Below, piece by piece: positions 1 to 64,000 of a DNA stretch of 64,000 bases (positions within the stretch are counted from its first letter, which is position 1; every line of letters begins with the position of its first letter). The stretch lies in the NCBI RefSeq assembly GCF_011082725.1, contig NZ_CP049715.1, positions 930,001 through 994,000 of the forward strand, in the 5' to 3' direction. Made by a program: the position numbers and the translations under genes. The notes beneath the pieces were generated by a model. It saw only the letters and a list, made by a program, of their open reading frames with translations. It made no database searches and had not been told where the DNA came from. This stretch comes from Apibacter sp. B3706 (GTDB lineage Bacteria > Bacteroidota > Bacteroidia > Flavobacteriales > Weeksellaceae).

Positions 1-295
1 CTTTTTCTAAATCGGGTTTATATCTTTCCGAAAGGCATCCGGTAACAAATATTTTTTCAATAGTTCCTTCTTCTTTTTGTTTGACACATTCTAAAATAGT
101 ATTAATACTTTCTTCTTTGGCATTATCTATAAATCCGCATGTATTAATTACTACAATGTCTCCATTTTGTTCATGAACAACCTCTTTGTTATTGGCTTTT
201 AATTGATTGATAAGAACTTCAGAATCGTAAATATTTTTAGAACAGCCTAAAGTTATTACGTTAATTTTTTTTTTCCCAACAGATTTTGTTCGCAT
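1..295 (-). CDS. rimO: Ribosomal protein S12 methylthiotransferase RimO, N-terminal part (cut by window edge)
   Basis: The first 98 codons of a minus-strand gene run off the left edge. Reading starts at ATG 293-295 and gives a UPF0004 domain with INVITLGCSKN near residue 11. The three cysteines expected to hold the auxiliary 4Fe-4S cluster are visible at residues 18, 53 and 87. The radical-SAM CxxxCxxC motif and the TRAM domain would lie outside the window. The enzyme adds a methylthio group to an aspartate of ribosomal protein S12. The sequence GCSKNxYDSE favours RimO over its relative MiaB, which modifies tRNA. Family assignment is strong; only the RimO/MiaB choice carries some doubt because the rest is missing. 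Confidence 0.88.
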   Translation of the reverse strand, partial: MRTKSVGKKKINVITLGCSKNIYDSEVLINQLKANNKEVVHEQNGDIVVINTCGFIDNAKEESINTILECVKQKEEGTIEKIFVTGCLSERYKPDLEK

Positions 296-376
296 TCGCT
301 GTTATTTTTAATAAGGCAAATTTATTTATATTTTTATGAAATGTATAGGACAGATTACAATCAAATAGTATTTTGA

Positions 377-1339
377 TCAATTTAATTCTAAAATTTCTTT
401 AACCCATGTTTTAACATGGTATTTATTAAGAATATGATCCGGAACTTTCTCATACTTTGAATATAAAAATTCATCCGGTATTTCAATATTTTCAGGGTCT
501 ATAATCAAAATATTCGCAGGATTATAAAAATCGTAATTGACAATGTCTTTATTGGTAGTTATCAATTTTTTATGATGTCCTAAAGCTTCAAATACACGAA
601 ATGTCAAGCCTATTTGTTCAGGCCTTTGTATGTCAACCATAAGATTAGATCTTTTAATTTTTTCAAGGACTTCATCTCTGGAAACCATTTTATTTAAATA
701 TTTAATCTTGGTTTTGAATTTTTGAGTGTAAAAATTAAAATGGTTACGATTTACAACCAGAAATTCATAGGGATAATTTTTATTTTCTAAAATTTTTGCA
801 ATTTTTTCTAATATGGGAGTTCTATTATCTAATGATGAAATATTGAAAGCTATTTTTTGCTCATGAAGATTTATATCTTCCATTTGCTCATAAATATAAT
901 TGGGTATAAATTTTAAATTATATTTTTTGGCATCATTTCTATCATAACTGTAAATTTTATCAAAATATTTAAAAGTATCTGTAATAGAAGGCATACGCTG
1001 AATACCATCGTAATGGTAAGCAATCATTTCATTACTTGTATGTTTACAAAATTTTAAAGTTTCAGGAGATAACCATTCTGCATGAATTATAACGATCTTA
1101 TCAAATTTATCGTTTTTAGATAAAGCATTTTTAATTAATTTTTCCAGATGGGTTCTTTTGATATTAGTATTAAAAAATGATTTAGTAATTAAATTTTTTA
1201 ATCGAACCCATAGATTGGGATACCTATATCTGTTTGCATAAATATCAATATGAATTGCTTCTATATCTAGTTCTTTCATTGCAGAGATAATATATTTATC
1301 ATATCTATAATAATCTAAAGATATTAAAGCGATTTTCAT
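377..1339 (-). CDS. Glycosyltransferase-like protein (CgeB/GT-B type)
   Basis: 320 residues with no signal peptide. It begins with a Rossmann-like strand (MKIALISLDYYRYD). The C-terminal third has the layout of a GT-B nucleotide-sugar domain: SNLMVDIQRPEQIGLTFRVF, then EALGHHKKLITTNKDI, then a short NILIID strand. The E-x7-E-like placement around QIGLTFRVFEALG resembles glycosyltransferases that build lipopolysaccharide or capsule in Bacteroidota. It is probably a cytoplasmic enzyme transferring a sugar to a surface glycan. It stands alone between rimO and an RNA methyltransferase, so context does not reveal the acceptor. The fold-level call is reasonable; substrate is unknown. Confidence 0.65.
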   Translation of the reverse strand: MKIALISLDYYRYDKYIISAMKELDIEAIHIDIYANRYRYPNLWVRLKNLITKSFFNTNIKRTHLEKLIKNALSKNDKFDKIVIIHAEWLSPETLKFCKHTSNEMIAYHYDGIQRMPSITDTFKYFDKIYSYDRNDAKKYNLKFIPNYIYEQMEDINLHEQKIAFNISSLDNRTPILEKIAKILENKNYPYEFLVVNRNHFNFYTQKFKTKIKYLNKMVSRDEVLEKIKRSNLMVDIQRPEQIGLTFRVFEALGHHKKLITTNKDIVNYDFYNPANILIIDPENIEIPDEFLYSKYEKVPDHILNKYHVKTWVKEILELN

Positions 1340-1440
1340 AATTTACTGTTATTATATAACCGTTGTTAGTTATTAAAATATAGCAAATTTAACTGTATGT
1401 ACTAAATTATTATATTATAATCATCAATTTTCACTAATTT

Positions 1441-2604
1441 TTAACTTATTATCTTATTTTTTTTACTTCCTTCATAAATATCGTATTGAAAAAAACGACA
1501 TTCCAATTTCCCGTTATAAATTTTAATTTTTCTTGAAGGACGTAAGCCGATTTTTTTATAGGCTTCCAAATCTGAAGTAATGAACCAAGCTAATGTGTTT
1601 TTATAATTATTTTTTAATGTATCTCCGATATTTTTATAAAAATGATCTGTAGTAATGGATAGTCTTTCATCGTAAGGAGGATTAAAAACAACTAATAAGG
1701 GAAATAGTTCTTTTTTTGAAGTAAAAAAATCCTGATTTTTTAATTCTATAAATTCTGACAAATCTGCTGCTTCAATATTATTTTTTGCAGAAACTAAGGC
1801 TTTATCAGAAATATCATATCCGACTATTTTACCTGAAAAATCTTTAATCCTGTTAATTCGAGTATCTTTTATTTTGTTAAATAACTCCAAATCGAAATTT
1901 TTCCAATTCATAAACCCAAATTGTTTTCGATGCAATTGCGGAGGCATATTTAAAGCGATCATGGCGGCTTCTACTAACAAAGTGCCCGAACCGCACATCG
2001 GGTCAAGAAAATTTCCTTTTCCGTCCCATCCTGCTAAATTCAATAATCCGGCAGCTAATACTTCATTTATAGGAGCTTCAAAATGAGATTTTCTGTAACC
2101 TCTTTTAAAGAGTGGATCTCCACTGCTGTCTAAAGATATAGTTACTTCTTGGTTACTGATATGTAAATGAAATTTTATATCCGGATTATATCTTTCAATG
2201 TCGGGTCTTTTGCCAAATTTTTTTCTGAAACGATCAACGATTCCATCTTTCATTTTTAACATAATGTATTGGGAATGTTTAAAATAATCGGAATATACCG
2301 TTGCATCAATTGCAAAAGATTGCGAATTGAAAAAATAATTTTCCCATGGAATTTTATTTATTTCCTTTTCAAAAATAGTTTCATTTTTAGCTTTAAAATG
2401 ATGTATGGGCACCAAAATTTTCAGGGCTGTTCTTAACGAATAATTCGCTTTGTATAAAAATCCTAAATCTCCAAGGAATTCAACCGCTCTGTTTTTTTTA
2501 ACAATTTGAGAAGCACCTAAATGTTTTAGTTCTTGTACAAGCACATCTTCTAAGCCATAAAAGGTTTTGGCTTGCATCGTAAAGGAATCGTTATTAGCAA
2601 ACAT
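1441..2604 (-). CDS. THUMP-domain class I SAM-dependent RNA methyltransferase (RlmL/YpsC type)
   Basis: 387 residues. The N-terminal half, to about residue 165, is a THUMP RNA-binding module preceded by the ferredoxin-like start MQAKTFYGLEDVLVQELKHL. The C-terminal half is a Rossmann methyltransferase with motif I FLDPMCGSGTLLVEAA (near residue 200), a motif II acidic strand GYDISDKA and the catalytic NPPYDERL of N2-guanine or N6-adenine methylases (near residue 310). Members of this group methylate 23S rRNA, E. coli RlmL acting at G2445. The Flavobacteriia version lacks the extra RlmK domain, which fits this length. The start at 2604 is the only ATG giving a full THUMP domain. Confidence 0.88.
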   Translation of the reverse strand: MFANNDSFTMQAKTFYGLEDVLVQELKHLGASQIVKKNRAVEFLGDLGFLYKANYSLRTALKILVPIHHFKAKNETIFEKEINKIPWENYFFNSQSFAIDATVYSDYFKHSQYIMLKMKDGIVDRFRKKFGKRPDIERYNPDIKFHLHISNQEVTISLDSSGDPLFKRGYRKSHFEAPINEVLAAGLLNLAGWDGKGNFLDPMCGSGTLLVEAAMIALNMPPQLHRKQFGFMNWKNFDLELFNKIKDTRINRIKDFSGKIVGYDISDKALVSAKNNIEAADLSEFIELKNQDFFTSKKELFPLLVVFNPPYDERLSITTDHFYKNIGDTLKNNYKNTLAWFITSDLEAYKKIGLRPSRKIKIYNGKLECRFFQYDIYEGSKKNKIIS

Positions 2605-2850
2605 TATAATATTTCAATTAAAATGAAGTTAAATGTGTTAATAGGAATATATTAAATTTTATTTAAAATATTTTTTTAAGATTTTATAGATTCTTAAAAT
2701 ATTTTTCAAATATAGGATTACTTTTTCTAGAAATTGATAATTGAGTACAATTATTAGTTGAACCGAAATAATTATTCAATCAATGGTTATTGATTACAGA
2801 TAAATTATAAAAAACATTCGCATATACTAATGAAGTTTATTGAAAAAAAT

Positions 2851-2875
2851 AAAGCCCTGTACTACAGGGCTTTTT
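2851..2875 (-). terminator. Intrinsic terminator of the PpiC operon
   Basis: Perfect 11-bp inverted repeat, AAAGCCCTGTA and its complement, around one central base. On the minus strand it follows the stop of the PpiC gene at 2893 by about 18 nt and runs into a T-rich stretch (TTTATTTTTTTC). It ends the two-gene unit coming from 6168. Confidence 0.8.
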
Positions 2876-2892
2876 AACTAATAGTTTACTGA

Positions 2893-4230
2893 TTATCTAT
2901 TTTTATTTTGTAACCAATCGATAGAAAAGTTACATTTTTTATATTCATCTTGAACTGTTATAAATGTTGAAGGAATTTGCGCTTCTACCCATTTTTCAAT
3001 TACTTCATTTTCTTTAGTTTTCTGAGCAAAGCCTTTGATTCTGTTATAATCAATTTCTAAATTCATTTTGTGAGCCGGAATTACATCGGTTATTTTCAAT
3101 AGTTTCACTACCGTTCGGTTATTTTCTTTATCTTCAAATACTTCAGATAAATCTCCTTTTCCAAGTCCTGAAAGGTTATAAAGCACTTTGGTAGGTAGTT
3201 TTATTTTTTCAAATCTGTTATCACCGGTTTGAGAATTTGATAATAAACCGCCATTATATTTAGTATATTTATCGTCAGAATATTTTAAAGCAGCTTGATT
3301 GAATGTTATTTTTTCTGATTTAATATCTTCCCTGATATCTTCCAGTTTTTTTATAGCTGTTTTAATTTCTTCTTGATTAGGAACAGACATTAATAATATA
3401 TGTCTTAAATCAATCACTTGACCTTTCTTTTTTTCAAGATAAACAATATGGAATCCATATTCAGTTTCAAATGGTTCGGATATTTGTCCTTCTTCCAATC
3501 CAAAAGCAACCGCATCGAACTCTTTTACCATTTGTTCTCTTCTAACATTTAAAATTTGTCCACCATTAGCAGCTGAACCCGGATCTTGTGAATATTTTTT
3601 AGCCATGTCAGCAAAACTGGCTCCTTCTTCAATTTGTTTTTTTATAGATTTTAATTGATCAATCAATTCTTGTTTATGACTTTCTGTTAATTTAGGATAC
3701 ATATAGATTTGCCCATATTCGATTTCTTCATTTAAAGTAGGAAATTCTGATTCATGAGCTTTGTAAAAATCTTTTAAATATTCTGGAGAAACGTCTACAT
3801 TTTTTGTTATGTCAGCCATTTTCCTTTGAGTATACATTTGATTTTTAATCATTGTTTCGAGTAAACTTCTTAGCTCACCCATAGTTTTAAATTTGAAATT
3901 GGTTAGAATATTGACATCTGAACCAAAATAATTTCTATATCCTTCAATACGTGATTCAGCCTCTCTGGCTACTTCATCTTTATTAACAGTTATAAGAGTA
4001 TCTTGTTTAGCTTTATATAAAATAATTTTTTCTTTCATCATATTTTCTATAAAGCTGCATCTATCAGTTACGGTTTGTCCTTCAGATCGAGCGTAATTTT
4101 CACCTTCTTTAACATCAGTTTCTGTAATAATTTCATTTCCCACGACAGCTACAATTCCATCAATTTTTGTTTCTTGCGCAAAAATGAAGGTAGCCATAAA
4201 AAAGGTTACAACTATAAATAATCTATTCAT
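2893..4230 (-). CDS. SurA-like periplasmic peptidyl-prolyl isomerase (two parvulin domains)
   Basis: 445 residues counted from ATG 4230; an upstream in-frame TTG at 4251 is less likely because the signal peptide starts cleanly at MNRLFIVVTFFMATFIFAQE. After the signal comes a SurA_N-type helical chaperone domain (DGIVAVVGNEIITETDV). Then follow two PpiC/parvulin domains, about 170-270 (EEIEYGQIYMYPK ... GGQILNV) and 280-380 (DLRHILLMSVPNQEE ... YNGGLLSNSQTG). The family helps outer-membrane proteins fold in the periplasm by isomerising proline bonds and holding unfolded chains. It lies 72 bp downstream of another PpiC-like gene in the same direction and is followed by a terminator, so the two are probably co-transcribed. 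Confidence 0.87.
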   Translation of the reverse strand: MNRLFIVVTFFMATFIFAQETKIDGIVAVVGNEIITETDVKEGENYARSEGQTVTDRCSFIENMMKEKIILYKAKQDTLITVNKDEVAREAESRIEGYRNYFGSDVNILTNFKFKTMGELRSLLETMIKNQMYTQRKMADITKNVDVSPEYLKDFYKAHESEFPTLNEEIEYGQIYMYPKLTESHKQELIDQLKSIKKQIEEGASFADMAKKYSQDPGSAANGGQILNVRREQMVKEFDAVAFGLEEGQISEPFETEYGFHIVYLEKKKGQVIDLRHILLMSVPNQEEIKTAIKKLEDIREDIKSEKITFNQAALKYSDDKYTKYNGGLLSNSQTGDNRFEKIKLPTKVLYNLSGLGKGDLSEVFEDKENNRTVVKLLKITDVIPAHKMNLEIDYNRIKGFAQKTKENEVIEKWVEAQIPSTFITVQDEYKKCNFSIDWLQNKNR

Positions 4231-4302
4231 TTTAATTTTTATATTCTGCAAATTTAAAATTCTTTTATGAGTAATTAGTGTTTATATTAGTTTTTAACGT
4301 TA

Positions 4303-6168
4303 TCATTTATAAATATCTTTTAATCTTTTTACTTGATTTGAATCCATTGTGACAACAGCATTCTCTTTTAATAATTTTATTGTTTGTGACGTTTTAAAAT
4401 CAATGAATTCATTTAAATAATATTTTTGAAGATCATCTAAACTCATTTTATCATTTTTAATTATTTTTTTAATATTTATTATCAATCTTCTATTTTTACT
4501 GTCAACGACATATAATCCTTTAGTTAATTTTTTATTTACAGGCAAATTAAGAGATTCTCGAGTCTTTTTACCTTCTTCAATTATTAATTCTTCACGTTTA
4601 TCTTCAAATTGATTTTTTATAAAGTTTACTGACTTTTTATTTTTTAACCAGTTAAGGACTTTAGTTTCTATATCAGAATTGAGACAATAATAAAAAGTAC
4701 CTTCAATTCTTTCCTTCCAGGTCAATCGAGCAGCTTGATCATGTAAGAATTTTTTTTGACCGATTTTATCGTTTTGAGCTTCGTAAGCAATTAAATTAAG
4801 CGCATATTTAATAAGAAGTTGATCTTTTAAATTCTCATAATTTTTTTTAGCTTTGTTGAATTCGAAAAAATGTGTCTTGTAATACTCCAAAATATTCTCT
4901 TTCCCCCAATTATTTAAATAATCAAAAATTAATTGATTTCTTTCATAATAATTTTCAGAATTTAAATATTGTTTAAGATTTACCAGTATATCATTTAAGG
5001 TAAGTGTATAGGAATCTCCAATAGTAATAATTGTCTCATTATTTGGAATAGTAAAATCAGTAAATTGATTATAAGTTTGAGGTAAAGAAGAAATAAAATT
5101 ACTTAGATGGATAAAATTTTCTTTATAAAAAGGTTGTTTTTTTAATTTCAAAATTAATAAATCGTTTAACCGTTTGATTTCTTCTGATTTTTTTAAGCTG
5201 TTGTATATTTTATTTCTAGCGATTGAATATGAATCATAATTATCATTAAAATAATATTCACAAATAACATAACCATCTTCTAATTTAATGGGTTGAGAAT
5301 AATCCGGGGTATTATTAGGTTCGGATTTAATTTGATTAACCACATATGTATATACTTCCTCATTAGAAAGAATATTATTTTTATTTAAAACATTATAATT
5401 TTTAAAGATTTCATCTTTAATTTTAGAAAAGCTTTCTCCTTGTTTAAGTTCTTTATAAACTTTATCAATCTCAATTTTACCTAATCGAGAAGTATCCGGA
5501 ATATATATTTGGCCTAAAGATACTTCACCTAAGTATTTTCTTTCATTGGAAACCAAAATAAGATATATATTATCATTTTCATCTACAAATGTAGTTACCT
5601 GATTAAGCGGTGCATTATATATAGCATCCACCACATTTTTATTTAAAGCGAATATATTTAAATAAGAAGGTTTTTTAAAATCCGAAAGTATTGAATATTT
5701 TGATACGGCTTTTTCAAAGCGTAAGGGATCATTACCGATGCTATCTATAATTGAATTTATAAATTTGCTTTTATAAGTTTCATTTTTGTTGGTTAAAAAT
5801 TCATTTTTAAAAACCAACAATTGAAATTTTTTTTCAACCAGAATTTTTTTATAATAATCACGCAGTAACGGTTCAAGAAATTCAGAAGGATAAAATAAGC
5901 TGTTTTTTAATTGTTCAGCTCCTTTGGCTAATTCTGACTGAAAACCTATAGAATTTTCTATGTTGTTTGCAAGTGCATATTGTTTAAGAAGGTTAAAGTC
6001 AATATAATTGTCTATAGTTTTGTCCGTTCCAAGCAGTTCTAAACTTTTTCTATAATTATTTTCAAAATTATTGGTATAAATAATTTCATTATTTATGGTC
6101 ATTAAAACCGATTGTGAAAATACAATACAGGTAAAAAAATATAAACAAACACTTATGGATTTTTTCAC
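4303..6168 (-). CDS. Large divergent PpiC/SurA-like periplasmic protein
   Basis: 621 residues with a typical signal peptide (MKKSISVCLYFFTCIVFSQS). The N-terminus repeats the SurA_N pattern (VLMTINNEIIYTNNFENNYR). A parvulin-like segment sits at about 110-260 (FQLLVFKNEFLTNKNE ... LGEVSLGQIYIPDTSRL), and a second weaker one at about 240-320. The C-terminal 300 residues are helical, lysine-rich and not recognised. It precedes the shorter SurA-like gene in the same operon, so a joint role in outer-membrane protein biogenesis is likely. Active-site residues of the isomerase domain are hard to place, so it may act only as a chaperone. Family placement rests on the domain pattern and on context. 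Confidence 0.72.
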   Translation of the reverse strand: MKKSISVCLYFFTCIVFSQSVLMTINNEIIYTNNFENNYRKSLELLGTDKTIDNYIDFNLLKQYALANNIENSIGFQSELAKGAEQLKNSLFYPSEFLEPLLRDYYKKILVEKKFQLLVFKNEFLTNKNETYKSKFINSIIDSIGNDPLRFEKAVSKYSILSDFKKPSYLNIFALNKNVVDAIYNAPLNQVTTFVDENDNIYLILVSNERKYLGEVSLGQIYIPDTSRLGKIEIDKVYKELKQGESFSKIKDEIFKNYNVLNKNNILSNEEVYTYVVNQIKSEPNNTPDYSQPIKLEDGYVICEYYFNDNYDSYSIARNKIYNSLKKSEEIKRLNDLLILKLKKQPFYKENFIHLSNFISSLPQTYNQFTDFTIPNNETIITIGDSYTLTLNDILVNLKQYLNSENYYERNQLIFDYLNNWGKENILEYYKTHFFEFNKAKKNYENLKDQLLIKYALNLIAYEAQNDKIGQKKFLHDQAARLTWKERIEGTFYYCLNSDIETKVLNWLKNKKSVNFIKNQFEDKREELIIEEGKKTRESLNLPVNKKLTKGLYVVDSKNRRLIINIKKIIKNDKMSLDDLQKYYLNEFIDFKTSQTIKLLKENAVVTMDSNQVKRLKDIYK

Positions 6169-6296
6169 TTTTACTTATTTTATATGATACAAAAATATAT
6201 AAAGAATTAGTACTCTGAAAATATTTTTAACTCTTTAAACAATGGAATATTTTGATTGTAATTACTTTACAGCTTTTATACAATATATAAGATAGG

Positions 6297-6866
6297 TTAA
6301 AAGGTTAGATTTTCAAGATATTCATAGACTATATGCGTTGGTAATCCCATAATAGTAAAAAATGAACCGTTTATTTTATCGATTTTTGCCAACCCTATCC
6401 AGTCTTGAATACCATAAGAACCCGATTTATCATAGGGTTTGAAATGAGATAGGTAAAATTCAATTTCTTTTTCATTCATAGGTAAAAAATGAACTTCTGT
6501 ACAATCCGTAAAAACCTTAAAATCTTTTTTGGTTGAAAATCCTACAGAAGTATACACTTTATGTGAATTTCCTGATAATTCAAACAACATTTTTTTTGCT
6601 TGTTCGAAATTTTCAGGTTTTTCCAATGCATGATCTTTCATCCAAACAATGGTATCTGCTGTGATCACAACCGTTTGATCAGCTACTTCTCCATAATGTT
6701 TCGATTTCTGCTCTGCTAAATATTCGGTAATTTGATTTTCTTTTAATAAGGGAGAATAACTTTCATCTATATTTAAATGTAGAGTCTCAAATTTGTAATT
6801 TAAACTTTTTAAAAGTTCTTGTCTTCGTGGAGATTGAGAAGCTAAAATAATTTTAAATGTATTCAT
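6297..6866 (-). CDS. maf: Maf-family nucleoside triphosphate pyrophosphatase
   Basis: 189 residues, normal length. It has the family signature KIILASQSPRRQELLKSL at the N-terminus, the acidic TADTIVW and KPENFEQAKKML segments in the middle, and GSYGIQDWIGLAKIDKINGS near the C-terminus. Maf proteins hydrolyse dTTP, UTP and modified nucleotides to monophosphates and keep them out of nucleic acids. The TADTIV, KP and GSYGIQ motifs suggest the dTTP/UTP-specific YhdE branch. It is a single gene, separated from lpd by a strong terminator. Confidence 0.92.
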   Translation of the reverse strand: MNTFKIILASQSPRRQELLKSLNYKFETLHLNIDESYSPLLKENQITEYLAEQKSKHYGEVADQTVVITADTIVWMKDHALEKPENFEQAKKMLFELSGNSHKVYTSVGFSTKKDFKVFTDCTEVHFLPMNEKEIEFYLSHFKPYDKSGSYGIQDWIGLAKIDKINGSFFTIMGLPTHIVYEYLENLTF

Positions 6867-6896
6867 ATAGTTGTAATTCGAAAATCAATAAGTTAA

Positions 6897-6937
6897 AAAA
6901 TAAAAGACTATCTATTAGCAAGATAGTCTTTTATTTT
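6897..6937 (-). terminator. Strong terminator downstream of lpd
   Basis: Perfect 17-bp inverted repeat (left arm ends GACTATCT, right arm starts AGATAGTC) around the 7-nt loop ATTAGCA, with an A-tract on one side and a T-tract on the other. It sits between the lpd stop (7024) and the maf start (6866), both minus strand, so it ends lpd. The symmetric tracts would also let it work on the plus strand. Confidence 0.85.
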
Positions 6938-7023
6938 AAAATTATATTTTGCATCCATTATATATTAATTTAAATAGAATAAGAATTCATACTATTTAAA
7001 CAGAACTATATAACTAAACAATA

Positions 7024-8412
7024 TTATAAATCGATTGCTTCTCCATATGCCGCCTCTGTTGCACCTTTAAATGCTTCTGAAATAGTCGGATGTGGATGCA
7101 CAGTGGTTAAAATTTCATGTGAAGTAGCTTCTAATCTTCTCACAGCTACAGCTTCCGCAATCATATCAGTAACTCCGTTACCTACCATATGACAACCTAA
7201 TAACTCACCGTATTTGGCATCATAAATAACTTTTATAAAACCATCAGTGTCACCGTTAGCAGTTGCTTTTCCGGATGCTACAAAAGGAAATTTACCCACT
7301 TTAATATCATAACCTGCTTCTTTGGCTTTTTTCTCTGTCATACCCACAGAAGCGATTTCAGGAGAACAATAAGTACATCCCGGAATGTTTCCATAATCAA
7401 TAGGTTCAACATTCATACCTTTAATTTTTTCAACACAAAGAATTCCTTCTGCAGAAGCTACGTGGGCTAAAGCAGGGCCGGGAATAACATCACCAATGGC
7501 ATAATAGCCTGGAATGTTTGTATTGTAAAAACTGTCAACAAGGATTCTTCCTTTATCTGTAGATATTCCTACCTCTTCTAATCCTATATTTTCAATATTT
7601 GCGGTAATACCTACTGCAGATAAAATAATATCTGCTTCTAAAGTTATTTCTCCGTTCGCTGTTTTAACAAAAGCTTTAACTCCGTCTCCCTGAGTTTCAA
7701 CTTTTTCAACTGAAGAATTAACCATAACTTCTATACCATGTTTTTTAATAGATTTTTCAACATGTTTGGAAACTTCTTCGTCTTCAACAGGGACAATATT
7801 AGGTAAAAATTCAACTACGGTTACTTTAACTCCCATGGTTGCATAGAAATATGCAAATTCAATACCTATAGCTCCCGAACCAACTACAATCATAGATTTA
7901 GGCATAGTTGGAAGAGTAAGGGCTTCTCTATAACCGATTATTTTTTTACCATCTTGAGGTAAATTAGGTAATACTCTTGATCTTGCACCGGTAGCAATAA
8001 TAATGTGAGATGCTGAATATTCTGTTACTTTACCTTCTTTATCAGTAACCTCTATTTTTTTTCCGGGCTTAACTTTGGCATTTCCGTTAATTACATCAAT
8101 TTTATTTTTTTTCATAAGGAAGCCAACCCCTTTATTCATTTTATCGGCTACTCCCCTACTGCGTTTAATAACATTAGAAAAATCAAAAGATGATTCGGTT
8201 TTATTCAATCCAAATTCTTCAGCATGATTTATTTCTTCATATACGTGAGCACTTTTAATAAGAGCTTTAGTTGGTATACATCCCCAGTTTAAACAAATTC
8301 CTCCTAGATTTTCTCGCTCAACTACAGCTGTTTTAAAACCTAATTGAGCGGCTCTAATAGCAGCAACATATCCACCGGGCCCGCTACCTATAACTATAAT
8401 ATCATAATTCAT
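7024..8412 (-). CDS. lpd: Dihydrolipoyl dehydrogenase (E3)
   Basis: 462 residues, full length. It starts with the FAD-binding GSGPGGYVAAIRAAQLG and the redox-active disulfide GGICLNWGCIPTKAL. Next are the NAD-binding GSGAIGIEFAYFYATMG and the second FAD motif YAIGDVIPGPALAHVA, and the C-terminal His-Glu pair appears in TVHPHPTISEA. The flavoenzyme reoxidises dihydrolipoamide of 2-oxo acid dehydrogenase or glycine cleavage complexes and passes electrons to NAD. No E1/E2 genes are adjacent, so it may serve several complexes. A TAnnTTTG-type box lies 21 nt before the start. Confidence 0.97.
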   Translation of the reverse strand: MNYDIIVIGSGPGGYVAAIRAAQLGFKTAVVERENLGGICLNWGCIPTKALIKSAHVYEEINHAEEFGLNKTESSFDFSNVIKRSRGVADKMNKGVGFLMKKNKIDVINGNAKVKPGKKIEVTDKEGKVTEYSASHIIIATGARSRVLPNLPQDGKKIIGYREALTLPTMPKSMIVVGSGAIGIEFAYFYATMGVKVTVVEFLPNIVPVEDEEVSKHVEKSIKKHGIEVMVNSSVEKVETQGDGVKAFVKTANGEITLEADIILSAVGITANIENIGLEEVGISTDKGRILVDSFYNTNIPGYYAIGDVIPGPALAHVASAEGILCVEKIKGMNVEPIDYGNIPGCTYCSPEIASVGMTEKKAKEAGYDIKVGKFPFVASGKATANGDTDGFIKVIYDAKYGELLGCHMVGNGVTDMIAEAVAVRRLEATSHEILTTVHPHPTISEAFKGATEAAYGEAIDL

Positions 8413-8432
8413 GGTACAGATTATTTTGTTGA

Positions 8433-8440
8433 CAAAAATA
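8433..8440 (-). promoter_or_regulatory. Candidate -7 box of lpd
   Basis: TATTTTTG on the minus strand matches the Bacteroidota -7 consensus TAnnTTTG and lies about 20 nt upstream of the lpd ATG. I see no well-spaced -33 TTG, so this is a single-element match. Confidence 0.4.
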
Positions 8441-8562
8441 CTATTTTTTTTCCAAAAAGAAGATTTATATATATAAACCCAAAAAATGCATAATATTTGT
8501 TTATAATTTAAAAAATATTATAAGATTACGGTTTTATTAATATTTAATATAAATAAAAATAT

Positions 8563-8880
8563 ATGCAAGAAACGAATCAAACTTATAGTAATTCATATGA
8601 AATTTCACAAGATCAACTTAAAGATGCTAATAGTAAAAAATTAATAGCCGGAATTTGTGGTATTCTACTAGGTAGTTTTGGTATTCATAAGTTTTACTTA
8701 GGGTATAATAAAGAAGGCTTAATTATGTTATTAATTACTTTATTAACTTCATGGTTTACTTGTGGTGGAGGCGCAATTGTAATGGGTATTATAGGATTAA
8801 TTGAAGGAATTTTGTACCTTACCAAATCTGATAAAGAATTTTATAAGACTTATATTTTAAATCGTAAAGGGTGGTTTTAA
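8563..8880 (+). CDS. TM2-domain membrane protein
   Basis: 105 residues. After a polar N-terminus of about 25 residues comes a TM2 domain: KKLIAGICGILLGSFGIHKF, FYLGYNKEGLIMLLITLL, then a second membrane segment ending in GLIEGILYLTKSD. The GxHKFYLG turn between the two helices is the hallmark of the family. TM2 proteins are small inner-membrane proteins of unknown function. The gene stands alone on the plus strand and faces tamB; its terminator overlaps the end of tamB. Confidence 0.87.
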   Translation: MQETNQTYSNSYEISQDQLKDANSKKLIAGICGILLGSFGIHKFYLGYNKEGLIMLLITLLTSWFTCGGGAIVMGIIGLIEGILYLTKSDKEFYKTYILNRKGWF

Positions 8881-8918
8881 TAAAATTTATAATAATTTAT
8901 AACGCTATAATTAATTTT

Positions 8919-8953
8919 GGAATCCATTAGTGAGTACTAATGGAATCCTTTTT
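8919..8953 (+). terminator. Terminator of the TM2 gene, overlapping the tamB stop
   Basis: A 13-bp stem with one A-A mismatch (GGAATCCATTAGT against ACTAATGGAATCC) around the loop GAGT, followed by TTTTTA on the plus strand. The tamB stop codon (8927-8929) lies inside the left arm, so this hairpin also encodes the last codons of tamB. Confidence 0.7.
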
Positions 8954-11900
8954 ATCCTTTACAATTTCTTTTTTCTTTCTCTTTTTACTAAACAAATCAC
9001 TGAATTTATTAAAAGATTTTTTGTAAACAATCCCCCCGCCATACGATTGATTATTTGCCCCTGTAGTGGATAATACCGAAGTTTCCAACCCAAAAGTGGA
9101 AGGTTTTGAAAAACCATTGATAATTAGCGATTTATCATTGTTTTTTGATATGTCATAATTAATTTTTGCACCATAGGTCCATACGTCGGCAGCACTTTTT
9201 TGTTCCAGAGGCATATTAACTGATCCAACTATGGATAACCTTTGATTCACTTTAAATGTAGGGTCTAAAGAGATCCGGTCACTTGTATCGTCGACTCTTG
9301 AACCGGCATTAAAATTAGCATCCAGAGAAAATACTCCACTTATATTATTTATTGCAGAAGTTAATTGTTTCAATACTACATCATAAGCAGAAGAAGCATA
9401 ACTGCTACCTCCCATTTTATCGGATAAAAAGCTTCCAAAAACAACAATTCCTGCTACTTGATTGTATTTTTCCCCTTCATTATTATTTAGTTTAGTATTG
9501 AGTTGATCACGAACCGAAGAAGAAGCATCTGCTTGTATATCAAAAGTCAAACTTGGTTTAGATAAATAACCGGTTAATAACGCCGAAACTGTTACATTAG
9601 AAGCGGGAACTGTAGAAATACCCAAATAATCGCCAATATTACTTACTAATCTGGTATAGGAAGCGCGAATATTTAAATCGGCTTCGGTAGGACCACGATT
9701 TTCCCATCGGATAGTACTTCCGGGAACAATAGTAAAGTCCTTATTAACAAACATATTATAATAATATTTACTATCACCGGTTATTGTGTAAGTACCGTCC
9801 ATAGAAATAACTCCTGCTTTTGACATATCAAATTTTAGATGTTTTGCATCTCCCCGAACCACTATTTTATCTCCGGTTTCTTGACTAATAATTAAATTAA
9901 CCACAGATTTATTGTCTGCTGTAACGTCTGCACGTATGGATAATCCCATAGGTGGTTTAGTTTCTTTTTCATCTCCTTCTTTATGTTGTTCAGGAATGAA
10001 TTTGATAAATTGAATGTCGGTAGCATTAGTTGTACTACTGCTGTTTATTGTGAGGCTGCTTCCCTCAAGAGCCATGGCAGTTGCTGAAATATCAATACCT
10101 TTATCCGTTGTTCCTGTTATGGAAAAATTACCTGAAGCATAAATAGTTCCATAAAAAAGATCATTTTCTTTCATGGTAGTATTTAACACTAAAAGCTTAT
10201 CCGAAGTAAAGTCTAGGTTCATTCCCCATTCGGAGAAATTTTTAGTCATTAAAGGTCCAAAAACTACTCCCTTAGTTTTTCTTTGAGTATCCATCAACTC
10301 AATATTATCAAATAAAAATATACCGTCAGATATTTGTAAATCTTGATCTTTAGTAAGTTGATAATCAACCCCTAAAAAGTTAACTTTAAATCCAACTTTA
10401 GACATTGTAAGGGAACCTTGATATTTAGGCGAAGTTATATCTCCTGAAATTTGAACATTTCCGGTGGCAGTTCCTCTGAAATTTGAGAAAATACTTTGTA
10501 AAAAAGTTCCTATAGGAGCAATGTTCATTTGATTGGCTTGTAAATCTATATTCAATTGAGAAGGCTTACCATTTTGATTGGCTATATATCCGTCAGCTAA
10601 AAAACGATCTTGTCCGGAATCTTCTAATTTACTTTGTAATAAATATCGGTTGGTTTTAGCATCGTAAATTGCTCTCATGGCCAAATTCCCTAAATTTTGA
10701 CCATTAAATTTCAATTGATCAATATAAAGATCCACAAGCGGTTTAAGTTCACTTGAATTTTTAAGTACTTTGGCAGATCCATTGGCAACACCCTCAAAAG
10801 ACATATCTTTAAGTAAACTGTGAGGTAATATTTTTTCTAATTTAACATCTTTTAAATTCAGATCAAAAGTATATTCGTTTTTGGTGGTATATTCTCCGGA
10901 CAATAAAATTTCAGAATTTTCAGATGTTAATTCAATTTTTTGTAAAACTAATTTGTTAGTTAATAAATTATATTTCGCAATGGCTTCATCCGATTTAAAA
11001 TTAGGATTCAGTTTCCATTTTGCTTGTGCCAAATTAATATTAGAAGGTTTAAACCCAATAATAATATCATTATTTTTTTGAGTTTGATATAAATTTAAAT
11101 CAAAATTAGTTTGTTTTTCTTTATATTTTCCATGATAAAAATTAGTGGAAACAAATAGGGAATCATTTTTATTATATCCGGAAAAATTGATTTTTTCAAT
11201 ATTCGTATTGTCTATATTTAGAGAAGATAAAGATCCCATAAATTGTCGTAAGGTATCTTCTGTATTTAAAAATATATTCGGATTGGTTAGTTTGATATTT
11301 TTATAATATATATATTCTGAAATCATTTGTGCCTGTAACTTATTTCCATTGCCAACATACCTTCCTGTAATAGTCGTTCCCGGGGATAAGTTAACATCCA
11401 TCATTAATAAATCAAATAAATCCTTTTGTATATCCAAAATAAATGAAAACTCTTGATTGTCAAATCGTTTATTAGTTTTAAAATTAGCTACCAGGTTCCC
11501 AATTCCTTTCTGTAACATATCAGGAATATCTTCTAATTTGTATTTACCATAAATATTGGCAGTAATCATGTTCGGAGAAAAAATATCTAAATTTCGATTT
11601 CCTTCCTCAAAACTTGTTTTTATTTGTATATCATTATAATTAGTAGTTTTACCATTATCTTCAATAGAAATTGAATTAATGTTGATTTGTCCAATTAAAT
11701 CATCAATGGAGCTGAATTCAATATCTGCTTTGACTATTCCTTTAAATGATTTATTTTTATCGGCTAGAGAAGTAAAATAGCCTAAATTTAATGATTTAAT
11801 ATCTGCATCAAAGTTGGTTTTAATATATTTTTGAGCAAAATTTATTGTACCATTAAAGTCAAAATTAGCGTATTTGTCATTGGAAATAATTTTACCTTCA

Positions 11901-13402
11901 AAAATTTTATCTCTTAAATTACCCACAGCTGAAATATCATTAATCGCTTTACCATTAATAACTAAACTATTCAGTTTTGCATCAAATTTAGTATCCATAT
12001 GGTCCAGATTAAATCCGCTGCCGTCAAATTGAATTTTAGCGGATATAGGACCTAGTGTTGTTGTTTTAATAAAAGAAGCTAAATTTAATTGGTATGTTTC
12101 TAATTTTCCTTTATATCTAGGTTTTTGGGAAGCATAATCTTTTAATTGAGCATCCGCTGTTACTGTACCTAAAGAGCTAATCATTTTACCATTTATACTA
12201 AGGTCTTTTTTATCAATTAAAAATGAACCCATATAATTCATAGTTCCAAATTCTGCTACTATTTTGGGTATTTCCTTAGAAATAAATTTCGGTAACCATG
12301 AATTAAGAGAGGCATATGAAGATTGAAGATGCGTTTCTTTGGTTTCTATATTAAAAGATTGGGAAGGATCAGTAGTAACTAAATTTTTCAACACTAAGCT
12401 AGGGGAAGAATAAAAAGTACCGTTAACCGATAAGATTGGATTAGTTAATGTTAAATTATTAAGTGTACCATTAACTTTCGAAGAAATGTTAAGTATAGAA
12501 TTAGTATCCCAGTTTTTTACAAAATATCGTATGTCTTTACCTGATACTTTACTTCCTTTGTTTACTTCCATATTCCATGCTACCTGATCAGAAAAGTTAC
12601 TCAATCCATTTTCTTTGGTGTGATTAAAAAATAAAGAACCTAATAACAATGAGGTATCTGATTCAAAAAGAAGGTCTTTGAAAGAAAGTTCTGTTTCTGA
12701 ATAATGAATATCGGATGAAAATTGGTAAACCGTATAATTTTCCTTATGCCTTTTAGCTTTGAAATTAAATTGCTCAACTAAAACCCTTACATCCGAATTA
12801 AAAACATCAACGCTCGAAGCTTTTAAATTTAATTCAGAAGTATCTAACCAGACTTGATCTTCTAATGGTAAATTTTGATTTACAATTGAAAATCGACCAT
12901 TGATTATATCTACCCTTCCGTTTAATTTAAAATCTTTTTTTTGAGAAGGTTTATCTGAGTTAAAATTATCTATGAAAATAGAAAAATTATCATGATTTTC
13001 ATTTTTATAAGTAATTACTTTGATGACAGGATCTTGTAAACGCAATTGATCAATTTTGATATCATCAACATGCTTAATTACCAAATTTTCAATTAAAGAT
13101 ATGGTATTTAAATATCCTTTTAATTCTTTTACAGTTAGTAAATTATTCTGATGATGATCTTTAATAATTACATCATGTAAAGTAAGATTTCCAAAATAAT
13201 CAACTTCAATTCTTTGAGCAGAAATCGAAGTTTTGAATTCTTGGTTTAAATAGGAAAGTGCCTCTTTTGCTATTTTATCTTTAACAGATGGTAAATTTAT
13301 AACAATAATTAAAGATAGAAGTAGTAAAAATAAAATGCAAAATGCATAGAGAATTGCCTTGGATGACTTAAAAAATATTTTTTTAATTAGTAACTTTGTC
13401 AT
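8927..13402 (-). CDS. tamB: Translocation and assembly module TamB-like protein (AsmA/DUF490)
   Basis: 1491 residues from ATG 13402; a GTG four codons upstream (13414) would overlap tsaD. One N-terminal membrane anchor (AILYAFCILFLLLLSLIIVI) is followed by over 1300 residues of repetitive beta-strand sequence, the elongated groove fold of AsmA/TamB proteins. The C-terminus carries the DUF490 region (NQVAGIVVFGSFLSDKMGG, then a beta-strand tail ending in GAKINYDI). TamB spans the periplasm and is linked to outer-membrane protein assembly and phospholipid transport between membranes. The final lysine-rich tail (FSKKRKKKEIVKDKKD) follows the beta domain. The gene starts back to back with tsaD, an arrangement I recall from other Flavobacteriia. 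Confidence 0.88.
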   Translation of the reverse strand: MTKLLIKKIFFKSSKAILYAFCILFLLLLSLIIVINLPSVKDKIAKEALSYLNQEFKTSISAQRIEVDYFGNLTLHDVIIKDHHQNNLLTVKELKGYLNTISLIENLVIKHVDDIKIDQLRLQDPVIKVITYKNENHDNFSIFIDNFNSDKPSQKKDFKLNGRVDIINGRFSIVNQNLPLEDQVWLDTSELNLKASSVDVFNSDVRVLVEQFNFKAKRHKENYTVYQFSSDIHYSETELSFKDLLFESDTSLLLGSLFFNHTKENGLSNFSDQVAWNMEVNKGSKVSGKDIRYFVKNWDTNSILNISSKVNGTLNNLTLTNPILSVNGTFYSSPSLVLKNLVTTDPSQSFNIETKETHLQSSYASLNSWLPKFISKEIPKIVAEFGTMNYMGSFLIDKKDLSINGKMISSLGTVTADAQLKDYASQKPRYKGKLETYQLNLASFIKTTTLGPISAKIQFDGSGFNLDHMDTKFDAKLNSLVINGKAINDISAVGNLRDKIFEGKIISNDKYANFDFNGTINFAQKYIKTNFDADIKSLNLGYFTSLADKNKSFKGIVKADIEFSSIDDLIGQININSISIEDNGKTTNYNDIQIKTSFEEGNRNLDIFSPNMITANIYGKYKLEDIPDMLQKGIGNLVANFKTNKRFDNQEFSFILDIQKDLFDLLMMDVNLSPGTTITGRYVGNGNKLQAQMISEYIYYKNIKLTNPNIFLNTEDTLRQFMGSLSSLNIDNTNIEKINFSGYNKNDSLFVSTNFYHGKYKEKQTNFDLNLYQTQKNNDIIIGFKPSNINLAQAKWKLNPNFKSDEAIAKYNLLTNKLVLQKIELTSENSEILLSGEYTTKNEYTFDLNLKDVKLEKILPHSLLKDMSFEGVANGSAKVLKNSSELKPLVDLYIDQLKFNGQNLGNLAMRAIYDAKTNRYLLQSKLEDSGQDRFLADGYIANQNGKPSQLNIDLQANQMNIAPIGTFLQSIFSNFRGTATGNVQISGDITSPKYQGSLTMSKVGFKVNFLGVDYQLTKDQDLQISDGIFLFDNIELMDTQRKTKGVVFGPLMTKNFSEWGMNLDFTSDKLLVLNTTMKENDLFYGTIYASGNFSITGTTDKGIDISATAMALEGSSLTINSSSTTNATDIQFIKFIPEQHKEGDEKETKPPMGLSIRADVTADNKSVVNLIISQETGDKIVVRGDAKHLKFDMSKAGVISMDGTYTITGDSKYYYNMFVNKDFTIVPGSTIRWENRGPTEADLNIRASYTRLVSNIGDYLGISTVPASNVTVSALLTGYLSKPSLTFDIQADASSSVRDQLNTKLNNNEGEKYNQVAGIVVFGSFLSDKMGGSSYASSAYDVVLKQLTSAINNISGVFSLDANFNAGSRVDDTSDRISLDPTFKVNQRLSIVGSVNMPLEQKSAADVWTYGAKINYDISKNNDKSLIINGFSKPSTFGLETSVLSTTGANNQSYGGGIVYKKSFNKFSDLFSKKRKKKEIVKDKKDSISTH
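13391..13398 (+). promoter_or_regulatory. Candidate -7 box of tsaD inside tamB
   Basis: TAACTTTG matches TAnnTTTG on the plus strand and ends 6 nt before the tsaD ATG (13405). It lies within codons 2-4 of tamB on the other strand. If used, the tsaD message would have almost no leader. No convincing -33 element is seen. Confidence 0.4.
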
Positions 13403-13404
13403 AA

Positions 13405-14421
13405 ATGAAAACACCCATTATTTTAGGAATAGAATCGTCATGTGATGATACATCAGCAGCTGTAATACAAGGTAAAAAAATACTATCTAATGTAGTATCT
13501 ACCCAAAAAATACACCAAAATTATGGCGGTGTAGTTCCGGAATTAGCCTCTCGTGCTCATTTACAAAATATTATCCCCGTTGTACATCAAGCAATTCAAT
13601 TAGCAAATATAAATAAAAAAGCAATTGATGCGATATCTTTTACCCGTGGTCCGGGTTTATTAGGATCCTTATTAGTAGGGACCAGTTTTGCAAAATCATT
13701 ATCTATGTCATTGAACGTTCCTCTTATTGAAGTTAATCACATGCAAGGGCATATATTTGCACATTTTATTGAGGATGAATCTAAAGAAAATATATCATTT
13801 CCATTTTTATGTCTTACGGTAAGTGGTGGACATACCCAAATTGTTCAGGTAAATGATTATTTTGATATGGAAGTGTTGGGAGAAACTTTGGATGATGCGG
13901 CGGGTGAAGCTTTTGATAAGATAGGTAAAATTTTGGGACTTGAATATCCGGCAGGACCTACAATTGATAAACTTTCTCAAAATGGAGATAAACATAAATT
14001 TAAATTTCCGTTGCCAAAATTGGAAGGAATCAAATTTTCTTTTAGTGGCATAAAGACTTCCGTGCTTTATTTCATACAAAAAGAACTACAGAAAAACCCG
14101 GACTTTATAAAAGAGAATCTTGAAGATATATGTGCATCCGTCCAAAAAACAATTCTATCTTCATTGTTAGATAAATTAAAGTTGGCTATTGAAATTACGG
14201 GTATTAAAAATGTAGCAATTGCCGGTGGTGTTTCGGCGAATTCGGAGTTAAGAAGAGAAATAAAAAAATTAGAATTAGAGAAAAATTGTAATACTTTTAT
14301 CCCCAAATTCGAATACACAACAGACAATGCAGCCATGATTGCCGTGGTAGGAAGCATTAAATATGAACATAATAAATTCTCTGATCTTAAAACTATAGCT
14401 ACCGCTAGATATAAAATGTAA
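13405..14421 (+). CDS. tsaD: tRNA N6-threonylcarbamoyladenosine synthase subunit TsaD
   Basis: 338 residues, full length. The ASKHA ATPase fold opens with IILGIESSCDDTSAAVI. The metal-binding HMQGHIFAH gives the two histidines of the HxxxH motif. SGGHTQIVQV, GEAFDKIGKILGL and the phosphate-binding AGGVSANSELR are all present. With TsaB, TsaC and TsaE, TsaD transfers the threonylcarbamoyl group to A37 of ANN-decoding tRNAs. The start is fixed by the two-base gap to the divergent tamB ATG. Confidence 0.97.
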   Translation: MKTPIILGIESSCDDTSAAVIQGKKILSNVVSTQKIHQNYGGVVPELASRAHLQNIIPVVHQAIQLANINKKAIDAISFTRGPGLLGSLLVGTSFAKSLSMSLNVPLIEVNHMQGHIFAHFIEDESKENISFPFLCLTVSGGHTQIVQVNDYFDMEVLGETLDDAAGEAFDKIGKILGLEYPAGPTIDKLSQNGDKHKFKFPLPKLEGIKFSFSGIKTSVLYFIQKELQKNPDFIKENLEDICASVQKTILSSLLDKLKLAIEITGIKNVAIAGGVSANSELRREIKKLELEKNCNTFIPKFEYTTDNAAMIAVVGSIKYEHNKFSDLKTIATARYKM

Positions 14422-14425
14422 GATT

Positions 14426-15049
14426 ATGATTGGTAATAACTTTTATAAAAAAAGCTTACTATTTATTTTAAGTTTATTAATTTTTAATTCCTGTAAAAAA
14501 GAGTCCCTATTGTTTAACGATGATTTTCATACCAATACCAATCATTGGGATACGATATCTACAGATGCACTATATACTAAACTTGAAGAAGGAAATTTAT
14601 TGATGAAGGCTGATTTGAAAAATGTTTTAAATTATTCTTTACTCTCCCTTCCAATATCCGATCGAAATATTACCTATACTACTTCATTACAAATTAATAA
14701 TTTTTATGACCCTAAGGGAGTTGCGGGTATAATTTTATATGCTGATGATCGGAAATATCCTGAAAATTATCTCCTATTTGGAATTAATGCAGAAAACGAA
14801 GTAGTTATATCTTACGAGAGCAAAAGAGAAGGAAAATCACAAATTTATTTCAAACAAAAAATTCAAAAATATAATAAAAAGGAAAAGAATAGTTTTTCAA
14901 TCGTAACAGACAAAAGTTCTATTCAATTCCTTTTGAATGGTAAAATATTGACAACCATATCCAAAAATAAAGAATTAGGTTCAAATTTTGGTTATATGGT
15001 AATCAATTCGAATATATCTGTTTCTTCTCTTCAAATTAAAAGTCATTAG
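14426..15049 (+). CDS. Putative lipoprotein with concanavalin-like beta fold
   Basis: 207 residues starting 4 nt after the tsaD stop, so probably co-transcribed with it. The N-terminus is a lipoprotein signal (SLLFILSLLIFNSCKK, predicted lipidated Cys23). The mature part has LLFNDDFHTNTNHWDT, LEEGNLLMKADLKN and VAGIILYADD, and closes with SIQFLLNGKILTTI and GYMVINSNISVSSLQIK. That order of strands resembles the LamG/DUF1080 laminin-G-like sandwich, which often binds sugars. The role is unknown; no catalytic residues stand out. Confidence 0.7.
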   Translation: MIGNNFYKKSLLFILSLLIFNSCKKESLLFNDDFHTNTNHWDTISTDALYTKLEEGNLLMKADLKNVLNYSLLSLPISDRNITYTTSLQINNFYDPKGVAGIILYADDRKYPENYLLFGINAENEVVISYESKREGKSQIYFKQKIQKYNKKEKNSFSIVTDKSSIQFLLNGKILTTISKNKELGSNFGYMVINSNISVSSLQIKSH

Positions 15050-15086
15050 TCTATGCCAAATTACATGCCATAAAGACTAATTCAAA

Positions 15087-15893
15087 TTAATTAGCTTTAT
15101 AAGCTTGATAATATTGTAATGCTTTGGGCATTATTTTATTTATATCTGCAATTCTATTTTGAGGATTCGGGTGCGTGGAAAGAAATTCAGGTGTATCGGT
15201 ACTTCCTGTAGCGTCAATCATTCTTTGCCAAAATAAAGGGGCTTGTCTGGGATCATATCCTGCCATTGCCATAATATATAAACCCATTTCATCTGCATCA
15301 GATTCTTGTTTACGACCATAACGTAAAAGAGTGATACCACTGGCTACGGGGTAATATTGATTAATTGCCGAACGCAAAGCTTGGTTGTTGGTAACCCCTC
15401 CTAATACCTGTCCACCGATTTCTGAAATATATGATTGTGAAATTTTTTCAGCTCCGTGACCTGCCAGAGCATGGGCAATTTCATGTCCCAAGACAACAGC
15501 TAGTCCTGTATCGTCTTTACAAATAGGTAAAATTCCTGAATATACAGCCACTTTTCCTCCGGGCATACACCATGCATTAACCGTTTTGGGATCATCAATT
15601 AATACAAATTGCCATTGATAACCGTTTAAAGCTGAAGACTTCCCAATAGATCTATAATAATCTTCTGCGGCTTTTTTTATTCTGTTACCCACTTCTTCCA
15701 CTTGCCTTGCTTGAGGAGTTCCTGTAATAATTTTATTGGAAGATAAAACTTCTTGATATTGCTGAAATGAGGATGGCAATAATTGAGAGTTGGATACAAA
15801 ATTTAATGATTTTCTTCCGGTTAAAGGATTAGTTGCACATGCTACTGTTAATAAAGATGCTAGCGATAGTAATAAGCATTTTTTTGAATTCAT
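15087..15893 (-). CDS. M48-family metalloprotease lipoprotein
   Basis: 268 residues. The signal ends in a lipobox (SLLTVACATNP, Cys19), so the protein is probably anchored in a membrane facing the periplasm. The zinc site is GHEIAHALAGHG (HExxH), and a third ligand is expected in the ESDADEMGLYIMAMAGYDP segment. These features match LoiP/YcaL-type M48 peptidases, which degrade misfolded outer-membrane proteins. The gene is a lone minus-strand unit facing the gene that ends at 15049. Confidence 0.9.
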   Translation of the reverse strand: MNSKKCLLLSLASLLTVACATNPLTGRKSLNFVSNSQLLPSSFQQYQEVLSSNKIITGTPQARQVEEVGNRIKKAAEDYYRSIGKSSALNGYQWQFVLIDDPKTVNAWCMPGGKVAVYSGILPICKDDTGLAVVLGHEIAHALAGHGAEKISQSYISEIGGQVLGGVTNNQALRSAINQYYPVASGITLLRYGRKQESDADEMGLYIMAMAGYDPRQAPLFWQRMIDATGSTDTPEFLSTHPNPQNRIADINKIMPKALQYYQAYKAN

Positions 15894-15943
15894 AAACTCT
15901 ATAATAATTTTTGAAATATAGTAAATTTATTAATTAATGTTCT

Positions 15944-15951
15944 TAAATTTG
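15944..15951 (+). promoter_or_regulatory. Candidate -7 box of metK
   Basis: TAAATTTG, an exact TAnnTTTG match, 31 nt before the metK ATG in an otherwise AT-only spacer. The 89-bp spacer shows no SAM riboswitch-like structure. Confidence 0.5.
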
Positions 15952-15982
15952 CAATGATTATAATAAAATAAAAGCAAAAAAT

Positions 15983-17251
15983 ATGCCTTACTTATTCACA
16001 TCCGAATCGGTTTCGGAAGGCCATCCAGATAAAGTTGCTGATCAGATTTCAGATTCGATATTAGATAATTTTTTAGCATTTGATCCCGATTCTAAGGTAG
16101 CTTGTGAAACTTTAGTTACTACCGGTCAGGTAGTATTAGCCGGAGAAATTAAATCCAACACGTATATTGATGTTCAGCATATTACTAGAGATATTATAAA
16201 AAAAATAGGCTATACGAAAAGTGAATATAAATTTGAAGCCGAATCTTGCGGTATTTTATCCGCTTTGCATGAACAATCGCAGGATATAAACCGCGGAGTG
16301 GATAAACAGAATAAAGAAGAACAGGGTGCAGGTGACCAAGGGATGATGTTCGGCTATGCCACCAATGAAACGGATAATTATATGCCTTTGGCTTTAGATA
16401 TTTCACATAGTATCTTACGTGTGTTAGCTCGAATAAGAAAAGAAGGTCAAATTATGACCTATCTTCGACCGGATGCAAAATCTCAAGTTACTATTGAATA
16501 CGACGATAATAATAAGCCTATACGTATTGATACGATAGTTCTTTCTACACAACATGATATGTTCGATGAGGATGAAAAGGTTGTATTGGACAAAATTGCC
16601 CAGGACATTATTTCAATTGTTATTCCTGAAGTTAAGGCAGAATCAAAAGATGAAATAAAAGCATTATTTGATGATAATATCACTTACCATATAAATCCAA
16701 CCGGAAAATTTGAAATCGGAGGACCTCATGGAGACACCGGATTAACCGGAAGAAAAATAATTGTTGATACTTATGGTGGTAAAGGAGCTCATGGCGGTGG
16801 CGCATTTTCCGGAAAAGATCCTTCTAAGGTGGATCGTTCTGCTGCTTATGCTACCAGACATATTGCTAAAAATTTAGTAGCGGCAGGGGTTGCCGATGAA
16901 GTTTTAGTACAAGTTTCATATGCTATTGGTATTACCGAACCGTGCGGTGTTTATATTAATACTTTTGGCAGCTCAAAAGTTAATCTGTCCGATGGAGATA
17001 TAGCATTAAAAGTTGAGAAATTATTCGATTTAAGACCTTATGCTATTGAAAAAAGATTGAAATTAAGAAATCCAATATATACGGAGACAGCAGCCTATGG
17101 ACACATGGGAAGAAAGAACGAAATCGTTACAAAAAAATTTATAAGAAATCGTGAGAATGGAAAGACAGAAATAAAAGAAATCGAAGTAGAATTATTTACT
17201 TGGGAAAAATTAGATTATTTAGATCAAATTAAAGAAGCTTTTAATCTGTAA
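15983..17251 (+). CDS. metK: S-adenosylmethionine synthase
   Basis: 422 residues. Family motifs are [17 protein letters not shown] at the N-terminus, [12 protein letters not shown] (the adenine loop), [16 protein letters not shown] and the P-loop-like [20 protein letters not shown]. The enzyme makes SAM from methionine and ATP as a tetramer. Length is slightly above E. coli MetK (384), with an insertion around 185-225 that is usual in Bacteroidota. It heads a unit with ruvX, def and a DUF5606 gene (gaps of 16, 4 and 42 nt). Confidence 0.98.
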
Positions 17252-17267
17252 ACTAACATTTATTTTC

Positions 17268-17678
17268 ATGTCAAAAATACTGGCCATCGACTATGGTGAA
17301 AAAAGATCCGGATTAGCAGAAACGGATGATATGCAAATTGTTGCCAGTGGGTTGGCCGGAATTATCACTTCCAATCTGATTCCATTTCTTGAAAAATATA
17401 TAGCTGAAAATTCTGTCGAAAAAATAATTATTGGTTTACCTGTTCGATTAAACGGAGAACTTTCAGATGTTGAAATTTCAATTCAAAAATTAATCAAGAA
17501 GATTACTTCTCTTTTTCCAAATATTCCGATTGAAAGAGTAGATGAGAGATTTACTTCAAAAATTGCGTCTCACTTTATTAGTTTGAGTGGAAAAAATAAA
17601 AAAAATAGAGAAAATAAACATTTATTGGATGAAGTAAGTGCTACTTTAATTTTACAAACCTATTTAGAGAAAAAATAA
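17268..17678 (+). CDS. ruvX: RuvX/YqgF Holliday-junction resolvase-like nuclease
   Basis: 136 residues, typical size. The RNase H-like fold opens with ILAIDYGEKRSGLAETDD, which supplies the first catalytic aspartate. It continues with KIIIGLPVRLNGELSD, IERVDERFTSKIA, and the final acidic patch LLDEVSATLIL. In E. coli the family is essential and takes part in 16S rRNA 5'-end maturation besides resolvase activity in vitro. It lies between metK and def in one direction with tight spacing. Confidence 0.92.
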   Translation: MSKILAIDYGEKRSGLAETDDMQIVASGLAGIITSNLIPFLEKYIAENSVEKIIIGLPVRLNGELSDVEISIQKLIKKITSLFPNIPIERVDERFTSKIASHFISLSGKNKKNRENKHLLDEVSATLILQTYLEKK

Positions 17679-17682
17679 AATT

Positions 17683-18258
17683 ATGATTTTACCTATTTAT
17701 GGCTATGGAGAACCTGTTTTAAGAAAAAAAACAGTAGAAATCGGTAAAGATTATCCCGATTTAGATCAATTAATTGAAAATATGTATGAAACCATGTATA
17801 AAGCACATGGAATTGGTTTAGCAGCCCCACAAGTAGGATTGAACATACGTTTATTTGTAATTGATGCTTCGCCATTGGCAGAAGATGAGGATTATGTCGA
17901 CATAAAAGACGAGTTAGCCCTTTGTAAGAAAGTTTTCATAAATCCGAAAATAACTAAAAGAGATGGTGAACTTTGGAAGTTTAACGAGGGATGTTTAAGT
18001 ATTCCTGATATTCGAGAAGATATTAAAAGATTGGAAAATATTACAATTGAATATTTTGATCAAAATTGGAATAAAAAAACTGAAAATTTTGGTGATGTTC
18101 GTGCGCGTATTATTCAGCATGAATACGATCATATTGAAGGAATTCTGTTTACAGACTTATTATCTCCACTTAAGAAAAAATTACTAAAAGGTAAACTTGC
18201 CAATATTAGTAAAGGAAAGGTGGAGACTGAATACCGAATGAAATTTCCGTCCCATTAA
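17683..18258 (+). CDS. def: Peptide deformylase
   Basis: 191 residues. The three deformylase motifs are present: GIGLAAPQVGL (motif 1), EGCLSIPDIRE (motif 2, with the metal-binding Cys) and QHEYDHIEGILF (motif 3, HExxH-type). It removes the formyl group from new proteins using Fe2+. The insertion DASPLAEDEDYVDIKDELAL is common in Bacteroidota deformylases. The start is 4 nt after the ruvX stop. Confidence 0.97.
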   Translation: MILPIYGYGEPVLRKKTVEIGKDYPDLDQLIENMYETMYKAHGIGLAAPQVGLNIRLFVIDASPLAEDEDYVDIKDELALCKKVFINPKITKRDGELWKFNEGCLSIPDIREDIKRLENITIEYFDQNWNKKTENFGDVRARIIQHEYDHIEGILFTDLLSPLKKKLLKGKLANISKGKVETEYRMKFPSH

Positions 18259-18300
18259 ATTTTAAAATAAATTAATTAAAAATATAATTACAATATTGAT

Positions 18301-18858
18301 ATGGATCTTACTAAAATCATTGCAATTACAGGGAAATCCGGTTTATTTGAATTATTATCTCAAACTAAAGGAGGTTTCATTGTTAAAGATTTAGTTGCTC
18401 AAAAGAAATTGTCTATTAATGCAAATAGTCAAGTAAGTTTACTGCAAAACATTTCAATCTATACTCAAGATTCTGAAGTATCATTAATTTCAGTTTTAGT
18501 TTCAATTTCCAAAAAACATCAATTTAAAGAAATTGAATTTGATAAAAATGATACCAATACGTTAAGATCTTTAATGAAAGATGCTCAACCGGATTATGCA
18601 GAAGACAGAGTATATAATTCAGATCTTAAAAAGCTTTTTACTTGGTATAATATATTGGTTAAAAATGCTATCATAACTGAAGAAACCGTAAAAGCTTATG
18701 AAGACAATCTAGCTAAAGTTTCGAATGATAGCCAAAAAGAAAATTCAGAAGATTGTAACATTTCACAAAAAACGGCTACTAATGAGATATCAAATGATGA
18801 TGCCGGTGTAACTAAAAAATCTACGAAAAAAACACCTGCTAAGAAAAAAGCTGAATAG
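18301..18858 (+). CDS. DUF5606 family protein
   Basis: 185 residues. The N-terminal 130 residues match the DUF5606 pattern: MDLTKIIAITGKSGLFELLS, GGFIVKDL, an SH3-like barrel, then PDYAEDRVYNSDLKKLFTWY. The last 50 residues are low-complexity and end in a lysine/alanine tail (KKSTKKTPAKKKAE) that could touch nucleic acid. In Bacteroidota this family regularly sits next to def, as here. Function is not established. Confidence 0.85.
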   Translation: MDLTKIIAITGKSGLFELLSQTKGGFIVKDLVAQKKLSINANSQVSLLQNISIYTQDSEVSLISVLVSISKKHQFKEIEFDKNDTNTLRSLMKDAQPDYAEDRVYNSDLKKLFTWYNILVKNAIITEETVKAYEDNLAKVSNDSQKENSEDCNISQKTATNEISNDDAGVTKKSTKKTPAKKKAE

Positions 18859-18885
18859 TATAAATAATTTTAAATATTATTAATG

Positions 18886-18918
18886 AAAAGGTATCAATGT
18901 AAAGTTGGTACCTTTTTA
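18886..18918 (+). terminator. Terminator of the metK-ruvX-def unit
   Basis: 12-bp stem with one wobble pair (AAAAGGTATCAA with TTGGTACCTTTT), 7-nt loop, then T residues. It lies 27 nt after the DUF5606 stop on the plus strand. Confidence 0.75.
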
Positions 18919-18930
18919 TATTTCAACTAT

Positions 18931-18971
18931 AAAAAAATCTTTGAGTATATATGATACTCAAAGATTTTTTT
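18931..18971 (-). terminator. Terminator of grpE-dnaJ, probably bidirectional
   Basis: Perfect 18-bp inverted repeat with an A7 tract on one side and a T7 tract on the other, 5-nt loop. It is placed between converging units, 23 nt beyond the dnaJ stop on the minus strand, and backs up the terminator at 18886 on the plus strand. Confidence 0.82.
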
Positions 18972-18994
18972 CTATATAAATTCCGGATAATTTT

Positions 18995-20113
18995 TTACAT
19001 GAACATATCTTTGATCTTTTCAAAAAATGTTTTATCATTTTTTGATGGCTTAGGATGAAAGTGTTCATTATCTAACATAGATTCAAAAAATTCTCTCTGT
19101 TCTTTAGTTAATTTATTCGGATTAGGTGTCCAAACATTGATATGAATAAATAAATCTCCATATCCATATCCTTGAACTTGAGGCAATCCTTTATCTTTCA
19201 ATCGTAAAATTTTCCCTGATTGAGTTCCGGAATCTACTGTAATTTTCACTTTTCCCGTAATCGTAGGAATTTCTTTTTTCGTACCTAAAATAGCTTCAGG
19301 TACAGAAATATATAGTTCATAATGAAGATTATCCCCTTCCCTTTTCAAATTTTCATCCTCAATTTCTTCAATCACAACGATTAAATCTCCGGGTATTCCA
19401 CCAAATGGTGCATCATTTCCTTTACCTCTAACTTGCAGCTGAACTCCTTCTCTAACACCGGCAGGAATTTTAATGGATACTTCTTCTTCAACTTTAATTA
19501 AACCATGATTATTAGCACCCGGCGGTATATGATCCGCAACTTTACCGGTACCTCCACAAGTATTACATACTGATTGAGTTTGCATTTGTCCAAACGGAGT
19601 ATTCATGATTCTTCTCGTTTGACCGGTCCCGTTACAGGTAGGACAATTTTTTGAGGTAGCTCCCGGAGCTAATTTAAATCTTTTTACTTTAACGGTTTTT
19701 TCAACACCGTTAATAATTTCTTTAAGAGTTAATGATAAACGGATACGTAAATTGGAGCCTTGAACTTGTTGAGGTCTTGAAGAAAAGCCGCCAAAACCGC
19801 CTCCGAAGGCACTACCGAAAATATCACCAAAATGGGAAAAAATATCTTCCATATTCATTCCCCCTCCAAAGCCACCACCGGCAGCCCCTCCTACTCCGGC
19901 ATGACCGTATTGATCATACCTTGCTCTTTTTTGAGGATCACTTAAAACTTCATAAGCTTCAGCAGCTTCTTTGAATTTTTCTTCAGCTTCTTTATCACCG
20001 GGGTTTTTATCCGGGTGATATTTGAGTGCTTTTTTCCTATAGGCCTTTTTTAACTCTACTTCAGTTACACTCTTAGAAACCTCCAATACTTCGTAATAAT
20101 CTCTTTTAGACAT
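18995..20113 (-). CDS. dnaJ: Chaperone protein DnaJ (Hsp40)
   Basis: 372 residues. The J domain carries the HPD motif (residues 33-35, [10 protein letters not shown]), followed by a Gly/Phe-rich stretch (about 70-115) and two C-terminal beta domains. Only two CxxCxGxG repeats are visible (CPTCNGTG and CNTCGGTG), where classical DnaJ has four, so only one zinc site can form. I recall the same reduction in other Flavobacteriia. It stimulates DnaK ATPase and delivers clients. It follows grpE by 28 nt; dnaK is not in the window. Confidence 0.96.
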
Positions 20114-20141
20114 AATTTTTTATATAAACCTCTTTGAGTTC

Positions 20142-20687
20142 TTAATTTCCAATAACTACTTTTGCGTATCTAATAACTTTTTCATGCAATAAGTACCCTT
20201 TTTGAACCACATCTATAATTTTACCTTTTAGACTTTCATCGGGAGACGGGACTTGGGTAATTGCTTCATGATAATCAATGTTAAAATCATCACCGGCCTT
20301 TACATCAATAACAGTCAATCCTCTATCTTTCAAGGTATTGAACAACTTATTATAAATAAGTTTCACTCCTTCTAAAACTGAAAGATCATCCTCCTTTTTT
20401 TCAAGTTCGGTAATTGCGCGATCAAAATCATCCAATACCGGAAGTAATGATTCTAAAATATCTTTATCCGAGTATTTAAGAAGATCCTGTCTCTCTTTAA
20501 TTACACGTTTTTTATAGTTATCAAATTCAGCAAATAAACGGATATATCTGTCTTTTTCTTTTTCAAGTTTTTCAGTTAAGTCAGAATTATTGTTGGGTTC
20601 TGACATATTTTCAGTATCCTTTAAATTTTCTTGATTGTTATTTTCTTCAATTAATTCGTTTTCTTCGTTATCACTTTGAATTGACAT
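20142..20687 (-). CDS. grpE: Nucleotide exchange factor GrpE
   Basis: 181 residues. An acidic, Asn/Glu-rich N-terminal tail (about 40 residues) precedes the long dimerising helix (KEKDRYIRLFAEFDNYKKRV) and the beta-wing with LLPVLDDFDRAI and the family-end pattern GYLLHEKVIRYAKVVI. GrpE releases ADP from DnaK. It is the first gene of a grpE-dnaJ pair. No CIRCE-type inverted repeat is visible upstream. Confidence 0.95.
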   Translation of the reverse strand: MSIQSDNEENELIEENNNQENLKDTENMSEPNNNSDLTEKLEKEKDRYIRLFAEFDNYKKRVIKERQDLLKYSDKDILESLLPVLDDFDRAITELEKKEDDLSVLEGVKLIYNKLFNTLKDRGLTVIDVKAGDDFNIDYHEAITQVPSPDESLKGKIIDVVQKGYLLHEKVIRYAKVVIGN

Positions 20688-20790
20688 GGTTAAATTCTTT
20701 ATTGGTTACTGATATTTATCAATTTTATTGCCATAGTAAAAATGCTGTCAAATCGACCTATTTTTAAAAAATTATTTAAATACTTCTTAT

Positions 20791-20798
20791 TAAATTTG
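20791..20798 (+). promoter_or_regulatory. Candidate -7 box of the LuxE-like gene
   Basis: TAAATTTG, an exact TAnnTTTG match, 22 nt before the ATG at 20821, in the spacer shared with the divergent grpE gene. Confidence 0.45.
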
Positions 20799-20820
20799 CA
20801 TATAAAGTAAATATATTCAA

Positions 20821-21801
20821 ATGTTGAAAAGTTTTGATATTTTTTCAATCAAATCGGAGGAAGAATTTAATTCACTCGCCATCCAAATTTTTTTGTATCA
20901 ATATAAAAATAATATACCCTATAAAACCTTTGTTGATTTATTATCTATAGATTGTAATAAAATTCTTAATTATCGGCAAATACCTTTTTTACCGATTGAA
21001 TTTTTCAAAACCAATACAATTGTTGATAAAAATTTCTCACCGAATTTATATTTTCAAAGTAGCGGTACTACTTCCGAAAACCTATCCAAGCATTATATAG
21101 CAAATGAAGATATTTATAAACAAAGTATTTTACATTCATTTTCAATTTTTTTCGGTGACCCTTCCGAATACATATATTTAGGTTTGCTTCCTTCTTATTT
21201 GGAGAGAAATAATTCTTCACTTATATATATGGTAAATTATTTAATGGAGCAATCGGGAAAGGTGGAAAATGGTTATTATCTACATAATTTTAATGATTTA
21301 CATGCTATTATAAATCGATTGGAAAAAGAGAATAAGAAAGTTATTCTTTTTGGTGTTTCCTATGCTTTGTTAGATTTTGCAAATTCTCATCCTCAACAAC
21401 TGAAAAATACTATAATTATAGAAACAGGAGGAATGAAGGGAAGAAAAAAAGAAATGACAAAAGATGAGTTGTTAACAGAATTAAAAAATTCTTTTCAAAC
21501 CGATAAAATTTATTCGGAATACAGTATGACGGAATTATTGTCTCAAGCTTATTCCTTATCTAATAATGTTTATAAATGTCCTCCCTGGATGAAGATTTTA
21601 ATTCGAGATGTGGATGATCCTTTTGAATATGTTGAAACAAACAGATCGGGAGGTGTCAACATAATTGACTTGGCAAATATTCATAGTTGTTCATTTATAT
21701 CTACCCAAGATATTGGTAAAGATGAAGGTAAGAATGGTTTTAAAATTTTGGGAAGAATGGATAATTCCGATATTAGAGGATGCAGTCTTTTATTATTATA
21801 A
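20821..21801 (+). CDS. LuxE-like acyl-protein synthetase / acyl transferase
   Basis: 326 residues. The adenylate-forming signature YFQSSGTTSENLSKHYI lies near residue 80. Downstream are LGLLPSYLERNNSSLIYMV, IIETGGMKGRKKEMTKDEL and the YSEYSMTELLSQAYS motif, typical of LuxE relatives in Bacteroidota. LuxE-type enzymes activate a fatty acid and pass it to a protein thiol. Here there are no luciferase genes, so the real acyl substrate is unknown; annotated homologues are simply called acyl transferases. The TGxxSxxTS-like loop is intact, so activity is plausible. Confidence 0.83.
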   Translation: MLKSFDIFSIKSEEEFNSLAIQIFLYQYKNNIPYKTFVDLLSIDCNKILNYRQIPFLPIEFFKTNTIVDKNFSPNLYFQSSGTTSENLSKHYIANEDIYKQSILHSFSIFFGDPSEYIYLGLLPSYLERNNSSLIYMVNYLMEQSGKVENGYYLHNFNDLHAIINRLEKENKKVILFGVSYALLDFANSHPQQLKNTIIIETGGMKGRKKEMTKDELLTELKNSFQTDKIYSEYSMTELLSQAYSLSNNVYKCPPWMKILIRDVDDPFEYVETNRSGGVNIIDLANIHSCSFISTQDIGKDEGKNGFKILGRMDNSDIRGCSLLLL

Positions 21802-21934
21802 AATATAAAATTTATTAATTAAGCTTTTTTTAACTAAAATTTGTATTTAATTTTAAACTTTTTTTATAAAAAAAATAATAAATTTAATAAAATTATATAT
21901 ATAAGTTTTATTTTTCGGAATTGTTTATTGTAAT

Positions 21935-22519
21935 ATGTCTTATTACAGAAAATTAATAAAATATATTATTACAGGAATTATACTTTTATTCTTGTGGTTT
22001 ATTCTTCATACCGTTGCTATTATTATTGATGGGAACCAAGAAGATACCAGGGATGCAGACGTAGGAGTTATTTTTGGAACAAAAAATAAAACAGACGGTT
22101 CTATGCCTATGTCTTTAATACGGAGGCTAAATATTGGTTTAAAATTATATAACGAAGGTCAAGTTCAAAAATTAATTGTTTCCGGAGGTTTAGCTAATAA
22201 AAACTTTTGTGAAGCTGATCTCATGCAGGAATATTTATTGGAACACGGCGTGCTTTTATCTGATATTATTTTAGATAATAAAGCCTTAAATACTGAAGAA
22301 AATGTTGAGAACTCATTAAAAATAATGAAAGATAATAATTACAGAAAATTAATTATTATATCACAATATTATCATATTTCACGTATTAAGCTGATGTATT
22401 ATAAGCTAGGCTTTTATAATTTAGGTTCTGCAAGTTCTCATCACTATAGTAAAAGGCATCATTATATGTCATTAATAAGAGAATTTTTTGCCTATTACTA
22501 TTATTATTTTTTTAAATAA
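21935..22519 (+). CDS. SanA/YdcF-like DUF218 membrane protein
   Basis: 194 residues. One N-terminal membrane anchor (LIKYIITGIILLFLWFILHT) precedes a DUF218 domain: ADVGVIFGTKNKTDGSMP, LKLYNEGQVQKLIVSGG, LNTEENVENSLKIM, LIIISQYYHISRIKLMYYKL. SanA of E. coli affects envelope permeability to vancomycin. The catalytic role of the domain is unknown. Independent spacing (133 nt upstream) suggests its own promoter, and a 33-nt gap to the nuclease gene allows co-transcription. Confidence 0.85.
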   Translation: MSYYRKLIKYIITGIILLFLWFILHTVAIIIDGNQEDTRDADVGVIFGTKNKTDGSMPMSLIRRLNIGLKLYNEGQVQKLIVSGGLANKNFCEADLMQEYLLEHGVLLSDIILDNKALNTEENVENSLKIMKDNNYRKLIIISQYYHISRIKLMYYKLGFYNLGSASSHHYSKRHHYMSLIREFFAYYYYYFFK

Positions 22520-22552
22520 ATTAATTCTTTAACAAGCGCTTTTTATATATTT

Positions 22553-25258
22553 ATGCATACAAATTTTATAGAAAAAGTAATTGATGAGTTATTGGAAAAA
22601 AATAATGATTTATCTAAATTTACTATCATTATTCCCGGAAGAAGACCTATCATATTTTTTAAAAAATATCTTATTAAAAAAGGGTATAACGGATTTTTGC
22701 CCACTTTCTATACCATTGAAGATTTTATATACAAACATTCCCATTTAGTTAAAATTGAAAATATTCCTCTTTGGTTGGAAGCTTTTCAAATACAGAAAAA
22801 ATTCGTAAATGCAGAGGAAACTCTTGATGAATTTTTAAAATGGATACCTACTCTTCTTAAAGATTTTAACGATATAGAAATTTTCTCTGATAATCCTCAT
22901 AGGGTTTTAGAGCATATGGCTTCCATTGAAAGAATAGAAAATTGGGTGAATAAGCTGGATACCACCAGTGAAAAAAAATTATATTATAAAAATGTAAAAT
23001 TCTGGGAAAATAATATAATTTTATATAATAAATTAAAGGATTCTTTGGAAACTAAAGGATTGGGCACGTATGGAATGATTCTAAACCATGTGTTAAGCCA
23101 ATTAACATCTATTCATATTCCTGCAAATGAAAAGTATGTTTTTGTCGGATTAAATGCCTTAACGTCCAAAGAAGAAAAGCTGATTAAACATTATATATCA
23201 CATGCCGAAACGTATTTATATTGGGATGCCGATAAATACTATTTAAACAACAGTAATCAAGAAGCCGGAGATTTTTTAAGGAAATATAAAAATTGGAATT
23301 ATTATGCAACTCGAGATTTCAAATGGGTAACTGACGATTTCAACCAAAAAAAAAATATACATGTAGTGAGTACTTCTCAAGACGTAGCTCAAGCCAAATA
23401 TATCAGTTCAATCTTATCTACCCTTCCTGAAGAAGAGTTACACAATACCGCATTAGTATTAAGCGATGAATCAATTCTTCCGGCAATATTGGAAAGCATA
23501 CCTAAAAATATATCCCGAGTTAATATAACTATGGGATTTCCTCTTAAAAATTCATTTTTAGCATCATTATTTAAGCAAATTTTTAAATTACACATATTTA
23601 GAGAAAAAAATTCATCCAAAGGATATTACTATAACGATATCTTATCCCTTCTTCAGAATCCATTACTACATAATACTATATCTGTTATTGAATTTATATC
23701 TGAAATAAAAAGGAATAATCTTATCTATTTAACTGATTCTCTCATATATAAACGTTTAGGTAGTTCTTACTATTATTTTATATTTAAAGAATATGCAAAT
23801 CCTATCGATTTGATACATAAACTTTATGAATTTTGTACTGAACAATTTTGGAAAACAGATTCTGATCATCAGTTGTTAAAAGAAAATTATTTAAAATTTA
23901 AAAATCTTTTCTCCATTTTACATACACAATTATCGCAAGATCTTTCCATTCAAAGTTTTTCTCTTCTTTATACATTTTATCAGCATGTAATCAATAATGA
24001 AACTATTGATTTTATTGGCGAACCGGTAGAGGGACTTCAAATTATGGGAGTTTTGGAAACTCGTTTGCTAAGCTTTAAAAATATACTAATGACCGGAGTT
24101 AATGAAGGAATTTTGCCGGGTGGAAAAAATGATAATTCTTTTATTCCTTTTGATGTTAAGAAAAACTACGGAATCAATACTTTTCTTGAAAGTGATGCCA
24201 TCTATGCGTATCATTTTTATAGACTAATACAACACGCACAAAACATTACCTTAGTTTATAATAATTATACTGAAGGTATTAACTCCGGAGAAAAAAGCAG
24301 ATTTATTAATCAATTAGAATTTGAGTCTCAACATACCATAATAGAATCTGTAGCCTCCTATGGAGGAAATTTAAAACAATCGAAGGAATTAATCATAGAA
24401 AAATCTCCTGCTGTATTGAATTCAATTCAAGATTGGCTAAAAAATCCTATTTCGCCAACTCATTTAACCAATTATCACTACAATCCAATCAATTTCTATT
24501 TGCAAAAGATTTTAAAGATTAACGAACAACAAGAGATGGAAGAGGAAATTTCTGCTTTAAATTACGGAAATTTGATTCATCATACTTTAGAATCTATTTA
24601 TTCCCCATGGCAAGGAAATAAACTAACGGAAAAGGAGTTACTTTCAGCTTTAAAAAATTATTCTGTTTATTTAAATAAGTATATTGAAAAAGAATTAAAT
24701 CCCGACTTATTTAAAAAAGGGCAAAATTACTTACAAAAGCTGCTAGCGGAAAAAACCATTGAAAAAATATTATTAAGAGATTTAACCGACATAAAAAACG
24801 GTAATATCATTATCTTAAAAGAAATTGAAAAAGAACTTAGTTCCACTATTAATTTACCTGAAATAGGCACCTTATTTTTGAAAGGATTTGTAGACCGATG
24901 GGATAGTTTTAATGGCCGGGACCGAATTATAGATTATAAAACATCATCTATAGATACTCTTATATTTAAGTCAGATAGATTTAATCAAATACAAGAAGAT
25001 AAAAATTATAAATTTTTTATTCAGCTTGTTTTCTATGCTTATATGATTTTACATGAAAAACTTTCAGAATCGGTAAAGGTGGGAATTTGGAGTTTTAAAA
25101 AACCTTTTCGAGGATTGGAGATTTTAAAAATTGATTCTTCTGAAAGTTTAAACGAATCTCAAGCTACTATTTTATTTGAGGAAGTTTCCCGATTGATCTT
25201 AGAAATTGCTGATCCCGATATTCCATTTGTAGAAAAATCTTCTTTTGTTAAATTATAA
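22553..25258 (+). CDS. AddB-like PD-(D/E)XK nuclease / inactive helicase
   Basis: 901 residues. The N-terminal half resembles the inactivated helicase of AddB (TIIIPGRRPIIFFKKYLIKK, FVGLNALTSKEEKLIKHYI, LETRLLSFKNILMTGVNEG). The C-terminal 270 residues are a RecB-type nuclease: YGNLIHHTLESIYSPW, FLKGFVDRWDSFNGRDRIID, then DYKTSS, where Asp and Lys form the D-x-K core. No intact Walker A motif is seen and no iron-sulfur cysteine set is evident. In Bacteroidota such proteins work with an AddA helicase in recombination at double-strand breaks. The AddA partner is not in the window. Confidence 0.8.
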   Translation: MHTNFIEKVIDELLEKNNDLSKFTIIIPGRRPIIFFKKYLIKKGYNGFLPTFYTIEDFIYKHSHLVKIENIPLWLEAFQIQKKFVNAEETLDEFLKWIPTLLKDFNDIEIFSDNPHRVLEHMASIERIENWVNKLDTTSEKKLYYKNVKFWENNIILYNKLKDSLETKGLGTYGMILNHVLSQLTSIHIPANEKYVFVGLNALTSKEEKLIKHYISHAETYLYWDADKYYLNNSNQEAGDFLRKYKNWNYYATRDFKWVTDDFNQKKNIHVVSTSQDVAQAKYISSILSTLPEEELHNTALVLSDESILPAILESIPKNISRVNITMGFPLKNSFLASLFKQIFKLHIFREKNSSKGYYYNDILSLLQNPLLHNTISVIEFISEIKRNNLIYLTDSLIYKRLGSSYYYFIFKEYANPIDLIHKLYEFCTEQFWKTDSDHQLLKENYLKFKNLFSILHTQLSQDLSIQSFSLLYTFYQHVINNETIDFIGEPVEGLQIMGVLETRLLSFKNILMTGVNEGILPGGKNDNSFIPFDVKKNYGINTFLESDAIYAYHFYRLIQHAQNITLVYNNYTEGINSGEKSRFINQLEFESQHTIIESVASYGGNLKQSKELIIEKSPAVLNSIQDWLKNPISPTHLTNYHYNPINFYLQKILKINEQQEMEEEISALNYGNLIHHTLESIYSPWQGNKLTEKELLSALKNYSVYLNKYIEKELNPDLFKKGQNYLQKLLAEKTIEKILLRDLTDIKNGNIIILKEIEKELSSTINLPEIGTLFLKGFVDRWDSFNGRDRIIDYKTSSIDTLIFKSDRFNQIQEDKNYKFFIQLVFYAYMILHEKLSESVKVGIWSFKKPFRGLEILKIDSSESLNESQATILFEEVSRLILEIADPDIPFVEKSSFVKL

Positions 25259-25317
25259 CAAAAAAATAATTTTTAATTCAATTTAATCATTTAATTTTGA
25301 AGTTTAACTTTCTTACC

Positions 25318-26544
25318 ATGAACGAAGATTTAAAAGATATAAAAAATATTTTTCCTATACTGAATCAGTTAGTAAATGGCAAACCTTTAGTCTATCTTGA
25401 TAATGCTGCAACTACTCAAAAGCCGATTTCCGTAATAGAGGCAGAAGAAAAATATTATAAAACTATAAACTCTAATGTTCATAGAGGAATTCATACCCTT
25501 AGTCAATTGGCTACCGTGGAAATGGAAGAATCCCGAAAGTCTGTGCAACAATTTTTAAATGCAAAAAAGGATTACGAAATTATTTTTACTAAAGGAACGA
25601 CCGACAGTATCAACTTAGTAGCTACAGGAATAGAACCCTTACTTAACGAAGGCGATGAAATTATTATATCCAATTTAGAACATCATTCGAATATCGTTCC
25701 TTGGCAATTATTAGCCGAACGAAAAAATCTAAAAATTAAAGTTATTCCTGTGGATGACAACGGAGATTTGATGATGGATGAATATGATCGACTCCTTTCG
25801 GAAAAAACTAAAATAGTAGCTGTAAATCATATTTCCAATGCATTGGGTGTAGTTAATCCAATTGAAGAAATAATTTCCAAAGCTCATAAAATGGGTTCAT
25901 ATGTACTTATAGACGGAGCGCAAGCCGTATCCCACCGAAAGGTTGACGTGCAAAATTTAGATGCCGATTTTTATGTATTCTCTTCACATAAGCTTTATGG
26001 TCCTACCGGTGTGGGTATTTTATACGGTAAAGAAAATATATTAGAATCCATGAAACCCTACCAGGGAGGTGGAGAAATGATTAAAGAAGTTACTTTTGAA
26101 AAGACGACCTATGCAGATTTACCTTTTAAATTTGAAGCAGGCACTCCGAATATTGCCGGTAATATTGTCTTAAAAACTGCTATAGATTTTGTGCAAACTA
26201 TAGGTTTTAAAAATATTAGTAAGCATGAAGACGAAATTATGAAGTATGCTAAAAATAAACTTTCGCAACTAGATAATATAATCATCTATGCTCAAAATGC
26301 AAAACATACTTCCGGAGCACTTTCTTTTAATTTAGATATCGAAAATATTCATTCGTCAGATGTCGGATTTATTTTAGATAAACAAGGGATAGCAGTAAGG
26401 ACCGGACATCATTGCGCTCAACCCATTATGCAACGCTTGGGAATAAAAGGTACTGTTCGAGCATCATTTGCCATCTATACAACTAAGGAAGATATTGATC
26501 AATTAATTGATGGGATGTATTTAGCTCAAAAAATGCTTAGATAA
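25318..26544 (+). CDS. sufS: Cysteine desulfurase SufS
   Basis: 408 residues from ATG 25318; the in-frame TTG at 25297 is less likely. It is a group II desulfurase: LVYLDNAATTQKPISVI, NVHRGIHTLSQLA, the PLP-binding lysine in VFSSHKLYGPTGVGILYG and the catalytic cysteine in RTGHHCAQPIMQRLG. It takes sulfur from cysteine as persulfide for Fe-S cluster assembly through SufE/SufBCD. None of the other suf genes flank it here, only the AddB-like nuclease upstream. Confidence 0.95.
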   Translation: MNEDLKDIKNIFPILNQLVNGKPLVYLDNAATTQKPISVIEAEEKYYKTINSNVHRGIHTLSQLATVEMEESRKSVQQFLNAKKDYEIIFTKGTTDSINLVATGIEPLLNEGDEIIISNLEHHSNIVPWQLLAERKNLKIKVIPVDDNGDLMMDEYDRLLSEKTKIVAVNHISNALGVVNPIEEIISKAHKMGSYVLIDGAQAVSHRKVDVQNLDADFYVFSSHKLYGPTGVGILYGKENILESMKPYQGGGEMIKEVTFEKTTYADLPFKFEAGTPNIAGNIVLKTAIDFVQTIGFKNISKHEDEIMKYAKNKLSQLDNIIIYAQNAKHTSGALSFNLDIENIHSSDVGFILDKQGIAVRTGHHCAQPIMQRLGIKGTVRASFAIYTTKEDIDQLIDGMYLAQKMLR

Positions 26545-26721
26545 AACTAAATTATGATTAATTAAACAGTTATTTCAATCGTCTAATAAGTATGACAATT
26601 TTTAATTAGAAAAGTCTGGCCGGCGATTATATAGTATTATTATATTCCTATTCATTTCCATATAAACACGAATAAAGAATGAGGAAAATAATCGGTAGGT
26701 AATAGTAATATTTTTTTAATA

Positions 26722-27522
26722 TTACCAACTACCACTGGCACCGCCTCCACCAAAGCTTCCTCCGCCGCCAAAACCTCCAAAACCACCACCTCGGGAACTA
26801 CTGCCCCCACTACCGCCAAATATACTTCCGCCGATAAATCCACCTAAACCACCCCAAAAATCATCATCATTATTTTTTCTTTTACCATTTCGGTCATAAT
26901 ATGTGTTGTTTCTATTGTTTTTATGCATTAATATATATAACAGTATAATGAAAAATATAAATACGGCAACTATGATCCCTGAAGTAGTATCATCAGTATC
27001 CTCCGGGTTATCTGCTTTAAATTTCCCTTGAAGAACCTTTATAATTTGATCCGTACCGGAGTTTATAGCACCATAATAATCATTTTGTTGAAGATAAGGA
27101 ATCATATATTGATGAATAATAGTACTGGAAGTATAGTCAGTCATGGCATCTTCCACTCCCCGTCCATTCTGTATAGCTAATTTATGATCATCGGAAGCTA
27201 TTAATAATAAAATACCATTATTTTTATATTTTTGTCCGATTTGCCATTTTTCACCCCATTTGGCTCCCACATAATTGATATCGTCACCATTTAATGTTTT
27301 AACAATACAAACAATTATTTCCGTGGAGGTTGAATCGCTATAAGATATTAGCTTATTATTTAATTTATTTTGTTGCTCTTCCGTAAGAATATTAGCATAA
27401 TCATTAACGGGGTAAATTATATTTGGTTTTTCCGGGATTTTAAATTCCGTTTGGCCGTAAATGAAATTATTTAAAAATAATACGCCAAAAAGGACTAAAA
27501 TAATTTTAACGGGATATTTCAT
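26722..27522 (-). CDS. TPM-domain (YgcG/Psb32-like) secreted or membrane protein
   Basis: 266 residues from ATG 27522; an ATG at 27534 is also possible, and both overlap the preceding gene. A signal peptide (KIILVLFGVLFLNNFIYGQ) is followed by a TPM domain (IYPVNDYANILTEEQQNKLN, TEIIVCIVKTLNGDDI, LLIASDDHKLAIQNGRGVED). A second membrane helix (GIIVAVFIFFIILLYILMHK) leads to a glycine/serine-rich tail ending in ASGSW. TPM proteins are linked to membrane-protein quality control; the bacterial role is unclear. It is the last gene of a lemA-TPM-TPM unit. Confidence 0.85.
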   Translation of the reverse strand: MKYPVKIILVLFGVLFLNNFIYGQTEFKIPEKPNIIYPVNDYANILTEEQQNKLNNKLISYSDSTSTEIIVCIVKTLNGDDINYVGAKWGEKWQIGQKYKNNGILLLIASDDHKLAIQNGRGVEDAMTDYTSSTIIHQYMIPYLQQNDYYGAINSGTDQIIKVLQGKFKADNPEDTDDTTSGIIVAVFIFFIILLYILMHKNNRNNTYYDRNGKRKNNDDDFWGGLGGFIGGSIFGGSGGSSSRGGGFGGFGGGGSFGGGGASGSW

Positions 27523-27928
27523 TGGGTAATTCATTTTCTATATTTTTTCCATCTCTTGGAAAAAATTTTTTCAATTTAGTTCCGGTTTTTAAAATTGCGT
27601 TGATTAATCCTTCTTTATAATTATCTTTTTTAAATGAAAATGTAATTTCCTTTAAAAGTCCATCCCAAAAATTTTGATGCACATATTTATGAATGTTGAC
27701 ATCTCCAATTACAGCAATTTTTTTCTTATTTTCGGATACATAAAATAAGACACCATTTCTATCTTTTGTTTTTTCCATACCCAATTTGGTAAAAAGGGAT
27801 TGCGCCGTGGCTAACGCATCCCCCGTTAGGTTTTGGTCTATATGTACCCTAATTTCCCCTGTAGACATCGCTTCGGCTTGTCTAATGGCTTCAATAATAT
27901 CTTCTTCGTCCCGGGGTGAAAATAACAT
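27506..27928 (-). CDS. Short soluble TPM-domain protein
   Basis: 140 residues without a signal peptide. It is a TPM domain alone: IIEAIRQAEAMSTGEIRVHI, LGMEKTKDRNGVLFYVSENK, KIAVIGDVNIHKYVHQNFWD. The C-terminus overlaps the start of the next TPM gene by 17-29 nt, so translation is probably coupled. The LemA gene lies 21 nt upstream. A cytoplasmic single-domain copy next to a membrane-anchored copy is a recurrent Bacteroidota layout; its task is not known. Confidence 0.85.
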   Translation of the reverse strand: MLFSPRDEEDIIEAIRQAEAMSTGEIRVHIDQNLTGDALATAQSLFTKLGMEKTKDRNGVLFYVSENKKKIAVIGDVNIHKYVHQNFWDGLLKEITFSFKKDNYKEGLINAILKTGTKLKKFFPRDGKNIENELPNEISR

Positions 27929-27949
27929 TCTAAAAGTAGTTTTTTTAAA

Positions 27950-28567
27950 TTATTTACCGTTTAACAATTGATCAACATTTGGGGCTTTTTCAGCACCTGC
28001 ATCTGCTTTAAATGTTCCTTTTTCTTTAAAATTTCTAAAATTAGCAACAATACTTGCGGGGAACTTTTGTATATAATTGTTATAGGTTGTAACAGATTGG
28101 TTGAAGTTATCTCTATCGATTTTAATTCTATTTTCTGTTCCTTCCAATTGATTTTGAAGTCCTAAAATATTTTGATTGGCTTTTAAATCAGGATATTTTT
28201 CAATAGTAACTAATAATCTGCCTAAAGCAGAACCTAAGCCGGATTGCGCTTTTTGATATTCAGCTAATTTTTCAGGAGATAAATTTGAAGGATCAATCTG
28301 TACTGAAGTTGCTTTTGCTCTGGCTTCAATTACAGAAGTAAGAGTTTCTTTCTCATAATTGGTTGCTTTATTAACGGTTGCTACTAAACCGGGTACTAAG
28401 TCTGATCTTCTTTGATATGAACTTTCTACAGCACTCCATTTTAAATTTACATCGTTATTTAGTTCAATCATATTATTATTAATGCTTACCCCCCACATAA
28501 ATACTCCGATTACAATTATAGCGATTAATCCTATAATACCACCTCCGATTAAACATCCTTTTTTCAT
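27950..28567 (-). CDS. LemA family protein
   Basis: 205 residues. An N-terminal membrane helix (GGGIIGLIAIIVIGVFMWGV) is followed by the LemA coiled-coil bundle with NDVNLKWSAVESSYQRRSDL, VPGLVATVNKATNYEKETL, SLLEKYPDLKAN-like ITIEKYPDLKANQN and IQKFPASIVANF. LemA proteins present a short N-terminus outside and a helical bundle; their function is not firmly known. It is the first gene of the lemA-TPM-TPM operon. Confidence 0.93.
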   Translation of the reverse strand: MKKGCLIGGGIIGLIAIIVIGVFMWGVSINNNMIELNNDVNLKWSAVESSYQRRSDLVPGLVATVNKATNYEKETLTSVIEARAKATSVQIDPSNLSPEKLAEYQKAQSGLGSALGRLLVTIEKYPDLKANQNILGLQNQLEGTENRIKIDRDNFNQSVTTYNNYIQKFPASIVANFRNFKEKGTFKADAGAEKAPNVDQLLNGK

Positions 28568-28633
28568 AATTTTTACTTAAATTTATATTTACTATTAATT
28601 ATATTATCCAATATCAAATATTATTCCTAAAAA

Positions 28634-28662
28634 GTAAGGGAAGTTTCTACTACTTCCCTTAC
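28634..28662 (-). terminator. Terminator downstream of gyrA-TPR
   Basis: Perfect 11-bp stem (GTAAGGGAAGT with ACTTCCCTTAC), 7-nt loop, followed on the minus strand by TTTTTAGG. It lies 26 nt after the TPR gene stop. Confidence 0.82.
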
Positions 28663-28687
28663 AATAAGTTGTATTATATTATTTTCT

Positions 28688-30067
28688 TTATAAAGCAGAT
28701 TCTGCTTTTTTCATTTCTTCCATTTTATCCTTCATCTGTAAAACTCTATACGCTTCTATTAACGCTTGAATAATACCTTTATCTTTTTGATCATAACTGT
28801 ATGCTTTCTCCATATAAGGTAAAGCCTGTTTGAACATTGCTTTTCTTTTTTCGACTAAAGCATCATATTTTTGTTGATCAGCTCTTGAAGATCCTAAGGC
28901 TTTCATTTTTTCTACAATTTCTTTATCAGGAGCTAATAATAAAGCTGCCAAATTCAAATATGCTGCCGGATAATCAGGCTTAATAAGTATAGTCTTATTA
29001 TAATATTCTTTAGCTAATTCAACTGTTTTAGGATCTTTGCTGTATAATACTCCTAAATTATAATAAGAAACATAATCATTAGGTTTTTTTACAATAGCTT
29101 CTCTTAATTTAGCAATGTATTTATCTGTTTGACCGGTTTGATAGTATAATTCTCCTATTTGAGAATTTAAATTAGTATCATTCGGAAATTTTTTCAATCC
29201 TTTTTCAGCTAAAGCCATAGCTTCATTATACCTTTTATCTGCAACTAATAAGGAAATTGCATAATTATATAAATCTGCTTCAACGGAAGGTGATTCCTCT
29301 TTTTTAAAGTCAGAAAACCCGGAATTAGGTGCCGATTTGAATAAATTGTATTGTTCTTCGCTTAAACCGACTCTTTTACCGTTTTGTAAAGCTGTATACG
29401 TGGTTGTCTTACCTGTATAGCCTTCATTTAGTAATTCTAAGTACAGTTCAAGAGCTTTTTTATTATTATTGGCTGCATGATAAGAAATTGCTGCATAATA
29501 TTTAAAAACTTCATCCGCATTTCCTGCTGCTTGAGTTAAATAAAAGGATTCTAAGAAATCATCAGCCGCTTTCGAAAATTGTTTTGCATTATATTCAGAA
29601 GTTGCCCTGCCGGATAATTCTTGTCTTTTTTGTTCTAAAATCGGAATTATTTTTTGAATATAGTTTGTACCTGATTTAGTTTCTTTTAAACCTGTAAAAC
29701 CTTGGTATTTAAGTTTTTCTGCTTCTTCTTTAGTAAGAACAAAAGCCTTTTCTTTAGTATTTTTATTTTTTAAAGAATAAATAGGGCCTTTTTCATAAAG
29801 GGCTAATTTGGAAAATATTTTAGCAGATTCAAGAGTTTTTCCTTGTTCCAATAAAGAATTTCCTTTTACATATAAATATTTAGCATATACGTCGGGATTG
29901 ATTCCGGATATATTAGAACTAACCGTTGGTTCTACTTGCTGTATTAATGACTCTGCCTGAGTTTTATTTCCTTTCTCTAATGCATTAAAAGCATCTTTTA
30001 TTTCTTTCTCTTGGCCAAAAGACAAAAAACTAACTAATATAAATAGAGAAACTGATATTTTTTTCAT
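28688..30067 (-). CDS. Secreted tetratricopeptide-repeat protein
   Basis: 459 residues from ATG 30067, which starts the signal peptide MKKISVSLFILVSFLSFGQ; an upstream ATG at 30118 would lie inside gyrA. TPR-like helical pairs fill the mature protein: AFNALEKGNKTQAESLIQQ, YEKG/TLESAKIFSKLALYE, YNAKQFSKAADDFLESFYL, the clear repeats at about 280-390 (LMALAEKGLKKFPNDTNLNS-like, YVSYYNLGVLYSKDPKTVEL) and a helical end. TPR proteins are protein-binding scaffolds; the partner is unknown. The start is 10 nt after the gyrA stop, so it is probably transcribed with it. Confidence 0.85.
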   Translation of the reverse strand: MKKISVSLFILVSFLSFGQEKEIKDAFNALEKGNKTQAESLIQQVEPTVSSNISGINPDVYAKYLYVKGNSLLEQGKTLESAKIFSKLALYEKGPIYSLKNKNTKEKAFVLTKEEAEKLKYQGFTGLKETKSGTNYIQKIIPILEQKRQELSGRATSEYNAKQFSKAADDFLESFYLTQAAGNADEVFKYYAAISYHAANNNKKALELYLELLNEGYTGKTTTYTALQNGKRVGLSEEQYNLFKSAPNSGFSDFKKEESPSVEADLYNYAISLLVADKRYNEAMALAEKGLKKFPNDTNLNSQIGELYYQTGQTDKYIAKLREAIVKKPNDYVSYYNLGVLYSKDPKTVELAKEYYNKTILIKPDYPAAYLNLAALLLAPDKEIVEKMKALGSSRADQQKYDALVEKRKAMFKQALPYMEKAYSYDQKDKGIIQALIEAYRVLQMKDKMEEMKKAESAL

Positions 30068-30077
30068 ATGATGATTT

Positions 30078-32690
30078 TTAATCCTCTGATTCTGAATTAT
30101 TTTCTTCGTTTGATTCATTTAAATCATTTTCTGAATAGTCAGAATCATTTAATTTTTCATTTATTTCTGTAACGTTAAGCGAGGTTTCACCATTAATAGT
30201 ATTTCCATTTTCATCATATTCTTCTTCATCAACCCCTTCTTCTTTTTCAATTTTAGTTATGGCAGCAATTTCATCGTTCTTTTTAAGATTAATTAATTTA
30301 ACTCCTTGTGTATTCCTGCTCATAACTCTAAGTTGTTCCACAGACATTCTGATGGCTACACCGGATTTATTAATGATCATTAAATCGTTATCATCGGTAA
30401 CTTTTTGGATAGCTATCAGATTACCGGTCTTATCAGTTATATTTAAAGTTATAACTCCTTTTCCTCCTCTGTTAGTAATACGATATGCATCGGCGTGAGT
30501 TCGTTTTCCATATCCTTGTTCTGATACAACTAAAATAGTGTCATTTTCAGGATCTGAAATAATAACCATTCCAATTACTTCGTCATCCTCATCGCCCAAA
30601 GTAATACCTCGTACACCTGAAGCATTTCTACCGATAGGTCTTAATTTTTCTTGAGGGAAGCGAATAGCTTTTCCATATTTGGTAGCAATCATTATTTCAT
30701 CATTACCGGAAGTTAAACTTGCGCTTACCAAAGTATCTCCTTCCCTGACATTAATAGCATTAATTCCGTTGGCACGTGGTCTGGAATAAGCTTCCAATGT
30801 TGTTTTTTTGATGGTTCCTTTTTGGGTAACCATAACTAAAAACGTATTATTTATATATTCCTCATTTTTTAAGTCATGAGTTAAAATATAAGCTTTGATT
30901 TTATCGTCTGATTCGATATTAATTAAATTCTGAATAGGTCGTCCTTTAGCTATTTTGGAACCTTCAGGAACTTCAAATACTCGTAACCAGAAACATTTAC
31001 CTTTTTCTGTGAAGAAAAGCATGTACTGATGTGCAGTAGCGGAAACAACATATTCAAGGAAATCTTCATCTCTGGTAGATGCTGCACGGTTTCCAACGCC
31101 ACCTCTTGATTGGGTCTTATATTCTGAAAGAGAAGTTCTTTTGATATATCCCATTTTAGAAATAGTTAAAACAACTTTTTCATCAGGAATAATATCTTCA
31201 ATACTCATTTCACCACCCGCAAAATTGATTTCGGTCTTACGCTCGTCACCGTATTTTTGCTTGATTTCTTCTAATTCCTCTTTAATGATAGAATATCTTA
31301 GTCCTTCGTCATTTAAAATAGTCTTAAGGTATTCGATCTCTTTCATAATAGCATTGTACTCATCTCGGATTTTATCCAACTCCATTCCGGTTAAACGAGC
31401 CAATCTAAGATCCAGGATCGCTTGAGCTTGTATTTCCGTTAATTCAAATTCTTGAATTAAGCCCGTTTTTGCTTCGCTTGGACTAGAACTTTCACGGATA
31501 ATTTTAATGGCTAAATCTAAAGTATCTTGAGTAGCAATAACTTTCATAAATCCTTCCAAGATATGGGCTCGTTCTTGAGCTTTCTTTAGAAGGTATTGAG
31601 TACGTCTTACTACTACGTCATGTCTGTGCTCAACAAAATGATGAATGATATCTTTTAAATTAAGCTGAACGGGTCTTCCGTTTACTAGTGCAATGTTATT
31701 AACACTAAACGAGGTTTGTAATGCTGTATATTTGTATAAAAGATTTAAAACTACATTCGGGATGGCATCATGTTTAAGCTCATAAACTACTCTCATTCCA
31801 TTTCTGTCAGACTCATCTCTGATTTCAGAAATACCTTGTAATTTATCTTCTTTGATTAACTCGGCTGTACGAGCAATCATATCGGCTTTATTTACCTGGT
31901 ATGGAATTTCTGTTACTACGATGGCTTCTCTGCCGTGTACCTCTTCGAAATTGGCTTTTCCTCGTAAAATGATTCTCCCCCTTCCTGTTTCAAACGCAGA
32001 TTTTACCCCTTCATAACCGTATATGATACCACCGGTAGGAAAATCGGGAGCTTTAATGTGCTGCATTAATTCATCAATAGTAATATTTCTGTTATCAATA
32101 TACGCACAAATGGCACTAATAGATTCAGTAAGATTATGAGGAGCCATATTGGTAGCCATACCAACCGCGATTCCTGATGCACCGTTCACTAACAGAATAG
32201 GAATACGGGTAGGCATTACTTTAGGCTCTTCTAATGTATCGTCGAAGTTAAGTTGAGTATCAACCGTATCTTTATCTATATCCGATAATATTTCTTCGGA
32301 AATCTTTTTTAGTCGGGCTTCAGTATACCTCATTGCTGCAGGCGGGTCGCCGTCTACGGAACCGTAGTTACCTTGACCGTCTACCAGCTGATACCTCATA
32401 GACCATTCCTGAGCAAGCCTTACCATAGTGTCATATACTGACGAGTCTCCATGAGGATGGTATTTACCCATAACCTCCCCAACGATTCTTGCAGATTTTT
32501 TGTAAGAACTGTTGGCAGTAACTCCCAATTCATACATCCCATATAAAACCCTTCTATGTACGGGTTTCAAACCATCTCTTACATCGGGTAGAGCCCTGGA
32601 AACTATCACAGACATTGAATAATCAATGTAAGATGATTTCATTTCATCTTCAATATTAATAGGAATTAATTTTTCCCCTTCTCCTATCAT
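30078..32690 (-). CDS. gyrA: DNA gyrase subunit A
   Basis: 870 residues. The winged-helix domain includes the quinolone-determining region with Ser83 and Asp87 ([10 protein letters not shown]) in E. coli numbering, and the catalytic Tyr122 in [10 protein letters not shown]. The C-terminal beta-pinwheel has a reduced GyrA box (NRGGKG) and GVGNRAAST. It ends in a long acidic Asn/Glu/Ser tail of about 60 residues. Gyrase introduces negative supercoils with GyrB, which is not nearby. Ser83 and Asp87 are unmodified, so no target-based quinolone resistance is visible in this gene. Confidence 0.97.
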
Positions 32691-32863
32691 AAGTGTACTT
32701 GTTTATTTTTTCTTTAGTATATAAGACCGTAAAGATAATGAATTTTTATCGAACACGCAATTAGACATGCCTTTTAAAGATTTTGTGCGATTATAGTTCG
32801 TATTTATATATCAATTTGGATTCAAATGAATTTATCTCAATAGAATGTTTTCTCATTAAATTT

Positions 32864-33367
32864 TTATATAAATTGGTTCTCTCTGATTACAATACTTTTA
32901 TGTAAAAGTGTTTTTTGGACATCAATTATTCTTTGATTGGAGCTTCCTCTAAATGGTAATCCTTCTTCGTATAAAGTATTCACGTATTTACCGTCTACAA
33001 GTACGTCTATATAAGGTAAAATTTGTGATAATTTTTTGGATTTATGTATTTGTTCAAAGGTAAACCCGGTGTAACACCAAATATTTTTATGCGAAGTAGC
33101 TTTAATTTCTTTGGCTAGTTCTGTAAATTCTTTTACTTGTATTAACGGGTCACCGCCCGTAAAAGTTACATTTGAAAATTCTGATTGATTTATAATCTCA
33201 ATCAGCTCATTAATTGTATAGGGTTTTCCATTATCAATATCCCAAGATTCCGGATTGTGGCATTCTACACATTTATGAATGCAACCTGCCGCATAAATTG
33301 AAGTCCTAAAGCCGGGCCCGTCCACCGTTGTATCCTGTATAATATCCAGTATAGATAATTTAGTCAT
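32864..33367 (-). CDS. nrdG: Anaerobic ribonucleotide reductase-activating protein
   Basis: 167 residues, radical-SAM. The 4Fe-4S motif CxxxCxxC is CIHKCVECHNP near residue 30, preceded by VDGPGFRTSIYAAGC. The SAM-binding TFTGGDPLIQ and WCYTGFTFEQI follow. It generates the glycyl radical on NrdD. Its start overlaps the nrdD stop by 8 nt, so translation is probably coupled. Confidence 0.95.
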   Translation of the reverse strand: MTKLSILDIIQDTTVDGPGFRTSIYAAGCIHKCVECHNPESWDIDNGKPYTINELIEIINQSEFSNVTFTGGDPLIQVKEFTELAKEIKATSHKNIWCYTGFTFEQIHKSKKLSQILPYIDVLVDGKYVNTLYEEGLPFRGSSNQRIIDVQKTLLHKSIVIRENQFI

Positions 33368-35567
33368 GAATAATACGGTCGTTTAATTCCGCTAACTTAG
33401 CATAATTCCATCTATCGGTTGTCCCTACTAAATATCCCGTAATTCGTTGCAAACGGTCAATATGGGTGCTTCCACATTTTGGGCATTCGTCTAAATGCGC
33501 AGAAGCATTTTCATACCCGCAGGGTAAACATCTGTTTCGAGTATGATTCACAGAAGAATAGCCGATGTTATATTTATCCATCATATCCACTACAGTCATG
33601 ATTGATTCGGGATTGTGAGTGGCATCTCCATCTATTTCAACATAAAAAATATGTCCACCGCGAGTTAAATCATGATAAGGAGCTTCAATTTTAGCTTTTA
33701 AGTGAGCGCTGCATTTATAATATACCGGTACGTGATTAGAATTAGTATAGTATTCTCTGTCCGTGATACCTTTAATACTTCCAAAGTCTTTTTTATCTTT
33801 TCTGGTGAATCTACCTGCAATGCCCTCTGCCGGTGTAGCTAGAATACTATAGTTGTGTTTATAATTTTCTGAAAAAGTTAAAGACTTATCCCTCATAAAT
33901 GTAACTATTTCCAGTCCTAATTTTTGAGCCTCCTCATCTTCCGCATGATGTTTTCCTATCAAAGCTACTAAAGCTTCGGCAAGTCCTATAAATCCGATTC
34001 CCAAAGTTCCTTGGTTGATTACTTTTTCTACTGTCTCTTCAGACTTTAGTTCTTCGGATCCATTCCATAATGTCGACATTAATAAAGGAAATTGTTTGGG
34101 AGCTGCTGTTTTTTGAAATTCAAAACGTTGATGCAGTTGCTCGGCAGCTATTTGTAACGTATGATCCAGCTTTTGGAAAAATTGATGTTTTCTTTCAGTT
34201 TCATCATTTATTTCGCGGGTTTCTAATGCCAATCTAACTAAGTTGATTGTTGTAAAAGATAGATTACCTCTACCTATGGATGTTTTCTCTCCAAATCTGT
34301 TTTCAAACACACGCGTACGACATCCCATAGTGGCTGTTTCGTATTGATATCTTTTAGGATCTTGTGCATTCCATTTTTCATGATGATTGAATGTAGCATC
34401 TAAGTTCAAAAAGTTAGGAAAAAAACGTCGGGCGCTAACTTTGCATGCTAATTTATACAGGTCATAATTCGGATCCTCCGGTAAATAACTTACTCCTCGC
34501 TTTTTCTTCCATATTTGGATAGGAAAAATCGCTGTTCCACCGTTTCCAACACCTTCATTCGTACTTGTTAAAAGTTCTCTTATCACACATCTTCCTTCCG
34601 GAGAAGTATCCGTACCATAATTAATGGAACTGAATACTACTTGATTTCCTCCCCTGGAATGGATCGTATTCATGTTGTGGATAAATGCTTCCATGGATTG
34701 ATGAACTCTGCTTACGGTTCTATTGATGGCATGTTGTACAATTCTTTCATCACCTTGTTTTTGATCAAGTTCTTCCTTAACATAATCCTTAATCGCGTAG
34801 TCATACAGGTGTTCATAATTTTGACCGTTTATATTTTCAAGAATTTTTATTTCCTCGATATAGCTTTTTCTAACAAACGGCGCTAAATAAAAGTCAAATG
34901 CCGGAATTGCTTGTCCTCCGTGCATTTCATTTTGAGCGGTTTCTAATGAAATGCAAGCCAACATGCTGGCGGTTTCAATTCTTTTGGCCGGTCTTGATTC
35001 TCCATGTCCTGCAAAAAGACCGTTTTCTAAAATTTTATTTAATGGATGTTGCACACAAGTTAGACTTTTAGTCGGGTAATAGTCTTTATCGTGAATGTGT
35101 ATATAGTTGGAAAGAACCGCTTCTTTGGCTTCAGGACTTAAAAGATAATCATCTACAAAGGGTTTGGTAGTTTCACTGGCAAATTTCATCATCATTCCTG
35201 CAGGGGTGTCTGCATTCATGTTTGCGTTTTCCCTTGTAACTTCATTGGATTTGGTTTCAATGATCTCCAAAAACATATTGCAAGTTTTAGCCTTTCTTGC
35301 AACATTTCTTTGATCTCTATAGGATATATATTTTTTTGCCACTTCTTTACGGGGACTGTTCATTAATTCCATCTCTACCATGTCTTGAATGGCTTCAACC
35401 GTCATTTCTACATTGCCTGTCTGAGATATATCTTCAGTAATTTTTTGTATTAAAAAAGAATCCACTCCATTTTCCGTATTTTGCATAGCTTTGCTAATCG
35501 CATTAAAAATCTTATTTTTATTAAACTCGACAATGCGTCCATCTCTTTTAATAACTGTCTGAATCAT
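33360..35567 (-). CDS. nrdD: Anaerobic ribonucleoside-triphosphate reductase, class III
   Basis: 735 residues. An N-terminal ATP-cone (VIKRDGRIVEFNKNKIFNAI) provides allosteric control. The barrel has the active-site region HIHDKDYYPTKSLTCVQHP. A zinc site near the C-terminus is CLPCGYENASAHLDECPKCG, and the glycyl-radical loop is RITGYLV, putting the radical on Gly711. It makes deoxyribonucleotides without oxygen, using NrdG for activation. A palindrome 126 bp upstream may be an operator. Presence of this gene shows growth under anoxic conditions is expected. Confidence 0.97.
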   Translation of the reverse strand: MIQTVIKRDGRIVEFNKNKIFNAISKAMQNTENGVDSFLIQKITEDISQTGNVEMTVEAIQDMVEMELMNSPRKEVAKKYISYRDQRNVARKAKTCNMFLEIIETKSNEVTRENANMNADTPAGMMMKFASETTKPFVDDYLLSPEAKEAVLSNYIHIHDKDYYPTKSLTCVQHPLNKILENGLFAGHGESRPAKRIETASMLACISLETAQNEMHGGQAIPAFDFYLAPFVRKSYIEEIKILENINGQNYEHLYDYAIKDYVKEELDQKQGDERIVQHAINRTVSRVHQSMEAFIHNMNTIHSRGGNQVVFSSINYGTDTSPEGRCVIRELLTSTNEGVGNGGTAIFPIQIWKKKRGVSYLPEDPNYDLYKLACKVSARRFFPNFLNLDATFNHHEKWNAQDPKRYQYETATMGCRTRVFENRFGEKTSIGRGNLSFTTINLVRLALETREINDETERKHQFFQKLDHTLQIAAEQLHQRFEFQKTAAPKQFPLLMSTLWNGSEELKSEETVEKVINQGTLGIGFIGLAEALVALIGKHHAEDEEAQKLGLEIVTFMRDKSLTFSENYKHNYSILATPAEGIAGRFTRKDKKDFGSIKGITDREYYTNSNHVPVYYKCSAHLKAKIEAPYHDLTRGGHIFYVEIDGDATHNPESIMTVVDMMDKYNIGYSSVNHTRNRCLPCGYENASAHLDECPKCGSTHIDRLQRITGYLVGTTDRWNYAKLAELNDRIIHD

Positions 35568-35692
35568 TTTATGTTTACTTTATCTATTGCACTTTATGTA
35601 AGATGAAAACCTTATATCTGGAGACATAAAATTTTATTGTCGCCAAATACAGGGGTTATATATGAAACTTGGAATACTAATAATTGTAACGT

Positions 35693-35714
35693 AATTATTG
35701 AATATTCAATAATT
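35693..35714. promoter_or_regulatory. 22-bp perfect palindrome, candidate operator
   Basis: The inverted repeat has half-site AATTATTGAAT meeting its exact complement, with central core TTGA-ATAT-TCAA. It lies 126 bp before nrdD. The core resembles, but is two bases shorter than, the FNR/CRP site TTGAT-N4-ATCAA. A dimeric regulator is implied; which one is not known. Confidence 0.45.
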
Positions 35715-35987
35715 TAAGGTAGTAAGAATACAGGATTTTTTCCTGTTATTGGTCATGTATTCGATAAAGCTTCATATGTTAGTACAAAGATAATTTTATT
35801 TTTATTTAGCTTTTTTTATTTAAGAATTTAATTTTCAACATAATTATTTCTTATGATATTATTACTAAAATTTATAGAAAAATATCAATTATTGATCGAA
35901 TCGTCTAAAAAAATAAATAAGTCAAAATAATAAATAATCACATTTTAAAAGATCAGCATTTAGGTAGTAAAGTTATTAACAGGGACT

Positions 35988-35995
35988 TAAATTTG
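35988..35995 (+). promoter_or_regulatory. Candidate -7 box of the gene at 36023
   Basis: TAAATTTG, exact TAnnTTTG, leaves a leader of about 25 nt. A second match, TATATTTG (36011-36018), would give an almost leaderless message. Confidence 0.4.
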
Positions 35996-36022
35996 GAGAT
36001 ATTATTTTACTATATTTGAGAC

Positions 36023-36442
36023 ATGAAAAAACTATCAGTACTTTTATTTTTATATACTTCTTTTATCTGCTATGCTCAGGAAAAGAACCTTACCTGTCTT
36101 GACTTTAATCGGGGTGAATTCAGAAATATTAGCGAAAATTCCAATTTAAGTTCCCTTATTGTGAGAAATGGCAATAAACAGTTAGAAGTTACCAACGGAG
36201 TTGAATCTTTTAAAAGGATTGAATGGTTAAATGATTGTGATTATATATTATTTTTCTCTAATCGAGACGCTAAAAAGGACGGTTTTAAAAGATTTATCAA
36301 TAAAAATGGAGGGATAAAAGTAAAGACTGTTAAAATTGAAAAAAACATTTTATACTATAATACCTATTATTTTGACGGTAAAAAAGAAATTATAGGAGAA
36401 GGAAGATTACTTAAAACAAGTAATCATGCTTCATTTAAATAA
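36023..36442 (+). CDS. Small secreted hypothetical protein
   Basis: 139 residues with a signal peptide (MKKLSVLLFLYTSFICYAQ). The mature part contains two cysteines, at LTCLDFNRGEF and WLNDCDYILFF, and a basic C-terminal half. The pattern of a short first strand, RIEWLNDCDYILFF and YYNTYYFDGKKEIIGEGR suggests a small beta-rich periplasmic domain. I do not recognise the family. It converges on a glycosyltransferase gene with only 2 nt between stops. Confidence 0.7.
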   Translation: MKKLSVLLFLYTSFICYAQEKNLTCLDFNRGEFRNISENSNLSSLIVRNGNKQLEVTNGVESFKRIEWLNDCDYILFFSNRDAKKDGFKRFINKNGGIKVKTVKIEKNILYYNTYYFDGKKEIIGEGRLLKTSNHASFK

Positions 36443-36444
36443 AA

Positions 36445-37449
36445 CTAATAAAAGTGTGATGGAAATGCCTCTTTAGGTTCCCTATTTAAGATATTTAATT
36501 TTATATAGGATTGTAAAAAGCCAAATCCATAGGAAAAAAATTGAATAAATGTTGTAAGTAAAGATATGAGACCGATTTTGATGCTCCTGTTTTTATAGCT
36601 TGAATCAAGGAAAATAGCACAGAAATAAAAAAGCAAAGGAAAGATACATCTATAATTAACTATCGATAAAACTAAGGACAAAACAGTGAATATCAAAAAA
36701 AGAGAAGGAAACCAAAAAGTAATTTTTGAAAAGTTAGGATGTCTTTGGTTCAATATGGGACGGGCAATTCCAAAATGATATACTTGATTAGCAAATTTCT
36801 TAAGGGAAGTTCTTCTTTTATGAAAAACCTTGCATTCAGGAAAAAATCGGGTTTTAAACCCTTTTTCCCAAAGAGTAAGACTTAAATCGGGGTCTTCTCC
36901 TACCCTCAATTCCGAAAATCCGCCAACACTTTTAAATGCTTCTTTGGATATACCCATATTAAAACTTCTAGGCTGGAATTTATTTATCGCTTTTTTATTG
37001 CCACGAATTCCTCCCGTGGTTAATAAAGAAGTCATGGAATATGAAATTGCTTTTTGTAAATCATTAAAATTTTTATCGGCCGAATCAGCTCCTCCAAAAG
37101 CGTCCACATAATTAAATCTTAATTCTTTACGAACATTTTCTATATAATGAACCGGAGCAATACAATCTGAATCTAAGAAAATATAATAATTTCCTGAAGC
37201 GTGTTCCGCTCCGTAATTTCTTGATAATCCTGCTCCGGAATTTGATTTGTAATAATATTTAATATCCAATACCTCTGCATAAGTGGAGACTATAGGTTCT
37301 AACTTTTCTTGAGATCCATCGTCTACAATAACAATTTCAAAATTTTTATCCCTTTGATTAATTAAACTAAACAGTAATTCCTGTAGTTCATCTTTTCTAT
37401 TATAGACTGCTATAATAATTGAAATTTTTAAATGTAAATCTCCATGCAT
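36445..37449 (-). CDS. Family 2 glycosyltransferase
   Basis: 334 residues. GT-A domain: ISIIIAVYNRKDELQELLFS, FEIVIVDDGS, and the DxD metal site in YIFLDSDCIAP. A C-terminal region with three membrane helices follows (ITFWFPSLFLIFTVLSLVLS, CIFPLLFYFCAIFL, LLTTFIQFFSYGFGFLQ). The membrane part suggests sugar transfer at the inner face of the cytoplasmic membrane for a surface polysaccharide. It is 16 nt downstream of murA on the same strand, so it is likely in that transcript. Confidence 0.87.
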   Translation of the reverse strand: MHGDLHLKISIIIAVYNRKDELQELLFSLINQRDKNFEIVIVDDGSQEKLEPIVSTYAEVLDIKYYYKSNSGAGLSRNYGAEHASGNYYIFLDSDCIAPVHYIENVRKELRFNYVDAFGGADSADKNFNDLQKAISYSMTSLLTTGGIRGNKKAINKFQPRSFNMGISKEAFKSVGGFSELRVGEDPDLSLTLWEKGFKTRFFPECKVFHKRRTSLKKFANQVYHFGIARPILNQRHPNFSKITFWFPSLFLIFTVLSLVLSIVNYRCIFPLLFYFCAIFLDSSYKNRSIKIGLISLLTTFIQFFSYGFGFLQSYIKLNILNREPKEAFPSHFY

Positions 37450-37465
37450 AGTTTTGTTTTATAGA

Positions 37466-38776
37466 TTATAGGTCAATCCGAACAATATCAGCGCCCAAGG
37501 CCCTTAATCTCTCATCGATGTTTTCATATCCTCTATCGATTTGATAAATATTATGTATTCGGCTGGTTCCTTTTGCAGACATGGCGGCAATTAGTAAAGA
37601 TATGCCGGCTCTGATATCCGGAGAAGTCATTACTGTTCCTCGTAAAGGAAGTTCATGATTTAATCCGATAACTGTTGCTCTGTGCGGATCACAAAGAATT
37701 ATTTGTGCACCCATGTCAATGAGTTTATCAACAAAAAACAGTCTGCTTTCAAACATTTTTTGATGTATTAAGACGCTTCCTTTGGCTTGTGTGGCTACTA
37801 CTAAAATAATACTTAATAAATCGGGGGTAAATCCCGGCCAAGGAGCATCGGAAATCGTTAATATAGATCCGTCTATAAAATTTTGAATTTTATAATGTTC
37901 TTGTGAAGGAATATATAGGTCTTCACCTCTTTTTTCGATTTGAATACCCAATCTTCTAAAAGTATCCGGTATATTACCTAAATTTTCCCAGCTAACCTCT
38001 TTGATGGTAATTTCCGATTTAGTCATGGCAGCCAAGCCAATGATACTTCCAATCTCTATCATATCAGGGAGTACAGTGTGTTCGGCACCGTTAAGTTCGG
38101 AAACGCCATAAATAGTTAAAAAATTAGAGCCAATTCCTTCAATCTTTGCGCCCATTTTAATTAACATCTTACATAATTGCTGTATATAGGGTTCACAAGC
38201 TGCATTATATATTTGAGTTTTTCCTTCAGCCAAAACTGCAGCCATAATGATGTTTGCAGTGCCTGTTACGGAAGCTTCTTCTAAAAGTAAATAATTACCA
38301 TTTAACTTTTTAGCTTTTACGGAATAAAACTTCTCTTCTTCGTCATATTCAAATTGAGCTCCTAAATCAATAAAGCCTTTAAAGTGAGTGTCTAATCTTC
38401 TTCTACCGATTTTGTCACCGCCGGGAACGGGAATATAAGCTTCTCCGAATCGACTTAAAAGAGGACCTAATAGCATGATGGAACCTCTTAGCTGAGCTCC
38501 GTTTTTTCTAAATTCTTTACTTTTCAAAAATTCAAAATCAATTTCTTCAGAACAAAAGGTATAATCTCCCTTAACGTTTCGGGTAACTTTTACACCCACT
38601 GTTTTTAATATTTCAATTAGTATTAAAACATCTTGAATTTCGGGTATATTTTTTATCCTAACTGATTTTGATGTTAAAAGGGTTGCACAGATAACTTGAA
38701 GAGCTTCGTTTTTGGCACCTTGCGGAAAGAATTCACCATGAAGAGGCTTTCCACCGCAAATCTGAAAAGTATTCAT
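37466..38776 (-). CDS. murA: UDP-N-acetylglucosamine 1-carboxyvinyltransferase MurA
   Basis: 436 residues. EPSP-synthase-type fold: ICGGKPLHGEFFPQGAKNEA at the start, VTGTANIIMAAVLAEGKT and RAGISLLIAAMSAKGTS further on. It performs the first step of peptidoglycan synthesis. The catalytic loop reads VPGGDKIGRRR, so the cysteine equivalent to E. coli Cys115 is replaced by Asp121. That exchange is known to remove the covalent target of fosfomycin while retaining activity. The ATG overlaps the DUF4290 stop (TAATG). Confidence 0.96.
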   Translation of the reverse strand: MNTFQICGGKPLHGEFFPQGAKNEALQVICATLLTSKSVRIKNIPEIQDVLILIEILKTVGVKVTRNVKGDYTFCSEEIDFEFLKSKEFRKNGAQLRGSIMLLGPLLSRFGEAYIPVPGGDKIGRRRLDTHFKGFIDLGAQFEYDEEEKFYSVKAKKLNGNYLLLEEASVTGTANIIMAAVLAEGKTQIYNAACEPYIQQLCKMLIKMGAKIEGIGSNFLTIYGVSELNGAEHTVLPDMIEIGSIIGLAAMTKSEITIKEVSWENLGNIPDTFRRLGIQIEKRGEDLYIPSQEHYKIQNFIDGSILTISDAPWPGFTPDLLSIILVVATQAKGSVLIHQKMFESRLFFVDKLIDMGAQIILCDPHRATVIGLNHELPLRGTVMTSPDIRAGISLLIAAMSAKGTSRIHNIYQIDRGYENIDERLRALGADIVRIDL

Positions 38777-39420
38777 TATTTATTTTTGTTTTTAGAAAAA
38801 TTATTTTTCTTTTGATTTCTATAGTTACTATTGTTGTTTCTATTCTTGTTTTTATAAGAAATATTTGAATTAGTCTGAACCGGCACATTCATTAAAGCTT
38901 CTTTTGAACTCAATTTTAAGGAACCGTTAGATAATTCTTCTAAATGATTAAATATTACTTCATCTTCTACCTGATCTTTGTTCCATTTCAGGTAATTTTT
39001 TTTCATTTGATTAGCGATCACATATTTCAATCCTTCTTTCTTATCACCTTCTTCCCATGATTTTGCTATTTCAATCATTTTTTTCACATTTGTTCCATAA
39101 TATCTGTATTTAGATTCATTGGAAGGATAAGCCATTTTTTTGGGAGCCGTATTCATTTCTGCCTTGGTTGGAATCGGGTAAGGTGAATCTACTTTTAATT
39201 CAAAATTGGCCATTATAAAAAGTTGATCCCATAGCTTATGTTGAAAATCCGGCACATCTCTTAAATGAGGATTTAAATCTCCCATAACATCAATGATTGA
39301 TTTGGCAAATTTATTTCTTTCATCATCGTCCTCGATTGTCATACAATGATCAACTAATTGTTGAACATGTCTTCCATATTCCGGGATAATTAATTTTTTT
39401 CTTTGAGTATTATACTCCAT
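38776..39420 (-). CDS. DUF4290 family protein
   Basis: 214 residues. The N-terminal 170 residues have the DUF4290 pattern MEYNTQRKKLIIPEYGRHVQ, AKSIIDVMGDLNPHLRDV, FQHKLWDQLFIMANFEL, PYPIPTKAEM. The C-terminus is an Asn/Lys-rich low-complexity tail that could bind RNA or DNA. The family is found in Bacteroidota, almost always before murA, as here with a one-base overlap. Its function is unknown. Confidence 0.9.
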   Translation of the reverse strand: MEYNTQRKKLIIPEYGRHVQQLVDHCMTIEDDDERNKFAKSIIDVMGDLNPHLRDVPDFQHKLWDQLFIMANFELKVDSPYPIPTKAEMNTAPKKMAYPSNESKYRYYGTNVKKMIEIAKSWEEGDKKEGLKYVIANQMKKNYLKWNKDQVEDEVIFNHLEELSNGSLKLSSKEALMNVPVQTNSNISYKNKNRNNNSNYRNQKKNNFSKNKNK

Positions 39421-40003
39421 ATTTTAATTTTAAAATTAATAATACAAATATTATTTTGTGTAAAATTTACTGTAGAAAAGACTCCTTTTTTCCGACGTAT
39501 TAGGTAAGCTAATGGTTTATATATAAGACCGTGTAAATTACATTAACATAAACAAATTGGCATAAAGAAATTTTTATCATAAAAATTTCTGAGTCTCTTT
39601 TTTTAGCTTATACTTTAGGCTTTTAAAGTATATTTTTGTTTTTATTATATAGTAAACTGTAAACTCCTGAATAAATCATAAACATTTATGCGACTTATAA
39701 ATAATGTCATCGGAAATTTTTTTTAAAGGAACAATAGTTTTAGTAAATTATAAATCTACTATTTGTAGGTTGCAAATGTAATCATAATTCTTGATATTTT
39801 CCTTGTCTTTAGTATTTATTTATCATATAGTTATTTTTTTTTCATTAATAAATATGTAATTGATGTAAATAATTTTATTTTTATGTAATTAATAAGGTTA
39901 TCTAGGAACGTAATTGATTTTAACAAGCTTGATTCTCTATTAATTTATCTTTTTTGAAACATTTATAACTATATTTTATATTTTGTTTATTTATTTAACT
40001 TTT
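39421..40003. other. AT-rich gene-free spacer
   Basis: 583 bp between ccsBA (ends 40004) and DUF4290 (starts 39420), both on the minus strand. I see no ORF with coding character. The only notable element is the hairpin at 39566-39590 followed by a T7 run. It probably holds the 3' end of the ccsBA message and the promoter of DUF4290-murA. Confidence 0.55.
39566..39590. terminator. 25-nt perfect inverted repeat, candidate terminator
   Basis: 12-bp arms AGAAATTTTTAT and ATAAAAATTTCT around a single C, then GAGTCTC and a T7 run on the plus strand. It could end a transcript or bind a dimeric protein. All-AT arms make a weak terminator, so the role is open. Confidence 0.35.
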
Positions 40004-43000
40004 TTAGGAATTGAATTTTCTTTTTTGGGCTATATATGAAGTTAATCCTAATATAGCAACCAATAATAGTACAATATATACCCATAAAGGTATAGGAACC
40101 GGATCTCCTTGTGCGTAAGAGTGTAAACCCGATAGATAATAATTTACACCAAAATATGTCATTATAATGGTCGAAAAAGCTGCTAAAGATAAAAAATTAA
40201 ACAGGTATTTACCCCTCCAATTAGGAACTAATCGCAGGTGTAAGACAACCGCATAAACTATTACGGAGATAAATGCCCAAGTTTCTTTAGGATCCCAACT
40301 CCAGTACCGCCCCCAGCTTTCATTTGCCCAGATACCGCCTAAAAATGTTCCGATAGTTAATAAAAAAATACCAATTGTCAATGATAGCTCATTTACAATA
40401 GTTAATTCTTTAATTGAATTTTCAACTTTATAAGAAATATCTTTACGGTTTATTATAAACAAAAATAAAACTACGGTTCCTATTAAGGCACTCAATCCGA
40501 AAAAACCATAGCTGGATGTAATTACCGCAACATGGATCATTAGCCAATATGATTTTAACACAGGAACTAAAGGCGTAATTTGTGGATTCATCTGATCTCC
40601 TCCATGAGCAAATCCCATTAAGATAACTGCAACTAAACAACCTGCCGCAGGGATAAATCCATTTCTGTTTCGATATAAGAGAAAACCGGCCAATACACTT
40701 ATCCAACTTATGAACAGTACCGCTTCGTATCCGTTGGACCAGGGTTCATGTCCTGAAACATACCATCGAATCCCTAATCCCATTCCATGTATAAGAGCAG
40801 CTAGTATAACTAGGCTTAACAAAATACCCTCTAACCAAGAATAAAGCTTATAGTTTTCAGTAAATAGTTTGGTAAATGCCAATATTAATAATACAAGTCC
40901 CAGTACGGCATATATTATCATAATTTTAAAAAATACATCCCAATTATTGTATCTTAATTCCCAATTGATCTTGGCTTGAGAAGGTATAATTTCTTTCCCC
41001 CATTTGAGTTGATAATCGGATATTTTTTCCAGGGCTTCATCCGCTTGATTCCAATTATTATTTTTTTCAGCCACTACTATCGCTCTAAAATACCCTCCCA
41101 ACAAATTCAAAGCAACGCTATCAGTTTTCATATCGGGTAAAATCCAGGAAGTCCAGGTATGATTTTTATCGTTGGGTATAGGAATAAATTTTAAATAATA
41201 CCCGCTGATTAATCCTTGCATTACTTGGAGCTTATCATTTAACTCAATTATTTCTTTATCATAATTTGATCTTTCTGCCGGTTTTTTTCTAAATGCTTTT
41301 TTAAAATCATTTTCCAAAATAAAATCGGGAGTTCCATCCGGTTGGGTAGTAAATAAATTCATTAAGGAGGTATAACCTTCTGTATTTGCTTGAGTAATTT
41401 TTTTTAATTGGTCCCCTCCCTTAGTTCCTATTTTGAGTAAAGGAACATTTGCCCAAAGCATAGGATTGGTGGATATGGAAATAAAAAATTGATTAGCGTC
41501 CAACTCAAAGAATTTTTCGCTTTTATGTAATTTTCGTAAAATTTCTAAAGCCAATGTATTCACCGGTTCTATTCGTCCCTCGGATGATTGAACCAAAAGT
41601 GCCCCAAATTTATCTGAATGTGATTTTGGAATGTATATACTTTTACTAAAAGATTCCCCGTCTACTACTTTTGAATACGTTGTATTTTTACTATGGGTAT
41701 GCTCATGAATTTCCGATTTATGGACGGAAGATTTTGGTAAGGTGTCCGGATCGTTCTTCTCCGGATTTTGACTAAAAGCATATTGACTGAATAAAAGAAA
41801 TAATAAAAGAAATGATTTTTTATGAGCAGCTATTTTTTTAAGTTGAACATTAAGTTTAGAAAATCTTGTCCCCTTCCAAAATATAGTCATAAACATTCCC
41901 ACTATTAATAATGCATAGCCTATATAGGTTAAAGTTGTCCCCCAGAAATCGTGATTAACGGAAAGGACGGTTCCTTTTAAATCTGAATCAAAACTGGATT
42001 GAAAAAATCGGTATCCTTTGTAATTGAGTATGTGATTCATATAAATTTTAAAAGGTGTTTCTTTTCCATTATCTAAAATGGATATATCGGATTCATATGA
42101 AGAAGGACTGTTACTTCCCGGATAATGTTCCATAATAAATTTATTCAGTTTTAATGAAAATGGAGAAGTGGTATAGATTTTAGAACCATAACCTATAGAA
42201 ATGAGCAAATTATCTAGGGCTACTTGTTTTTGAACCCCGGTTAACCCTTTTTTTCCATAAAATAAAAATTCTTTAGATTGTTGATTGGTTGAGGCTTTCA
42301 TGTAAATAAGATCGGGATCCTCTGAATTTTTATTTTTATCCCCTTCATAATAAATAATTTTTCCCGATTGAGGAGTAATTGGTATCACAAAACTTACATT
42401 GGGAAATTGATAGAGACTGGCAAAATGTAATTTTTGTTTTTTATCGCTTCCTTCAACCGGAAGTTCTTCCTGTGTTGTCATAATCATACGCCTTCCCTTC
42501 ATGGGCGAAGAAATATAGATTTCTTCATTTTCTGTGGTAATATTTATGGCTCCTTGAAGATAATTATTGAAACTTAGGGTTGAATTTTGAACTTGTCGGG
42601 CACTTCCTTCTTCAATATAAATAGTTTCTCTTCCCTTTGATCCTGAATAGATTACTTTTAATATTTTTTTACCTGAAGGTGCTATTTCTACTGAATCTTG
42701 AGCTCTTGGAATAAATTTTACAGATTCTAATTTTACCTTTTGACCTAAAAAATCGTAATTGGCAGAAAATTTCTTTTGAAACGGCTTAAGTAAAAAAGGA
42801 ATATTTTCTGAGGTTAAAGTGAAAGGAATATCCTTATATGCTCTGGTTTCTCCTTGAAAATTTGAAATTTGTACTTTAAAGTAGGTTGCATCTGATATTA
42901 TTTCATTATTTGTCTCTCCTTCTCTAATATGCATTTGTCCTTCATAGCTAATATATCTTGTGATAGCACCTCCTAAAAAAATAAAGATAAAAGATAAATG

Positions 43001-43243
43001 AAAAGTTAAAATGGGCCATTTTTTTAAAGACCAAAGCTTATATTTTTTAATATTTCCTATGAAATTTAAGATTAAAATGAGCATGATCAGTTCAAACCAT
43101 TTCGAATTGTATATTAATGCCTTGGCAACTGAAGTACCGTAATCATTTTCTACAAAAGTTGCCCATGCCATAGAGAGGGCATAAATGACCAACATAATCG
43201 CTGTTGTTTTAGTAGAAAACAACAAGTCAAGAATTTTCTTCAT
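40004..43243 (-). CDS. ccsA: Fused cytochrome c assembly protein CcsB-CcsA (system II)
   Basis: 1079 residues, a ResB/CcsB-like half fused to a CcsA half. The N-terminal part has membrane helices (TAIMLVIYALSMAWATFVEN, WPILTFHLSFIFIFLGGAIT) and a long periplasmic domain. The C-terminal part has eight or so membrane helices with the tryptophan-rich haem-handling motif SWGRYWSWDPKETWAF and conserved histidines (LIHGMGL, LKSYWLMIHVAVIT). It exports haem and attaches it to CxxCH motifs of c-type cytochromes. A promoter with both elements is visible upstream. The His-rich loop HKSEIHEHTHSKN near residue 520 is unusual. Confidence 0.92.
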   Translation of the reverse strand: MKKILDLLFSTKTTAIMLVIYALSMAWATFVENDYGTSVAKALIYNSKWFELIMLILILNFIGNIKKYKLWSLKKWPILTFHLSFIFIFLGGAITRYISYEGQMHIREGETNNEIISDATYFKVQISNFQGETRAYKDIPFTLTSENIPFLLKPFQKKFSANYDFLGQKVKLESVKFIPRAQDSVEIAPSGKKILKVIYSGSKGRETIYIEEGSARQVQNSTLSFNNYLQGAINITTENEEIYISSPMKGRRMIMTTQEELPVEGSDKKQKLHFASLYQFPNVSFVIPITPQSGKIIYYEGDKNKNSEDPDLIYMKASTNQQSKEFLFYGKKGLTGVQKQVALDNLLISIGYGSKIYTTSPFSLKLNKFIMEHYPGSNSPSSYESDISILDNGKETPFKIYMNHILNYKGYRFFQSSFDSDLKGTVLSVNHDFWGTTLTYIGYALLIVGMFMTIFWKGTRFSKLNVQLKKIAAHKKSFLLLFLLFSQYAFSQNPEKNDPDTLPKSSVHKSEIHEHTHSKNTTYSKVVDGESFSKSIYIPKSHSDKFGALLVQSSEGRIEPVNTLALEILRKLHKSEKFFELDANQFFISISTNPMLWANVPLLKIGTKGGDQLKKITQANTEGYTSLMNLFTTQPDGTPDFILENDFKKAFRKKPAERSNYDKEIIELNDKLQVMQGLISGYYLKFIPIPNDKNHTWTSWILPDMKTDSVALNLLGGYFRAIVVAEKNNNWNQADEALEKISDYQLKWGKEIIPSQAKINWELRYNNWDVFFKIMIIYAVLGLVLLILAFTKLFTENYKLYSWLEGILLSLVILAALIHGMGLGIRWYVSGHEPWSNGYEAVLFISWISVLAGFLLYRNRNGFIPAAGCLVAVILMGFAHGGDQMNPQITPLVPVLKSYWLMIHVAVITSSYGFFGLSALIGTVVLFLFIINRKDISYKVENSIKELTIVNELSLTIGIFLLTIGTFLGGIWANESWGRYWSWDPKETWAFISVIVYAVVLHLRLVPNWRGKYLFNFLSLAAFSTIIMTYFGVNYYLSGLHSYAQGDPVPIPLWVYIVLLLVAILGLTSYIAQKRKFNS

Positions 43244-43274
43244 TGGTTTTTTTATATTATTTTATATAAACTCC

Positions 43275-43305
43275 CAAAAATACATCAACTTACCTCTTCA
43301 TCAAA
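43275..43305 (-). promoter_or_regulatory. Bacteroidota-type promoter of ccsBA
   Basis: On the minus strand TTTG (43302-43305), 19 bp, then TATTTTTG (43275-43282), 31 nt before the ATG. Both elements and the spacing agree with the TTTG-N19-TAnnTTTG consensus. Confidence 0.6.
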
Positions 43306-43348
43306 ATGTTTATAAAATAAATAGTTAAAACATGATTTTTTTAATTTT

Positions 43349-44002
43349 TTAATCATTTGATTCATTGGGCGGAATTAACTCACCACGTTGAAAAGCTCTT
43401 TGAAGTATCGATTCTACAAAGGCATCATCACGGATATGATAAGGATCAAAAGGTTCTTTTAAATCAATATCGAAAGCTCCCGCTTTTGCATTCCACCAAA
43501 AAGCCGACCAACCGTTCCTTAATTCTTTAATAATTTCATAAACGGTTTTACCGGTGTAACGATACATTAATTTGGAAAATATTCTGCCTTCTGTTTTGGT
43601 TAATCCTTTTAGTTTACCTTCATATTCTTCGGACAGTTGCTTTTGCCTTTTTTTTAAATATTTACGAAAAGCAGCATTATTTAAATTCAAGTTTAAGGAA
43701 TCGTGTAAATTATTGTATTGTTTGAGTGCAATAAGAAAATAGGGATATACTCTAAAAACTCTTTTTTTAAGCCAGTTGTACTGATTCTTATCTAAGTTGT
43801 TGTTAAACTTAGGCATACCTTCTACTTGTATTGTTTTTAAGTCAATTAATACACTGTCTTCCGTAATGCTGTATTGGGATGATTCATTACGCATTACTGA
43901 ATCAGAATTAAAATGAATAGTAGTTTCTAATGAATCTGTTTTTTGACATAGAACGATGTTGAAAATCAAGATAAATAAAAGAGTAAAAATTCTTAAGTTC
44001 AT
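43349..44002 (-). CDS. DUF4294 family secreted protein
   Basis: 217 residues from ATG 44002, which begins the signal peptide (MNLRIFTLLFILIFNIVLCQ); an in-frame TTG at 44032 is less likely. The mature domain has LIDLKTIQVEGMPKFNN, YNWLKKRVFRVYPYFLIALK, GRIFSKLMYRYTGKTVYE and a C-terminal AFWWNAKAGAFDIDLKEPFD, which are DUF4294 features. This Bacteroidota family has no known function. It is divergent from an M42 peptidase gene with promoters that overlap. Confidence 0.88.
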   Translation of the reverse strand: MNLRIFTLLFILIFNIVLCQKTDSLETTIHFNSDSVMRNESSQYSITEDSVLIDLKTIQVEGMPKFNNNLDKNQYNWLKKRVFRVYPYFLIALKQYNNLHDSLNLNLNNAAFRKYLKKRQKQLSEEYEGKLKGLTKTEGRIFSKLMYRYTGKTVYEIIKELRNGWSAFWWNAKAGAFDIDLKEPFDPYHIRDDAFVESILQRAFQRGELIPPNESND

Positions 44003-44029
44003 AAATTTTATCCCGTCAAAAACTATTCC

Positions 44030-44046
44030 CAAATTTAGTACATTTG
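44030..44046. promoter_or_regulatory. Back-to-back -7 boxes for DUF4294 and the M42 peptidase
   Basis: TAAATTTG on the minus strand (44030-44037) and TACATTTG on the plus strand (44039-44046) are separated by one base. Each would place a start 15-30 nt before its gene. No -33 elements stand out. Confidence 0.4.
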
Positions 44047-44062
44047 TAAAAAACAGGTTAAT

Positions 44063-45148
44063 ATGAAAAATTCAATTATAAATGAAAATTCGTTGAAATT
44101 TTTAGAAAAATATATTAATACTCCCTCACCCACCGGAGCCGAAAGTAAAGGACAAAAATTATGGATGGATTATATTACTCCTTATGTGGACGAAGTCCGA
44201 ACCGATAATTACGGAACTTCTTACGGAATTATTAATCCCGAATCAAAGTATAAGGTGGTAATAGAAGCTCATGCAGATGAAATATCATGGTTCGTAAATT
44301 ATATCACTGATGACGGCTTAATTTATGTTATTCGCAATGGGGGATCCGATCATATGATTGCTCCTTCTAAAAAAGTTCATATACATACTAAAAAAGGCAT
44401 CGTAAGCGGTGTATTCGGTTGGCCGGCAATTCATACCAGAAATTATACCGGAGTTGAAGAACCGCCTAAAGTAGAAACTATATGGGTTGATTGTGGTGCC
44501 TCCACTAAAGAAGAAGTTGAAGAATTAGGGATTCACGTGGGATGCATCATCACATATCCGGATGAATTTTTTATATTAAATGATACGTACTTTGTCGGCA
44601 GAGCTCTAGACAACCGTGTCGGCGGATTTATGATTGCAGAAGTAGCTAAGCTTATTAAGGAAAATAAAGATACACTCGATTATGGTTTATATATCACTAA
44701 TGCTGTTCAGGAGGAAGTTGGATTGCGAGGAGCTGAAATGATCACGCAAACCATTAAACCTGATGTAGCTATAGTTACGGATGTTACTCATGACACTACT
44801 ACTCCCATGATAAATAAGATGAAGCACGGAGAAATAAAATGTGGTAAAGGTCCGGTAATTTCCTATGCGCCGGCCGTACAAAATAATTTAAGGGAATTAA
44901 TAATTGATAGTGCAGAAAAAAATAATATTCCTTTTCAGAGACAAGCTTCCAGTAGAGTAACCGGAACCGATACAGATGCTTTTGCTTATTCGAACGGAGG
45001 TATTCCATCTGCATTGATCTCTCTTCCTTTGCGTTATATGCACACAACGGTTGAAATGGTGCATAAAAAAGATGTTGAAAACACTATTCTTATGATTTAT
45101 AATGCTTTAAAAGCAATAAAAAATAATCAAAGTTTTAAATATTTGTAA
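44063..45148 (+). CDS. M42 family aminopeptidase
   Basis: 361 residues. Metal-binding pattern of M42/M28 peptidases: VVIEAHADEISW (first His/Asp), RALDNRVGGF (bridging Asp), QEEVGLRGAEM (catalytic and metal Glu), AIVTDVTHDT and LPLRYMHTTVEMVH (last His). Members remove N-terminal residues from peptides as large tetrahedral complexes; glutamyl or broad aminopeptidase activity is likely. It is a single-gene unit ending at a clear terminator. Confidence 0.93.
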   Translation: MKNSIINENSLKFLEKYINTPSPTGAESKGQKLWMDYITPYVDEVRTDNYGTSYGIINPESKYKVVIEAHADEISWFVNYITDDGLIYVIRNGGSDHMIAPSKKVHIHTKKGIVSGVFGWPAIHTRNYTGVEEPPKVETIWVDCGASTKEEVEELGIHVGCIITYPDEFFILNDTYFVGRALDNRVGGFMIAEVAKLIKENKDTLDYGLYITNAVQEEVGLRGAEMITQTIKPDVAIVTDVTHDTTTPMINKMKHGEIKCGKGPVISYAPAVQNNLRELIIDSAEKNNIPFQRQASSRVTGTDTDAFAYSNGGIPSALISLPLRYMHTTVEMVHKKDVENTILMIYNALKAIKNNQSFKYL

Positions 45149-45158
45149 TATAAATTTA

Positions 45159-45188
45159 AAAAGGAGCTATAAAAATAGCTCCTTTTAC
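45159..45188 (+). terminator. Terminator of the M42 peptidase gene
   Basis: Perfect 12-bp stem AAAAGGAGCTAT/ATAGCTCCTTTT with an AAAA loop, 10 nt after the stop. Confidence 0.85.
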
Positions 45189-45233
45189 ATTCTTTGTTAT
45201 TTCCATTGTATGATATCAATGGTTTTAAATAGT

Positions 45234-45647
45234 TTATGATATTTTGGAAAAATAAACAAAGTAGGTCTCTGATAATTCAAAGACATCTATTATATATAAT
45301 TTATAGTTAGTTACCATTTGAGTTTTGAATGGGTTTACTTTAAAAGCACGGGTTGTAATGCCTTTATTAGTAGATGAAGTGTTGAATATATTTTGATTAT
45401 ATAAATCGCGGAAACAGCATAGAAAAATATCTTTAATTCCGTAATTCCTTGCTAATTTTTTTGAGGTGGTTGAAACAAAATTTTCAGTATGAATTTTTAA
45501 ATCTGTTGATTTCTTATTTTGATGTAAATTATTGAAGTAAAGATTAGAATATGACTTACCAATAGTTTGCCCATTGAAATAATTTATTCTATTAAAACAG
45601 GCAAAAATTATCAATATTGAAATTAATAATAAATTGTGAATTTTCAT
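45234..45647 (-). CDS. Hypothetical small exported protein
   Basis: 137 residues. The N-terminus (NLLLISILIIFACFNRINYF) could be a signal peptide or membrane anchor. The rest has Asn/Tyr/Lys-rich sequence with IHTENFVSTTSKKLARNYGI and YKLYIIDVFELSETYFVYFS; no family is recognised. Codon use fits the neighbours and the ORF is isolated between two convincing genes. It could be a species-specific protein. Confidence 0.5.
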   Translation of the reverse strand: MKIHNLLLISILIIFACFNRINYFNGQTIGKSYSNLYFNNLHQNKKSTDLKIHTENFVSTTSKKLARNYGIKDIFLCCFRDLYNQNIFNTSSTNKGITTRAFKVNPFKTQMVTNYKLYIIDVFELSETYFVYFSKIS

Positions 45648-45841
45648 GATAATATTGGTCAGCTAAATAAGATAATGTTAACTTATCTGCAAAAATATTA
45701 AAAAAATTGTTAAAATTCATAATTTTATTATAACTTTCATTTTTATAAGGTTAGTTGGAAAAAAATTAAAAATTAAACAAATAATTTTTTATTATTATAT
45801 CATATCATTGTTTTATAAAAAAATATTTATATTAAAGTATA

Positions 45842-46384
45842 TTAATTTAATTTTGGATTTTTAGGAGAATTTATCCAAATTATATTCTTTTTATCTACTT
45901 TTATCAGTTGGTTTTTCCATAAATGATCTTCCCATTTTAATACATTTAACTCTTTATTATCGCTTACCAACCAATCATCATTTTTAATTTCATTTTCTAA
46001 TTGATTAGCCTTCCAACCTGAATATCCGATAAAAAAACGAATTTCATTCGGTTTTATAAGACTATCTTTTAAAGCTGTTTTAATATCTTCAAAATCTCCG
46101 GACCAATAGTATTTTTCGTTTATTGAAATACTGCCTCCAATTACATCAGGTCGAGAATGGATAACAAAAAGATGATCTGAATCGACCGGTCCTCCCACAT
46201 AAACATCCATATCTATATCAATATCAGGAACTAACTCCGATAATTTTTGATGATATATTTTTGTAAGAGTGAAGCCTATAGTTCCTTTTAACATATCATA
46301 ATCAGTAATAAAAATTACACTTTTAGAAAAAAAAGAATCATAGCTGATAGGTTTTGAAATTAAAAATTTACCTTTGTAATCCAT
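45842..46384 (-). CDS. YqgE/AlgH family protein
   Basis: 180 residues. Family pattern: GKFLISKPISYDSFFSKSVI, GTIGFTLTKIYHQKLSELVPD, VYVGGPVDSDHLFVIHS, FFIGYSGWKANQLENEI and NDDWLVSD. The fold is known but the function remains undefined. It is divergent from pdxH across 50 bp. Confidence 0.93.
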   Translation of the reverse strand: MDYKGKFLISKPISYDSFFSKSVIFITDYDMLKGTIGFTLTKIYHQKLSELVPDIDIDMDVYVGGPVDSDHLFVIHSRPDVIGGSISINEKYYWSGDFEDIKTALKDSLIKPNEIRFFIGYSGWKANQLENEIKNDDWLVSDNKELNVLKWEDHLWKNQLIKVDKKNIIWINSPKNPKLN

Positions 46385-46434
46385 TTTTATCTTCTTTTAT
46401 AACTTAGAGACATAAAATTACATATTTTTTACTA

Positions 46435-47079
46435 ATGGAAGACTTATCTGATTGCAGAAAAATATACAAACTAGGTTCGCTAACCGAATCGGATATAACA
46501 GACAATCCGATGGAACTATTCAGAGAATGGTATTTACTGGCTGAACAAAGTGATCAAGCTTCTGAAGTCAATGCTATGGCTCTTTCAACTGTTGAAGATA
46601 ATTTGATTCCCCGAACCCGCAGGGTTTTATTAAAACAATATACTTGGGAAGGATTTATTTTTTATACTAATTATCACAGCAGGAAAGGCAGAGCAATAAG
46701 TAAAAACCCGAATGTCTGCTTAAATTTTTATTGGGAAAGTCTTGAAAAACAAGTTACCATTAATGGAATAGCAGAAAAATTGGCACCCAATTTATCTGAC
46801 GGTTATTTTCATTCCCGTCCTTTGGGTAGTCAATTAGGTGCAATTGTATCTCCTCAAAGTGAAGTTATACCTAACCGAGATTATTTGGAAAATAAATTAA
46901 GAGATTTAGAACTTTCTACTAAAACTAAGGATGAAATCAATAGACCCGAACATTGGGGAGGATATTTAGTAAAACCGTTTCAAATTGAATTTTGGCAAGG
47001 CAGACCTAATCGCCTACACGATCGGATTGTTTATACATTGCAAGATATGGATTGGATTATCCAAAGGTATGCTCCATAA
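46435..47079 (+). CDS. pdxH: Pyridoxamine 5'-phosphate oxidase
   Basis: 214 residues, normal length. FMN-binding features are AMALSTVEDNLIPRTRRVLL, YTWEGFIFYTNYHSRKG and VCLNFYWESLEKQVTINGIA. The substrate-binding FHSRPLGSQLGAIVSPQSE and the C-terminal PFQIEFWQGRPNRLHDRIVY are intact. It oxidises pyridoxamine or pyridoxine phosphate to PLP, the cofactor used by SufS in this window. Confidence 0.96.
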   Translation: MEDLSDCRKIYKLGSLTESDITDNPMELFREWYLLAEQSDQASEVNAMALSTVEDNLIPRTRRVLLKQYTWEGFIFYTNYHSRKGRAISKNPNVCLNFYWESLEKQVTINGIAEKLAPNLSDGYFHSRPLGSQLGAIVSPQSEVIPNRDYLENKLRDLELSTKTKDEINRPEHWGGYLVKPFQIEFWQGRPNRLHDRIVYTLQDMDWIIQRYAP

Positions 47080-47190
47080 TTCTAATTATAACTATTCCTG
47101 CTTTTACTCAAATTAAAATTCACTTTGCTATTTGCTGTATTTTTAAGCTATAATTTAATTGTAACTCAAAAATAGTATATCAAAAATTGA

Positions 47191-49614
47191 TTAAGAAGGA
47201 TCAACGTCTACATCAATTTTTACCGAACGAAACGACGAGAGGTTTTGCAATTTTGAAATAGCTTCTTTTATAAACTTTTTACTATTTTTAGTAGATTTTG
47301 TAGATGGTATTTTTAAAAGAATTTTATATATAAATTGATTATTTATCCTCGGTATCAATCCTTCTTCCGGTCCTAAAATGAACGGTTCATGAATAAAATT
47401 TTTCAGATAATCTCCTACCATTGCAGCTGCTTTTTTAACCTTTTCATTATTTTTATGCTTGAAAGTCAATTCAATCAATCTAAAGTAAGGAGGATATAAG
47501 TATTCTTTACGTTCTCTTAAAATACCTTCTTTTGCTAAATTATAGTTATTCTCTTTAATAAATAAATAAAACGGATTTTCCGGGTCAAAAGTTTGAATTA
47601 ATACTTTTCCTTCTTTTCGTCTTCCGGCTCTACCACTTACCTGAGTCAAGAGTTGCAATGCTTTTTCTTCTGCTCTGAAATTGGGCAGATTTAATAAAGA
47701 GTCCGAACGTATGATTCCTACCAACTGAACGTCATCAAAATCAAGTCCTTTGGTTACCATTTGTGTGCCGATAAGGATATCAATTTCTTTAAGAGCCATG
47801 TTTTCAAATAATATTTCATAGGCATGTTTGCGTTTCATAGTATCAACATCCATACGGGCAATGTTAGCATCGGGGAAAAGCTGTTTTACCTCTTCTTCGA
47901 TTTGCTGGGTTCCGATTCCCTTCGTTTCTAAAGCATGGGAATGGCAGCTTGGGCATGATTGGGGAAATGCCATAGTATATCCGCAATAATGACAACGAAG
48001 GGTTGAGCTTACCTTATGATATGTAAGGGTAACATCACAATTAGGACACGACGGTGAATGTCCGCAGTCATTACATTCCAAAATAGGTGAAAATCCACGT
48101 CGGTTATGAAAAAGAATAACTTGTTTTTTCTGAATTAAACATTGATGGATTTCTTCTTGTAACCGATACGATATATTGGTGGTTACTGTGGGTTTACATA
48201 AGGAAACCATTTCTATTTCAGGAAGTTTTACATTGCCAAACCTTTCCTTAAGCTCTACTAAACCAAATTTTCCCTGCTCATGATTATAAAAACTTTCCAT
48301 CGAGGGAGTGGCAGATCCTAATAGAACTTTTGAATTATTTTGTTGCGCTAAGATTTGTACACAATCTCTTGCTTGGTAAAAGGGTTTTGTGTCCGTTTGT
48401 TTATATGAGCTGTCATGCTCTTCATCAACAATAATTAATCCTATGTTAGATAATGGTAAAAAAATAGACGAACGAGCTCCGATAATTACTTTATACTTAT
48501 TTTTTAAAGTATTTTTCCAAACTTCCACTCGTTCATTTTGATTGAGTTTAGAATGATAAACTCCTACTTCATCGCCAAAACGTTTTTTTATTTTACTTAC
48601 CAGTTGCGTTGTAATGGATATTTCCGGTAATAAAAAAAGGGAATTACGAGAATTAGAAATTTGTTTTTCAATCAATTGAAAATATAATTCGGTTTTTCCG
48701 GAAGAAGTTACGCCATGTAATAAAACTGTCGAAAACTTTTGAAATTGTTTTTCAATCTCTCTTAATGCTATATCTTGAACGTTAGAAAGTTTATAAGAAT
48801 CTTCGATATGATCATCATATTCTTCTATACGATCTTTTTGGAGTTGAAATTCTTCTAAATATTTTTTTTCAATCAGAGATTTAACGACAGAGGGTGATGA
48901 TATTTCAATCAGCTCTCTTTTTTGTATGAATGTTGCTCTCTGTTGTTGCATTTTAATAAATAATAGTAACGCTTCTCTTTGTTTTTCCGCCCTATTAATA
49001 TCGACCAATGCTTTTTGAAATAGTTCTGAATCTTCAAATAAAGGATTTAATTTGATATAAGTTAGTTTCTTGGGTTTATATTTATCAATGATTTGCTCAT
49101 CTAATTCAATTAATTTTTTATCATATAAAGATTTTATGGTAGAAATTATGTATTTTTTCGCTAAAAAAGCTTCTATTTCTTTTAAATTAATTGCAGTTTT
49201 AATTTCGAGATTCTGCATAATGAACGTTTCCTTTTCGTCCAACTCTTCCCAATTTATATTTTGAGAAGTTTTTCGGATAAATGTTTCACTTTCCAATTTT
49301 AAAGCTGAAGGAAAAGCATTTCTATATACATCCCCTAAAGAGCACATATAATAATCAGCAATCCATTTCCAAAATTCAATTAATTTTGGAGTTGCTAAGG
49401 GGTAATCTTCAAGGATAGTATATATTTCTTTGGTTTTATATAGTTCCGGCTTCTTATTATGGAGACTTTCCACTATAGCCGTATATAATTTTTTTTCTCC
49501 AAATGAAACAACCACCCGTTGCCCGATTTGAATGTGGTTTTGTAATTCTATGGGTATGTGATAGGTGAAAACACCCTCTAATGAAAGTGGAATAATTACG
49601 TTTGCAAACTCCAA
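47191..49614 (-). CDS. priA: Primosomal protein N' (replication restart helicase PriA)
   Basis: 807 residues. An N-terminal 3'-DNA-end binding domain is followed by the helicase core with Walker A LLHGVTSSGKTELYFQLIEK, DEEHD box (LIIVDEEHDSSYKQ), and QVSGRAGRRKEGKV. The zinc-binding insert has paired cysteines (CNDCGHSPSCPNCD, LRCHYCG, CPSC). PriA reloads DnaB at stalled forks. A TATCTTTG -7 box lies 20 nt before the start. Confidence 0.97.
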   Translation of the reverse strand: MEFANVIIPLSLEGVFTYHIPIELQNHIQIGQRVVVSFGEKKLYTAIVESLHNKKPELYKTKEIYTILEDYPLATPKLIEFWKWIADYYMCSLGDVYRNAFPSALKLESETFIRKTSQNINWEELDEKETFIMQNLEIKTAINLKEIEAFLAKKYIISTIKSLYDKKLIELDEQIIDKYKPKKLTYIKLNPLFEDSELFQKALVDINRAEKQREALLLFIKMQQQRATFIQKRELIEISSPSVVKSLIEKKYLEEFQLQKDRIEEYDDHIEDSYKLSNVQDIALREIEKQFQKFSTVLLHGVTSSGKTELYFQLIEKQISNSRNSLFLLPEISITTQLVSKIKKRFGDEVGVYHSKLNQNERVEVWKNTLKNKYKVIIGARSSIFLPLSNIGLIIVDEEHDSSYKQTDTKPFYQARDCVQILAQQNNSKVLLGSATPSMESFYNHEQGKFGLVELKERFGNVKLPEIEMVSLCKPTVTTNISYRLQEEIHQCLIQKKQVILFHNRRGFSPILECNDCGHSPSCPNCDVTLTYHKVSSTLRCHYCGYTMAFPQSCPSCHSHALETKGIGTQQIEEEVKQLFPDANIARMDVDTMKRKHAYEILFENMALKEIDILIGTQMVTKGLDFDDVQLVGIIRSDSLLNLPNFRAEEKALQLLTQVSGRAGRRKEGKVLIQTFDPENPFYLFIKENNYNLAKEGILRERKEYLYPPYFRLIELTFKHKNNEKVKKAAAMVGDYLKNFIHEPFILGPEEGLIPRINNQFIYKILLKIPSTKSTKNSKKFIKEAISKLQNLSSFRSVKIDVDVDPS

Positions 49615-49634
49615 TTGATGTATTTTTTAAATAA

Positions 49635-49642
49635 CAAAGATA
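49635..49642 (-). promoter_or_regulatory. Candidate -7 box of priA
   Basis: TATCTTTG on the minus strand, a TAnnTTTG match placed 20 nt before the priA ATG. No -33 partner seen. Confidence 0.4.
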
Positions 49643-49706
49643 CAGTATTTAATATTTACAGTTTTTTATTTTAAACCCATAGATAAGAATAATTAAGTAA
49701 ATACGG

Positions 49707-50633
49707 TTATGTTTTTTTGTTAAAGAGAATATTTCTTTGAAAACCTGAAAATTTGGTTCGTTTAACAGCTGAATTTTTAAATAGTATTTTAAAGGCTTCT
49801 TCACTAATATCATTCCAATCATTTTTAGTATAGGATAACAAATCGGGATGCGGATTAAATTTTTCTTCTGTATGCGGTGTAGAAAATCTATTCCACGGAC
49901 AAACATCCTGACAAATATCGCATCCAAAAATCCAATCTTTCAATTTTCCATCAAACTCCTTTCCGATCTGATCTTTTAATTCTATGGTTAAATAGGATAT
50001 ACATTTTGTGGAATCTATGACCCTTTCAGATATGATGGCTTGGGTGGGACAAGCATCCATACAACGGGTACAGCTTCCGCAATGATTGGTTGGAAAAGCT
50101 TCATCATAGTTCAATTCGAGGTCGCAAATGATTTCAGCAAGAAAAAAAAATGAACCTTTTTGTTTGGATAATAAGAGTGAGTTTTTTCCGATCCAACCTA
50201 AGCCGGATTTTTGCGCCCATGTTCTTTCCATCACGGGAGCCGAATCTGTAAATACTCTATAGGAAAATTGACCGACTTTATCTTGGATTTCTTCTACAAA
50301 TTTTTGTAATTTTTCACGTATTACTAAGTGATAGTCTTCTCCATATGCATATTTAGCAATATGGTAACTTTCTGTGTTTTGTTTTTCTTGCGGGTAATAA
50401 TTATATAAAAAGGAAATAACTGATTTTGCACCGTCTACAAGTAATCCGGGATTAAGCCTTTTATCAAAGTTATTTTCCAAATATTTCATGTTTCCATGAT
50501 AACCTTCTTTAAGCCATTTTTCTAATTTTGGAGCTTCTTCTTCCAAAAATATTGAACGAGAGATCCCACATCCTATAAAAGAATATTCTTTGGCTTTTTC
50601 TTTTATGAAATATGTAAGTTGCTCTTTATTCAA
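49707..50633 (-). CDS. queG: Epoxyqueuosine reductase
   Basis: 308 residues. A cobalamin-binding N-terminal domain has [20 protein letters not shown] and [34 protein letters not shown] and [16 protein letters not shown] follow. Two 4Fe-4S sets are [16 protein letters not shown] and [13 protein letters not shown]. The enzyme carries out the last step of queuosine synthesis in GUN anticodon tRNAs. The C-terminal HEAT repeat extension of longer members is absent, as often in Bacteroidota. Confidence 0.94.
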
Positions 50634-50727
50634 TTGGTTTGTAGTATAGATAAATTATAATAGTGAAGGTCAAGTACATAAAAAAAGACTCAAAATACTG
50701 CAAACAATAGATTAAGTCTTTTCGTAG

Positions 50728-50799
50728 TAGCCCCAGCGAGGATCGAACTCACATCTAAAGTTTAGGAAACTTTTGTTCTATCCATTGAACTATGAGGCC
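50728..50799 (-). tRNA. tRNA-Arg (CCT)
   Basis: The 72-nt minus-strand sequence folds as a cloverleaf. It has acceptor GGCCTCA/TGGGGCT (two wobble pairs), D arm GTTC...GAAC, and anticodon stem AAAGT/ACTTT with loop TTCCTAA giving anticodon CCT (reads AGG). The T arm GTGAG-TTCGATC-CTCGC is regular, the variable loop is short, and the discriminator is A. The 3' CCA is not encoded. A TATTTTTG box sits about 18 nt upstream. Confidence 0.95.
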
Positions 50800-50816
50800 T
50801 TTTTTTAAATCTTTTG

Positions 50817-50824
50817 CAAAAATA
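50817..50824 (-). promoter_or_regulatory. Candidate -7 box of tRNA-Arg
   Basis: TATTTTTG on the minus strand, a TAnnTTTG match whose expected start point is about 10 nt before the mature tRNA 5' end. Confidence 0.4.
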
Positions 50825-50896
50825 TGAAAAACTAAGGAAATTTTGTACTATAAATTTATTCCATAATTGTATAACATATTCCAATACTTTTCAACC

Positions 50897-50904
50897 TACT
50901 TTTG
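50897..50904 (+). promoter_or_regulatory. Candidate -7 box of the copper ATPase gene
   Basis: TACTTTTG, exact TAnnTTTG, about 48 nt before the ATG. No -33 TTG at normal spacing was found. Confidence 0.4.
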
Positions 50905-50951
50905 TATAGGTAAATAGATAGTTAAATTTATATTCAGTCTGAAATAAAATT

Positions 50952-53396
50952 ATGAATTCTTCTAAAAAAAATAATCCGGTATATTATTACATACCCTTCA
51001 ATAATAACATTGATGAATCTGATGTTTCCAAGATTACCCAAGCTTTACAATCTATAAAAGAAATTGATACATGCAATTTAGAATTAAATAATCAAAGGAT
51101 CCGTATAACCAGTAAATACCCTGATGAAGCCATAGCCAAGGCTGTTCCGATTCTAACAGACTTACAAGTTAAAGTTCCGGTTACTAAAAACAACTTTCCT
51201 TTACTCAACTTAAGTTGCGCATCTTGTGCCAATAGCAGTCAAAATATTCTAAAAATGCAACCGGGCGTAATAAACGCCTCGGTAAATTATGCAAATGAAA
51301 TGGCATACATTGAATACATACCTTCAATGATAACCCCGCAAAAATTGAAAGACTCTCTCCAAGAAGCAGGTTATGATTTGATTATCAAAGAAAATGATGA
51401 TTCGCAAAATTCATTGGAAGAAATACAAAAAAATCATTACAAAGCTCTAAAAAGGAAAACCATCGGTGCCATGATTTTTTCCATTCCTTTACTAATTATA
51501 GGGATGACACCGTCACTCATGCATCAACATTGGGCAAATTACATCATGTGGATCTTAGCTACACCGGTTGTTTTTATTTTTGGAAAACAATTTTTTAAGG
51601 GAGCTTATAAACAAGCAAAACATAGATCCGCCAATATGGATACCCTGGTAGCGGTAAGTACGGGAACCGCATATATTTTTAGCGTTTTTAATACATTAAT
51701 TCCTTCGTTTTGGATTAAACGCGGATTGCAACCGCATGTATATTTTGAAGCTTCAGCTGTAGTTATTGCATTCGTTTTATTAGGTAAAATATTAGAAGAA
51801 AAAGCAAAAGGGAATACTTCTTATGCCATCAAGAAGTTAATAGGTTTACAACCTAAAACAATTACTGTAATTCAAGGAAATGAGCAAAATGAAATTCCTA
51901 TTAAGTCAGTTTCAATTGGAATGACCATTTTAGTAAAACCGGGTGAAAAGATTGCGGTGGATGGAACAGTTCTATCGGGTAATTCGTATGTTGATGAAAG
52001 TATGATCAGTGGTGAGCCCATTCCAATTGAAAAAGTGAAAGGTTCAAAAGTATTTGCAGGAACGATTAATCAGAAAGGAAGTTTTCAATTTCATGCAGAT
52101 AAAGTGGGTAAAGATACTCTTTTATCTCAAATTATTCAGACGGTGCAAGAAGCCCAAGGCAGTAAAGCTCCTGTTCAAAAATTGGTTGATAAAATTGCCG
52201 GAATTTTTGTTCCCACAGTTTTTATTATTGCTTGTTTATCGTTGATTATTTGGATTATTTTCGGTGGTAAACAAGGGATAATTTATGGTTTTCAAAGCTT
52301 TGTAACCGTATTGGTTATTGCTTGTCCGTGTGCTTTAGGTTTAGCAACTCCAACAGCCATTATGGTTGGTATCGGTAAAGGTGCGGAAAAAGGTATTTTA
52401 ATTAAAGATGCAGAAAGTTTGGAAAATACCAAAAATATAAATGCGATAGTTTTGGATAAAACCGGTACGATTACAGAAGGTAAACCTCAGGTTGAAGATT
52501 TTAAATGGTTTAGTTCAACGCATGATCTTGAAAAAAACATTTTATATAGTATTGAACGATCCTCTGAACATCCTTTAGCCGGGGCTATTGTAAGTTATTT
52601 GAATGATAAAAGCATAACTTTTATTCCTAACATAGAAATTACAAATATATCAGGGCAAGGAATTATTGGTATTTACAATAATCAAAAATATTTTATTGGA
52701 AATCTTTCTTTGTTATCTAAACATTCAGTTCCCATTGATATAAAAGTTAAAAATTGGTTGGATAATAAATTTAAACAAGCTACTACTACTATTTTATTTG
52801 CTAATGAAAATACTATAGTTGCAGGAATATCTATTTCAGATAAGATTAAACCAACTTCCCTAACTGCTATTAAGCAGATTAAAATGTTAGGAATTGAGGT
52901 TCATATGCTAACGGGTGATAATCCTTCTACTGCTAATTATGTAGCTAATGAAGTAGGAATTAACAAATTTAAAGCCGAGGTTTCTCCACAGGATAAAATT
53001 GATTATATAAAAAAACTTCAAGCTTCGCCTAAAAATAAAATTGTGGCTATGGTCGGAGATGGTATTAATGATAGTGCTGCCCTCGCCCAAGCGGATGTTA
53101 GTATCGCAATGGGTCGTGGATCTGATATTGCCATTGATGTTGCTAAAATGACTATAATTTCAGGAGATCTTCAAAAAATAACTGAGGCAATTAAACTTTC
53201 CAAGCAAACGGTTAAAACTATTAAACAAAATTTATTTTGGGCGTTTATTTATAATATAATAGGTATTCCTATCGCTGCGGGTATATTATATCCTATCAAT
53301 GGCTTTTTATTAAATCCAATGGTTGCCGGTGCTGCCATGGCTTTAAGCAGCGTTAGTGTGGTTAGTAATAGTTTGCTTTTAAAATTAAAAAAATAA
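50952..53396 (+). CDS. copA: Copper-exporting P1B-type ATPase
   Basis: 814 residues. Two N-terminal heavy-metal domains: the first (about 10-76) has lost its CxxC, the second binds metal at Cys89 and Cys92 (NLSCASCANS). Eight membrane helices follow, including the transport motif VIACPCALGLATP that marks Cu(I)/Ag(I) pumps. The phosphorylation site is VLDKTGTITEGKP, the nucleotide domain has SSEHPLAGAIV and the hinge is MVGDGINDSAALAQADVSIA. It exports Cu(I) from the cytoplasm. No copper-sensing regulator gene lies beside it. Confidence 0.95.
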   Translation: MNSSKKNNPVYYYIPFNNNIDESDVSKITQALQSIKEIDTCNLELNNQRIRITSKYPDEAIAKAVPILTDLQVKVPVTKNNFPLLNLSCASCANSSQNILKMQPGVINASVNYANEMAYIEYIPSMITPQKLKDSLQEAGYDLIIKENDDSQNSLEEIQKNHYKALKRKTIGAMIFSIPLLIIGMTPSLMHQHWANYIMWILATPVVFIFGKQFFKGAYKQAKHRSANMDTLVAVSTGTAYIFSVFNTLIPSFWIKRGLQPHVYFEASAVVIAFVLLGKILEEKAKGNTSYAIKKLIGLQPKTITVIQGNEQNEIPIKSVSIGMTILVKPGEKIAVDGTVLSGNSYVDESMISGEPIPIEKVKGSKVFAGTINQKGSFQFHADKVGKDTLLSQIIQTVQEAQGSKAPVQKLVDKIAGIFVPTVFIIACLSLIIWIIFGGKQGIIYGFQSFVTVLVIACPCALGLATPTAIMVGIGKGAEKGILIKDAESLENTKNINAIVLDKTGTITEGKPQVEDFKWFSSTHDLEKNILYSIERSSEHPLAGAIVSYLNDKSITFIPNIEITNISGQGIIGIYNNQKYFIGNLSLLSKHSVPIDIKVKNWLDNKFKQATTTILFANENTIVAGISISDKIKPTSLTAIKQIKMLGIEVHMLTGDNPSTANYVANEVGINKFKAEVSPQDKIDYIKKLQASPKNKIVAMVGDGINDSAALAQADVSIAMGRGSDIAIDVAKMTIISGDLQKITEAIKLSKQTVKTIKQNLFWAFIYNIIGIPIAAGILYPINGFLLNPMVAGAAMALSSVSVVSNSLLLKLKK

Positions 53397-53434
53397 ATGT
53401 TGAATAATTAATTCCTTTTTTAACAAATTAAAAG

Positions 53435-53455
53435 AGCCTCCTATAATAGGAGGCT
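53435..53455. terminator. Bidirectional hairpin between copA and the small membrane ORF
   Basis: Perfect inverted repeat AGCCTCCTAT/ATAGGAGGCT around one base. On the minus strand it is followed by CTTTTAATTTG, a fair terminator; on the plus strand the T-tract is missing. Confidence 0.6.
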
Positions 53456-53499
53456 ATAATACAAAACTCAAAAAATAAAATTAATCTATAATTATTTTA

Positions 53500-53598
53500 T
53501 TATCTAATTAAAATACGTATACTAACATATACAGCACAAATCATTGCTATAAAATAAATTAAGGTGAGTAATGAAATAGAGGGTCTAATATGCTTCAT
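53500..53598 (-). CDS. Tiny single-span membrane protein (32 residues)
   Basis: The ORF reads MKHIRPSISLLTLIYFIAMI and then CAVYVSIRILIR. A basic N-terminus, one hydrophobic helix of about 20 residues and a positively charged end are the pattern of real small membrane proteins. It is followed by the hairpin at 53435-53455. Its location after copA on the opposite strand gives no functional clue. Many such proteins regulate or stabilise larger membrane complexes; here that is only a possibility. Confidence 0.45.
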   Translation of the reverse strand: MKHIRPSISLLTLIYFIAMICAVYVSIRILIR

Positions 53599-54158
53599 AA
53601 AGTTTAGTGTTTAAGGTTTATACTAAATTCAGTTATATAAAAATTAAAATAAATTAACTATCTGTTATTTTAATACTACAAATATATAAAATTATTTTAT
53701 TTATATAAATATAATATTTATCATATACAAATATTATAAAATTTTAGTATGATTTAATTAAAAAATATTTATTTTTTTTTATATAATTCATATTATTATT
53801 TTATTTATTTAAACTGTAAAAATTATTAAAAATAAAATTTAGTTTTTTTATGATAAAATGCAGTGAAGAGTGCTAAGTATTAATTTAAAATAGTGAAGGT
53901 ATATATTTAACAAAATTGATCCTCTACTACTCAGAGAAGATTTTTTAAATATATTAGTTAACAGCTTTTTAAGCTTACTATGTTAATGATAAATTTTTAT
54001 CATTACTTAAAATTAACTATGTAATATAATATTAAATTATCCTATCTAATAATATAAATGACTTATAGTAAAAAATATGTTTAAAAAAATAAATAACATA
54101 TAAAAATATCACTTCCATAGTAAGAAAAGTCTAATTTACTATAATATTATTTTTTATT

Positions 54159-54174
54159 TTACGGAATTCCGTAA
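54159..54174. repeat. 16-bp perfect palindrome
   Basis: TTACGGAATTCCGTAA, with an inner GC content well above the surrounding DNA. A dimeric DNA-binding protein or a structured RNA could explain it. No gene is adjacent. Confidence 0.5.
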
Positions 54175-54310
54175 TCTAACCTTTTTATTTTTTTATAACT
54201 TCAAAAAATATCATATACAAGTTATTTTTCAATAGTAAGAGTTTTATATATATAATTTGAATGTTAATCTAAAATATTTCACTTGCAGAACCATCTGATT
54301 AGTCTTTAAG

Positions 54311-54341
54311 AAATCCTGAGATAAAAACTCAGGATTTTTTT
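54311..54341 (+). terminator. Orphan intrinsic terminator
   Basis: Perfect 10-bp stem AAATCCTGAG/CTCAGGATTT with loop ATAAAAA, then a T8 run. No plus-strand protein gene precedes it within 900 bp, so it may close a small RNA. Confidence 0.75.
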
Positions 54342-55071
54342 ATTTAATAATTGTTACTTATATATACAAATATAATTCCATGTTTTTGTCAAAATGTTAT
54401 GTATCCAACTTAGCTATCTTAATTTTATATGTATAGTATTTAATTGTTAGATTAATAAAATATAAAATTAATTTAAGTTCAGATAAGATTTTTCTTACCT
54501 CTTTTTTAAACTTAAATTGTATATAATCAATTATTTTAATTTAATCAATATATTTTAATAAAACGTTTTAAAAATATTTATAAGTTATATTAAATTTTTA
54601 AAATAGTTAAAATATGATTTATCTCTTATGAATAAAGCAATGTATAAGAGATCATAAAATATTTATATTAAAAGAAAATAATTTTTTTCTTTTATTAAGC
54701 TAAATAAATAAAATAATTTATATATTTGAAAAAAAATAAGAATTTATATATTAAAAAGAGATGTATTTTTTAAGTTGTAATATATAAATTCTTTAATTCA
54801 AATTATATTATAAATATCTTATTATAAAAAAATTGTAAAGCTTTATTATTTATTAAATAGAAGAATTGCTCTTCAAAAAATTGGTTCTTAAAAAAATATA
54901 ATATAATTGAAATTTTATTTAAAATTTATGAATAACCTTATATCTTTTGATTAAAAATTACTAAAAAATTTAGATTAGGGATTATGGTCTTTCATAAATG
55001 TTTGAATGAACATATTAAATCTTAATTAGTTAGAAATAAAAAAATAACAATAATATATTAATTTAATTAAA

Positions 55072-55797
55072 ATGAAAATTTTTATTATCATTATTATAAC
55101 ATTAGCAATTTTGTATATTATATGGAGATATTATGAAATATCTCAATGCCGTATTGACGAAGATAATCCTTTAAAATCTAATAATAATTTTACTCCTTCA
55201 AAAACGATTATTGGTTATAGTAAATTTTACACATTTAATGTAGATGATAAAAGAAAACAGATAGCTATTTTAAAAGGTAAATTTGAACCTATATATATTG
55301 ATTTCAAAGATATTTTAGGTGTTAAATTCATTGAAGATATAACATATTTTAATTTATCAAATAGGAAATTTGTAGCAGGAGGTTTTTTTAGCCGTATTTT
55401 TTTTGGTTTGTTTGGAACAGTTGTAGGAGGTTCAACCAAGTCTCATCATAAACAAAAATATGTTACAAAAGTATGTGTTAAAATATTTATTAAAGATATA
55501 AATAATTCAGCGGTACTAATTGATTGTTTTGACCCTGGTACAATGCTTTTTTTTAAAAGACATAGAGTTGATATAAGTAAATTATTTATTAGAAAAGTAT
55601 ATCAAATAGGAGTTCGAGATGCAAATGAAATAAAAGATACCATAAATATGATCATTAAACATACTCCAAAAAATTTATCTGAAGATATTTCTTTTAAAAT
55701 TTCAAATCAATTATTGAAATTACATGAATTAAAAGAAAAGGGAATTTTGACAGAATCAGAATATCTTTCTCAAAAACAAAAAATATTAAATACTTAA
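55072..55797 (+). CDS. SHOCT-domain membrane-anchored protein
   Basis: 241 residues. The N-terminal anchor is IFIIIIITLAILYIIWRYYE. The central region looks like a PH-like beta domain (KQIAILKGKFEPIYIDFKDI, LGVKFIEDITYFN, KYVTKVCVKIFIKDI, AVLIDCFDPG). The C-terminal 30 residues form a SHOCT segment (QLLKLHELKEKGILTESEYL), which often mediates oligomerisation. The protein may sense or bind something at the membrane; function is unknown. It stands alone in the AT-rich zone, 275 bp from the orphan promoter-poor stretch. Confidence 0.75.
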   Translation: MKIFIIIIITLAILYIIWRYYEISQCRIDEDNPLKSNNNFTPSKTIIGYSKFYTFNVDDKRKQIAILKGKFEPIYIDFKDILGVKFIEDITYFNLSNRKFVAGGFFSRIFFGLFGTVVGGSTKSHHKQKYVTKVCVKIFIKDINNSAVLIDCFDPGTMLFFKRHRVDISKLFIRKVYQIGVRDANEIKDTINMIIKHTPKNLSEDISFKISNQLLKLHELKEKGILTESEYLSQKQKILNT

Positions 55798-56147
55798 CAA
55801 ATCTTTATTTAAATATAATGTTTTAAATTTTTTTATTGAAAATGATCTATATAGAATTAAAAAAGTTTTAAATCATACTATTATTTTAGCTAAAACTATA
55901 CGTAAATAAAGATTGAATGCGTCTTTAACTATAACTATTATCAGTGAAAATTAGCGTGATAGAGGAAGTGTTTATCCTTAAGTAAACTATATATTCTAAA
56001 CTAAAATAATTAATCATGCTTATTATTATTAAAATAGTTTAGATAATTTATTTATATTTTATCTAATGGTTCTTACTTACATTTTGATAACAATTTAGTT
56101 CATATTTACAAGTAAGATTTAAGAAACAAATAAAAAGGTTTAAATTT
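55798..56147. other. Gene-free spacer
   Basis: 350 bp between converging genes. It is AT-rich; I see no ORF, no clear terminator and no repeats. Confidence 0.5.
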
Positions 56148-57998
56148 TTAATTTATTGCTTCTAATATTCTGTTTTTTATAGGATACTTATATTGTTCTG
56201 TGCCATAATAAGTTAAATGATTCGTATCATACATATAAGGAATATAATTAGGAGATATCTTATTAATTTTATAGTTCATTAAATCAATATATTTATTACC
56301 CAAATAGTGTTTTAAGAAATTATTAATTTCAATTAAATTTTCTTTATTTTTTATATCATTTTTATATTCATTACCATAGGTGGTTTTTAAATAATAATAG
56401 GTTGGATAATCTATTGGATAAATATCTGTTTGACCTAAATAAAGTACTTTAATATTGTATTTGTTAAAATACGTATCAGTAAAATTAATTTTTTTTATTA
56501 ATTCATCTTTAGAATATGCTGCATAATTAGCACTTATTAAAACTAATTTAATTTTTTCAAGATTTAAAGGGAAATATATCTTAAAAAAATAGTTAAAAAA
56601 GCTAATTGGCCCCTTAAATTGACTCTTCGAATGCAACATGGGATATGTAGCATCTGCTGTCACTTGTATACAATTTATATTATTTTCTTCTAAAAGATTA
56701 TTGATTGTTTTGGAAAACATTCCTGCATGGCTATCACCCAATAATATAACATTTAATCTATCATTTTTTACTGCCCAATATTTTATATTATAATCTTCAA
56801 ATTTTTGAGTAGATAATAGATGTTTTTTGCCCAAATTGTACTGTTCATTAGCCTCATTACTATATTTATAATTAGCTGTTATGTTAATCAGATTTCCAAT
56901 TTTTTTAAAATAAATATTAGCATCAAGTTTTGTTAAAACAAATGAAATACAAAATAATATAAAGCTGCCTGATAACAAATATTTAACTTTTTTATCATAT
57001 TTTCTTTTTTCAACAAAATGAAAAGATAAAATTGAAAGTATAATTGACAATAAAATAAATAATAGTCTGTATCTAACCCGTGTATCTAAAGCAAAGAATA
57101 AACTTAGAACATAAAATGGCCAATGGTATAAATATATGGAATAGGATAAATCTCCAATATGATTAACCATCTTACTTTTGTATATACTAAAATCATAATT
57201 TATAGAAATTATTACTGAAATACAAAATACCGGAATAATAGTTATTAAATTCGGCCAAATACCATTGAAATCATTTATACAAGTGAAATAAATAATCACG
57301 ATAAAAGAAAGAATGGTGATCAATATTTTATATTTTTCAGATATTTTTTTTAATTTATTTTCATTTAGAAAAGCTGCTCCTCCCAACATCATCTCCCAGG
57401 CTCTTGTATAAAAAATATAAAATGAAAAGGAATTACTATTACTGTTATGATATAACATTGAAATAAGAGAAAATAATATTAATAAATAATAAAATTTTTT
57501 AAATAGGCATCTATTGGTTAAATATAGTTTTCTTAGGATCAACAAGAGAAGGGGATATATAAGATAAAATTGCCACTCAACAGCTAAAGACCATGTATGA
57601 AGTAAAAAATTATATTGAGAAGATTGATCAAAATACCCACTATTCAAGTAGTAATAAATATTAGAAAAAAACAAACTACTGGAAAATGCACTTTTTAAAT
57701 AAACTAAAAATTGAGTTGGTAAAAGAAAAAATACGATTATTGAAAAAAACAAAATCATTACTAATAATGCAGGAAATATTCTTAAAACTCTACGTTTATA
57801 AAAATTCAATAAATTAAAATTATGCTGCTCAAATCCTGATAAAATGATTTTTGACATTAAATAACCAGATATTACAAAGAAAATGTCAACTCCAATAAAT
57901 CCTCCTTTGAAATAAGAAAATTTAAAATGGTATAATAAGACTGAGATAACAGAAAAAGCTCTTAAAAAAGAAATATCGTATCTGAATTTAGTAATCAT
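56148..57998 (-). CDS. OafA/YrhL-type O-acyltransferase with C-terminal SGNH domain
   Basis: 616 residues from ATG 57998; an in-frame TTG lies two codons upstream. An N-terminal acyltransferase-3 domain with ten or so membrane helices starts RYDISFLRAFSVISVLLYHF and contains GVDIFFVISGYLMSKII. The periplasmic C-terminus is an SGNH hydrolase-like domain: VILLGDSHAGMF with Ser423, and the D-x-x-H pair in YDTNHLTYYG. Such two-domain proteins move acetyl or other acyl groups onto surface sugars such as LPS O-antigen or peptidoglycan. It stands alone between gene-poor DNA and the integrated element, which suggests accessory status. Confidence 0.9.
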   Translation of the reverse strand: MITKFRYDISFLRAFSVISVLLYHFKFSYFKGGFIGVDIFFVISGYLMSKIILSGFEQHNFNLLNFYKRRVLRIFPALLVMILFFSIIVFFLLPTQFLVYLKSAFSSSLFFSNIYYYLNSGYFDQSSQYNFLLHTWSLAVEWQFYLIYPLLLLILRKLYLTNRCLFKKFYYLLILFSLISMLYHNSNSNSFSFYIFYTRAWEMMLGGAAFLNENKLKKISEKYKILITILSFIVIIYFTCINDFNGIWPNLITIIPVFCISVIISINYDFSIYKSKMVNHIGDLSYSIYLYHWPFYVLSLFFALDTRVRYRLLFILLSIILSILSFHFVEKRKYDKKVKYLLSGSFILFCISFVLTKLDANIYFKKIGNLINITANYKYSNEANEQYNLGKKHLLSTQKFEDYNIKYWAVKNDRLNVILLGDSHAGMFSKTINNLLEENNINCIQVTADATYPMLHSKSQFKGPISFFNYFFKIYFPLNLEKIKLVLISANYAAYSKDELIKKINFTDTYFNKYNIKVLYLGQTDIYPIDYPTYYYLKTTYGNEYKNDIKNKENLIEINNFLKHYLGNKYIDLMNYKINKISPNYIPYMYDTNHLTYYGTEQYKYPIKNRILEAIN

Positions 57999-58164
57999 TT
58001 TCAAAAATATAAATTTCCTATTAATTTTTATTTTTTCTTACGCTTTCATTACCAACAAATCCATAATAATTTACCGAAAAAAATTTTTAAAACTTAAAGC
58101 AGGCATTATGTAGATGCAAGTTTCGATTATTTGCCAATATGCTATTTCCGATAATTAAAAAAAT

Positions 58165-58382
58165 TTTGATAATACAGATTTTATAAAAAATTTACCTACC
58201 TATCCTATATCTGTTGACAGAAAATTAAAGGGATATTTTATTATGATTGAAGTTAAGGGCAATAGTATGGATAATAGTAATAAAGAAAGTCTTCAAGAGG
58301 GGGATTTGATATTGAGCAGAAACATTAAAAAGACTATTGGAAATTAGAAATAGTAAATAAAACGGAAGTAGTAAAAATTTAA
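58165..58382 (+). pseudogene. Decayed S24-type phage repressor fragment
   Basis: The frame from 58165 reads FIKNLPTYPISVDRKLKGYF, then IMIEVKGNSMDNSNKESL and QEGDLILSRNIKK, the S24/LexA-like serine-peptidase signature (the GNSMD serine). After residue 57 one base is missing near 58332. The next frame continues as DYWKLEIVNKTEVVKI to TAA at 58380-58382. Upstream to about 58095 related sequence has several stops. The helix-turn-helix half and the Lys of the dyad cannot be read. It is a broken phage-type repressor. Confidence 0.72.
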
Positions 58383-58469
58383 TGTAAAATTGTATTAACT
58401 AGTTAAATTTTCTTAGTACCCTCTCTTTTTTAATAAATGAGTATTTTATAAAAATTTAATTTATTCTTA

Positions 58470-58673
58470 CTACTTTGTATTTCTTGATTTAAAATATTTC
58501 GTTAAAAGTAGTTGCCTATACTCTTCCATTATCTTTTGTTTTTCTGTCATAGGCTTAGGTTTTAATTTTTTTTCTTACTTTTCTTTTACTTTAACATACC
58601 CCATTTTTTTCAATATTTTTTTCAAATCTTCTTCTGGGATTGCATTTAATATTTTTTCGTATGGATCTGACAT
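58470..58673 (-). pseudogene. Small phage-type ORF broken by one in-frame stop
   Basis: From ATG 58673 the frame gives a 32-residue peptide (MSDPYEKILNAIPEEDLKKI, then LKKMGYVKVKEK) and TAA at 58575-58577. After this single stop the same frame goes on for another 34 residues (KPMTEKQKIMEEYRQLLLTK) to TAG at 58470-58472. One substitution of TAA to AAA would give a 67-residue lysine-rich protein. Either it is a recent nonsense mutation or a 32-residue gene with chance extension. Three operator-like boxes lie just upstream. Confidence 0.5.
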
Positions 58674-58687
58674 TTTACTTTTTATTA

Positions 58688-58728
58688 TTTAGAACAAAAA
58701 AAATTCTTGTTCTATATTTTGTTCTAAA
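58688..58728. promoter_or_regulatory. Three TAGAACAA boxes
   Basis: Copies at 58690-58697 (plus strand), 58707-58714 and 58719-58726 (minus strand); the outer two form a 12-bp inverted repeat TTTAGAACAAAA/TTTTGTTCTAAA. They lie 15-55 bp before the small broken ORF, in the place expected for operators. Confidence 0.5.
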
Positions 58729-58794
58729 AATTTAAAAAAAAGCCAAATTATAACTCAACGAATTTTACTTATATACCCTATTATTTCAGTAGGT

Positions 58795-58879
58795 TACTTG
58801 AATTTTAGTGTTTTTTTTTTCTTGTTTTGTGACCACGGAGGGATTGAAAAAAAGAAATTACAATACTAAAATTCAAGTA
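58795..58879. repeat. 15-bp inverted repeat with a tRNA-end-like core
   Basis: Arms at 58795-58809 and 58865-58879 are exact complements (TACTTGAATTTTAGT) and enclose 55 nt. On the minus strand the loop contains TTCAATCCCTCC followed by GTGGTCAC, similar to a tRNA T-loop, T-stem and acceptor 3' end. No complete tRNA is present. It follows the repressor gene stop and could be a terminator or an attachment-site relic. Confidence 0.45.
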
Positions 58880-58908
58880 TATATAAATATATGGGTTATG
58901 GAATTGTT

Positions 58909-59262
58909 CTATTTTTTATCTGTTATTTTTAAACGCTTCTCTATAAATTCAATTCTTTGTAACAATGACTTGTCGCTATCTTTTGAATTTTCTGCATTTT
59001 TTTCAACAACAGCTGGATTATTTAATTCTTCCTTTTCTAACAAGGTCCCCTCTCCCATGAATATAAAGTTTCGGTTAAATTCCTTAAATCTTGAAGCTAT
59101 ATGACGTAAGTGAATAATAGATACTTTCTTTTTTCCTTTTTTAATATCATTCCAACCAACCTTTGATTCACCTATGATTTCGGCAAATTCTTTTTGGCTT
59201 CTTATAATTTTATTATCAAAAAGGTATTCAAAAATTTTTAATAAAATATCTATATCATTCAT
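58909..59262 (-). CDS. Phage-type HTH repressor without S24 domain
   Basis: 117 residues. The N-terminal 65 residues have the Bacteroidota phage-repressor helix-turn-helix (FDNKIIRSQKEFAEIIGESK, VGWNDIKKGKKKVSIIHL) and the FIFMGEGTLLEK link that normally leads to an S24 peptidase. Here the chain instead ends in a short polar coiled-coil (SLLQRIEFIEKRLKI). It lacks a self-cleavage domain, so control by SOS-type cleavage is not expected. It faces the gene at 59410 across three operator copies and probably represses both directions. Confidence 0.75.
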   Translation of the reverse strand: MNDIDILLKIFEYLFDNKIIRSQKEFAEIIGESKVGWNDIKKGKKKVSIIHLRHIASRFKEFNRNFIFMGEGTLLEKEELNNPAVVEKNAENSKDSDKSLLQRIEFIEKRLKITDKK

Positions 59263-59284
59263 TATTAATAGATTATATAAATAA

Positions 59285-59365
59285 AGTATGAGAAAATCTT
59301 ATATTTTTTTTGTTTCAGTATGAAAATATCTTACTTTTTTCTTTCTAGTATGAAAATATCATACT
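59285..59365. promoter_or_regulatory. Three phased operators AGTATGA-N5-TCATACT
   Basis: Copies at 59285-59302, 59317-59335 and 59347-59365. The third is a perfect inverted repeat; the second differs at one base and the first at two in the right arm. Starts are 32 and 30 bp apart, about three helical turns. They fill the 147-bp gap between two divergent HTH genes, like a lambda-type operator set. Confidence 0.75.
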
Positions 59366-59409
59366 ATATTTGTTCTCAAATAAAATATAAGTCGATATAC
59401 TTTTTAATT

Positions 59410-59628
59410 ATGAACAACAAATCTAGCAAAAAAAATGAATGGAATATTCTATTAATTAAAAGAATAGCAGCAAAGTGGCAAGTCACAGAAACTTTTGTTC
59501 GACAAATTTTGTCAAAAAAAGCGAAAAGTACAACGGCCGAAACTATTAGTAAGGACTATTTTGAATGTCAAAATAAAATAAAACCGCATTTAGATAAAAT
59601 AAATGAAATTTTAGAATCTATAAAATAG
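59410..59628 (+). CDS. Small HTH protein, divergent from the repressor
   Basis: 72 residues from ATG 59410; longer in-frame starts would lie inside the operators. After a polar lead (MNNKSSKKNEW) comes a helix-turn-helix-like stretch (LLIKRIAAKWQVTETFVRQI, LSKKAKSTTAETISKDYF) and a helical tail. The position opposite a repressor and behind shared operators makes it a Cro-like or early regulator candidate. Function is inferred only from sequence pattern and place. Confidence 0.7.
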   Translation: MNNKSSKKNEWNILLIKRIAAKWQVTETFVRQILSKKAKSTTAETISKDYFECQNKIKPHLDKINEILESIK

Positions 59629-59664
59629 ATAGTTTATAGTTAGTGATCTTTTTTTCTTGTTTAT

Positions 59665-59690
59665 AAGGAATCCTTTTATAAGGATTCCTT
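59665..59690 (+). terminator. Hairpin in the leader of the primase gene
   Basis: Perfect 11-bp stem AAGGAATCCTT/AAGGATTCCTT with loop TTAT. It is 16 nt before the primase ATG, with an A-rich tail rather than T-run on the plus strand. It could stall transcription or shape translation. Confidence 0.4.
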
Positions 59691-59705
59691 TAAAAAAAAT
59701 AAAAT

Positions 59706-62700
59706 ATGAAATATATAAAGAAAGAGTGTATAGATAAAATATTGGATGCTATTGATGTAGTTAGTGTTATAGAAAAATATGTTAACATTAAAAAATCAGG
59801 TTCAGGATATAGCGCTTTATCTCCCTTTGGCTCAGAAAAAACAGCTTCTTTAATGATCTCCCCGTCTAAACAAATTTGGAAAGATTTTTCAACAGGGAAA
59901 GGAGGTAGTGCCATTAATTTTATCATGGAATACAAATCTATAAGTTTTTATGAAGCATTGTTAGAGGCGGCCAAACTAAATAATATTGCTATAGAATACG
60001 AAGAATTTACCAATGATGAGGAGAAAAATAAATATGAAGATTATCAAATAAAAAAAAGAATAACACAATTAGCCTGTGATAAATATATTAAGTTTTTCTC
60101 TGAATTGCCTCCAACACATTGGGCACAGAAGATGATCTCTAATAGAAAATGGGATGATTCAACTATACTTCAATTTAAAATTGGATATGCGCCTAAAGAA
60201 AAAAATAATTCTTTTTCGAAAGAAGCCATCGAATTAGGCTATTTAGCAGCAGCAAAAGAATTAGGTCTGACAAAAACCAATGAAATAAATCAACTAGCTT
60301 ATGATTTTTTTATTGACCGTCTTGTTTTTCCAATACAAAATTTTTATGGAGAAGTCATTGGTTTTGGTGGCAGAAGAAATGATGCTCCGGAAAATTTAAA
60401 GTATGCCAAATACTTAAATTCGACTGAATCCATACTTTATAATAAGAGTAAGGTCCTTTATGGTCTTTACCAGGCTAAAGGAGAGATAAGGAAACAAAAT
60501 AAAGTTATTCTTGTTGAAGGATATTCAGATGTAATTTCTTTACATCAAAACGGGGTGTCTTTTGCTGTTGCTACTTGCGGTACGTCTTTAACTGTTGAAC
60601 ACACCAAAATATTAAAAAAACTGTGCGCCCATGTAATAATATGGAGAGATGGAGATGTAGCCGGACTTAAAGCTACATTTAGAGATATTGATATTCTTTT
60701 AAAGGAAAGCTTTAAAGTTTCTACTATTATTTCTCCCGAAGGCAAAGATCCTGATGATCTTGCGCGTGAAAAAGGAACTGAATTAATCCAATGGGTAGAA
60801 GATAATTTGACTGATGCCGTAAACTGGAAGGCTGTAAATTTGATTAAAAATTGCGAAACGCCTGACGATATATCTTTTGCGGTGCAAAAAATATGCGATA
60901 CTCTATGTGTTATTTCCGATGAAATTAAAAGAGATCTATATATTAAAGATCTTTCTAAAGTTTTAAAACAAAAACAATCCGTTTTAAAAAAAATTGTAGA
61001 TGAAAAGCTTGATAACTTAAAATCAACTAAAACTGATTTATCTACTACTACTAATGTAAAATTAGATGTTCTTCTTCCTCCCGGGGCGAATCAAGAACAA
61101 TACATTAAAGATAGATTTTGTGAAATAGATAAAGCCTATTTTTTCCAATCAAAAGATGGTAATTTTTTTAAAGGGACCAATTTTGTTATTCAAGCCTTAT
61201 TTCACATCTACGGAAGAAATGATAATAAAAGGCTTTGTGAAATCACTAATGAATTAGGCCATAAACGCTTAATTGATTTTGATTCTAAAGATTTTGTTAA
61301 TTTTTCTAAAATACAAGAAACATTAATTCAAGAAGGATTTTTTTTCTTTGAAGGTAATGTATCTACACTGCATTTTAAATTGGTTACAAAAAAAATATTA
61401 AATGATTTCATAATGGCCTATGAGTTAAAAACATTAGGCTGGCAAAATGAAGGTTTTTTTGCTTTTGCTGATGGAATTTATTTTGAAAATCAATTTAAAA
61501 GAACCAATAAATATGGAATTATTCAGATTGAAGGATTGGATGAAGAAAATTCAGAATATAGAGAAAACATTAAACATTATTACTCCCCTGCTTTTTCTGA
61601 GATATATAAATATAACAGAGAAGATGATGACCCGTACGAAAACGACAGATGTTTTGTTTATAGAAAGTCCCCGATAAGTATAAATCAATGGATGTCTCAA
61701 TTGGTAAAAGTATATGGAGATAAAGGAATTGTGGGGATAGGCTTTGTGTTTGCTTCTTTATTTCGCGATATTTTAATTAAAAGATTTTCTTTTTTTCCTC
61801 ATTTAGGATTATTCGGAGAAAAAGGATCCGGAAAATCAAGATTTGGAGACTCTTTGCATAACTTTTTCTTCTATAAGATGAATCCATTTGATTTAAACTC
61901 GGGAACCGTTGTAGGATTTACCAGAAGACTGGCTCGAACAAAAAACGCAATATCCTTTTTAGAAGAATATCACGATAATATACACGATGTTATGTTTCAA
62001 TCGATGAAAGGAGCTTATGACGGACGAGGACGAGAAAAAGGGCAAGCTACCGTTGATAATCGAACTTCAATTACAAATGTTAATTCATCTTTAATATATG
62101 CCGGTCAATATTATCCGGTACGCGATGATAATTCCTTAGCTACCAGATCTTTACTTTTATCTTTCATTAAAAAGCCTTATACAACGGAAGAAATTCAAGA
62201 ATATAATTTATTAAAGAGTTGGGAAGAAACCGGTTTATCCTCGCTTATTTTAGATATTATCAGGCATAGAGAAGTTGTTGTAACTAAATTTCACGAAATG
62301 TACGCATTAATTGCCAAAAATCTTAAAATGGATTTAGCAGGAACAGAAGTTCAAGAACGAATGATTAATAATTATCTGGCAATATTAACGCCGATCTATA
62401 TTTTATGGGATAATTTTAATTTTCCTTTTACGCAAGAATATTTTTACCGTCTTTGTAAAGAATTGATAATTAATTCTTCAGATATGATAACAGAAAGTGA
62501 AGGTTTAGCAGATTTTTGGTCAATGTTTGAATATCTAGTACATGAAAATAGAATAAAAGAGAATGAAGATTTTAAAATAATTTCACCTAAAACCGTAAAA
62601 TTAGGCGTAAAAAAAGGAGGTAAAACCATAACGGAAGAATGGTATAACACTAATTCAGATAAAGTTTTATATATTTATTTTAAGAAGATTTATCAAGATA

Positions 62701-62939
62701 TGCTTAGAGAATCTTCACGAAGAGGTACGTCTTTAATGAATGAAACTACGTTAAAAAATTACTTTCGAGCTAAAAAATATTTAATTGGTGGATCTGCAAC
62801 AACCAGACTGGGCGAAAGATCACAGAGTTGCTATGCTTTTAATTATTCTTTATTACACTCTCAGGGAATATTAAATATTGAAAAAACTTACATTTTAGAT
62901 ACTTCTTTAAGTTCTAAAGAAAAAGAAATTCCTTTTTAA
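59706..62939 (+). CDS. Mobile-element primase with TOPRIM and P-loop ATPase domains
   Basis: 1077 residues. The N-terminus aligns with the DnaG zinc-ribbon region (ALSPFGSEKTASLMISPSKQ, DFSTGKGGSAINFIM), but Cys and His ligands are replaced (SPFG, DFSTG), so no zinc binding is expected. The primase core follows: VIGFGGRR (218-223), TOPRIM EGYSDV at 271, RDGDVAG at 314-320 and KDPDD at 347-351. A P-loop domain has GEKGSGKS at 704-711, a Walker B-like ISFLEE at 749-754 and a later TRSLLLSF arginine. This primase-helicase layout belongs to phages and integrative elements. It is probably the replication protein of the element. Confidence 0.85.
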   Translation: MKYIKKECIDKILDAIDVVSVIEKYVNIKKSGSGYSALSPFGSEKTASLMISPSKQIWKDFSTGKGGSAINFIMEYKSISFYEALLEAAKLNNIAIEYEEFTNDEEKNKYEDYQIKKRITQLACDKYIKFFSELPPTHWAQKMISNRKWDDSTILQFKIGYAPKEKNNSFSKEAIELGYLAAAKELGLTKTNEINQLAYDFFIDRLVFPIQNFYGEVIGFGGRRNDAPENLKYAKYLNSTESILYNKSKVLYGLYQAKGEIRKQNKVILVEGYSDVISLHQNGVSFAVATCGTSLTVEHTKILKKLCAHVIIWRDGDVAGLKATFRDIDILLKESFKVSTIISPEGKDPDDLAREKGTELIQWVEDNLTDAVNWKAVNLIKNCETPDDISFAVQKICDTLCVISDEIKRDLYIKDLSKVLKQKQSVLKKIVDEKLDNLKSTKTDLSTTTNVKLDVLLPPGANQEQYIKDRFCEIDKAYFFQSKDGNFFKGTNFVIQALFHIYGRNDNKRLCEITNELGHKRLIDFDSKDFVNFSKIQETLIQEGFFFFEGNVSTLHFKLVTKKILNDFIMAYELKTLGWQNEGFFAFADGIYFENQFKRTNKYGIIQIEGLDEENSEYRENIKHYYSPAFSEIYKYNREDDDPYENDRCFVYRKSPISINQWMSQLVKVYGDKGIVGIGFVFASLFRDILIKRFSFFPHLGLFGEKGSGKSRFGDSLHNFFFYKMNPFDLNSGTVVGFTRRLARTKNAISFLEEYHDNIHDVMFQSMKGAYDGRGREKGQATVDNRTSITNVNSSLIYAGQYYPVRDDNSLATRSLLLSFIKKPYTTEEIQEYNLLKSWEETGLSSLILDIIRHREVVVTKFHEMYALIAKNLKMDLAGTEVQERMINNYLAILTPIYILWDNFNFPFTQEYFYRLCKELIINSSDMITESEGLADFWSMFEYLVHENRIKENEDFKIISPKTVKLGVKKGGKTITEEWYNTNSDKVLYIYFKKIYQDMLRESSRRGTSLMNETTLKNYFRAKKYLIGGSATTRLGERSQSCYAFNYSLLHSQGILNIEKTYILDTSLSSKEKEIPF

Positions 62940-62944
62940 TTGAA

Positions 62945-63169
62945 ATGAAAAACCCGTATTTAACAGAGATTGAGGAATTTTTTGACAATTTAATTAATTA
63001 TCCAAAAAATATAAAAATAGATGGTCATTTATATTCTGAAAACGCGATTAAAAAACTTATTAAAGCTGAAATAATCATCCTTAAAAATCAATCGGGTAAA
63101 AAAGGATATCTACCGTATTATTATAGACTGCTTAAAATTTATAACATCATAAAAAAAGAAAAACCATGA
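62945..63169 (+). CDS. Small hypothetical protein of the element
   Basis: 74 residues, starting 5 nt after the primase stop. Sequence begins MKNPYLTEIEEFFDNLINYP and ends with a basic helix (YYYRLLKIYNIIKKEKP). No family recognised. Close spacing suggests co-transcription with the primase; its stop overlaps the next start by 4 nt (ATGA). Confidence 0.6.
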   Translation: MKNPYLTEIEEFFDNLINYPKNIKIDGHLYSENAIKKLIKAEIIILKNQSGKKGYLPYYYRLLKIYNIIKKEKP

Positions 63170-63273
63170 AAAATTTAAAAATGACCTTGAAGTTTACTCC
63201 CGGAGACGTTGAAAAAGCAAATTTCATCATTGCTCAATTTATTGAGCGTTTAGAGAAAAGTAAATCTTTATAA
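63166..63273 (+). CDS. Tiny coupled ORF (35 residues)
   Basis: The peptide starts MKNLKMTLKFTPGDVEKANF and goes on to IIAQFIERLEKSKSL, a short strand followed by an amphipathic helix. Its ATG overlaps the previous stop as ATGA, which supports coupled translation. No function can be given. Confidence 0.5.
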   Translation: MKNLKMTLKFTPGDVEKANFIIAQFIERLEKSKSL

Positions 63274-63310
63274 ATAAATCAAGATAAAAATATAGCTAAA
63301 TTATAAAAAA

Positions 63311-64000
63311 ATGGAATACTCAAAAAAACAAATTACAAAAAAAAATAATAATCCTACTATCGGTTATAATGATTATACAGAGTATATAACTGAAGGAGAA
63401 GGATCCTGTAACGTTATAATGGGTAGTACTTCAAAGGGTTTAACGTTAGGGTATAAATCGCATAGCATTGCTATTGGTGATAATTCGGACAGTAAAACAA
63501 ATGGAGATAACGCATTTAGCGTAACAATGACTAATTATACGGAAAGTATAACTAAAGGTCCGGCATCACATAGTGTTACCATGGCTTTTTATTCAACTAG
63601 TAAAACAATAGGTAATATTGCTCACAGTGCAGTTTTTGGATATAAATCTACAAGTATCACTACAGGTAAAGAGTCTCATAGTGTAGCTATGGATACTTGT
63701 TCACAGAGTTATACATGGGGGGAAAATTCACATAGTGTGACGCTTAGTGATGGTTCTCTATCTTATGCAAAAGATGAAAATTCCACAGCAATTGCTATGG
63801 GTAAATATTCTCGAGTTAAATCTGAAAAAGGTTTTATTGTTATAGCACGATATGACAAAGCCGGAAATTTAAAAAAAATTTACAGCGCGAAGGTAGGTAA
63901 AAAGATTTTAGGAGTAAAAATTAGATCAGATCGATGGTATGGATTTAATAAAAAAAGGAAATTTAAAGAATATATAGACGAACAAGTAATAATTGACTAA
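63311..64000 (+). CDS. Beta-solenoid repeat protein with separate C-terminal domain
   Basis: 229 residues, complete at the right edge (TAA 63998-64000). Residues about 15-175 repeat a 9-residue unit: a 3-residue turn such as GxN or GYK, then a 6-residue strand such as SHSVTM or STSKTI. Two alternating unit types give an 18-residue period (for example GKESHSVAM then DTCSQSYTW). This should form a left-handed roll like YadA heads, but with a different period. The C-terminus (GFIVIARYDKAGNLKKIYSA, KVGKKILGVKIRSDRWYGF) resembles DUF7666-like ends found after such repeats in Bacteroidota mobile elements. No signal peptide is present. Confidence 0.7.
   Translation: MEYSKKQITKKNNNPTIGYNDYTEYITEGEGSCNVIMGSTSKGLTLGYKSHSIAIGDNSDSKTNGDNAFSVTMTNYTESITKGPASHSVTMAFYSTSKTIGNIAHSAVFGYKSTSITTGKESHSVAMDTCSQSYTWGENSHSVTLSDGSLSYAKDENSTAIAMGKYSRVKSEKGFIVIARYDKAGNLKKIYSAKVGKKILGVKIRSDRWYGFNKKRKFKEYIDEQVIID

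Follow-up and report, generated by a model that had tools for sequence, protein, structure and literature searches.

The right-hand end of the stretch of DNA analysed here (64,000 nucleotides from Apibacter sp. B3706, hereafter the window) carries a short run of regulatory and replication genes, which an initial annotation had read as the left part of a degraded phage- or satellite-like element with its own primase, and this raises the questions of what kind of element it belongs to and how that element might be replicated. Its features are listed below in window coordinates.

58679-58845, no strand: attL, direct repeat of attR at C1:1028814-1028977
58909-59262, minus strand: putative HTH lysogeny repressor (CI position); phrog_8 transcriptional regulator, E 9.9e-7; Pfam HTH_3 only at E 0.1
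59285-59365, no strand: three operator-like repeats of AGTATGAAAATATCATACT between the divergent regulators
59320-59628, plus strand: small divergent gene (Cro position), assigned by position only; no family match
59706-62939, plus strand: DnaG-type primase (residues ~1-430) with a Cch/SaPIBov1-Rep-like predicted AAA+ helicase (~440-1077); TIGR01391 and Foldseek
62945-63169, plus strand: DUF6965 protein, 74 aa; Pfam E 8.3e-12
63166-63273, plus strand: 35-aa ORF overlapping the preceding stop; translationally coupled by position
63311-64000, plus strand: 18-residue-repeat protein (beta-solenoid-like), putative early-region cargo; phrog_4433, E 1.4e-10

Boundaries and nature of the element

Direct repeats flank the element at a tRNA, as expected of a temperate tailed phage: attL and attR are 97% identical over 167 columns, the final 111 bp being exact, and attR runs into the 3' end of tRNA-Arg(TCG), with a tyrosine integrase gene adjoining at the right-hand end of the prophage (Phage_integrase, E 8.3e-17), which spans G000:C1:988679-1028977 (40.1 kb). 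The inverted repeat reported in the initial annotation is present (58795-58827/58847-58879), surrounding the att core and lying partly inside attL, and together with a second one (58679-58699/58717-58737) it forms part of the attachment site. Reading rightward beyond the window, a check that had been proposed, revealed genes for an S49 head protease, a terminase (TerL), a portal, a tape measure and an endolysin besides the integrase; the earlier statement that no structural phage genes appear is true only on account of the window's right edge, the head protease beginning 4.6 kb further on. The portal is 44% identical to that of Polaribacter phage Leef_1, and the capsid is assigned from gene position and 43% identity to Leef_1 gp42 only. 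ORFs cover 94% of the prophage and no interrupted gene was seen between the att repeats, homologues occur in matching order in Leef_1 and in G011, and, with the exception of g13, ORFs g11 to g27 align from end to end with locus L077, the DNA being 98.9% identical over 12.4 kb. An empty site, the other check proposed, was found in the same-genus genome G004 (the stretches compared from G002, G003, G006, G007 and G008 contained one flank each or had the flanks split, and of G001 and G005 short loci alone were read), and both TerL and the phage primase were absent from all eight same-genus genomes, the primase giving DnaG-type matches only. With boundary repeats, integrase and empty site all found, the claim of an integrative element with its own primase is upheld. 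The contrary picture had two parts, the same genes at this place in all relatives and the lack of any integrase or boundary repeat, and the findings go against each of them.

From the att repeats at the tRNA 3' end, the integrase, the structural and lysis genes, the empty site and the collinear relatives we conclude that a complete-looking temperate tailed phage of 40.1 kb very probably sits here as a prophage, inserted at the 3' end of tRNA-Arg(TCG) by the tyrosine integrase that it encodes. Positions 58679-64000 would be its left end, comprising attL and the immunity and replication genes, with a putative CI/Cro-type switch and putative iteron-origin replication. As a prophage it is ordinary, being another member of a lineage common in Flavobacteriia.

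A phage satellite or integrative element relying on a helper phage for its particles had been suggested from the layout of repressor plus primase, and the closeness of the helicase fold to SaPIBov1 Rep would also favour it, but PICI/SaPI-like satellites are helper-dependent and have no structural set of their own, whereas this element encodes its own TerL, portal, head protease, tape measure and endolysin and has the isolated phages Leef_1 and Ingeline_1 among its relatives; we therefore reject this reading as extremely improbable. The original interpretation was right in seeing here the left-hand portion, with regulators and replication genes, of an integrative element of phage type; as far as the sequence shows, the term degraded falls together with the term satellite, being unsupported given the ORF cover and with no interrupted gene seen. 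A defective prophage, in which excision or particle formation has been lost through lesions or missing small genes invisible to sequence reading, seems to us unlikely. Position or distant similarity is the only basis for assigning the capsid and several tail genes, and the 12.4 kb compared with L077 leave most tail, early and integrase genes outside, which would allow for such losses, but they are opposed by the whole-length alignments with L077, by the alignment of the TerL, portal and capsid-position genes with Leef_1 over most of their length, by that of the primase and integrase with Ingeline_1 and by the 94% ORF cover.

By sequence, the head genes of the prophage resemble those of Leef_1, and the primase and integrase resemble those of Cellulophaga phage Ingeline_1. 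Leef_1 (Helgolandviridae, Leefvirus; NC_062750), a siphovirus with an integrase according to the accessible part of PMC8776804, has the head/packaging block in matching order (TerL 44.6% identical, portal 43.6%, capsid-position protein 43.1%, protease 36.8%) and is matched by 15 of the 51 listed ORFs at E 1e-3, 13 of these lying in the head and tail blocks and the others being short pieces of an HTH gene and the integrase. It differs in that the primase of the prophage has no match there at E 1e-3, its repeat motif is GATTACA, no SufE match is found and the integrase annotated at the corresponding place is just 157 aa. Ingeline_1 (Duneviridae, Ingelinevirus; NC_062749) shares the primase-helicase (38.9% over 1097 columns), the integrase (34.4%), a late-region HTH protein (29.5%) and a tail protein (23%), and has its own repeats (consensus TGTTGGAACTG, 4 copies), whereas similarity is distant for the other common genes (TerL 25%, protease 30%, adaptor 24%) or undetected at E 1e-3.

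Two features claimed further left, an S24 repressor relic and a broken small ORF, lie left of attL and so outside the element; neither is borne out, the first having no Pfam support (an open piece of 33 aa, no match at E 1) and the second resting on six-frame reading only. The 167-bp att repeat far exceeds its tRNA portion, the tRNA 3' end contributing ~17 bp of attL and the identity continuing for ~149 bp past it. This could reflect a two-step history, in which the tRNA was first occupied by an older related phage that later decayed, the S24-like relic and the additional 149 bp of matching sequence past the tRNA core being its remains, and we consider the chances of this evenly balanced. In relatives, nothing beyond short weak matches to the ~149 bp follows the tRNA (eight loci compared), relic-like frames occur at 58.1-58.7k, and pieces of a TerS (G007; 57 aa, 67%) and of an integrase (G003; 47 aa, 46%) are found at the same tRNA, all of which would fit, but the relic is without any family match and attP alone could carry a long identity. 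Such a history supplements the prophage reading and does not compete with it.

Regulatory region

The HTH repressor of the initial annotation is borne out by its phrog_8 match, and the operators by three operator-like repeats starting at 59285, 59317 and 59347 (spacing 32 and 30 bp). The palindrome AGTATGAAAATATCATACT is matched four times in the window where 0.16 matches would be expected, a number reached in 0 of 100 shuffles, one of the four lying elsewhere (11289) and one being the palindrome counted on the other strand. The small divergent HTH gene stands as a plus-strand gene but not as an HTH gene, since no credible HTH family match was found; its likely start is an internal ATG at 59410, past the operators. 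Together, the repressor, the divergent small gene and the three operators would make up a CI/Cro-type switch that keeps the prophage silent.

Primase-helicase and candidate origin

The primase/P-loop fusion was correctly recognised, as a single protein of 1077 aa. Its primase half matches TIGR01391 (E 3.4e-105), with the zinc-ribbon, catalytic-core and TOPRIM domains of DnaG primases all present. By reading of the sequence its zinc ligands are replaced, and as the host chromosomal DnaG has lost them likewise, this is no oddity of the phage primase. A Foldseek search with the predicted model (pLDDT 83) matched the helicase half to SCCmec Cch (5dgk, E 1.2e-14) and SaPIBov1 Rep (8tch, E 4.6e-12), with a TM by target of 0.62-0.71 and an rmsd of 7-9 A over the whole alignment, and in its predicted fold it is structurally nearest to these two proteins. 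It differs from them in that sequence identity is only 10-12% and in that the helicase is here fused to a DnaG-type primase, inside a full tailed phage. The accessible part of PMC7581432 describes Cch as a relative of SaPIBov1 Rep that contains DUF927, and states that iterons directly downstream of the rep gene are recognised by SaPI Rep; the DUF927 signature is matched by 2 of 11 aligned members, this prophage's protein not being one of them. The satellite-like replication idea of the initial annotation finds an unexpected echo in this SCCmec Cch/SaPI initiator-like helicase fold. The “DNA primase” genes of Ingeline_1, laban6-1 and 18 matched Porphyromonas phage records resemble the fusion, helicase half included, and the search patterns used found no close relatives of the primase in viral contigs.

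Seven copies of GTTGAAC lie around an AT-rich tract at C1:997177-997388, 4.2 kb downstream of the primase gene and 98 bp upstream of g14 (7 copies in 212 bp, against at most 3 in 500 Markov shuffles and 2 and 3 in two host stretches), and no direct repeats were found immediately 3' of the primase (62900-63330). Repeat clusters recur in relatives and lie 3' of the primase gene in 18 of the 19 loci holding both, the sole exception being L209, where the cluster precedes the primase; these loci were hand-chosen (16 from earlier sets and three further phages), L206 and laban6-1 (L288) are the same phage, the matches in L097 and L111 cover part of the primase and the cluster ends are partly fixed 300-bp windows. 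Phages with more similar motifs also tend to have more similar primase-helicases (rho 0.29-0.47, p 0.002-0.010, 30 phages), a tendency not seen for TerL (rho 0.11, p 0.25, 22 phages); g14, the gene just past the cluster, shows it too (rho 0.38, 19 phages), and for the 19 phages with all genes the TerL value is rho 0.26 (p 0.052). As the 30 phages were selected for a matching primase and a cluster of at least five copies (Ingeline_1: 4), with L205 and L081 left out, the correlation tests the company that the motif keeps and not its frequency, and 11 of the 30 have motifs unlike the common one. A survey of 102 rows, from which loci below 9 kb were excluded and which includes duplicate contigs (e.g. 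L098/L196, L107/L199, L118/L119, Leef/L139) and the near-identical pair of this prophage and L077, gave fewer than five copies in 10 of the 28 rows with a detected primase relative and at least five in 28 of the 74 rows with no primase detected on the locus. The primase search in a set of 23 records covered cluster-bearing ones throughout, and two of four further phages gave no cluster.

We infer that the GTTGAAC cluster is an iteron origin, and the prophage may start copying from it. That it is instead a late-operon control region, to which the g14 protein or some other activator binds, is possible but in our view rather unlikely. A g14 homologue is found in 33 of 46 cluster rows (duplicate contigs included), always with the cluster start upstream (by 108-652 bp in 32 rows and 1368 bp in one), and the tracking of g14 by motif similarity would agree with such a role; yet 13 of the 19 primase and cluster loci have no detectable g14 (some of these end soon past the cluster, but Ingeline_1, 1H, laban6-1 and Porphyromonas phage017a among them are whole records), and the clusters of L202, L203, L206, L208, L212, 1H and laban6-1 start 45-511 bp past the last aligned base of the primase. 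Leef_1 has g14 (28%) and the head genes, yet its motif is a different one and this primase profile finds no match in it.

If the cluster is an origin, induction would lead to production of the primase-helicase fusion, whose predicted Cch/SaPIBov1 Rep-like half would recognise the GTTGAAC iterons around the AT-rich tract, open the origin and load itself, and the fused DnaG-type half would prime replication, the head, lysis and tail genes further right being expressed afterwards. More broadly, we tentatively propose, at chances that we would put just short of even, that a widespread Bacteroidota temperate-phage lineage is a SaPI-type replicon, in which the initiator, a self-loading Cch/SaPIBov1-Rep-like helicase joined to a DnaG-type primase, reads iterons of its own (TGTTGAAC / TGTTGGAAC / TGTGGAACT) that lie next to an AT-rich tract on the 3' side of the primase gene. 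Origin and initiator would then move as a pair between otherwise unlike head modules and link satellite initiators to phage primase-helicases. If true, this would tie the SaPI/SCCmec initiator family to a large phage set and offer a simple route to predicting both origin and initiator. What is new here is the fusion of a DnaG-type primase to a predicted Cch/SaPIBov1-Rep-like helicase together with the nearby repeat cluster, and this replication module is more useful than the prophage itself, the clusters naming candidate origins in many related phages. Iteron origins in this phage lineage are undescribed in the accessible parts of the mostly non-subscription literature searched on DUF927, Cch and iterons (including PMC7581432 and PMC10061031).

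Small ORFs, repeat protein and SufE

The two tiny coupled ORFs following the primase are present and overlap as claimed. The solenoid protein is present as a repeat protein with a period of 18/9 residues (0 of 500 shuffles), its stop codon ending at window position 64000, but its fold is unsupported (pLDDT 35), so that “solenoid” is a sequence-level reading. It is rare, being found in its own genome and as five weak matches among 295 class genomes, and the search patterns used gave no close relatives in viral contigs. SufE was considered as a widely shared phage gene and this found no support, as a match was found only in the near-identical L077 among 90 TerL loci (not all reaching that far); sufE occurs in marine oxygen-minimum-zone viromes according to the accessible part of PMC8940887. 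Two of the five phage-collection matches are a 2-kb E. coli phage record and a Salmonella genome record, and the phage-collection match MT836179 looks bacterial by reading of its ORFs.

Genomic boundaries and gene content of the element

Reading was extended rightward beyond the window (G000, C1:930001-994000 of the single 2.30-Mb contig), where a direct repeat of 167 bp at window 58679-58845 was matched at C1:1028814-1028977 (97% identity, last 111 bp identical); these were the only two matches in a whole-genome search at E 0.001. The repeats bound an element of ~40.1 kb, and the inverted repeats noticed in the initial annotation are present and belong to its att site.

Features of the element, from left to right
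Left end: repressor, operators, small divergent gene, primase-helicase (window 59706-62939, plus strand), DUF6965 protein, 18-residue-repeat protein
Next: two paralogues, ASCH-like protein (under the Pfam cut-off), methyltransferase-like protein
After the methyltransferase-like gene: S49 head protease (phrog_53, E 1.9e-46)
Then: capsid-position protein, SufE homologue, small terminase (TerS)-position protein
After the TerS-position gene: large terminase, TerL (phrog_2, E 3.5e-13)
Then: portal, fibre genes, D12-class methyltransferase
After the D12-class methyltransferase: amidase endolysin (phrog_435, E 6e-32)
Between endolysin and tape measure: second HTH regulator
After the second HTH regulator: tape measure (phrog_1533, E 1.6e-48)
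Right end: two large tail-region proteins, then the integrase
C1:1027563-1028750, just inside the right repeat: tyrosine integrase, 395 aa (Phage_integrase E 8.3e-17, SAM-like and arm-binding domains)
C1:1028961-1029035, minus strand: tRNA-Arg(TCG), with the right repeat copy ending inside its 3' end

The initial annotation had interpreted window 58100-64000 as the left portion of a phage- or satellite-like element that had degraded; all genes on its list from the HTH repressor onward are present, but ORFs of at least 35 aa cover 94% of the sequence between the att repeats, no interrupted gene was seen there on ORF reading, and the element has its own terminase, portal, head and tail genes further right (integrase and TerL by match, capsid by position). 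We are highly confident that it is a prophage, which would be controlled by its repressor via three operators and packaged by its own terminase.

Comparison with eight same-genus genomes supplied an empty site, as the left flank (up to C1:983765 of our genome) and the right flank (from C1:1028950) lie 2.1 kb apart on one contig of G004, with only a weak match to the second HTH regulator between them (32.6%, E 1.3e-8). In all eight genomes the phage primase found DnaG-type matches only, apart from one further short weak match in G003, the terminase found none, and long integrase matches were at 22-31%. Pieces related to the phage or its integrase occur at the same tRNA in G007 and G003, and therefore the site has been used before. 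Adjoining attL, window 54000-58600 is very A+T-rich (15-23% G+C), carries an acyltransferase/SGNH gene and relic-like frames, and has a counterpart in the compared relatives for its first part only (to about C1:984217); it may represent an earlier island at that tRNA.

Polaribacter phage Leef_1 has similar head genes (TerL 44.6%, portal 43.6%, capsid-position protein 43.1%) but gave no hit to this primase at E 1e-3 and has the repeat motif GATTACA, while Cellulophaga phage Ingeline_1 shares the primase (38.9%) and integrase (34.4%). IMG/VR contig L077 is 98.9% identical across 12.4 kb. The terminase profile matched 13 of 197 genomes of the sampled family, our own included and several weakly; four were read further, and G011, one of these, has a primase relative as well (residues 1-1046, 27.7%). 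Terminase-profile relatives were fetched as 80 viral contigs (the best 80 of 86) and 10 genome contigs, the latter presumably flavobacterial from the genera in their titles. The prophage itself is of a known kind, and what merits testing is the replicon interpretation.

A candidate iteron origin and the primase-helicase fusion

At C1:997177-997388, just before g14 (the late block's first conserved gene), GTTGAAC or its complement occurs seven times, the densest 7-mer cluster in the element; none of 500 Markov shuffles of its noncoding sequence gave more than 3 copies, and two host stretches gave 2 and 3. A 77-bp tract of 10% G+C has two of the repeats on its left and five on its right; equally AT-rich tracts occur elsewhere in the element. 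We tentatively read the cluster as an iteron origin recognised by the fusion protein, the chances being close to balanced; the initiator would bind the iterons, the helicase would load itself and the fused domain would prime replication.

The fusion begins with a DnaG-type primase (TIGR01391 match at E 3.4e-105 over residues 4-419). A model of the C-terminal 638 residues (11-sequence alignment, mean pLDDT 83) gave as best solved-structure matches SCCmec Cch (5dgk, E 1.2e-14) and SaPIBov1 Rep (8tch, E 4.6e-12), with TM-scores by target of 0.62-0.71 at rmsd 7-9 A, and the predicted fold class of this half is near these two proteins. Against predicted viral proteins, it matched the Flavobacterium phage 23T and 6H primases best, lower ranks included several "DUF927 domain-containing" phage proteins, and DUF927 itself matched 2 of the 11 aligned members. 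PMC7581432 describes Cch as having DUF927 and being related to SaPIBov1 Rep, and SaPI Rep as recognising iterons directly downstream of its own gene.

Among 102 related rows (duplicates included), a cluster, defined as five or more copies of any one 7-mer in a 300-bp span, occurred in 46; 20 shuffles per row gave no more than 5 copies. Where a primase relative was detected, 18 of 28 rows had a cluster, as did 28 of the 74 with none detected on the locus, several of which carry the primase elsewhere on the contig. Of 19 loci with both features, 18 have the cluster on the 3' side of the primase gene, at distances of 45 bp to 5.4 kb from the final base of the primase alignment; g14 was undetected in 13 of these 19, some of which stop soon after the cluster. 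Consensus motifs from 30 phages with this primase fell into one family in 19 (TGTTGAAC, TGTTGGAA, TGTGGAACT) and were unlike it in 11. Motif similarity was correlated with primase-helicase identity (30 phages, rho 0.29-0.47, p 0.002-0.010) and with g14 (19 phages, rho 0.38, p 0.002); for TerL rho was 0.11 (p 0.25, 22 phages), or 0.26 (p 0.052) in the 19 with all genes. Four further phage records gave clusters in 1H and one Porphyromonas phage, and none in a second Porphyromonas phage or a Microcystis phage. A search of 23 cluster-bearing records found the fusion's helicase part in 16, chromosomal-type DnaG alone in one and no match in six, two of which are fragments under 14 kb.

At what we take to be the zinc-ligand positions of the CHC2 ribbon, residues look substituted in the phage primase (window 59706-60000) and in the host chromosomal DnaG too (L047, C1:55498).

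Accessory genes

In the own-contig stretch L002, tandem paralogues of 118 aa lie at 148-872, the first matching DUF1508 (E 3.2e-17), and two tandem fibre genes at 14497-16404 are near-identical over their first ~175 residues and divergent beyond. Their repeats (300 nt at 98% and 249 nt at 83%, spaced 960 bp) could, judging from sequence, recombine to change the fibre. The second HTH regulator (stretch L003:2986-3375, minus strand) lies in the late region; it, rather than the CI-position gene, matches the HTH regulator of Ingeline_1 (29.5%), and it is possibly a superinfection-immunity gene. At E 1e-3 the 18-residue-repeat protein has a single relative in the phage collection, from Acinetobacter phage fLi-Aba02 (H34; 30.5%, query residues 1-220), where it is annotated as a putative ADP-ribosyltransferase.

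Within the head operon, a SufE-family sulphur-acceptor gene (L002:8630-9025, C1:1002630-1003025; PF02657, E 3.1e-27) overlaps the preceding gene and ends 14 bp before the TerS-position gene; its product retains the GCQS cysteine and shares 41% identity with the SufE of the host. Of the 42 related loci in which both neighbouring genes are plus-stranded, the near-identical L077 alone has SufE. The slot that it occupies, between g20 and TerS, looks like a cargo site of the late operon; in relatives (e.g. L091, L080, L130, L134, L156 and L093) it holds other cargo, by reading ParB-like or DNA-methyltransferase ORFs, and in a Microcystis phage (L291:24469-25044) an annotated polyphosphate kinase gene adjoins the small terminase.
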